A stretch of 36,422 nt of DNA from Verrucomicrobiota bacterium. Its GTDB lineage: Bacteria > Verrucomicrobiota > Verrucomicrobiia > Verrucomicrobiales > DEV007. The translations under genes and the position numbers were made by a program. Below, piece after piece: positions 1 through 36,422 of this stretch. The stretch lies in contig JAJRVS010000199.1 in NCBI GenBank assembly GCA_024277195.1, positions 1 through 36,422 on the forward strand. Direction: 5' to 3'. How positions within the stretch are numbered: position 1 is the stretch's first letter; every line of letters begins with the position of its first letter. Under the pieces are notes generated by a model. That model did no database searches. It was given only the letters and a program-made list of their open reading frames with translations, and was not told where the DNA came from.

Positions 1-1097
1 AAAGGAATCGCAACATGGGTGCAATCCCTTTTAGCAGCTCCTCTGATTTTGCCATCAATTCCCCCGACAGGCTGCACCGAACCATCAGCATTCATATCAC
101 CAGTGACAGCGAAGGCTGGATCATATTTTTCTCCAGTAATCAGCGCGTCAAGCAGTAGCCCGCAAGCAACAGCGGCTGAAGGACCGTCTTTCGAAGAGTA
201 TTGTTCTTCAAAAGCAATTTCAATTTTCTTACCAGCAGGAAACCCATCATGCCGGACGGATAAGAATTTTTGGACTTCACCTAAGGCCGATACCATCAAT
301 TCCCCTACGTCTTGGTTAAATTGAATTTCAGTGGGAGCCGTAGCAAGTTTTCCGTCACTCAGAGTAGCATTCATCTGCGAAGCCATACCAGCAAAGTCTG
401 CCCCGCCAAGTCCCTTCACGAGCAGCCCTTTTATAAGGCTTTGCCGAACCGCAAATATTCCATCCTTATTAATTGTAGAGGACATCACCACCTGATTCAC
501 CTTATCATCTTTGTCGTCTGGAGTTGTTGCAGTCGTCTGGGAAGACTCGGAATAAGTCAGGACGCCCACCCACGAGGAAGCTGGCGTGAGTAGTTGTGCG
601 GCCTTTGCATTTGATACCACGCTATTAGGGCACTGTGGATTCTTCAGCAGATCAAACAGATAGCCGGCAAGCTTCTTACTGGGTGTGTCGACTTCTTCAG
701 CGAGTTGTTGTGCGAGTTCTAAGATCTGTTCAGACACAGTGGCAAGTTTTTCTTCAGAAGGAACCCCTTCATAGTAAGAGCTATCTTCCGGGAACTCACC
801 CAGACGCAATAGGAAATCCGTATAGGCTACATGTTGCTGCGAGTAGCTTTTAGCACAGGCCCAGGCAAGGGCTAGAGCCTTTGCTTGTTCTTTTGGATCT
901 TTGGTTAAATTGAGAGCAAACCTATTCAAATAACCTGACACTTTACCCATACTCTCTCCTGATTCCAGATCCTTTATCCCCTCAAGTTCTACCTTGAAAT
1001 TTGGAGAGCGATATTCGTCTTGTGCAAAAGCAATGTGTTCGAAATTTGCAATAAAATAAAAAATTGCAACAAGAGAAAATATTAATGTTTTATTCAT
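1..1097 (-). CDS. Exported protein with Lon-type (S16) serine protease domain, 3' end beyond window
   Basis: Reading the minus strand from the ATG at 1097-1095 gives 365 residues with no stop before the window edge. Residues 1 to about 26 form a signal peptide (lysine near the N-terminus, long hydrophobic stretch, AFA-Q cleavage-like end). Residues 30-230 are helical and unrecognised. From about residue 250 the sequence matches the Lon proteolytic domain: the motif DGPSAA places the catalytic serine at residue 307, a TGDMNADGSVQPVGGI stretch follows, and GGIDGK places the catalytic lysine at residue 350. The 43-residue spacing equals that of Ser679 and Lys722 in E. coli Lon. No Walker A/B ATPase motifs occur in the visible part, so this is not a classical cytoplasmic Lon; it should act in the periplasm or envelope without its own unfoldase. 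What lies beyond the edge is unknown. Domain call is strong; substrate unknown. Confidence 0.88.
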   Translation of the reverse strand, partial: MNKTLIFSLVAIFYFIANFEHIAFAQDEYRSPNFKVELEGIKDLESGESMGKVSGYLNRFALNLTKDPKEQAKALALAWACAKSYSQQHVAYTDFLLRLGEFPEDSSYYEGVPSEEKLATVSEQILELAQQLAEEVDTPSKKLAGYLFDLLKNPQCPNSVVSNAKAAQLLTPASSWVGVLTYSESSQTTATTPDDKDDKVNQVVMSSTINKDGIFAVRQSLIKGLLVKGLGGADFAGMASQMNATLSDGKLATAPTEIQFNQDVGELMVSALGEVQKFLSVRHDGFPAGKKIEIAFEEQYSSKDGPSAAVACGLLLDALITGEKYDPAFAVTGDMNADGSVQPVGGIDGKIRGAAKRDCTHVAIP

Positions 1098-1466
1098 AGG
1101 AAGATCTGAAAGCAGGATCGTCTGACTAGTCGAGCCAAATGTGAATCTAAACCGTAAAGTCTTACTTATTCTAAAGTTATCAATTAGTTTCTTAGGAGAA
1201 GATATATTCGACAAAAACCGCCCTTTTTTAAACGATCTCGCAACTATTTCCCATCCAAAATCCACGTTTCTTAACGGGCGGTAATTTTTGCCCCGAACTC
1301 TTAACCGTTAGATCCCCTTAGGCTGAAACGGAAAACCGTCGTAGGCAAGCCCATGGCGCCCTACTTGATTTATTGCAGGTTGAGAAGCTTTGAAAGCGGT
1401 TTATTCTACTGCTACTCTTTTTATCTGCGGTCTTCATGGATCTACACAAAAAGATATTCCAACCCA
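1098..1466. other. Divergent intergenic region between Lon-like gene and cyclase-like gene
   Basis: This stretch separates two divergent starts and must carry both promoters. It is AT-rich next to the Lon-like gene (about 1080-1230), as expected of a promoter. I could not pick out a convincing -35/-10 pair for either direction, and neither start has a clear Shine-Dalgarno sequence. The open frame continues upstream of 1467 to 1353, but that extension encodes no plausible protein and precedes the signal peptide, so I treat it as non-coding. Confidence 0.4.
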
Positions 1467-2561
1467 ATGAGAAACAAGGCCAACCGCATTAAAAAACGCA
1501 TATCCGTACTCTTGTTGACGGTGTTTTATTTGATGCAGCCCTTGAGCTCTCATGCCCAGGGGCGCGCCCTCTCCAACACGGTGTTTCAAAAATACCAGAC
1601 GCAAGTCGGCCGCTCGGTTGAACGCGCGCTCGAATTTCTCGCAGCCAGCCAAAATCCTGACGGAACCTTTCCCGATGCCTATGGCCGTTCTACCGGCATT
1701 GTCGCCCTGGCGGGCATGGCCTTTCTTTCGAAGGGGCATACTCCTGGACAGGGGAAATATTCAACCACGCTCAGTCGTTGCATTCACTACATTTTGAACA
1801 GCCAGCGCAGCAACGGACTGCTTGACATGGGAGACTCGGGTCACGGAGTGATGTATGCCCATAATATCGCCTCACTGTTTTTATCGGAATGTTCGGGCAT
1901 GGTGGATCCGCAAACCCAGGATGAACTCGATCAGGTTCTCGGCAAAGCCATGCGCCTCATCCTGGCTGCCCAGGCAGTGCCAAAAACCGAAAAACATCAG
2001 GGTGGCTGGCGCTACAAACCAGACTCCCGCGATTCGGACTTATCCTGCAGCGGTTGGGCGCTGATGGCCTTGAGGTCAGCCAAACTGAACGGGGCCCCGA
2101 TCCCCGATGCCGCGATCAAATCCTCGGTTGACTATGTGCTGCGCAATCACGATCCGAAGGAGGGGCGCTTTGGTTACACCGATCCCTGGGGGCATTCGGA
2201 GACCCTCTCTGGCTGCGGCCTACTCTGTCTTGAGCTATCAGGTTTCCATGGCACTGAATCCACCTACCGCGCCGGTGATTACATCCTCAAGATCCACCAG
2301 CGCATCGTTGGCAATGCCCACGAGTTTTACGCCAATTATTACAACGCCCAGGCGATGTTCCAGTTGGGTGGCAAATACTGGGAAACCTATGCAGCCTGGA
2401 TGTATCCTCATTACATCCCCAAACAACAAGCCAACGGTTCCTGGTCTAACTCCCGTAACGGTGCCACCTATGGCACCACCATGATGGTATTATCCTTCAC
2501 CGTGCCCTATCGCCAGTTGCCCATTTATCAACGCGACGAAACCGTGGACGAAGACAGCTGA
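1467..2561 (+). CDS. Exported prenyltransferase/squalene-cyclase-repeat (alpha/alpha toroid) protein
   Basis: The product is 364 aa. I chose the ATG at 1467 because it starts an ideal signal peptide: MRNKANRIKKR, then a hydrophobic core and an SHAQ cleavage-like end. An upstream ATG at 1353 would add 38 residues in front of this signal. The mature protein contains repeated motifs of the type QNPDGTF.D, STGIVALAGMAFLSKGH, CSGWALMALRSAKLNG and SGCGLLCLELSG, which are typical of prenyltransferase/squalene oxidase repeats folding as an alpha/alpha toroid. I see no DXDD-type cyclase acid motif, so enzymatic cyclase activity is doubtful; export also argues against a squalene cyclase. Such proteins are frequent in planctomycetes and verrucomicrobia, with unknown roles. 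The gene is monocistronic, convergent with the CBM9-like gene. Confidence 0.85.
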   Translation: MRNKANRIKKRISVLLLTVFYLMQPLSSHAQGRALSNTVFQKYQTQVGRSVERALEFLAASQNPDGTFPDAYGRSTGIVALAGMAFLSKGHTPGQGKYSTTLSRCIHYILNSQRSNGLLDMGDSGHGVMYAHNIASLFLSECSGMVDPQTQDELDQVLGKAMRLILAAQAVPKTEKHQGGWRYKPDSRDSDLSCSGWALMALRSAKLNGAPIPDAAIKSSVDYVLRNHDPKEGRFGYTDPWGHSETLSGCGLLCLELSGFHGTESTYRAGDYILKIHQRIVGNAHEFYANYYNAQAMFQLGGKYWETYAAWMYPHYIPKQQANGSWSNSRNGATYGTTMMVLSFTVPYRQLPIYQRDETVDEDS

Positions 2562-2580
2562 TTCCGCTGTTAGTTTCTTT
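2554..2580 (+). terminator. Possible weak intrinsic terminator of the cyclase-like gene
   Basis: ACAGC (2554-2558) and GCTGT (2566-2570) can pair around a 7-nt loop and are followed by TAGTTTCTTT. The stem is only 5 bp and overlaps the stop codon, so the call is weak. Confidence 0.25.
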
Positions 2581-2608
2581 ATTCGCCTATAGCGACAACT
2601 TCGCAAGC

Positions 2609-5600
2609 TCACTTAGTGCGAATGATCGCCACGCTGTAACCCTCCGGGATTCTCACTTCGGCGTAGGATTTTTGCCTTTTGATGATGCGTTGCACTTCAA
2701 CTTCAAGGGTTTGGCGTCCCTCTTCATCAAATACCAAAGTTTCAAACTCGCTCATATCCCCCCAGCCGTAATACCCACTGCGGTTGGCCAGAATTCTTTC
2801 TTCACCAATAACAAACCCGCGCCCCATTTCGATATAAGTGATTGGGAACATCGAAGAAGTAAGCGTCGGCGCATTAGGTTTGACCCGATAATTAAACCAA
2901 TAATACAAAGCACCGTAATCCAAAGCTTCCAGCATGTTCCGGTAACAGTCTTCCGCCGTTCGCTCAGTCAATTGGTCACCAAAACCAATCGGCGTATAAA
3001 GCTGCATTTTGGCTAAATTACTGATTGAAGTGGTACGAACAGCACGCGGGAAATGCAGTTGAGTAAAACTTCTGGTCCGCGGCGCTCCCCTACCGACCAA
3101 TATCCCTTTACTCAACAGATCCTTTGCCGTTTTCAAGCGCCAAGACAAAGTCACCAAATCCGCATCTGATATTTTTGTTTCTATTTGATGCGTTTTGGTA
3201 GAAATCAGGGCAGCCTGCCCTCCCCATTGAGCACTGTAATCAAAGCGTTGGGTGGCAATGAAATTAATATCATCCCAGTAAATGCCTTGGATCGGCATTT
3301 TTTCCCACCGGGCAGCAATCAACTCGTCTTGTTTTTTTGCGAAATCCGATCCCTCACGTGGCAAAAACACAGGGTAAGAGGAATTACCAAAATACCCGGG
3401 TTTGCCATCATAGGTGATATGCGCATCCTTGCTAAAAGTCTGGGCATCCCCGTCTCCTGCAGACACAAAACAGTTATACGAATACAGACCGTCCGAAGTG
3501 TCTCTGGATAACTTAATCCTTTCAATCAACTCAATCTGACCACTAAGATCTGCACCTGTAAAAGCAGTTCCATAAGCGATGCGGTTTTTAAAAGCCCCGG
3601 GATTGATCGCTACATACTTAGCGGACTTACCAGTGAGGTAAGTGCCCAATTCCAAATCAGATTTCTCAGCTATGGGTGCCGATGCCGACAAAGAACAAAA
3701 ACTTCCATCTATGGTGAAATTTACCCCCCAATGTTTTCTAATGCGATTGGCAAAAAGGAAAGGGTCGGGTGACTCCAATGGGTAAATGGAATACTCCAAA
3801 GTCACACTCTGCCCTTTGGCTATCACCAAACGACGATTGTCGATACCTATCTCAGAACGGTTGCGGTAATTCCAGGCCTGCGTGCGCATCAGGTCATCTT
3901 CACTGATCAATCCGATCCCCTTATCCAAATACAAACCCAACGACGAAGGGTGCCCTCCCTCTTCGGTTTTTAAAACTGGCGATTCTACAGGCAGCCCCGA
4001 CAAATACACCCCCGTCACGCCATCCCCCAGATCCACCTTATGGCGCACCATCACCGGCAAATCCATCGCCGCGATATTTTCCAGCCGGTCTTTTACAATC
4101 AAACGATCCCCGTCACGTTGCAAAGTTCGTTTGAGGCCAAAATTCTTCGACTTGGCAGTCAATGTGTCGCCGGAAGCCTCGATTTCATCCCACCCGCCAT
4201 CACCGCTCTCCATCAAGCTTGCCCATCCTGGCTCGGTGGTGGAAAACATCGATTCCACCATCCAGGTTCTCCCTCCGAGTTCGACCCGGATGCCTCCCCC
4301 TTCGCTGAGCTGATACAAAAATCCAACTTCATTCTCCACCGAAGGCTCACGGTATGGGATGCGTCCGGTGGGAGCTTGCATCGGCAAACGCGCCACTTTT
4401 TTAGGCACCAAATGTTTTCCCAGTCCGATATTTGCAATGATCGCACGCGCCACCCTTGGGTCGCTGTGACTCAACTTGATCACATTCTCGCCATTTTGTT
4501 TCCACAGGTCAATCACATCAAAATCCAACTCATAAGGATCCACCCCCCTGATCGCAAACGGCGAGGTAACAGGAGCTGGTTTGAAATCGGGCGAATACAT
4601 CAAAAACCAACCCGGGCCACGGTAGGAAGTTTCGATTTTCTGCCCCATACGAAAAGTCTCCGTCCGGTTGCGCACACGGTCGAGATCCAAAATAACTCCA
4701 TTGAGTTCTATTTTTAAAATACCCGTACCTTTACCTATCTGCGAAGAATCTATTCTTGCTTGTATCACCAACTCTTCGATCCCCCCTTCGTTTTCCGATT
4801 CTTTGGCCGATCCATCCCCGGTGATTTTCACCGATATGGTCTGCCCCGGACCAACTCTAACCGATTTTTTAACCACCTTATAACCGAAGCCCATCGTCTC
4901 GACATTGAGACCTCCCTCATTATCCCCCAAACGCACTTCCAGCATACGGCTCGCGTTGCCTTCAGCCCAAGGCGTGTTCAACAAGCTTACCAGGGTTTCT
5001 CCGCCCTTGACCCAAGTATCATCTTCCTCCGACTCATAGTCAGAATCATGTCCAACCACATCTATACCGAGCTGAACACCTTCACTGACTCCCATGATGC
5101 CCAAAGTTTCCCAGGGCAAAGCCACGGTTATCTGGTACCCTGTATCCAGTCTCTTTGCTGCGATTTTGGCTCCAGCAACCGGACCGGGGCGATCTCCGCG
5201 CAATACCACCTGGGCATCCGCATTTTTGCCATTGGCATCAGCTCCTATACTTGTGCCAATTTGTAATATGCGCGTTTTGTCTTTGGCTTCACCCGGCTGA
5301 CGCGGAACATCGAGAAAAATCTCCAAGCCATCGCCGGTGAGATTTCCTCCAACGATCACATCATCCACTATAATAGCAGAAACAAACAAAAACTCCTCGT
5401 TCCAGCCCAAATAAACAGTGCCGGAAAAATCTTCAGCCCCCTCCCATTCGGAAGCTCCCCACACCACTTCCTGCGGTTCATCCCATTCGGCAAAAGGAGC
5501 CAGTGTGGACAGCCCTTTCAAACTCCCATCCACCGGAGGCAGCTCTTTCAAGTGAACCATACCAGCCGTACGCTCCGCCGCCGCTGCTGAGGTAAAAATA

Positions 5601-5647
5601 CCTGCTAACAATAATAGCACCACAGCTATTCTATTTTTCATTTCCAT
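2609..5647 (-). CDS. Large exported CBM9-like protein with a possible C-terminal glycosidase-like domain
   Basis: The product is 1012 aa. Two in-frame ATGs lie at 5647 and 5641; both give the same signal peptide (KNRIAVVLLLLAGIF..AAAA). Residues 30-240 resemble the CBM9/DOMON-like carbohydrate-binding fold: a GTVYLGWNEEFLFVSAIIVDD strand pattern (19-residue core GTVYLGWNEEFLFVSAIIV), then LEIFLDVP, GYQITVALPWETLG and LGIDVVGHDSD. The middle part (about 240-640) is beta-rich and unassigned. The C-terminal third has features of a TIM-barrel glycosidase: GIYWDDINF near residues 788-796, an ALYYWFNYR segment near 913-921, and a final beta-domain. The YWDD acids would be the natural candidates for catalysis, but I cannot place the protein in a numbered GH family. 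It is transcribed alone and likely acts on or binds polysaccharide outside the cytoplasm. Confidence 0.8.
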   Translation of the reverse strand: MEMKNRIAVVLLLLAGIFTSAAAAERTAGMVHLKELPPVDGSLKGLSTLAPFAEWDEPQEVVWGASEWEGAEDFSGTVYLGWNEEFLFVSAIIVDDVIVGGNLTGDGLEIFLDVPRQPGEAKDKTRILQIGTSIGADANGKNADAQVVLRGDRPGPVAGAKIAAKRLDTGYQITVALPWETLGIMGVSEGVQLGIDVVGHDSDYESEEDDTWVKGGETLVSLLNTPWAEGNASRMLEVRLGDNEGGLNVETMGFGYKVVKKSVRVGPGQTISVKITGDGSAKESENEGGIEELVIQARIDSSQIGKGTGILKIELNGVILDLDRVRNRTETFRMGQKIETSYRGPGWFLMYSPDFKPAPVTSPFAIRGVDPYELDFDVIDLWKQNGENVIKLSHSDPRVARAIIANIGLGKHLVPKKVARLPMQAPTGRIPYREPSVENEVGFLYQLSEGGGIRVELGGRTWMVESMFSTTEPGWASLMESGDGGWDEIEASGDTLTAKSKNFGLKRTLQRDGDRLIVKDRLENIAAMDLPVMVRHKVDLGDGVTGVYLSGLPVESPVLKTEEGGHPSSLGLYLDKGIGLISEDDLMRTQAWNYRNRSEIGIDNRRLVIAKGQSVTLEYSIYPLESPDPFLFANRIRKHWGVNFTIDGSFCSLSASAPIAEKSDLELGTYLTGKSAKYVAINPGAFKNRIAYGTAFTGADLSGQIELIERIKLSRDTSDGLYSYNCFVSAGDGDAQTFSKDAHITYDGKPGYFGNSSYPVFLPREGSDFAKKQDELIAARWEKMPIQGIYWDDINFIATQRFDYSAQWGGQAALISTKTHQIETKISDADLVTLSWRLKTAKDLLSKGILVGRGAPRTRSFTQLHFPRAVRTTSISNLAKMQLYTPIGFGDQLTERTAEDCYRNMLEALDYGALYYWFNYRVKPNAPTLTSSMFPITYIEMGRGFVIGEERILANRSGYYGWGDMSEFETLVFDEEGRQTLEVEVQRIIKRQKSYAEVRIPEGYSVAIIRTK

Positions 5648-5880
5648 AACGGTTTTATTTAAGCCCTTTTAGTAAATTCGCAACACCCTCTTCATCAGGC
5701 ATTTGCAGAATACAGGTTCAATCCCTGATAAAGAAAGAAAAAATACACTTTTTTTATCGACATTGGGGGTCGCTTTTTGGTAGTGATTTAATTTAACGTG
5801 GCACTAATTCACTCTATCTTCCGCTCTACAGCAGTGAACAGAATACTTCCACACCACTCGCTTAACGGGTGAAAGCCAAA
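5648..5880. other. Upstream region of the CBM9-like gene
   Basis: AT-rich intergenic DNA that should hold the promoter of the minus-strand CBM9-like gene. I found no convincing sigma-70 hexamer pair and no coding sequence. The region ends where the dispersed repeat begins at 5881. Confidence 0.3.
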
Positions 5881-6052
5881 ATAGTTAAGCTGCTGACCGC
5901 TATGCGTTTCGCCCTTTGCAGGGCTGGAAGAATTGTATTTTTTACCCAGTGCGAAGCGCTGGGGTTAAATCAGTTTTATTGTCAGACCTGAGCCGGAGCG
6001 TAGCGTAGACAGCCGAAGGCAACGGGCGAAATGATGTTGAGGTGTGATAAGG
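5881..6052 (+). repeat. Dispersed palindromic intergenic repeat, copy 1
   Basis: The segment from ATAGTTAAGCTGCTGAC to about AATGATGTTGAGG recurs in inverted orientation at 26371-26599. It contains short palindromes, notably GCCCTTTGCAGGGC (5911-5924) and CCCAGTGCGAAGCGCTGGG (5945-5963). The left half (5881-5963) matches the reverse complement of 26518-26599, and the right half (about 5948-6052) matches the reverse complement of 26371-26445 with an internal length difference. There is no coding capacity. It looks like a REP/MITE-like element sitting between two genes. Confidence 0.8.
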
Positions 6053-6077
6053 CAACTTGTCCTGCGCCCTCGCGGGC

Positions 6078-7547
6078 CTAGGCAAAAAGTTTATTCACCG
6101 CCTGGGCTTTGACCAATTCTCGTGGTTGTTTGAGGTGATTATAAACAATCGTTTCGGGATCAATTCCAAAACTGTGGTAAATCGTCGCAAGAATCTCAGT
6201 CGGGTGCACCGGGTCTTCTACCGGGGCAGAACCTGTTTTATCCGACTTGCCATGCACGTATCCTCGCTTGATTCCCGCTCCACCAATCACCGAAGTGTAA
6301 CAATAAGGCCAATGGTCCCTGCCATCCGCGCTATTACTATTACCTGAAGTGCTCACCCCTTTCACCGGACTGCGTCCGAATTCCCCAATCGCCACCACCA
6401 GAGTTTCATCAAGCAAGCCCCGGTCATCGAGATCTTCAAATAGAGCGGACAAACCCTGATCCAGCATCGGTCCAGATTGATCTTTCATCCGTTTGGTCAA
6501 TCCCGAATGATGATCCCACGAATGATTATCCGAGTTGGCTACTTTAGGCCAAATGACTTCCACTACTTTGGTTCCCGCTTCCACCAATCGGCGAGCCAAC
6601 AAACAACTCTGCCCAAATGTGTTGCGACCGTAACGATCTCGCATTTTTTCGCTTTCTTCCGGCAGGTTAAAAGCATCTCTTGCCCGCCCTGAAACAATCA
6701 GGTTCAATGCCCTCGAATAATACTCATCGAGATTGTATTTCTCCACCGCCTTGTCGATGACTGGCATCTGTGCACTCAGAGCTTCACGCAAACTAGCCCT
6801 ACGACGCAAACGAACGGCGAAGGCTTCCGGACGCAACTGCAAGTCATCCACCTTGATGCTATCCATCTTATTCATGTTAAGATCGTCCCCATCGGGAAAC
6901 AAATAATAAGGGTCAAAAGCCTTACCCAGAAAACCAGCGGTGCCAGCTTTGTTCACTACGTTGGACTCCTGCAAAGGACGCGGCATCATCACAAAAGGCA
7001 GCATCGGCTCTTTCATCGGCTGCTGCTTGATGATGTTCGATCCAAAGTTAGGGTAATCCTTGGGACTTGGAGGTTCCAACTGCCCCGAAGGGCTCACCTT
7101 GTCCGTGGTGTATCCCGTCATGATTTGATAAATCGCCGCGGTGTGATTGAACAAACCATTCGGAGTGTAACTCATCGAACGGCACATGGTGAATTTATCG
7201 TTCACCTTGGCTAGTTGAGGCAAAATCTCAGTAAAATTCACACCGGGGATTTTTGTCGGAATCGGCTTGAATTGACTACGGATATTGTCCGGCACATTTT
7301 CCTTGGGATCCCATAGATCAAGGTGACTGGGACCACCCTGCATATAAACCATGATCACACTCTTAGCCTTGCCCCATCCCGGTGCACCCACCAATTTACT
7401 TCCTTTGCTCGCCGCTTGCGCCCGAAACACAGTATTCAAGCTCATGCCCAACATTCCCGCGCCACCGACTCGAAGAAAATCGCGGCGACTGGCTTTTAAA
7501 TGGGAGTCACAAAGGTCTTTTCCAACAGCTCCAGGTATTCTAATCAT
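6078..7547 (-). CDS. DUF1501 protein, Tat-exported (first copy)
   Basis: The product is 489 aa from the ATG at 7547; a TTG at 7577 would add ten residues but has no better ribosome site. A twin-arginine signal ([17 protein letters not shown]) near residues 21-37 predicts export of a folded protein. Family hallmarks of DUF1501, a relative of the alkaline phosphatase/sulfatase superfamily, are all present: [16 protein letters not shown], the [11 protein letters not shown] segment, [28 protein letters not shown] and a C-terminal [16 protein letters not shown] stretch. It is the last gene of an operon, about 80 bp after the WD40/PSD1 gene. PSD1 and DUF1501 genes are habitually paired in PVC bacteria; the pair is suspected to act in the envelope, perhaps on complex polysaccharides or in redox chemistry, but the reaction is unknown. 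Confidence 0.9.
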
Positions 7548-7627
7548 AGTATCAAGGGGTAAATATTTCAGCAGCAAAAGTTTTAATTCAATTCCAATAG
7601 ATCTTCTAATCCGGTCATTCTTTCATC

Positions 7628-10600
7628 TCAGTGATTAAACAAAAATGAAGGGTTGTTGATCAAGGCCCAAGTCAGATCCTGAACCGTGGTCAGCCGTTGT
7701 TTTGCTGCCTGCTCAATGCTCATCTCCACATCCTGTCGTAGTTGCACCAAAGTCGTGTTCTGCGGAACCGGTTGCTGAGCTTTAACCAATATCGCTTTCA
7801 AGCCGTTCATTTTAGGGTCACTAGGCAAAGGTCGTTTTTCCTTAGCCAGGGCAAAACGATGTTTCAGCCCTTCCAAGTCGATCAGTTTATAATATGACGC
7901 CAGCTCCGTCACCTGCTGAGGACTGCGTTGACTGGGCGCCGTTTTGATTGCTGTGGCGACACCTACGGGCAAGCCTAGCTCCAACGGTTGTTTGGAAGTC
8001 GTAACCCATATCCGGAATTTGCCTAATGGGTAGTCACCCTTGCTATAGCGGCACATCAACGAAAAGTTAAAAGTTGCCCCCTTGGCATCGCCCAAGGGTT
8101 TTTCCAATTTGAAACGAGCCCAGTGCGGTTTCTGCTCATGGCCGCCGACTGCCCATGCTTTGTCGTTGTTGCGGATATTTCCATTGATGGCATTTTTCAC
8201 GCTGAAACTTTTTTGATTCACATCGGCCTTGGCATCGACAAATTTTGCAACCTGCGCTTTTGCTCCCGCTTTTTTTACCGTGGAAGTCAGCTTCAACTCG
8301 GTGAGCACAAAGTTACCGTTACCATTCAATCCTGGTCCGAAGCCCGGCAGTTTTTCATCTGGCAAGGCTTCGATCATGATGCCCGTGATCCCTGACATTT
8401 TGCTGTCAAAGGTGATGCTGTAGTCCGTCGACTTCGATGGACCTGATGCCAGCACCGCACCGTCAGCTTGCGCTTTGAGCGTGATTCCTCCAGTGGCTTT
8501 CACTGCCTTTGGAACCAAGGGCGTCCAAGTGGTCCAGAGCCGGTTCACAGGGAGCTCGGACTCCCACTTCTTCATGCTGCCCGCCTGTTTGATCGCATAA
8601 TCCTTGAGCGTTTTTTCTGCAAGAGCCATGCGTTTTTTCTGCTCGGCCTCAGCAAGCGCCTTCTTCTTAGTATATTCGGCAGTGTAAGCCTTGATTCCCT
8701 TATTAGCTTTTTGCATCGACAACAAACGCTGGCGCTCCTGCTCCGCACGAATTGGCACCATTTTAGCTTCCATCTCTGCTAATTTGCCCACCAAACCATT
8801 GTGATCCCGCTCGATTTCCGACATGCTTTTCTCCACTGCTTTGATTTCAGCATCGCTTGGCAGACGATTAAGCACCCGCAGGAAAACCTCTTCAAACAAC
8901 TTGCGGTCATCGGCTTGTTCATCCACCAACTTGACCAAGGCATTTTTAGGGTCAGCAATCGCATCCGCAATAGCCGGCCCACTCACCAGGGTCATGATAG
9001 TGCCCAACTGCACATCATTCGCCCGTTCACACTCACACGCACTCTCCCTGACCGGACGCCCAAGGCTTGCCAAAATTCCACTAGGCAAATCAGTGCGCGC
9101 ATCGGCGATCTGAGCTGCCCTCATGCCAGGTTTGGCTCCCGGTATGTTCGGCACACTGCCGGTCACTTCATAAAGCGCGTCAAAAATCACTTCGGCCGGC
9201 AGGCGACGCGCAATCGCATGGGAATAATTGATCTCATCATCAGCATTCCACCGATTGGTCTTCAGTGACAACTGATAGGTGCGTGACTTACAAATCATCG
9301 TCATCAATTTTCTGACATCAAAACCGCTGCCTACAAACTGTTCGGTCAAATAATCCAACAGCTCGGGATTGCTCGGTGGATTGCCCGCACGAATATCATC
9401 AAGCGGTTCAATGATACCGGTTCCCAACATATAACCCCAGATCCGGTTGGCATAACTTTTGGCAAAATACTGATTGTCCGGTGCAATCATCCACGCCGCC
9501 AAGGCCTCGCGCCGGGTGGCTCCTTTTTTCACCGTGTGTTTGACTTCATAAGGAAATTTTGGAGCGGTAAGTTCCCCAGTACGCTCATGTTTAACTTCAC
9601 CATCTTTTTTATCCCCCACCATTTCAAACAAAGGCTTGGCTCCCTCGACCGCGGAACCGCCAATGCGACGATTTTTACTATTCTTAGCATCATTAGTCAG
9701 TGAAACCCTGGCAAAATAAGCTGAAGTTTCATAATACTGATCTTGATTCCATCGCTCAAAGGGATGGTCGTGACATTTATTACAATTAAACCGCGTCGCC
9801 AGAAACAGATGCGTGGTGTTCTCCATGATCTCCGTCGGTTCGCGCAACACCTTATAATAAGATGCTGCAGGGTTTTCCATATTGGAGCCCTTGGCCGTCA
9901 GAATCGAGTAGGCAAATTTATCGTAGGGAACATTCTTTTCTACTTGCCCATGAATCCAGTCGCGGAACAGTTGGGCGCCTTCTTTGCCGAGAAACTTGCT
10001 GTTCACCTGCAACATATCCGCCCACTTATTGGTCCAATGATCGATAAATTCAGGTGAACCAATCAGCGTATCAATCAATTGATCCCTTTTTTGACGGCGC
10101 GGTGTTTTGTCCGCGATGAACTTGCGCACCGCATCGGCACTCGGCGGCAAACCACTGAGATCAAGATACACCCGACGAATAAACTCTTCATCCTTGCACA
10201 AGCCAGAAGGTTGGATTTTCATCCGTTTCCACTTGGCAGCCACCAATTCATCAATCCTTCCTTGCGCGGGTTGTTGGGTCCACTTATAACCACTGCGATC
10301 TCCCATCACGGTGAGAGTGGTTGCCGAGTAAGATCCTTCATAACGCGCCAGGATCGGAGCTTCGCCGCGGCGCAAAGTTGAGATCAATCCAAAGTCGTCG
10401 TGAGTGGCCACATCTTTGTTTCCGCTATTGATGTAAGCTTCGCGCGTCACATCGCGTTGCAACCCGTTCGCAAAATAAGCGATCACTCGAATCTGCTGAC
10501 TGGCTCCAATGTTCTGAATCACCGGTTTTTTGGGAAACAGTTCAATCCTGCTGATTTTTTTTGATTTCAAATCCAATTGTGCGCCATCGGCAATCCATTG

Positions 10601-12001
10601 ACGGATCACATTATAATAGTCCGAATGAATATCCGTCAAAGCCCCGCCTTCATGAGGCACCGCTCCCGTAGCTTTCATTAACATCAGACTATCATCCGGA
10701 GATGCGTAGTTCACTCGCCTCGCAGTGTGATCGTCTCCAAAAGCTCTAACATCATAGAGCGGGTCATATCCACGCAACGATAATTTAAAGCCATTTTTAC
10801 CCGCCTTGGCTCCATGACAAGTTCCCGCACTGCAGCCCAAACGATTGAGCACAGGATTCACGTCTCGAATAAAGTCAGGCTTGGAAGAGTGGTTCAAACC
10901 GGACACCATCACCGGAATACTGGCTTTCAATGAACCGTGGCTCACGGTAAGCGTCGCCTGCCCTTCTCCCTTGGGACGCGCCACTCCCAAAGCATCAATT
11001 TGCAGAAGAGGTTTATCCAAGCTCCATTTCACTTCACGAGTCAGGTCGGCGGAGGTGCCATCTGCTAGTTTTGCCATCACCAATATCTGACTATATAAAT
11101 TAGGCGCATCCAACTTGATCTTCGCCGGACTGAGCATCAGCTCCACCACTTTGCCGCCCTTTGGCAATGAGCTTTGTGCGCTCTTACCAAACTTTCCCTT
11201 TTTGAGATTAAGCGGAATTTTCTTGCTGCCATTTTCAACCAAGACCTTTGCCGCTGCATCTGCCCCATCGATTTTCACCGGAACAAATGCCTTCGCCACA
11301 TTCCCCGTGGCAATCTTAATTAAGCGGACTTTGCCATCATCACCGGCAGCTGCCACGGTCTGACCATCAGGACTGAAAGCCAGCGCAAAAATAGTGCTCT
11401 CAGTAAAAGCCGCCGAATGCAGCAACTTGACGTCCTTGATGTAATAATCCTCAACCGCCTTTTTCTCCTCCGCAGAGCGAGTAGTCGCCACCTTGCCAAA
11501 AGCCGCTTTCACCATTTTCGGCATCTCGCTATCGAAATTCGAGCTATAAATATTGACCCAGCCCTTACCATTCAAACTACTACAAGCCGCAATCATTTTG
11601 CCATCCGGACTGTAAGCTGTGCTCCAGATCCGCCCCTGCATCGCCGGGAATTGACGGATCAAATTTGCATTATCACCAATCCGCCGCGCCGTCTGCCTAA
11701 TCATCCGATAGATCTGCGGAACCCCGTCAGAACCACCAACGAGAATTTCATCCTTAACAGGGTGACGGGTCACCGCCGCGATTCCACCTTTTAACGCATT
11801 GGGTGTGATTGAGGTGATATTATCCACAAACCGTTCCGTTTTCACTTCAGTCAGTTTGGCACTCATGTCCCGCCCGACGGATACCAAATGAGTTCCTTTG
11901 CTGGAAAAAACCGTATCCAAAGCCCAATCACTGTGCCCTCCCATGAACAAAACCTGTTTACCATTGCCCACATCGATCGCCCGCACCGTGTTATCGGTCA
12001 T
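7628..12001 (-). CDS. WD40 / Ig-like / DUF1549-DUF1553 (PSD1) cytochrome protein, C-terminal part of a split gene
   Basis: The frame encodes 1457 aa. Residues 1-235 continue a WD40 propeller ([31 protein letters not shown]). Residues 285-370 form a bacterial Ig-like (Big_2-type) domain. A C-x4-C-H haem-type motif lies at C390/C395/H396, typical of this family. DUF1549 (about 580-790) contains a second haem motif, CNKCH, at 740-744. DUF1553 spans about 815-1060 and is followed by a coiled coil (about 1075-1150) and a beta-rich C-terminus. The frame opens with an ATG overlapping the stop of the upstream gene (ATGA) and begins in the middle of a WD40 blade with no signal peptide, although its haem motifs need export. 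I infer that it is the downstream part of one gene together with 11998-12798, separated by a frameshift. Confidence 0.88.
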
Positions 12002-12798
12002 GCCAAAGCCACCGTTTTCCCATCCGGAGACCAGGAACCTCCATAGAGTGTATCAAAACCAACAGGCACCGATTGTTTGAGCTTCTTTTTTGCCACATCC
12101 CAAATCTGCACCTCCCCCATTCGAGCGGGCAAACCTCCTGTCACCGCCAACAGTTTACCATCGGGTGAAAAACGAACACTTTCAATGCGCTCTGACAATC
12201 CCACCAGACGCACGACCAAACCCGAGCCATCCGCTTTATGCAACAACACTTCGTGAAACCCTGCCACTGCCAACAGCTTGCCATCCGGAGAATAATCCAA
12301 TGAAGTCACCACTGGCGGCACCGCATACTTAGGAGGATGATTCATGTCATAGACCTCACGCGCATTCACCGGCGTATCATCTTTAGCCCCTTGTTTGATC
12401 CAATCGGTGACCAGTTTCAACTCATCCTTAGTCAGCGGATCTTCTTTGCCCTTCGGCGGCATCTCAACCTCGCCCTTTACCGGAGTCACCTGTTCGATCA
12501 AAAAACTCTGTTGCGGTTGGTGCGGAATCACCGCTTGATCTGATTCCCCCCCAGCGATCAACTTGGCAACATCGGTCATCACATAGTCGCCCTTGGCTTT
12601 GGCAGGCTGATGGCAACCCTGACATTTTGCCTGAAACACCGGACGTATATCTTTATAATAGCTGACCTGCTTGCCTCCGCTTTTTTTCATCATTACTTTA
12701 TCCGCAGCGTGCAGCGGAAACAGCAATGCTGATAACATCATAAAACTAGCACAAACCAGCTTAGCCAACCTGGCCGTCGAGTGAGGGGGGATTTTCAT
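11998..12798 (-). CDS. Exported c-type cytochrome plus WD40 protein, N-terminal part of a split gene
   Basis: The product is 266 aa from the ATG at 12798, chosen because it starts a signal peptide ([14 protein letters not shown], hydrophobic core, LHAAD). The frame is open further up to 12870, which is less plausible. Residues 46-145 are a planctomycete-type cytochrome c domain (PSCyt1-like) with CQGCH at 59-63 and EMPPKGKE, a likely methionine ligand region. From about residue 165, WD40 repeats start ([42 protein letters not shown]). The last repeat breaks off after KTVALA at a TGA overlapping the next start. Restoring one nucleotide near 12005 would join this frame to the next as ...[16 protein letters not shown], the normal continuation of the blade. 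It heads the operon that ends with the DUF1501 gene. Confidence 0.88.
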
Positions 12799-13142
12799 AA
12801 AGTTCTTCGTTATGTGAAAACGCAAGGGTTCCCGTCTACACTCCCCAAAATCCCCATTTCTTATGGACAAATAAGTTTTTTACCGATCCTGATAAAAAAA
12901 ACCGCCAAATAACCGCTAGGCAATCAACAGCAAAACGACGTGTAGACGTCGCCACTGGGGGGAAATGAGCAGACATGGGGAAAATATCCCCGATACCCAT
13001 GTATTTGCAAGCACTGAAGTATGCTTGGGCATGTGAATCTCCCAGTGAAGCTCCAGCAGCACTTCAGATTGACTGAAGTGCTCTAAAAACTGCTACGCCG
13101 CCTTCAAATTCCCGGATTTTCTAATCCAAGAAGATCCTGGTG
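12799..13142. other. Intergenic region with several hairpins, upstream of the cytochrome/WD40 operon
   Basis: No gene is seen here. On the minus strand it follows the peroxidase gene and leads into the cytochrome/WD40 gene. Three perfect inverted repeats stand out: CGACGT/ACGTCG at 12936-12951, ACATGGG/CCCATGT at 12973-13002 (with a nested GGGGA/TCCCC), and AGCACTTCAG/CTGAAGTGCT at 13058-13082 with a 5-nt loop. None is followed by a T-run on the minus strand, so they are not standard intrinsic terminators. They could be Rho-type 3' ends, operators or leader structure. Confidence 0.45.
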
Positions 13143-14186
13143 TCACTTCACAATATACTCCCTGGGCTTGGGAGTATTCGGGCCGCTTTCCGGTAAATCC
13201 GGACGTTGGATCAGATCTTTAGGCAAATCACCTTTCAATGATTTTAAAAAAGTCACAATTGATTGGGTGTCTTCATCCGAAATCGTCCGCCCCAATTGGT
13301 GCTCTGCCATTTTTTTTACCATCACATCCAATTCCTTAATCGATCCATTATGCAGGTAAGGAGAGGTTTCCGTAATGTTTCTCAAGCTAGGCACTTTGAA
13401 GTGAAATTTATCTGCTTCATTACCTGTCACCGCACTGCGTCCCTCATCAGTTAGATCTGGCCAGGCTTTCACCAAACCCAGCTTCTGGTAAAGATGCCCG
13501 CCCACTCCCATGCCATTGTGGCAAGTGGTGCAACCGGTTGAGATAAATGTCATCAGACCTTTTTTCTCAGGATCCGTCAGCGCTTTGTCATCACCTTTCA
13601 GATAATCATCAAAACGAGAAGGGGTCATCAACTTGCGTTCGTAGGCCCCAATCGCTTTGCCCAAATTATCATAAGTCAAGGCATCATCACTTTCAGGAAA
13701 GGCCTTTTTAAACAACTCAACATAACCAGGGATCGTTTTCAAAATATTCACCACATAATCCCCATCAGGCATGCCCATTTCTGCGCCAGCCAGAATCGGC
13801 CCTTTGGCCTGCGCCTCCACATCCGGCTCGCGACCATCCCAAAACTGCGCCACGTGAATCGCCGCGTTAAACACCGTAGGGGAATTTCTGCCAGGTTTCT
13901 GATCCGAAATTCCTGTGGGAAACGACGTACCCGTTTGCCCATACTGCTTGAGGTTATGGCAAGAATGGCAGGAAATGGTGTAATCCAAAGACAATCTCCT
14001 TTCAAAAAACAGCTTATGACCCAGTTCCAACTTTGCATCATTGAATGGGTTTTTCGGATTTTCTATGCTCTTGGGCAAAGGCTGGAACATGCCGAGCATG
14101 GCACGATTAACAATCTCATCCGCATTGGATTTTGTAGTGACAGACACACCAACCGTGAGCAAAAGACATAACAGGGATTTTTTCAT
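13143..14186 (-). CDS. Diheme cytochrome c peroxidase (CcpA/MauG family)
   Basis: The product is 347 aa, the usual length for bacterial diheme peroxidases, starting MKKSLLCLLL with a signal peptide cut around residue 22. Two c-type haem motifs are visible: CHSCH at residues 73-77 and CTTCH at 219-223, in the two-domain arrangement of the family. Supporting motifs include GHKLFFERRLS before the first haem, GRNSPTVFNAA and FWDGRE between the haems, and FKVPSLRNITETSPYLHNGS in the second domain. The family reduces hydrogen peroxide to water in the periplasm with electrons from small cytochromes; MauG-like relatives instead modify proteins, and sequence alone does not separate them here. It is transcribed on its own between OmpH and the cytochrome/WD40 operon, on the same strand. 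Confidence 0.93.
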   Translation of the reverse strand: MKKSLLCLLLTVGVSVTTKSNADEIVNRAMLGMFQPLPKSIENPKNPFNDAKLELGHKLFFERRLSLDYTISCHSCHNLKQYGQTGTSFPTGISDQKPGRNSPTVFNAAIHVAQFWDGREPDVEAQAKGPILAGAEMGMPDGDYVVNILKTIPGYVELFKKAFPESDDALTYDNLGKAIGAYERKLMTPSRFDDYLKGDDKALTDPEKKGLMTFISTGCTTCHNGMGVGGHLYQKLGLVKAWPDLTDEGRSAVTGNEADKFHFKVPSLRNITETSPYLHNGSIKELDVMVKKMAEHQLGRTISDEDTQSIVTFLKSLKGDLPKDLIQRPDLPESGPNTPKPREYIVK

Positions 14187-14282
14187 AATAAATTTCCAGA
14201 TTCCTAAAATTAGAACTATATGACTAAACGGTGATTTGGATCAGTGCAAAATGTTTTTTAGCAATTATCACTCAACAGCCAT

Positions 14283-14316
14283 AAAAAAACGGCGTCCTCA
14301 TTGAGAACGCCGTTTT
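14283..14316 (-). terminator. Intrinsic terminator of the OmpH gene
   Basis: AAAACGGCGT (14286-14295) and ACGCCGTTTT (14307-14316) form a 10-bp stem, extended by an inner CTC/GAG pairing around ATT. Read on the minus strand the hairpin ends in seven T residues (14289-14283). It begins 19 bp after the OmpH stop codon. Confidence 0.9.
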
Positions 14317-14334
14317 AGATCATTCAAAGATTGT

Positions 14335-14916
14335 TTATTTTTTCTTCTCAGCTTTAGCCGGTGTTGCTTTGGGAGCTTCCTTGGCTTTAGCAGGCAGGCT
14401 TGCTTTCAGTTTAGCCGCCACCGCTTTGGTGATATCGACTGATTCTTGAAATCCAAGGATCTGATCGGATTTCTGCAACACCACGCTCAAGCCTTTGGCT
14501 TTTGCTACTTCCATGGCGACCGGGCGGATCTGGTCACGGAATGCGATCACACGTTTCGCTTGCTCCCGGTTCAAGGCCACCTGGGCCTGGCCCTTGTATT
14601 GCGAGAACTGGCTCTGCAACTGCTGATTGAATTGAGCCAATTGTTGTTTTTGCTGTGGAGTCGCTTTATCTCCTCCTGCTTTGGCAACCGCCTCGTCAAA
14701 CTGCTTCTGCATGGTCGCCTGAGCTTCCTTTAACTTGGTATTGAGATTGTCCTGAGCCTGTTTCAACGCTCCCAGCACCTCTTTGTCAGCCCCAATTTCA
14801 CGGGCCACTGCATCCACATCGACCACGGCAACTCCTCCCTGTTGAGCAAAAGCTGCAGTTGAAGCCAGGCATGAAAGAGCCAAAGCTCCGATAAGTAAGA
14901 AATTCTTAATTTTCAT
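14335..14916 (-). CDS. OmpH/Skp family periplasmic chaperone
   Basis: The product is 193 aa with a signal peptide (MKIKNFLLIGALALSCLASTAAFA-Q in two parts: charged MKIK, then the hydrophobic core). The mature start GVAVVDVDAVAREIG matches the first strand of OmpH/Skp. A long, Gln- and Lys-rich coiled coil (about residues 45-125) forms the tentacle-like arms, and a final strand-helix element (GLSVVLQKSDQILGF...VDITKAVAAKL) closes the trimerisation core. A lysine/alanine-rich tail of about 20 residues ends the protein. Skp holds unfolded outer-membrane proteins in the periplasm on their way to BamA. The gene is monocistronic: it has a putative promoter at 14944-14973 and a strong terminator just after its TAA stop. 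Confidence 0.92.
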   Translation of the reverse strand: MKIKNFLLIGALALSCLASTAAFAQQGGVAVVDVDAVAREIGADKEVLGALKQAQDNLNTKLKEAQATMQKQFDEAVAKAGGDKATPQQKQQLAQFNQQLQSQFSQYKGQAQVALNREQAKRVIAFRDQIRPVAMEVAKAKGLSVVLQKSDQILGFQESVDITKAVAAKLKASLPAKAKEAPKATPAKAEKKK

Positions 14917-14943
14917 TTTTATATTTTAAAGTTAGGAAAAGGC

Positions 14944-14973
14944 ATACTAGCCCTTACTACCTATTGGCATCAA
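14944..14973 (-). promoter_or_regulatory. Candidate sigma-70 promoter of the OmpH gene
   Basis: On the minus strand TTGATG (14973-14968) and TAGTAT (14949-14944) are separated by 18 bp and lie about 30 bp upstream of the ATG at 14916. Both hexamers are imperfect, so the call rests on position and spacing. Confidence 0.3.
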
Positions 14974-15015
14974 CTCAAAAAGTGTGACAACCCCTATTTT
15001 TTCTCAATCCCCGAA

Positions 15016-16470
15016 TTAAGCGATAATTTCATCCACTACCCGCCCCGCCACATCGGTCAGACGATAGTCCCTACCGTCAAAGGGATAAGTCAGTCGTTCG
15101 TGATCAAGTCCGAGTTGATGCAGAATGGTCGCATGCAGGTCGTGCATGTGGATTTTGCCATCCACCGCCCGGTGACCAAATTCATCGGTTTCCCCATAAC
15201 TGAAGCCCGCTTTCACCCCTCCGCCCGCCAACCACACGGTGAAACCGTCGGAATTATGATCGCGCCCCGTGCCGTTGCCCTGGGAATACGGAGTACGCCC
15301 GAACTCCCCACCCCACCAGACCAAGGTGTCTTCCAGCAACCCTCGTTGTTTCAAATCCTGCAACAGCGCCGCCACCGGTTTATCCGAAGCAAACGCATGT
15401 TCTTTATGTTTGGGCATATTCGAATGCTGATCCCAAGCCGGATTATTAGTATTGTCGGTGTAGTTGATCTGAATATACCGAACACCGGCTTCTGCCAAAC
15501 GACGCCCCATCAAACACTGACGACCAAAATTGTCCGTCTCTTTTTCGTTAATACCATACATCTTCAAAGTCGACTTGGATTCTCCTGATAGATCCAAAGT
15601 GTTCGGCGCATGATTCTGCATCCGCCAGGCCAGCTCGTAAGAATTGATCAAAGCATCCAGTTCATACTCCTGCGGCTTGCTTTTGACTTGCGCCTGATTC
15701 ATCGCCCGCAACAGTTCAAATTGTTTGCGTTGTTCCTTTGAAGACAAACTTGGATGTTTGATATTCCGGATCTTCGCTTCTTTTGCAGGAATGCCCGCCC
15801 GCCCCACCGCCGTGCCTTGATACACCGCTGGTAAAAAGCCATTACTGTAATTACGTGGCCCGCCATTGCCCATCGATGGATTGATGGTCACAAAACCCGG
15901 CAGGTTTTCATTTTCCGACCCTAATCCATAAGTGGTCCACGACCCCATCGACGGACGGATCATATTCATCGTACCTGTATGCAAAAACAAAGTAGCCGGC
16001 CCATGCGCCACTCCCTCGGTATGCATGCCTTTTAAAACACAAAGGTCATCCGCATGTTTGGCGATGTGAGGAAAAAGATCCGAAACCGGCAAGCCGCACT
16101 GACCATAACGTTTATAATCCCACAGCGACTTCATGATGCGATGTTCGATCACCTTACCTGTCTTGGCTTTGGTTCTCGCATCATCAAAAATCCTCATTTT
16201 GCCGTTCTCCTTTTCCAGTCTCGGTTTGTAGTCAAAGCTGTCCACGTGACTGGGCCCTCCCTGCATGAAGATGAAAATCACCCGCTTGGCTTTAGCTGGT
16301 AAATTCCCCCGTTTGGCAGCCAAAGGATTCATCGCTCCCGGTGCTGCCGCTGTCCCGGCCGCCATCGCCTGTTTGCCTAACATGCCAGCAAAAGCAAGAT
16401 GACCAAAACCACAAGCCGCGTTTTTCAAAGCCTGCCTGCGGCCCATGATTTGATTGTAGGGATTATTCAT
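15016..16470 (-). CDS. DUF1501 protein (second copy)
   Basis: The product is 484 aa from ATG 16470. The N-terminus (MGRRQALKNAACGFGHLAFAGML) carries a twin-arginine and hydrophobic segment, a Tat-type export signal. DUF1501 motifs are all present: FIFMQGGPSHVDSFDYKP, GLPVSDLFPHIAKHADDLCVL, NNPAWDQHSNMPKH, WWGGEFGRTPYSQGNGTGRDH and a closing HMHDLHATILHQLGLDHERLT. It lies about 70 bp downstream of the golvesin-containing PSD1 gene and is probably co-transcribed with it, the same pairing as the 6078-12798 operon. The two DUF1501 proteins are only distantly alike outside these motifs, so they are old paralogues rather than a recent duplication. The fold is related to alkaline phosphatases and sulfatases; the substrate is unknown. 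Confidence 0.92.
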   Translation of the reverse strand: MNNPYNQIMGRRQALKNAACGFGHLAFAGMLGKQAMAAGTAAAPGAMNPLAAKRGNLPAKAKRVIFIFMQGGPSHVDSFDYKPRLEKENGKMRIFDDARTKAKTGKVIEHRIMKSLWDYKRYGQCGLPVSDLFPHIAKHADDLCVLKGMHTEGVAHGPATLFLHTGTMNMIRPSMGSWTTYGLGSENENLPGFVTINPSMGNGGPRNYSNGFLPAVYQGTAVGRAGIPAKEAKIRNIKHPSLSSKEQRKQFELLRAMNQAQVKSKPQEYELDALINSYELAWRMQNHAPNTLDLSGESKSTLKMYGINEKETDNFGRQCLMGRRLAEAGVRYIQINYTDNTNNPAWDQHSNMPKHKEHAFASDKPVAALLQDLKQRGLLEDTLVWWGGEFGRTPYSQGNGTGRDHNSDGFTVWLAGGGVKAGFSYGETDEFGHRAVDGKIHMHDLHATILHQLGLDHERLTYPFDGRDYRLTDVAGRVVDEIIA

Positions 16471-16542
16471 AATTAATCTGATGTATCGTTAATCTCCGCT
16501 TGCCTCGACCCAAGATTAGTATTAGTTGGCAAAAAATTCATA

Positions 16543-19500
16543 TCAATTCACATAGCGGAAATCCAGACTGCCAAACAGCGACTGGTAAAACTGCGCCCAA
16601 CGTTCCATCTGCTGCTTCGGACTTCCCGAAGAACTGCTGACAAAAGCCGATGCCAGTTTCTGCTCTGCTTCACCCGGCAAACGCCCCAGCGTTTCCCTGT
16701 AAGCCAAATTGATCCGCGCAGGATCACTCAACCCCTTCATTGCTAACAATCGTTTGGCGGCATCGTGGGATTTTTCAATCACAAAAGGATGATTCATAAA
16801 ATACAACGCCTGGGTCGCAATCGTGCTGGTATTGCGCCCCCCGCTCACTTGGTTCGGATTGGCAAAATCAAACGCCTCGAACAATTCCAACAGCTGATTG
16901 CGAAATACCGGAGTGTAAACACTGCGCCGATTACTGGTGAACTTGTAACCATACTCAGTTGTGGTTCCCTTTTTCACACTCGGACCTCCTGCCCGCTGAT
17001 CCAGTTGACCACTGGTCACCAGGATCGCGTCGCGAATCGATTCCGCATCCAGACGGCGGCGATGCATTCTCCACAGCAGACGGTTCTCCGGATCCACTGT
17101 GAGATTTTTCTCATCAGCGAATACCCCCAATCGATAAGTGTGGGACAAAACCATCTCTCTCACCAGATGTTTCACCGACCAGCCGTTCTCGACAAAATCC
17201 GCTGCCAGGTGATCGAGCAGATCCGGATGCGATGGTTTTTCACCCGTCAGCCCAAAATTATCCAAGGTGCTCACCAGCCCTTTGCCAAAGGTCCAATACC
17301 AAATCCGGTTCACCATCACTCTCGCCATCAGTGGGTTCTCCGCCGAACTCAGCCACTGGGCGAATTCCAAACGTCCGCTCTTTTTATAGCCAGCAGGGAT
17401 CACTGGTGAATTTTTCGTGATCGCTACTTCGGGAAAACCACGCGGCACATCCGGCCCGCGATTACTCAGGATACCTCGAATATTGATAAAGAAATCTCCG
17501 GGCTCTTTGTCATCTTTCACCGACATGATCAAGGGACGCTTCCCTCCTTTTTTCGCCTTTTTGAGCTCGGCCGTCAGCTTCTTCAATTCACTCTCGAGTT
17601 TCTTTTGCTCACTCCTGGATACCAGCGCTTCTTTTTCCGCAGCTTCTCCCACCGGAATGAACTGCACCGCATCCACGATGACATTTTTGCCCTCAGTGCC
17701 ATCAGTAGCAATCGTTACGAAACCCTTTTTCCCCGCCTCAAAACGGAACTCTCCCAACGAGCGAAACAGCTTCCCGAATTTAGCCGGATCCTGCTGATTG
17801 ATCCGTATCGTCTTTTCCCCATCGGCCGACTTGATCGTCACCGGCGCATTTCTCGCCCGTCTGATATTCGAGTTATGCGACAGGCGCACTTCGTAAATAC
17901 CGGCCACAGGTAGATCTGGAGTAAAAGTCGCCGTTTTTTTGCCCTTCTCTTTTTTGTCATCATGCAAATAGCTCTTACCAACAAAGGGTGGAGTGTGAAC
18001 CGAATGTTTCCACTCACCGATCAATTTGGCATCGCCATCGTCCACCACAATCCCGCGCAACTTCGAGGTGTCCGTAACGATGAAGGGAATCAACTCAGGC
18101 CGGTCGACTTGATCCGGGTCGGGTAGATTGGCCATCTTTTTTTCGTCCATCGGCAGCAGCTGCACCGCATCCGCTGTCACCACCCCCGTCGTGCCCTGGT
18201 TGGAAACCATCACATACCACTGATCGTTATGATCAAACTGATACTGCCCCAACGAAACAAAACGATCACCAACCGGAGCCGCTTCTTGCTGGTTCACATA
18301 GACCATCTTTTCTCCATCCAATGAAAAAATAGTCACCGGAACCTTGTTCGAACGCGATTCTCCATGGGTGTAAGACAAACGCACCTCATACCACCCCTTG
18401 TCCTTCACCTTGGGTGAGAAAGTCAGCGTCTTTTCCCCCTTGCCCGTATTTTTATCGTGAATGTAACCTTTGCCCACATAAGCCTTGAAATGAGTCGACT
18501 TTTTCCACTCCCCCACTTTCACTGCATCAACATCATCCACGACAATGCCCGGCAGCTTCTCCACCGCAATCGGTTGCAGCGGAGCCACCTTGTTCAGGTC
18601 TTTTTTCAAATCAGTCACCTGCCTCTGCAGAGCAGCCATCAGAGCCTCGTGTTTTTTGAACGCAGCCTCCTCCGACGCAGGCAAAGGCAGCGGCGTTTCC
18701 ACCCAGCGTGATACATTGGAGTGAACCATCGTCTGCGTGCTCATCAAGATGCCTGCCATGGCGTAATAGTCCTTGGTCGAAATGGGATCAAACTTGTGAT
18801 CATGACAACGTGCACAACCAAAGGTCAAGCCAAGCAAGCCCTTACCAATCGAATCAAGTTGTTCATCCACCACATCCGTTTCGAGAACTTTTTTATCCTG
18901 ACGTTCGTAGTTGGTCGGCCCAAGGCTCAAATAAGCGGTGGCGATCAAATGCTCAGTTTTGTCCGCCATAGAATCATGCGGCAACAAATCTCCGGCGATC
19001 TGTTCGCGCACAAATTGATCGTAGGGTTTGTCATCGACAAAAGCCTGAATCACATAATCGCGGTAACGCCAGGCATCGGGAAACAATAAGGTTCGTCCTC
19101 CCCCACTCGATTCCGCAAAACGCGCGACATCAAGCCAGTGCCTGCCCCAGCGCTCGCCGAAGTGAGACGAAGCCAGCAAATCATCAACTACGCTTTCGTA
19201 AGCATCCGCTGCACTGCTGGTAACAAAAGCATCGATCTGAGCCGGGGTTGGCGGCAGACCAATCAAATCAAAATATACCCGGCGAATCCAATCGGCTCGA
19301 TCCGCATTGGCGACCGGTTTTAATTCGGCCTGTTCCAAACCCGCTAGGATAAAGCGGTCAATATCATTGAAGGCCCATTTCCCATTTTTCGTCTTGGGAA
19401 CCAGCGATTTTCCAACCGGCTTGAACGACCAGAACTGTCGACCCTTTTCCACATCAATCCCCCGCTTCGCCGGTTTCAAACTGCTGCCTCCCACCCGCGG

Positions 19501-19941
19501 ATCCGGTGAGCCCATTTTCACCCACTGCTCAAGCAGGGCGATTTCCTCAGCTGACAACTTCCCCTTCGGCGGCATTTCAAAATCAGGATTGCTGTAGCGC
19601 ACCGCCTCGACCACCAGACTCTCATCAACATTACCCGGCACGATCGCCGGACCCGTATCACCACCCACATGCCAGCCTTCCCGCCGATCCAAGTACAACC
19701 CTCCCTTGCGTTTGCCGGATTCCTCCGAATGGCATTTGTAACAACGCTCCACCAGAATCGGCCGGATCTTCTTTTCAAAAAATTCCACACCGCTGGGCGA
19801 AGCCGAAATGATCGACTTGTTTTGAGTTTTCTCAGCGGCATTAAGGCTCCCTGCCACAAGCCCTCCTAGCAAAACCAAAACTCGCAAGTTGGGTCTGACC
19901 AAAAATTCACAAACATCTCCCGTCCTGCAAAGTCGAAACAT
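16543..19941 (-). CDS. PSCyt1 / DUF1549 / tandem golvesin-like / DUF1553 protein
   Basis: From the ATG at 19941 the product is 1132 aa. The start is uncertain: an ATG at 19980 and a TTG at 19902 are also in frame, and the TTG gives the cleanest signal peptide (VRPNLRVLVLLGGLVAGSLNAA). In order (19941 numbering): a PSCyt1 cytochrome domain with CYKCH at 67-71 and EMPPKG; DUF1549 at about 180-410 with a second haem motif CARCH at 377-381; two golvesin-C/xanthan-lyase-like domains at about 467-600 and 630-766, both introduced by a GIVVDD.DA...GEWK motif and ending in a VDAVQ/ADAVQ strand; a short Lys/Glu coiled coil (about 770-800); and DUF1553 at about 830-1110. The golvesin-like domains are beta-sandwiches usually linked to carbohydrate surfaces. 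The gene leads an operon with DUF1501. Confidence 0.9.
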   Translation of the reverse strand: MFRLCRTGDVCEFLVRPNLRVLVLLGGLVAGSLNAAEKTQNKSIISASPSGVEFFEKKIRPILVERCYKCHSEESGKRKGGLYLDRREGWHVGGDTGPAIVPGNVDESLVVEAVRYSNPDFEMPPKGKLSAEEIALLEQWVKMGSPDPRVGGSSLKPAKRGIDVEKGRQFWSFKPVGKSLVPKTKNGKWAFNDIDRFILAGLEQAELKPVANADRADWIRRVYFDLIGLPPTPAQIDAFVTSSAADAYESVVDDLLASSHFGERWGRHWLDVARFAESSGGGRTLLFPDAWRYRDYVIQAFVDDKPYDQFVREQIAGDLLPHDSMADKTEHLIATAYLSLGPTNYERQDKKVLETDVVDEQLDSIGKGLLGLTFGCARCHDHKFDPISTKDYYAMAGILMSTQTMVHSNVSRWVETPLPLPASEEAAFKKHEALMAALQRQVTDLKKDLNKVAPLQPIAVEKLPGIVVDDVDAVKVGEWKKSTHFKAYVGKGYIHDKNTGKGEKTLTFSPKVKDKGWYEVRLSYTHGESRSNKVPVTIFSLDGEKMVYVNQQEAAPVGDRFVSLGQYQFDHNDQWYVMVSNQGTTGVVTADAVQLLPMDEKKMANLPDPDQVDRPELIPFIVTDTSKLRGIVVDDGDAKLIGEWKHSVHTPPFVGKSYLHDDKKEKGKKTATFTPDLPVAGIYEVRLSHNSNIRRARNAPVTIKSADGEKTIRINQQDPAKFGKLFRSLGEFRFEAGKKGFVTIATDGTEGKNVIVDAVQFIPVGEAAEKEALVSRSEQKKLESELKKLTAELKKAKKGGKRPLIMSVKDDKEPGDFFINIRGILSNRGPDVPRGFPEVAITKNSPVIPAGYKKSGRLEFAQWLSSAENPLMARVMVNRIWYWTFGKGLVSTLDNFGLTGEKPSHPDLLDHLAADFVENGWSVKHLVREMVLSHTYRLGVFADEKNLTVDPENRLLWRMHRRRLDAESIRDAILVTSGQLDQRAGGPSVKKGTTTEYGYKFTSNRRSVYTPVFRNQLLELFEAFDFANPNQVSGGRNTSTIATQALYFMNHPFVIEKSHDAAKRLLAMKGLSDPARINLAYRETLGRLPGEAEQKLASAFVSSSSGSPKQQMERWAQFYQSLFGSLDFRYVN

Positions 19942-20462
19942 GGAAGCGACGGGGGTCAATCTTTTCCAAAAATAGCACATTCAACATAATAAAAGCCTCG
20001 GATGCACATTTTGGACACGAAAAAGTGAAGTTTTTTAAAGAAGTTAGAAATAAGGGCCCGCAAAGAGTACCTGCCCAGTGGTGACATACTCTTGATTACC
20101 CAAAATCTGGACCACAATATTCTGGAGATTCTGGCGACTATGCGTTACAAAGCTCCTAGTGAATAACGTTTTGAAACACATCCCGGCATTAATGCTGGCA
20201 TTATTTTTAAATACTCTTTTCCCACCACCTCCCTCTTATCTAAATCTGTATTTATCGGTGACATCTACGGTTAAATCCGCAGCCTTGCTGCTTTCCGACA
20301 TCAACGTCTCTGACTATATCACGTCACTTGCCCCGAACCTCATGATAGGTTTGAACCATCTGCAATCATGGGTTTGACTAGCGTTTTGCTTGAGTTTATA
20401 TTTTGGAATCTGAATCAAGCATGGACAATCCTTAGGATTTTCCGGAAAAATATTACCAGTAA
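19942..20462. other. Intergenic region upstream of the nucleotidyltransferase pair
   Basis: This stretch separates divergent genes and should carry promoters for the PSD1 operon (minus) and the two-gene unit (plus). It is AT-rich. One imperfect inverted repeat, CCGGCATTAATGCTGG, lies near 20184 and is followed by a short T-run. A 72-codon open frame from a GTG at 20159 has a hydrophobic N-terminus, but it lacks a ribosome site and I do not call it a gene. No clear promoter hexamers were found. Confidence 0.35.
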
Positions 20463-20651
20463 ATGAAATCATCCAAAAATGCTATAAGCCAGTCCCGAGC
20501 AGCTGTTAAGCGAGCCTTGCGGAAGGATGACCGTATTCGCTTGGAAAAAGGCGCGAATCCTGAAGGACTGCAGCGTAATAACTCCATTTTCCCAAAAGAT
20601 TTTTTCAAAGATGCTCACATTTCCAATTTTGGACAATCCATCGGACGATGA
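20463..20651 (+). CDS. Small basic protein coupled to a nucleotidyltransferase, candidate antitoxin
   Basis: The product is 62 aa and rich in Lys and Arg in its first half (SQSRAAVKRALRKDDRIRLEKG), followed by NPEGLQRNNSIFPKDFF and a short tail. I do not recognise a family. Its TGA stop overlaps the ATG of the next gene (ATGA at 20648-20651), so the two genes are probably translationally coupled. Small size, charge and coupling to a nucleotidyltransferase resemble the organisation of type II or type IV toxin-antitoxin pairs, but this is context only. No Shine-Dalgarno sequence is visible before the ATG. It could also be a regulatory or accessory subunit. Confidence 0.6.
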   Translation: MKSSKNAISQSRAAVKRALRKDDRIRLEKGANPEGLQRNNSIFPKDFFKDAHISNFGQSIGR

Positions 20652-21388
20652 TGTCGCGTGGAACGGAAGTAAGCGATTACCTACCCTTCCTTGCGGATCT
20701 TTCCGCAAACAACAAGCAATATTTCCTCGAAGGAGGACAGGCCGTTAACTTCTGGGCCGAATACCTTTCAGCGAAAGGACGCTGTGAGGGCATCTCCGAC
20801 TTCAAGCCCTTCACATCAAAAGACTGTGACATCTGGATCGACCTGTCTACACTGAATTACCTCGGTACAAAGAAGAACGGCCACTTACTCAAAGGGAAAT
20901 CACCCGCGGATGGACAAGTCGGGATTTTCACCACCAACGAAAGCCCCGCACGTATCATCGACCTTATGATAGGCGTCTATGGGATTCCCGCGAGACATCA
21001 CAAACGACTATTGATGCGAACGCTGCAATTACACGGCATACGAGTTCTAGATCCTCTTCTTCTCTTCAAGAGCAAGAGCCATTGCTTGGTGGAGTTGAAT
21101 CAAACTGGTAGACAGGATGAAAAGCACCTTCGGATGCTGTGTCTCATTCTCCCTGAGTATATACTGGAACTTCTTGACGTGACACAGGCAGGCAACCTCA
21201 CACAAAGAGATTTTATCAATGAAATCAAATTTCTACAAAAAATCTGTGAAGATCGACGTGTGGAAACTGCTTTAAAAACTGTCAATGTCACCCCGGCAAA
21301 ACTGATACCTGTAGACAAGCTTACATCTTCAAACCTTTCAAAATTAAAACGTTTCTCTCAATCGATTTCCGATTCTAAGCACAATTGA
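20648..21388 (+). CDS. Predicted nucleotidyltransferase-fold protein (AbiEii-like), candidate toxin
   Basis: The product is 246 aa; translation may start at either of two adjacent ATGs (20648 or 20651). The sequence shows a nucleotidyltransferase-like pattern: YFLEGGQAVNFWAEYL gives the helix-glycine motif (G29-G30), FTSKDCDIWIDL gives the paired acids D59 and D61, and ARIIDLMIG gives a third acid at D105. These fit the metal-binding triad of minimal nucleotidyltransferases such as AbiEii or MNT proteins. The C-terminal half is helical with no recognised domain. Members of this fold transfer a nucleotide to RNA or protein; as toxins they block translation. The gene overlaps the 62-aa gene by 4 bp and converges with the lipoprotein gene 27 bp downstream. 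The fold assignment comes from motifs only. Confidence 0.72.
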   Translation: MMSRGTEVSDYLPFLADLSANNKQYFLEGGQAVNFWAEYLSAKGRCEGISDFKPFTSKDCDIWIDLSTLNYLGTKKNGHLLKGKSPADGQVGIFTTNESPARIIDLMIGVYGIPARHHKRLLMRTLQLHGIRVLDPLLLFKSKSHCLVELNQTGRQDEKHLRMLCLILPEYILELLDVTQAGNLTQRDFINEIKFLQKICEDRRVETALKTVNVTPAKLIPVDKLTSSNLSKLKRFSQSISDSKHN

Positions 21389-21415
21389 TGGTTCCTCTCG
21401 ATTACCGGTCTTACC

Positions 21416-22132
21416 TTACTTGACCCCCCTCCTTCTTGTAAGGAACTCACCAGTGAATCCATGTTGCGCTCGAATCTGCGCCAAACATCCTTCATCCGAA
21501 AAACTCGTTACGGCCTCATGGCACCACGGCTTACGAATTTGCGTTCCCACACAGCCAATCCACAACTTACCATACCGAGCCACTACTACAGGATAGCTTC
21601 TGCCTGTTTTATTTTCCTTAATCCGGTAAAAACTAATATCTTCAGGCAAAAAGGCAGGAGACCCAAACAAACTATGAGTGCGCAAGGCATTCCTCTCGTC
21701 TTTTGGAAATATAACGATAGGCCAAGCGCAGGCAATAGGTCCTCTGAGAACGTTGATAGCTCTTTTTACCGTGCCATCTTCCACCGATACGGATTTAGGT
21801 TTGGTGATTGGCTTGCTATAGAGCTGGGCATCACTGATCGCCTTGATAATCTTCACCGCATTCGGATGAGGTTCTTCCGGATACACCACATAATAAAAAT
21901 AAATACGCGTTTCAGTCCCTGCTCTTTTTTCAATGCGATTGACCGCTTCCTCGACGGGAAGAACCCAACCGTCCATTTCAACCTTACCTTCTTTAAAAAC
22001 CGACACATACAGAATTTCAGGTTCACCTTTCTGCTCCTCTATATGTGCTTCATGCTGCTCTTCTCTTGCCCCATGACATCCAAAAAGCAAAATCGCTGAG
22101 CCCAAATAAAAAATAACACGCAATGCCTCCAT
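21416..22132 (-). CDS. Putative lipoprotein of unknown function
   Basis: The product is 238 aa. The N-terminus (MEALRVIFYLGSAILLFGC) is a short hydrophobic signal ending in a lipobox-like LFGC, which predicts lipidation at Cys19 and anchoring in the envelope. Residues 40-115 (ILYVSVFKEGKVEMDGWVLP, then RIYFYYVVYPE and PNAVKIIKAISDAQL) recall the periplasmic domain of ExbD/TolR proteins, in which a strand-turn-strand is followed by a helix before the last strand. The similarity is by eye and weak. Four further cysteines occur in the C-terminal half. The gene is convergent with the nucleotidyltransferase gene and has no obvious operon partner. No function can be assigned. Confidence 0.65.
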   Translation of the reverse strand: MEALRVIFYLGSAILLFGCHGAREEQHEAHIEEQKGEPEILYVSVFKEGKVEMDGWVLPVEEAVNRIEKRAGTETRIYFYYVVYPEEPHPNAVKIIKAISDAQLYSKPITKPKSVSVEDGTVKRAINVLRGPIACAWPIVIFPKDERNALRTHSLFGSPAFLPEDISFYRIKENKTGRSYPVVVARYGKLWIGCVGTQIRKPWCHEAVTSFSDEGCLAQIRAQHGFTGEFLTRRRGVK

Positions 22133-22208
22133 TCATTTATAATAATGAAAGCATTAGCGGAGGTTTAACAGTCCCTCTTTTTCGGTAGCACAGAGCGAGC
22201 TAAACTGA

Positions 22209-22439
22209 TCAAAAAATAAGCTGGAGAGTATCAATGAAAAGGTGGAGCAATGGGAGGGAATTTTACAAACCTACCCCAACACGGAGGTCAGCTATTGGGA
22301 TCACTTGGCTCCCGGCAAATACCAGCTGATTGTATATGACCACAGCAGCAGGCCATTTAAAACCAGTAAAACAAACTTTGAAGTCAAGTTCAACGATCCT
22401 GAGATTGCCGATTTGGGAAAGATAGCGGTTCCTCGCTGA
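22209..22439 (+). pseudogene. Probable remnant of a larger gene (C-terminal beta-domain fragment)
   Basis: The frame opens after a stop at 22206 and ends at 22439. The encoded 76 residues (a charged helix, then APGKYQLIVYDHSSRPF and a final DLGKIAVPR) read like the C-terminal end of an exported beta-sandwich protein. There is no credible start codon except a GTG at 22242, which would cut the helix. I regard it as the leftover tail of a lost gene; a short real gene from the GTG (65 aa) is the alternative. Confidence 0.35.
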
Positions 22440-22455
22440 GCTCTAAGCTATTCAC

Positions 22456-25400
22456 TCAAAGCACGGGTTTGATATACAAAATATGTGAATAGCTGAAGAT
22501 GAGCTCGGTAGCGCCCTGCGTTTCGCGTTCAGCCAGCGCTGTATCATAGTCGGTTCCAAAAAATTTCCAGCTACCGTTCTTCAACTGCACGGCCGCACGC
22601 CCTAGCGGTCCCGGGACAATGCGAGCCACGCTCGATAATCCGGGTGGCAGGATCACCTGCCCTGCTCCCCCGTTGCTCTTGGTCTTTACGTAGCCTTGCC
22701 CCCAAGTGACAACTTTTCCGTCTCGTGTCACCGCAAAAGACTGGAACGGCCCGCAGGCTATCTGAACCACATCTTTCAAGCCTACCGGCACATCACAGGC
22801 ACCGAAATCATTTTTTCCCCAGGCGACCACCGTTCCATTCGATTTAAGCGCCAGGTTGACAGCAGAACTAGCAGCAATTGCAGTGATGTCAGATAGACCT
22901 TTCGGTGGTCGATTATACCCGCTATTCATAGCCCCGTAATTCGTCACCGTTCCGTCCTGTTTCAGCAGCAACCAGTGGAATTGCCCAGAAGCGACCGCCT
23001 TGACTCCCTCAACCGCTCTGACTGGTTTTTGTCCCGGCCCCCAGGTGAGAGCAACACCATTTCGGGTGATTCCATGACAGGCCCCCAAACCAGAATCGAT
23101 GCTCACCAGATCCCTGGCTTTGGGCATAATGCGACTTCCTCCGTTTTTGTGTTCTCCCCAGCCCAGAACCGTACCGTCTTTACGCAGCGCCAGTACGTTC
23201 CGAAAAGCCCCTGATAAAGCCACCACCTCATTGCCTAATTCCTCCGGGATCTGATCTGCGCCATAGGCCTTACTCTCAACGATCTTCAACACATGGACCC
23301 GGCCGGGTTTGCCGGGCGGTGAAGCTTTGCCAAGTTTGAATTCCGTGGGGAGTGGCAATACGTGGATTTCGTGGTCACCTCCACCTTTTTTCAGGCTACC
23401 TCCGGCATGGATCATCACACCGCCCTTGAAACTCACTGCTGCGTTGCTGGTAACCGTCGCCACACCTATCTTCAGTTTTTGTACCAATCTCCCACTTTCG
23501 ACTTCCCAAATCCCCAACTGCCCGTCATTCGAACCCGCGAACAAATAGCGATCCAGATCAAAAAACCCCAAAGCTCTTACAAAAGAATTGATCCCTAGGA
23601 AAGGTTTGAGCCCAGTATAATTACGAATTAATTTTCCTGTTTCCAGATCGAATAATTGAGGAAACGATCCCTCTTTCGCCGCCAGAAGATAACTCCCGTC
23701 AGCGGTGGTCACCAATCGTGGAATTAATCCCATTATGCTTTTGATATCGAACAGGGCTTCGTTTTTTCCAACCTCAAATACGCGGAGCGGCAAGGGGCTA
23801 TTCTTCTTACCCGCACCATACGAAACTACAATCCGTTTGCTTCCCGGAATAAAAGCAATATCCGTTACCGCATTTTTGTAATGCGGTTCCAACTTCCAGA
23901 CTGGAGCCTTGGATTCAACCCCATAGAGAACAACACGCCCATTATACCCACCTAGTGCCACCTGTTTGCTATCCGGCGAAAACCGTGCGGTGCGAACCCC
24001 CGACTCACCAAAAGCAAATCGACTCACCACCTTGCCTGTTGTCGATTCGCGAATCTCCGCTCCTGTCCAATTAGTGATCAGGAGAGATTTCCCATCAGGC
24101 GAAAGCTCAAGACTGCTCGCCAAAACTTTATCTACTCGATTTGTTTCCTTTCCGGTCTCCACATCCCACCAACGCATGGTCAAATCCCCCGTCTTGCTAC
24201 CTCCGGAAATAGACACCGCCACTAGAGGAGATCCAGGTAGAAGAACCAAACCATTTACGTAGCCAGTGTGGCCAGACATTTTTTTGGAACCCAAGGACGG
24301 GGATCGGATGTTCACCAGCGAAGCTGGCGTTTTTTTCAGCAGCGATACCATTTTGCACTTCGGATGCGCTTTTTGAAAGGCTAATCGTGACTCCTTGGAA
24401 ATATCCGGACAATCATTTATCACAAGTTGCTTCAATCCTGTCATTCCCCGCAGCTTATCGAGCCCCTTGGAAGTAATCGCAGTGCCTGATATGTCGAGTT
24501 TTACCAAAGATTTGCTCCCTGATAGAAAAGTAATTCCCGCATCCGTGATTTTAGTTTTTTGCAAAGCAAGATCTTTCAACTGCGAAGCCCGCAGCAATTG
24601 CTCCATGCCTGCATCGGAAAAAAGAGTCTCATTTGCACCGAATATAGTGAGCTTTTTCAACGATTTAAATTTTGCTAAGCTCTCTCCGGTGACACGGGTC
24701 TTTTCGATGTAAATGGCAACACTTCGCAAGTGAGCCAGATGAGCCAGGCCCTTGTCGTCAATGGCTGTTCCGCTCAGGTTGTAAAAATTGATTTGGTCGA
24801 CATCTTTAAAAATGGCCAGCTCATCATTAGTGACAGGGCAATCCTTGAGAATAAAAGTCACGATGTTAAATTTTCCTTTCGGCAATTCAGCCTCCGAAGT
24901 GATTTTGCCAGCGCCCCTTTGCTTACCTGGATAATTAGCTGTAATCCATCCCCCCTTGGAAAAAACCCATTTGGCAACCTTCCTTAAGCTCGCATCTCTG
25001 GCGGCATTCACTGTCTCAATGGGCACCGCTTTATTGCCTCCGGACACCACCACCGGAGAAGATACCTTTCGGTTGCTACGCATGATCATGACAATCAAAA
25101 GAACAACAGCGACAAGAACCGCCCCTCCTATCCAAGCTGCACCAAACCCAGCGCTTTTGGTTTTTACCACCGTTTTTTTCTTTGCGGAAGAAGGCTTGGA
25201 AGTGACTTTAGGTGCGGCTGAAGCAACTGATTTTTTTATCGTTGGGCTCACCATTTTGCGCAAAGCTGCAGAGCCGGTCACCATTTTGGGGCCTTGTGGA
25301 GGTGAAGCAAATTCAGCCATTTCTGGTTCATCGCGGACTTGCAACAGGCTGGCGCTGAATTCACCTGCATCAGAAAAGCGTAACTCCTGATCCGGTTCCA

Positions 25401-26262
25401 TTGCCTTGACGACGATCTCATCAAACCCCCGGTGAAGCCCCTCAACCAGACTTGAGGGTGGCTTCCATGCACCTCGGGGAATTTTCCCAGTCAGCATTTC
25501 ATAGAGCATCACCCCAATGGCATAGATATCGACCCGGTGATCCACATTAGCACCGGTTTCAAGGATTTCCGGGGCGACGTAATCAGGAGTGCCCATGGCC
25601 ATGTTGGTCTTCGTCAAGCGGGTGTGCTCATCGGTGATGCCTCCACCGGTCAGTTTGGCCAGGCCGAAGTCGGCAATTTTCACATCTCCTTTCTCTGTGA
25701 TGAGGATATTGCCTGGCTTGATGTCGCGATGGATCACTCCCATGCTGTGTGCATAAAAAAGGGCATCACAAATTTGCTCAATCCATTTGAAAATATGATC
25801 AGTAGAGATCCCTCCTTTTTTAATAATTTGTGAAAGATCGCGGCCCTTCACATATTCCATCACAAAAAACAACTGCCCGTCGGTAGTTTGGCCAAAACTG
25901 TATACCGTGATAATATTTGCATGGCTCATTTGAGCCATGACGTGGACTTCACGCTGGAAGCGATCTGAAAACCTCAGAGCTTCGTCATTCTCGATTTTTT
26001 GTAGTATCTTGATCGCCACCGGGCGGTTGATGCTCTTTTGCACGGCCTTATATACCGTGCCCATCCCTCCCTGTCCGATAGTGCGGATGAACTCATATTC
26101 ATCGAGAACCACATTCAGGTTTGCAACGTCCGCAGGCACTGATTGATCCTGCTGCTCTGGTACATTACCAGGCACAGATCCGCTCTCTTCATCGATGAAG
26201 CTGATTTTTATTTTATTTTTAGATCTTGATGGATCCGGTGTTTGAGGGATGTCTTCTTCCAC
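22456..26262 (-). CDS. Transmembrane Ser/Thr protein kinase with LRR, WD40 and RCC1 repeats
   Basis: The product is 1268 aa from a GTG at 26262; no ATG lies upstream before an in-frame stop. Residues 56-310 are a complete Hanks-type kinase: glycine loop GQGGMG (63-68), Lys85, Glu105, HRD with Asp180, Asn185, DFG with Asp198, and an APE-type motif PE at 231-232. A Lys/Ser-rich linker leads to one membrane helix at about 372-394. The outer part has LRR-type repeats (about 465-640), a WD40 propeller (about 665-975, e.g. SGHTGYVNGL, FSPDSKQVALGG) and RCC1-type repeats (about 1010-1265, e.g. ALRKDGTVLGWGEHKNGG). The kinase should be cytoplasmic and the repeats periplasmic. It is probably a receptor-like signalling protein; ligand and substrate are unknown. 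It is monocistronic. Confidence 0.93.
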   Translation of the reverse strand: MEEDIPQTPDPSRSKNKIKISFIDEESGSVPGNVPEQQDQSVPADVANLNVVLDEYEFIRTIGQGGMGTVYKAVQKSINRPVAIKILQKIENDEALRFSDRFQREVHVMAQMSHANIITVYSFGQTTDGQLFFVMEYVKGRDLSQIIKKGGISTDHIFKWIEQICDALFYAHSMGVIHRDIKPGNILITEKGDVKIADFGLAKLTGGGITDEHTRLTKTNMAMGTPDYVAPEILETGANVDHRVDIYAIGVMLYEMLTGKIPRGAWKPPSSLVEGLHRGFDEIVVKAMEPDQELRFSDAGEFSASLLQVRDEPEMAEFASPPQGPKMVTGSAALRKMVSPTIKKSVASAAPKVTSKPSSAKKKTVVKTKSAGFGAAWIGGAVLVAVVLLIVMIMRSNRKVSSPVVVSGGNKAVPIETVNAARDASLRKVAKWVFSKGGWITANYPGKQRGAGKITSEAELPKGKFNIVTFILKDCPVTNDELAIFKDVDQINFYNLSGTAIDDKGLAHLAHLRSVAIYIEKTRVTGESLAKFKSLKKLTIFGANETLFSDAGMEQLLRASQLKDLALQKTKITDAGITFLSGSKSLVKLDISGTAITSKGLDKLRGMTGLKQLVINDCPDISKESRLAFQKAHPKCKMVSLLKKTPASLVNIRSPSLGSKKMSGHTGYVNGLVLLPGSPLVAVSISGGSKTGDLTMRWWDVETGKETNRVDKVLASSLELSPDGKSLLITNWTGAEIRESTTGKVVSRFAFGESGVRTARFSPDSKQVALGGYNGRVVLYGVESKAPVWKLEPHYKNAVTDIAFIPGSKRIVVSYGAGKKNSPLPLRVFEVGKNEALFDIKSIMGLIPRLVTTADGSYLLAAKEGSFPQLFDLETGKLIRNYTGLKPFLGINSFVRALGFFDLDRYLFAGSNDGQLGIWEVESGRLVQKLKIGVATVTSNAAVSFKGGVMIHAGGSLKKGGGDHEIHVLPLPTEFKLGKASPPGKPGRVHVLKIVESKAYGADQIPEELGNEVVALSGAFRNVLALRKDGTVLGWGEHKNGGSRIMPKARDLVSIDSGLGACHGITRNGVALTWGPGQKPVRAVEGVKAVASGQFHWLLLKQDGTVTNYGAMNSGYNRPPKGLSDITAIAASSAVNLALKSNGTVVAWGKNDFGACDVPVGLKDVVQIACGPFQSFAVTRDGKVVTWGQGYVKTKSNGGAGQVILPPGLSSVARIVPGPLGRAAVQLKNGSWKFFGTDYDTALAERETQGATELIFSYSHILYIKPVL

Positions 26263-26370
26263 GAAATCAAAATCTACAGATACACAATGATCAAATCAAG
26301 ACTATTGTCACTTCTCTCCAGACCTGGGGTGTAAGACAAAAAAGTTAGCCCTTGTTTATTGAAAGCTACC

Positions 26371-26599
26371 GTATCACCCCTCAACATCATTCCGCCCTTT
26401 TAGGGCTGGCAATAAAACTGGTTTAACCCCAGCGCTTCGCACCGGGCTATCACATTTTGTCCTTACAGGACAGCTTGCTTTCATCTCTTTTGCGCCAACG
26501 GTGCTCAATGAGACAGCCCAGTGCGAAGCGCTGGGTAAAAAATCCAATTCTTCCAGCCCTGCATGGGCGAAACGCGCAGCTGTCAGCAGCTTAACTATT
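26371..26599 (-). repeat. Dispersed palindromic intergenic repeat, copy 2 (longer mosaic form)
   Basis: Its two ends, 26371-26445 and 26518-26599, match the reverse complement of the right and left halves of the copy at 5881-6052. Between them lies a 72-bp segment absent from copy 1, which contains the palindrome TGTCCTTACAGGACA (26458-26472). In addition CGCCCTTTTAGGGC-type and CCCAGTGCGAAGCGCTGGG palindromes occur, the latter core present twice. This unit fills most of the gap between the kinase and sulfatase genes and has no coding potential. Confidence 0.8.
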
Positions 26600-26638
26600 C
26601 TGTCTTGCACCCCCACGGCTGTTCCCCCCCCTTCTAGC

Positions 26639-28048
26639 TCACTTCACCAACAACGGATCTCCCTGCCTTTTTCGCCACTCCTCCAAACGCTTCTGCAGCG
26701 ATTCAAATCGCTGCTGATACTGCGGCATTCCTGCCAGATTATTCATCTCCCAAGGATCTGTATTCAGATCAAACAACTGCCAGTATTCTTTCACTGGATA
26801 ATAAATCAGCTTCCAATTATCATCACTGCGGATCATGCGTTGGGCATTGGTGTAATAACCAAAAATATCTTCATGGTGTTTTTCCACCTTGCCTCTCAAC
26901 ACACCGACAAAACTCTTCGCGGTCACCTCCTCCGGAATCTTGATCCCCGCCAAGTCACAAGTCGTTGGATAAAGCTCGCGCAAGTAAGTTTGCGCACGGC
27001 TTCTGGATCCCCCTTCGATCCCTGGTCCAGCAATAATCATCGGCACATTGATGGTATGCTCATACATATTCTGCTTTCCTCGCAGCCCATGACTGCCCAC
27101 CGCCATGCCGTGATCACTCGAATAAATCACAATCGTATTCTCCAAATCCCCACTCTCCTCCAGCGCTTTCAAAATACGCCCGACCTGGGCATCCAAATCA
27201 TCCACCACGGAATAATACACCCGCAATAAATCTTTCACCGCATGCTCGGTCCGCGGCCACGCCAGCAGGGCTTCATCCCGACCATCAAAGTTACCGTGAT
27301 CAAAGGGGTGCTCCGGCAGAAAGTTTTCCGGTAGCTTCATATACTCCGTTTTGTATTTCCCCTCCATCCCTGGCGGCATGAACAGCGGATCATGCGGCGC
27401 AGTAAAGTTCACCTGCATCAGCCAGGGTTTCTCACCCTTTTCTTTGATCAAGCCTATCGCCGCGTCGGCAAATTTAGCGCTGATATCCGGCGTCAAGCCA
27501 ACTCCCAGCTCCGGATACTTGCTTTTCCCATCTTCACTTTGAAAAATCCAACCGCGATAACCGGTCACTGGAAAACCCTTCCAGTCCTGCTGCTCTTTCA
27601 TCCACTTGCCACCACCACCACGATAGTACCCAGCCACTTTGGAATAGCCTGCCTTAGTTGGCGTAGTGTTCACATGCCACTTGCCCACATACCAAGTATC
27701 GTAACCCGCCTGTTTAAAAGTTCCCGCCCAGAACTTAGTGTCTGGATCAAAATCAATCCCCCGACGACTCTGTTGATGCTCCCAGCCATGCCTACCGCTC
27801 ATGATCTCCGAACGGCTCATCCAGCAAATCGGATACGAACAAGTCGCCCGTGAAAAGCTCATCCCGCGTGCCGCCAAGGCATCCAGATTGGGCGTATGAA
27901 TTCGATCATTACCAGCCAAAGAGCGAATCGTATCTGCACGTTGATCATCCGCTAACAAGAAAAGAACGTTCGGCTTCTTTTCAGCAGCCATCACCGAACC
28001 AGCAAACAAACACAATGCCGACAGCAACATGATTGTTAGATTGCGCAT
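26639..28048 (-). CDS. Exported sulfatase (alkaline phosphatase superfamily)
   Basis: The product is 469 aa from the ATG at 28048, which starts a signal peptide (MRNLTIMLLSALCLFAGSVMAA). The frame remains open to 28447, but that extension is translated palindromic repeat DNA and is rejected. Sulfatase landmarks: PNVLFLLADDQRADT with metal-binding Asp34 and Asp35; HTPNLDALAARG; the active-site segment PICWMSRSEIMSG with Cys75, which should become formylglycine; a KWH motif (VGKWHVNTT); and IVIYSSDHGMAVGSHGLRGKQNMYE with the second metal site. The C-terminus has the usual QLFDLNTDPWEMNNLAG. The family removes sulfate esters from glycans in the periplasm or outside. The Cys motif reads C-W-M-S-R, with Met in place of the common Pro/Ala. 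The substrate is unknown; sulfated algal or host glycans are plausible. Confidence 0.92.
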   Translation of the reverse strand: MRNLTIMLLSALCLFAGSVMAAEKKPNVLFLLADDQRADTIRSLAGNDRIHTPNLDALAARGMSFSRATCSYPICWMSRSEIMSGRHGWEHQQSRRGIDFDPDTKFWAGTFKQAGYDTWYVGKWHVNTTPTKAGYSKVAGYYRGGGGKWMKEQQDWKGFPVTGYRGWIFQSEDGKSKYPELGVGLTPDISAKFADAAIGLIKEKGEKPWLMQVNFTAPHDPLFMPPGMEGKYKTEYMKLPENFLPEHPFDHGNFDGRDEALLAWPRTEHAVKDLLRVYYSVVDDLDAQVGRILKALEESGDLENTIVIYSSDHGMAVGSHGLRGKQNMYEHTINVPMIIAGPGIEGGSRSRAQTYLRELYPTTCDLAGIKIPEEVTAKSFVGVLRGKVEKHHEDIFGYYTNAQRMIRSDDNWKLIYYPVKEYWQLFDLNTDPWEMNNLAGMPQYQQRFESLQKRLEEWRKRQGDPLLVK

Positions 28049-28096
28049 TGTAACCCCTTGCCACGATGTAAAAGGGGCGTGCATTGGTAACTGTGG

Positions 28097-28334
28097 CACG
28101 TAATGGCATTGCGTGGGGGCGTGGAACGTAATGGTATTACGTGGCTTGCAGACGGTTTCGTGCGAACACACGGATTGCCAATCCATGCCACGATTGGCAA
28201 GGGGTCTATGGTGAAGGAGTGGCGCGCAATGGCATTGCGTGGAGGAACCGACTCGAGGGAATACACGGATTGCCAATCCGTGCCACGTTGCGAAGGAAGC
28301 TTTGGGCAAGTAAGTGGGACGCAATGGCATTGCG
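28097..28334. repeat. Cluster of six short palindromes upstream of the sulfatase gene
   Basis: Two palindrome types recur. Type 1, core CGCAATGGCATTGCG, is at 28097-28115 (variant), 28127-28141 (variant CGTAATGGTATTACG), 28225-28239 (perfect) and 28320-28334 (perfect). Type 2, CACGGATTGCCAATCCGTG, is at 28169-28187 (one mismatch) and 28264-28282 (perfect, 19 nt). Spacers are unrelated except for short CCACG-like flanks. The cluster sits in the 400-bp gap before the sulfatase start, so it would lie in its promoter or leader. Confidence 0.85.
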
Positions 28335-28449
28335 TGGGGCGACGGGGTAGTTCGAGGAGAAATTGCTAATTCAGCTATTCGAACCTTAACAAAACCCCAA
28401 AACAAATTCACCCTCCGTGTTACAACTTTATAATACGATGTCCACATGT

Positions 28450-31400
28450 CTACTTCCCCGCCCCCTTCATCAGATAAGCAAACAAATCCCGCAGCTCATC
28501 ATCCTTCAAGCCCACCAACAAACCTTCTGGCATCAGCGAAATCGGCGACGCTTGCAACGAGGTGATCTGATCACGTGTCAAAGTAGTCAACTGCCCAGCC
28601 GGATCTCGCAAAGTCACCGTCTTAGGATTTTGATCAGCAATCATGCCAATCAACGTGCGACCATCTTTCATCGTCACGATGAAGTTGGTGTAACCCTCGC
28701 GAATCTCCAAACTCGGATCAATCATCGCCGGCAACCAGAACTCTAGGTTGCCTCGTTCATAACCTGTCAAATCAGGACCAATCACCCCACCCTTATCAAA
28801 CAGCTTATGACAAACCACACAACGCTGAGCAAACAAGGTATCCCCTTTTTTCGCATCACCAGCACCCTTCTCCAACAATGCCATGATACGTTTGATCTCC
28901 GCCTGTTTTGCCGCGGCAGGTTGTGCTCGCATGTCTGGCCAATGTTTGGCTACCAGCGCATTGATCTCTCCATCATTGTGCAACTTCAACTGCTGCACCA
29001 CATCTGGCTCGATGTCCCTCGCTTTGATCACCCATGCATCCACTTGAGCCAAAAACAACTTCGCCCAATCCTTACGACTCGCCAAAACCCTGTCCGCCGT
29101 GCTGCGCACATTGTGCTCCGCAGGCAAGCTGCGCCCATATCGAGTCAAGATCGTCTTAGCGATGGAGATGTCATCGTAGTTCGCCAACGACTGCATTGCC
29201 ACTCGCTTCAGCGCACTTTGCTGATCCTGAGCCAAGACCGCCAACAAAGGTGCAATCACACTTTTATCGCCTAAATTACCAAACAACTTCGCCAAGGTCA
29301 CCCGCTCTAGAGTATCGGACTTGCTGCTCTTCACCACCGCGATCGCCTTTTTCAAAGACGCCTTATCACCACGCTGAACCCCCAAGACCAGATCACTATC
29401 GCCTGCTTTTTTAGCGTATTCATCCATCGCCTTGGTCAATTCCTCTGGCAACTTAGGAATGGTCGCCCCTTGGAAAGCCTGTTGCAAACCTGTCATCAAA
29501 ATCTTCTGAGCTTCTTCGTCAGGTGCCAACTGCAATAGCTTGGCACACATCTCAAAATTCTCAGCTCCACCCGCCATCGCATAGCGCCGCATCAGACGTG
29601 CTGCCATTTCCTGTTTGAACAAAGGCAGATCCCAGATCTTGCCATCCTTGACCATATTCTCGATCTCGCCACTACCGTCTTCCGCATGAGCCTCCAGCGC
29701 CCACCAGTTCATCAGCGGCATGTGCAAGTCCTCCATATCTTCACTGCGCCCGAGCAAATTACGCACAATAGGAATCGCTATACTGGCAGGCAATCTTTTG
29801 GCAGATGCCGCCAACTGGGAACGCACATGCACACTGTCATCTTTAGCCGCCATTTCCGACAGCTTGTCGCCCAGATCCGTGCCCGCTTTACGCCGATCAC
29901 CCACCAGCCTTACCACCCAACGACGCACATCCGCATCCTGATTCTCCAACCACATGATTGCTAAACCTTCGGTCAATCCCCCCAACAGATTCAAAGCCCA
30001 CAAAGCCTCAAGTGATTTCTGCCCACTGTCAGCACTCACCAGTTTTTTCAATTGCGGCAATACCGACTTATCACCACGCCAGCCCAACTCCAAAACCGCC
30101 CGCCGCCGCATCCAGCGATTATCACCATCAAACAAAGCGATCAGATCCGCATTCGACGTTTTAGCGAGATCAAAAGTCTTATGCTTCATGTCCATGCCCT
30201 TTGGCTTGACGCGATAAATACGACCACTGTCTTTATGCCAGTTATCCACCGGGTAAACATGGCTCAAACGCGTGTCTGACCAGTCAGCAATGTAGATGCC
30301 ACCCTCCGGACCCACCGCACCAAACACAGGGCGGAACCAGCGATCTTTGGTCACCATCAAATAATCTTCGTCCTTAGTCTGATAAGTCGAAGTGTCCGCC
30401 ATCACCTCCGAGACATGCACCACGTTCTGCAAAGAATTCGGCGCAATGATTTTCCCCTTGTAAGAATCGGGAAAAAGCCCGCCCTCATAAATCATAAAAG
30501 CCTGAGGAAAACGACGAGTATCCCCTTCATGACGCATGTGTTTAAAATAACCAAAAGCATAGGGATTGGTCAGCGGCCCGTGTTTACCCCAACCCTTCTC
30601 GCCATAACTTCCCTGCGGATAATACATACCACGGGTATTGCCATGATTGGTGCCAGAAAAAACCCGCCCCTTGGCATCGATCTCAACACTGAAAGTATTG
30701 CCGCCACCCTCGCCATAAATTTCAAACTCATGGGTATCCGGATGATAACGCCAGATGTTCTGCCCCTTCCACTTCACCATCTTACCCGTCGCCGGATTTT
30801 TCACATTGCCGGTGCTGGTACTACCGTTGGCTCCGTACAGCCAACCATCAGGCCCCCACTTCATATTACTCATCACCGAGTGCGTGTCCTCAAGCCCGAA
30901 GCCCGACAAACGCACTTCTGGATCGCCATCGGGAATATCATCACGATCAGCATCAGGATAAAACAACAGATAGGGAGGGTTACTCACCCAGATTCCTCCA
31001 TGCCCGACCACCACCGAAGTGGCGATATTCAAACCCGTGATCACATCCTTGTGTTGGTCGTAATACCCGTCCCCATTAGTATCTTCAAACACCGTGATGG
31101 TATCCTTGCCCTTCACCCCATGCGGAGGAGGCTCCGGCACCTTGTCAAAAACAGCCCGCAGATAGTTGTCGTATTCCACCACCTTCAAACCCGCAGGGAA
31201 CTGATACTGCAAATACTGCATCACCCACATCCGACCACGGTGATCCCAAGAGACAAACAAAGGCTGACCAATCACCGGCTCACTCGCCATCACCTCCACT
31301 TCCACATCCTTGCGCGTGCGAAACTCCTTCGCCGCTTCCTGAGCGGAGACCAAAGGGATATCCAAAGAAAGCATGGTCCCCCTGCCCTTGAAATTTTTGA

Positions 31401-31554
31401 TAACATCCACCACCCCTTTGTTACCCGCCATGGAGGTGTCTTTTTTCTTCCCCTCCTCCGCAGGCACCGATTTTTTATCATCAGCAGCCAACAAAGCGTG
31501 CGGAAGTAATAACAAACTAAGAATGGCTACAACTAGAGCATTTTTTGTGATCAT
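28450..31554 (-). CDS. Membrane-bound-dehydrogenase-like (TIGR02604) / HEAT / c-type cytochrome (TIGR02603) protein
   Basis: The product is 1034 aa with a signal peptide (MITKNALVVAILSLLLL..HALLAA). Residues about 75-470 match the beta-propeller N-terminal domain of Pirellula/Verrucomicrobium putative dehydrogenases (GQPLFVSWDHRGRMWVMQY, EDTNGDGYYDQ, MKWGPDGWLYGANGS, GGIYIADWSDTRLSH). Residues about 480-830 are HEAT-like helical repeats (ADVRRWVVRLVGDRRKAG, ALKRVAMQSLANYDD). The C-terminal domain (about 895-1034) is the PVC-type haem-binding domain with CVVCH at 912-916 and a likely Met ligand at 1008 in SLMPEG. The propeller probably oxidises a sugar or alcohol and passes electrons to the haem, but no substrate is known. 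It lies between the TpsB gene and the sulfatase on the same strand. Confidence 0.92.
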   Translation of the reverse strand: MITKNALVVAILSLLLLPHALLAADDKKSVPAEEGKKKDTSMAGNKGVVDVIKNFKGRGTMLSLDIPLVSAQEAAKEFRTRKDVEVEVMASEPVIGQPLFVSWDHRGRMWVMQYLQYQFPAGLKVVEYDNYLRAVFDKVPEPPPHGVKGKDTITVFEDTNGDGYYDQHKDVITGLNIATSVVVGHGGIWVSNPPYLLFYPDADRDDIPDGDPEVRLSGFGLEDTHSVMSNMKWGPDGWLYGANGSTSTGNVKNPATGKMVKWKGQNIWRYHPDTHEFEIYGEGGGNTFSVEIDAKGRVFSGTNHGNTRGMYYPQGSYGEKGWGKHGPLTNPYAFGYFKHMRHEGDTRRFPQAFMIYEGGLFPDSYKGKIIAPNSLQNVVHVSEVMADTSTYQTKDEDYLMVTKDRWFRPVFGAVGPEGGIYIADWSDTRLSHVYPVDNWHKDSGRIYRVKPKGMDMKHKTFDLAKTSNADLIALFDGDNRWMRRRAVLELGWRGDKSVLPQLKKLVSADSGQKSLEALWALNLLGGLTEGLAIMWLENQDADVRRWVVRLVGDRRKAGTDLGDKLSEMAAKDDSVHVRSQLAASAKRLPASIAIPIVRNLLGRSEDMEDLHMPLMNWWALEAHAEDGSGEIENMVKDGKIWDLPLFKQEMAARLMRRYAMAGGAENFEMCAKLLQLAPDEEAQKILMTGLQQAFQGATIPKLPEELTKAMDEYAKKAGDSDLVLGVQRGDKASLKKAIAVVKSSKSDTLERVTLAKLFGNLGDKSVIAPLLAVLAQDQQSALKRVAMQSLANYDDISIAKTILTRYGRSLPAEHNVRSTADRVLASRKDWAKLFLAQVDAWVIKARDIEPDVVQQLKLHNDGEINALVAKHWPDMRAQPAAAKQAEIKRIMALLEKGAGDAKKGDTLFAQRCVVCHKLFDKGGVIGPDLTGYERGNLEFWLPAMIDPSLEIREGYTNFIVTMKDGRTLIGMIADQNPKTVTLRDPAGQLTTLTRDQITSLQASPISLMPEGLLVGLKDDELRDLFAYLMKGAGK

Positions 31555-31601
31555 AAATAAAATCTATTGAGGGATTCGTGAACCCTCAAAGCTTCATTTA
31601 C

Positions 31602-31629
31602 AATTATCAATTATCAATTAACAATTCTC
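31602..31629. repeat. Heptanucleotide tandem repeat
   Basis: Four consecutive 7-nt units AATTATC, AATTATC, AATTAAC, AATTCTC lie in the 86-bp gap between the TpsB gene and the dehydrogenase-like gene. This AT-rich run falls in the leader of the dehydrogenase-like gene on the minus strand. Confidence 0.75.
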
Positions 31630-31640
31630 ACTTAATCCCC

Positions 31641-32042
31641 CTACCAGCGCATCGTCACCGAGATGTGTGAACGCCCACTCTCTCCATCCAAGAATCCCTC
31701 CTCCAACACCTGCCAGCCATAGGCCGCCCGCACCACCAGATTACGGTTAAGGAAATAATTCAACCCTGTTCCCGCCCCTGCTAGACTACGCGATGAAGGC
31801 TCACGCGGTAGGCGCTCAACACTGCCGCCCCATCCCGCATCAAAAAAAGCAAAAGCTCGCAAGCCTTCTTCCATCTTACGTCCAGGTTCGATCAAAGCCC
31901 GCTTGCCACCTTCTCCTTCATACACTGGCTCTTTACCGCCCCAACCCAAACGCGACAAGGGTGCAAACGCAGGTGTATAGAGTTCGATGTTAGCCACCGC
32001 CCCGTAATCCGCCCGGGTGATATTCTGCTCAAAACCACGCAC
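31641..32042 (-). pseudogene. C-terminal beta-barrel part of the TpsB transporter, downstream of the in-frame TAA
   Basis: This 133-codon segment is in the same frame as 32070-33518 and continues it directly. It opens at the V (GTG) of SVRGFEQN, the VRGF motif in the conserved loop of FhaC/ShlB and other Omp85 proteins. It ends with SHISVTMRW, an aromatic C-terminus expected for an outer-membrane barrel. Alone it has no signal peptide, POTRA domain or complete barrel, so it cannot be a working protein unless the TAA at 32070-32072 is read through or is an assembly error. A cut between the two parts is explained by a single base. Confidence 0.85.
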
Positions 32043-32069
32043 CGAACCCTGTCCGCCGAGGATCAGGCT

Positions 32070-33518
32070 TTAGCTGGGCAAAAGATTCGTGCTGCTCGCC
32101 TGCCCCTCCAACATGAGATGCAACTGGAAGTCCTTTGGCAAAGGGATCATCTGGGTGAGACTGCCATTCCAGTAAACATACGACGAGCCTGCCCCGAGCC
32201 GTAGTTCATTGAACACGTCGTCAGAATTTTTCCCAGAAAATCCACCTGGAGACATCACCAGCCGATTGTAAAATTGAGTCAGCCCCAAACGACTACGCTT
32301 GCGCCCCATCTGCGCCAGAGTGAATTGATAAATTTCCGTATTAGTATCACTGACTCTCAATCCACCAAATTCAAGATTATTATTCGTCGTCTTGAAATCA
32401 AAACCCACATGCAAGTCCTGCTCGATGCCCCACCAAATAGGCAGAGGCTGCACATAAACTCCCGACAACTGCGCGCTCTCTCCACCACTGTTAAAAGTCT
32501 GACCCGCCGCCTGAATCGATACATCCGTATTCACATATCCACCCAGAAACCTAAGCTCGCCACGAGTCGCGGCAATCGGTGCGCGGTAGTAAATCGAATG
32601 CCCCTGCAATCCTTCAAAATCCACCGACGTCGTGTATTGGTAACTGACAATGTGACCCAAACCAAAAACATTGCCCCACTCAAATCCAAAATTCAGTCGA
32701 TCCACTCCGATAAACTCGTTACCCGTATTATCATAACCCACATAAGCCGTCAGTGGTCGCTGCTCGTCCACCTCCAGAATCATGTCCGCATCACCGAACT
32801 CCGTGCCAGGAGTGTAGAGCAGATTGAGACTACGAAACGGATTGCGACTAAGGAAACGCAAATCCTGAAGCAAAGTGGATTGGTAAATCAAATCACCCGG
32901 GCTGAGTCGGATATACTGGAGGTAATCCTCCGGATCAAAATATTCTGCACCGGTCACCCGCACTTCACCAACCCGCCCCACTACGATTACTAACTGCAAT
33001 ACTCCACCACTGACATCCTGTTCCGGAAACCCCACATCGACCACCGGCAAATCCGCCTCGCGGTAAGCGAGCACCACATCACGAGTGATGTTTTCAATCG
33101 CCGCCACACTGAGCGGCCCATTCAGATAGTTCTGCAAAGCTTGCAACACTTCATCCGGAACCACCAGATCATCACTACCAACCTTCACATCACTGACCTT
33201 CGGTGGCGAATCCGCCTGCACTTCATCCATCGCCCCCCACAGCACGATACCCGATATTTTTCCGACCGCTTCATCACTGGAATTTTCCCCGCTTGCAGGC
33301 AGTTCCGGCATCATCACCGTCGCAGCACCATCAGGTCGTTTGACCACCTGTGGCACAATACGCATGATGTCCTGCCCCTGGACCATCGGGCACGACAAGA
33401 CAAAAAGGATCAGCAAACCAAAAATCAGGGAACCACTGATGGGCACAGACGAACACTGATTTTTTTTAAAGATGGCGCGCTTCCGCTTGAGATATGAATC
33501 TTTGAAATAGTTAGGCAT
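32070..33518 (-). CDS. Two-partner secretion outer-membrane transporter TpsB (ShlB/FhaC family), stopped early
   Basis: The frame encodes 482 aa to a TAA at 32070-32072; reading past it gives the last 142 residues at 31641-32069 in the same frame. The full gene would have 624 sense codons, close to the usual TpsB length. The N-terminus has a basic region and a hydrophobic signal (SLIFGLLILFVLSCPMVQGQ). POTRA-type segments follow: LNGPLSVAAIENITRDVVLAYREADLP (first 19: LNGPLSVAAIENITRDVVL) and VVGRVGEVRVTGAEYFDPED, then LNLLYTPGTEFGDADMILEV. The barrel begins near AYVGYDNTGNEFIG. The partner TpsA lies 65 bp upstream, giving the operon tpsA-tpsB. The stop falls ten codons before VRGF, so the barrel would lack its last strands and probably not function unless the stop is bypassed. 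Bases near 33434-33460 come from a repeat that overlaps the signal-peptide coding region. Confidence 0.88.
   Translation of the reverse strand: MPNYFKDSYLKRKRAIFKKNQCSSVPISGSLIFGLLILFVLSCPMVQGQDIMRIVPQVVKRPDGAATVMMPELPASGENSSDEAVGKISGIVLWGAMDEVQADSPPKVSDVKVGSDDLVVPDEVLQALQNYLNGPLSVAAIENITRDVVLAYREADLPVVDVGFPEQDVSGGVLQLVIVVGRVGEVRVTGAEYFDPEDYLQYIRLSPGDLIYQSTLLQDLRFLSRNPFRSLNLLYTPGTEFGDADMILEVDEQRPLTAYVGYDNTGNEFIGVDRLNFGFEWGNVFGLGHIVSYQYTTSVDFEGLQGHSIYYRAPIAATRGELRFLGGYVNTDVSIQAAGQTFNSGGESAQLSGVYVQPLPIWWGIEQDLHVGFDFKTTNNNLEFGGLRVSDTNTEIYQFTLAQMGRKRSRLGLTQFYNRLVMSPGGFSGKNSDDVFNELRLGAGSSYVYWNGSLTQMIPLPKDFQLHLMLEGQASSTNLLPS
33434..33460 (-). repeat. Decameric repeat inside the TpsB signal-peptide region
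   Basis: CACTGAT at 33434, CACAGAC at 33444 and CACTGAT at 33454 are spaced exactly 10 bp (plus-strand reading). On the coding strand this is ATCAGTG..TCTGTG..ATCAGTG. It encodes part of the stretch NQCSSVPISG between the basic N-terminus and the hydrophobic core. A related array in the opposite orientation lies at 33549-33574. Confidence 0.7.
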
Positions 33519-33548
33519 TTGGTAATTTTAAAAAAATTCTTATTCCCC

Positions 33549-33574
33549 ATCAGTGCTAATCAGTGCAATCAGTG
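33549..33574 (+). repeat. Decameric repeat in the TpsA-TpsB intergenic gap
   Basis: ATCAGTG occurs at 33549, 33559 and 33568, with spacing of 10 and 9 bp. The array lies just after the TpsA stop codon. It is inverted relative to the array at 33434-33460, so the two could pair in the transcript across the TpsB start. Confidence 0.75.
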
Positions 33575-33583
33575 GTTAAAATA

Positions 33584-36422
33584 TTATTCCTCCTCTTCTT
33601 CAACATCCACTTCAAAGCTTCCCAGAGTGTGCATCGAATGATTGGGCAGAAAATCCACAAACCCACCAATACGATACTCTGGCCATTGCCACCAAGAGTC
33701 CCTTTCGAATGTCGCAGGCCGGATGAAATGGATGTCCTGACGGAACAAGGAAGCGGGCAGCTCAATTCCTGGTGTCCCTGGCGTGGGCATGAGCACATCA
33801 CCTGGCAAGTTGTTTCCACCAGCTGCGGCAGCAACGGCAGCAACGGCAGGAGTGACACCCAGTGTATAAAAAGCAAAATTGCCCGGGTCAACCAGGTTAT
33901 ATGGCCCCAATCCAAAGTTATACAACCCTTGCGCATTAGGCGTGATGCCCGGTCCGGGAGCGGCAGTTCCATTTAATGAAGCCCCGACGTCAATCTGATT
34001 ACTCGCCGCCGAGGGAATATAGAAACGCAGTTGTCCCGTTCCCATGGGAGCACTGGAAAAGACGCTACTGGCATCAGCGGTGAGTTGCTCTAGGCCACCA
34101 ACGCTGCCCACGCTTATAAATGTATTGCCCGATGTGTAGGTGTCCCCACCGCCGGGTGCACTTCCAATAAATGCACCGACCAGACTCACATTGCCGCCCG
34201 TTTGTATCATCACGTCGCCCTCTACATCACCACTAGCCCCACCATGGCCGATTCCGGCCCACCCACTACCCACAGTAGTTAGTGTAAGATTTCCCGCATT
34301 CACCACGCTTATATCTCCACTCTTATCTCCTTCGGCTCCAATCCCTCCATTGCCCAGCTGCGCGTAGGCGTTGAGGCCTCCTCCTCCCTCGAAGTCGATC
34401 GCTGCTGCAGATGTTATCGTCGTTGCTCCGCTTTGACCTCCTCTGGCTCTCAGCCCTCCATTGCCCAGCTGCGCGTAGGCTTGGGTGCCTCCTCCTCCCT
34501 CGAAGTCGATCGCTGCTGCAGATGTTATCGTCGTTGCTCCGCTTTGACCTCCTTCGGCAAACGCCCCTCCATTGCCCAGCTGCGCGTAGGCTCTTCCTCC
34601 CTCGAAATCGATCGCTGCGGCAGATGTTATCGTCGTTGCTCCGCTTTGGCCTCCAACGGCTTCATACCCTCCATTGCCCAGCTGCGCGTAGGCGAAGTCT
34701 TCGCCTCCTCCCTCGAAGGTGATCGCTGCTGCAGATGTTATCGTCGTTGCTCCGCTTTGACCTCCAGCGGCTCTATACCCTCCATTGCCCAGCTGCGCGT
34801 AGGCGATGCCGTCTTCTCCCGCGAAGTTGATCGCTGCTGCAGATGTTATCGTCGTTGCTCCGCTTTGGCCTCCAGATGCGTTTAACCCTCCATTGCCCAG
34901 CTGCACGTAGGCTAAGTCGCTTCCTCCCGAGAAGTCGATCGCTGCTGCAGATGTTATCGTCGTTGCTCCGCTTTGGCCTCCAGCGGCTATATACCCTCCA
35001 TTGCCCAGCTGCGCGTAGGCTTGGAAGCCTCCTCCCGTGAAGGTGATGTCTCTCCCAACAGACAGTTCAATATCTGCGTCAGCTACCGCGTCAGCTGTGG
35101 TGTTGAAGGTGCCTCTATCCGCTCCCACATGCCCTATCTGCACATAGCTGAAATTAACTCCACTCCCGCCTGTCGCACGCACGTCATTCAAGGCATGCAC
35201 CACTATACCTCCATTCACCGTTACATTCGCTCCTCCCACATTTGCCAGATCCAAATCCGTCCCGTCCAACGCAATCCCGTTCGTCACCTGAAACCCCAAT
35301 TGCGCGAAGTTTCCAACCCCACTATTGCCGCCTTGCAAGACCACATCATAGCCGAACACATTGGTATTGCCCGATCGACTTCCCACCGCGATTCCTGCAG
35401 TCTGCGTGCCGTCTCCGATGTTCACACTACCGCCATTGCCATACACCGTCGTCGAGCTCACATCCGCATCTACGAAAACCGTCGTATCATACGCCGTAGT
35501 CCCATCCCAACCCGCCACGATGTTGATATCGCCTCCAGTGTCGTTGAGGTTCTGCACACTGGCGTTGAAGTTCACATCCCCCACCGCCAGGAAAGTCAGA
35601 TCATAGGTCGAGTCATAGTAAATATTCGAATTCACCGTGATGTCGCCATTCAGCATGTCGCTGCCCGACGGTCCGTAGTCCGGATCGCTCAGCGTCGTAT
35701 CAATGGTCACATTATTCGACCCCAAAGCGTTCTCGATATTCACCGCCTCGGTCATTCCGATGATGTAATTATACGGATCGAGCAACAAATTCCCACCCCC
35801 GGTATCCACCGTGCCGTAAAAGCCCAAATACTCCAGACCAGACACTTCAGTAAAACCTCCCGCGCCTCCGCCCGCTCCTCTATTCTCAATCGCCCCCTGG
35901 AAATCCATTAGCCTATCCGCCCACAAAACCACTCTACCGCCGGCTCCCGCGCCCGTCGCATTAGCCAAAATCTGCGCGCCCTCTGCCACGCTGGTATTCT
36001 GCGCATTGGGCTTAGTCGCGTCGCGTCCCCGATCCCCACCACCAATATACACCTGCCCGCCGCCACGATACCCACCGGCATCAATCAACGCCGTGCCACC
36101 CAAACTCACATTGCCGCCAAAAGCCATCACCTGTCCGCCCACTCCCGCATCACTCGTCGCGCTGATCTCTCCTCCCAGCATCACCTCGCCATCACGCGCG
36201 CCGTTGATCAGCACCATGCCGCCATCACCACTGCCCCCATTAGCCGAAATCCGTGAACCCGGTGCCAGCACGATCTGCGAGCTCTGCATCTGACCCGAAC
36301 CGTCCTCGGGATCCGCTCCCAATAATACAAACCCTCCGCCATTGCCACCGTTGGCGCTAATTTCTCCATTCGCCCCCAAGCCGATAAAAGATCCGGTCAC
36401 ATGAATGAACCCTCCGTCCCCA
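33584..36422 (-). CDS. Filamentous haemagglutinin-like TpsA exoprotein, 5' end beyond window
   Basis: The minus-strand frame is open from the window edge to a TAA at 33584-33586; 946 residues are visible. Early segments are typical of TpsA exoproteins: GGNLLLDPYNYIIG and NGDITVNSNIYYDSTYDLTF, and glycine-, asparagine- and alanine-rich strands such as GGDINIVAG that would form a right-handed beta-helix. Near 34345-35020 lies a run of about seven repeats (YAQLGNGG..A.GGQSGATTITSAAAI.FEGG). The end has a short low-complexity Ala-rich part, a PGTPG linker, and a tail SFEVDVEEEEE. The TPS export domain and signal peptide must lie beyond the edge. TpsB next door should export it; the function is probably surface adhesion. 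The ORF has no clear terminal anchor. Confidence 0.88.
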   Translation of the reverse strand, partial: GDGGFIHVTGSFIGLGANGEISANGGNGGGFVLLGADPEDGSGQMQSSQIVLAPGSRISANGGSGDGGMVLINGARDGEVMLGGEISATSDAGVGGQVMAFGGNVSLGGTALIDAGGYRGGGQVYIGGGDRGRDATKPNAQNTSVAEGAQILANATGAGAGGRVVLWADRLMDFQGAIENRGAGGGAGGFTEVSGLEYLGFYGTVDTGGGNLLLDPYNYIIGMTEAVNIENALGSNNVTIDTTLSDPDYGPSGSDMLNGDITVNSNIYYDSTYDLTFLAVGDVNFNASVQNLNDTGGDINIVAGWDGTTAYDTTVFVDADVSSTTVYGNGGSVNIGDGTQTAGIAVGSRSGNTNVFGYDVVLQGGNSGVGNFAQLGFQVTNGIALDGTDLDLANVGGANVTVNGGIVVHALNDVRATGGSGVNFSYVQIGHVGADRGTFNTTADAVADADIELSVGRDITFTGGGFQAYAQLGNGGYIAAGGQSGATTITSAAAIDFSGGSDLAYVQLGNGGLNASGGQSGATTITSAAAINFAGEDGIAYAQLGNGGYRAAGGQSGATTITSAAAITFEGGGEDFAYAQLGNGGYEAVGGQSGATTITSAAAIDFEGGRAYAQLGNGGAFAEGGQSGATTITSAAAIDFEGGGGTQAYAQLGNGGLRARGGQSGATTITSAAAIDFEGGGGLNAYAQLGNGGIGAEGDKSGDISVVNAGNLTLTTVGSGWAGIGHGGASGDVEGDVMIQTGGNVSLVGAFIGSAPGGGDTYTSGNTFISVGSVGGLEQLTADASSVFSSAPMGTGQLRFYIPSAASNQIDVGASLNGTAAPGPGITPNAQGLYNFGLGPYNLVDPGNFAFYTLGVTPAVAAVAAAAGGNNLPGDVLMPTPGTPGIELPASLFRQDIHFIRPATFERDSWWQWPEYRIGGFVDFLPNHSMHTLGSFEVDVEEEEE
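34345..35020 (-). repeat. Tandem repeats of 102-111 bp inside the TpsA gene
   Basis: The plus-strand string GATGTTATCGTCGTTGCTCC recurs near 34410, 34521, 34623, 34734, 34842 and 34950, at intervals of 111, 102, 111, 108 and 108 bp, all multiples of three. Each encodes about 34-37 residues with a conserved GGQSGATTITSAAAI core and YAQLGNGG; the linker after FEGG varies in length and sequence. A final degenerate unit (YAQLGNGGIGAEG) ends the array near 34345. Near-identity at DNA level points to recent duplication or gene conversion. Confidence 0.9.

Follow-up and report, generated by a model that had tools for sequence, protein, structure and literature searches.

A probable lineage-specific REP cluster of the BIME/REPIN form ahead of a sulfatase gene in a Verrucomicrobiota genome

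Introduction

Several described systems resemble the palindrome cluster reported here. Among REPtrons of the group 3 type, which carry perfect-palindrome REPs, the Sm REP of S. maltophilia is 23 nt long and consists of a tetranucleotide foot (GTAG), an 8-bp stem and a 3-nt loop, in which a specific G is needed for cleavage (PMC8266576). The E. coli system combines alternating inverted REPs (BIMEs) with TnpA-REP, for which the structure of a RAYT-REP hairpin complex has been solved (PDB 4er8). Within the Verrucomicrobiota, REPs with a GTGG foot have been described in Opitutus terrae, where GTAG-20, of the GTAG super-family, forms inverted dimers that are mostly intergenic (PMC3733652). A limited search for literature on REP-associated tyrosine transposases in Verrucomicrobiota found nothing beyond that source.

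The window considered here is a stretch of 36,422 nt (contig JAJRVS010000199.1) from the draft genome of a Verrucomicrobiota bacterium (GenBank assembly GCA_024277195.1; 422 contigs, 5.49 Mb; G000 in our set), and was compared with the congener Verrucomicrobiota bacterium CSMAG_116 (G001). Six hairpins ahead of a sulfatase gene in this window very probably represent a lineage-specific REP cluster of the BIME/REPIN form, in which two stem families (A and B) share a GTGG foot and a GGY loop, and which belongs to the RAYT/REP (REPtron) class. Length, tetranucleotide foot, stem, 3-nt loop and uniformity of the loop are as in the S. maltophilia Sm REPs, but the foot is GTGG instead of GTAG and two stem families have one loop, the likeness to group 3 being one of REP anatomy (PMC8266576). 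The GTGG foot, inverted pairing and mostly intergenic location are those of O. terrae GTAG-20, a comparison that concerns these features, though only tens of copies occur in the window genome (PMC3733652). Since GTGG-footed REPs were described there, elements of this kind are already known. In comparison with E. coli REPs, the A and B stems have no bulge and GTGG replaces GTAG.

Results and discussion

Anatomy of the array

The array (28093..28336) is located between two minus-strand genes. Downstream of it lies the sulfatase gene (26639..28030; Pfam PF00884, 156 bits), and on the other side it is bordered by the 3' end of a gene for a DUF7133/HEAT/cytochrome c protein (28450..31554). Read along the window, the six units are A, A, B, A, B and finally A. 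Units A1 (28093..28115, loop GGC), A2 (28121..28143, perfect 7-bp stem, loop GGT), A3 (28219..28241, loop GGC) and A4 (28314..28336, perfect 7-bp stem, loop GGC) are read on the plus strand, and units B1 (28169..28191, loop GGC) and B2 (28264..28286, perfect 8-bp stem, loop GGC) on the minus strand, which makes adjacent A and B units inverted with respect to each other, as in BIMEs and REPINs. When folded as single-stranded DNA, all six 23-nt units show a GTGG foot and a hairpin with a stem of 7-8 bp and a 3-nt loop. Four of them are perfect palindromes whose arms reach 6 bp or more on either side of the 3-nt loop; in 1000 first-order Markov copies of a 400-bp region, the mean number of such palindromes was 0.12 and the maximum 3.

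A reading made previously from the sequence only had placed six perfect or near-perfect palindromes of two alternating types at 28097-28334, each with one central base. The palindromes are indeed present upstream of the sulfatase gene, though that extent misses the GTGG foot with which the array begins and, at its other end, the outer edge of unit A4. The two types do not alternate strictly, and what was described as a single central base is a loop of three nucleotides (GGC or GGT) in the folded strand. The same reading had attributed false open frames to the cluster, and this was borne out: the listed sulfatase ORF (26639-28447, 602 aa) runs through the array, a start near 28030 is indicated by codon usage, with an alternative in-frame ATG at about 28048, and the extension of the frame to 28447 is false. 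The case is a warning that REP arrays make false open frames longer where genes begin.

The distances between the hairpins hinted at a longer tandem repeat of 95 nt, but this was rejected: in an ungapped comparison only 48 of 95 positions are identical, which reflects spacing and not a clean duplication. A search of Rfam with a limit of E=1 returned four matches, all of them far from the gathering score, and these were taken as chance. Elsewhere in the window, the minus strand encodes a protein kinase of 1268 aa that combines WD40, RCC1 and leucine-rich repeats in a single chain (22456-26262) and a two-partner secretion transporter of the ShlB/FhaC type (32070-33518), which is adjoined by a long open frame (33584-36400) that may be its exported partner.

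Copies of the A and B units in the genome

The window genome contains 39 A and 32 B matches to the 23-mers at up to 3 mismatches, and reversed control patterns gave 0 matches in the same genome. A merged census of core sites with at most 2 mismatches comprises 89 sites (49 A and 40 B) in 47 stretches; unit A2, with three mismatches from the core, is left out of this count, which is bounded by the search patterns and refers to stretches chosen for holding sites. A GT[AG][AG] tetranucleotide is found exactly 2 nt ahead of the core at 76 of the 89 sites (66 GTGG and 5 GTAG). As judged by gene calls from codon usage, 84 of the 89 sites are intergenic, as are 62 of 64 in CSMAG_116, and the five genic sites in the window genome have no GT[AG][AG] at the foot position. 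Furthermore, inverted orientation is the rule for A/B neighbours up to 200 bp apart (25 of 27 pairs in the window genome; 22 of 23 pairs in CSMAG_116).

The sites thus have the features by which REPs are recognised, namely a short hairpin with a GT[AG]G tetranucleotide next to it or no more than 2 nt off, and multiple extragenic copies, and their pairing in inversion is that of BIMEs and REPINs. A genome-wide count had been proposed for telling REPs from operators; the intergenic placement speaks for REPs, though the copies number tens and not the hundreds that had been named for REPs. Of 57 genomes, five contain the B 23-mer, the window genome among them; outside the genus it is confined to two genomes, each with one weak match.

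Occupancy of homologous gaps in CSMAG_116

The order of the DUF7133 and sulfatase genes is kept in CSMAG_116, where the DUF7133 protein is 91% identical and the gap of about 120 bp between the two genes contains no REP unit. The array is thus not conserved upstream of the orthologous sulfatase gene. Two further positions, a pair on contig C142 and a unit at C64:2740, are likewise occupied in the window genome and empty at the homologous place in CSMAG_116, and the converse is seen for two pairs of CSMAG_116 (C113 and C128). None of the five homologous gaps compared, all within the fetched stretches, is occupied in both genomes.

Footed clusters of either genome are found most often between convergent genes (18 of 48 clusters in the window genome; 14 of 34 in CSMAG_116). 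Together with the folding of every unit as a hairpin, this setting is consistent with hairpins that selection maintains at the ends of genes to terminate transcription or stabilise mRNA. However, no T-run is found behind any of the six hairpins in the window, the foot is conserved and stands at a fixed spacing, and the CSMAG_116 gaps homologous to occupied ones have no units. A terminator or stabiliser is hence an improbable explanation of the array, and such a role could be a secondary effect of REPs.

A GC-rich motif resembling CCGGCTGTC..GCTTCGCT was also seen in two intergenic places, at C64:6174 of the window genome and in the C23 gap of CSMAG_116 (L230, about 1428-1455). A strict pattern for the CCGGCTGTC..GCTTCGCT motif gave one copy only in the fetched stretches.

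A RAYT adjoining units of both families

The RAYT transposase had been supposed absent, and a tyrosine-HUH transposase had been suggested as something to look for. PF01797 (Y1_Tnp) has 28 matches in the window genome and, when all 28 loci were scanned with their flanks, a single one, on contig C64, was found to adjoin A and B units directly. At one other locus (C90), two units lie at a distance of about 1.2 kb, and at another (L065) there is one weak site with 6 mismatches; the rest have none. The C64 RAYT is flanked by units on its one assembled side, and is a damaged or incompletely assembled copy, truncated where the contig ends and with an in-frame TAA. Genes of the C64 type are single-copy, with one match in the window genome and one in CSMAG_116. 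The RAYT is therefore not absent, and its position beside copies of both stems, together with the GTGG foot, the inverted pairs and the dozens of intergenic copies, supports the suggestion that the palindromes are REPs.

In CSMAG_116, the orthologue is intact (an open frame of 235 aa, 69% identical to the C64 protein over 132 aa) and has A and B stems, the same as those of the window genome, on both flanks. Between the C64 fragment and this orthologue dN is 0.185 (132 codons), synonymous divergence giving no usable value and hence no ratio. Both proteins have the NHVH and YIGxN (Tyr) motifs, that of the window genome being a fragment with a stop. The intact protein matches Pfam Y1_Tnp above the cut-off, and its match to NCBIfam REP_Tyr_transpos (NF047646; E=2.6e-18), the better of two matches, scores 66.3 bits against a cut-off of 80, a threshold that curators set for naming and that does not define the class. 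As a sequence search against solved structures gave no match for this protein, a fold comparison was made. The AlphaFold model (pLDDT 90.7, pTM 0.84) has as its best PDB match the E. coli RAYT-REP hairpin complex 4er8 (E=1.4e-5, TM 0.51 by query length, 13% identity). The protein thus combines a Y1/HUH fold, with HUH motif and catalytic Tyr, with a single-copy gene that is flanked by its own REPs, as is typical of RAYTs.

A split of the window-genome RAYT over two contigs was considered but found no support: the N-terminal 78 aa of the CSMAG_116 protein matched nothing in the window genome, in a search run without a positive control, where an empty result is not evidence of absence. Given the truncation at the contig end, the in-frame TAA and the N-terminal part not found elsewhere, it is doubtful that the C64 RAYT, as assembled, is currently active.

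Related RAYT loci were collected from named genomes, and 80 of 306 were kept. In 39 of the 80, at least two similar hairpins with GT[AG][AG] feet are located within 800 bp of the gene, and no such sets were found in shuffled flanks (three per locus). The same detector found no such hairpin set at the remaining 41 loci.

By its position in both genomes, the C64-type RAYT probably recognises the A and B units and would be responsible for their spread, with the GTGG foot and GGY loop as its likely present code. Such a Y1/HUH protein (RAYT, TnpA-REP) would read the REPs as single-stranded hairpins through foot, stem and loop and cut near the hairpin, and inverted REP pairs would then be copied or moved to new intergenic sites. 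That the units are instead passive repeats, which would owe their spread to recombination or to a different Y1 transposase (for instance the multicopy family described below), might be argued from the 28 Y1_Tnp matches and the damage to the C64 gene, but is quite unlikely, given that only the C64 gene among the 28 loci has A and B units right beside it and that the same stems are found on both flanks of its orthologue in CSMAG_116.

Proteins of about 350-410 aa with an N-terminal Y1/HUH domain (NHFH and YIDLNP motifs) are encoded in multiple copies on many contigs (e.g. L081 and L086). This family is not tied to A or B units, apart from the copy on C90 mentioned above.

Joint change of foot and loop between the two species

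In the window genome, the middle base of the loop, read on the foot strand, is G at 68 of the 76 footed sites. In CSMAG_116, the foot is GTAA or GTAG at 51 of 53 footed sites and the middle base of the loop is C at 48 of 53. Foot and loop therefore both differ between the species (GTGG with GGY against GTAA/GTAG with GCY), while the stems are the same, and this applies to A and B alike. The window genome also holds four GTAA sites with the loop GCC, which is the CSMAG_116 type. In S. maltophilia, a single G to C change in the loop abolishes cleavage, and feet altered at position 3 or 4 are not cut (PMC8266576).

A joint change in two stem families would be explained by a change in one recogniser. 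It is tentatively proposed that within this genus the RAYT-REP recognition code may have switched as a unit, with foot and loop changed and stems kept, as the single RAYT diverged, including a Gln/Arg difference beside a conserved Trp. In the E. coli RAYT, the stretch with this Trp contacts the foot. If such a switch did take place, the two species carry reciprocal, non-interchangeable REP populations, and the contrast between them is a natural experiment on how RAYTs read hairpins. Alternatively, a founder effect may be behind the joint change.

The residue after the Trp was compared with foot type at 38 of the 39 related loci with at least two hairpins, L308 being dropped because it was misaligned at the motif. 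An A-ending foot is associated with 5 of 16 proteins without Gln after the Trp and with none of the 22 proteins that have Gln there (Fisher p=0.009, uncorrected for kinship), which is no more than suggestive of a link between this residue and the type of foot.

Relation to the sulfatase gene

The other interpretation offered from the sequence, paired operators in which the two palindromes would bind one or two regulators of the sulfatase gene, agrees with the end of the array lying 45-63 nt ahead of the sulfatase start and with sulfatases making up 5 of the 26 genes that have a unit 5' in the window genome (the genome, of 5.49 Mb, has 98 Pfam sulfatase matches), but is to be rejected as highly improbable, mainly because the gap between the same gene pair in CSMAG_116 is REP-free, and also because the other 21 of the 26 genes are not sulfatases, none of the 26 5'-adjacent genes in CSMAG_116 is one, the convergent gaps that are the commonest setting have no promoter to control, and a duplex operator needs neither a strand-specific foot nor its fixed position 2 nt before the core.

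The array is best regarded as mobile-type repetitive DNA and not as sulfatase regulation, and as a REP cluster it would have no role specific to the sulfatase gene beyond the addition of hairpins to the leader DNA or RNA. The excess of sulfatases among the genes with a unit 5' is mild, comes from one genome, includes the window's own gene and was partly prompted by it; it may reflect insertion near accessory genes. In CSMAG_116, which has 131 PF00884 matches, 4 sulfatase genes are found among the 37 genes whose 3' end is next to a unit. The DUF7133 protein encoded on the other side of the array likewise belongs to a numerous family, with 61 matches in the window genome and 58 in CSMAG_116.
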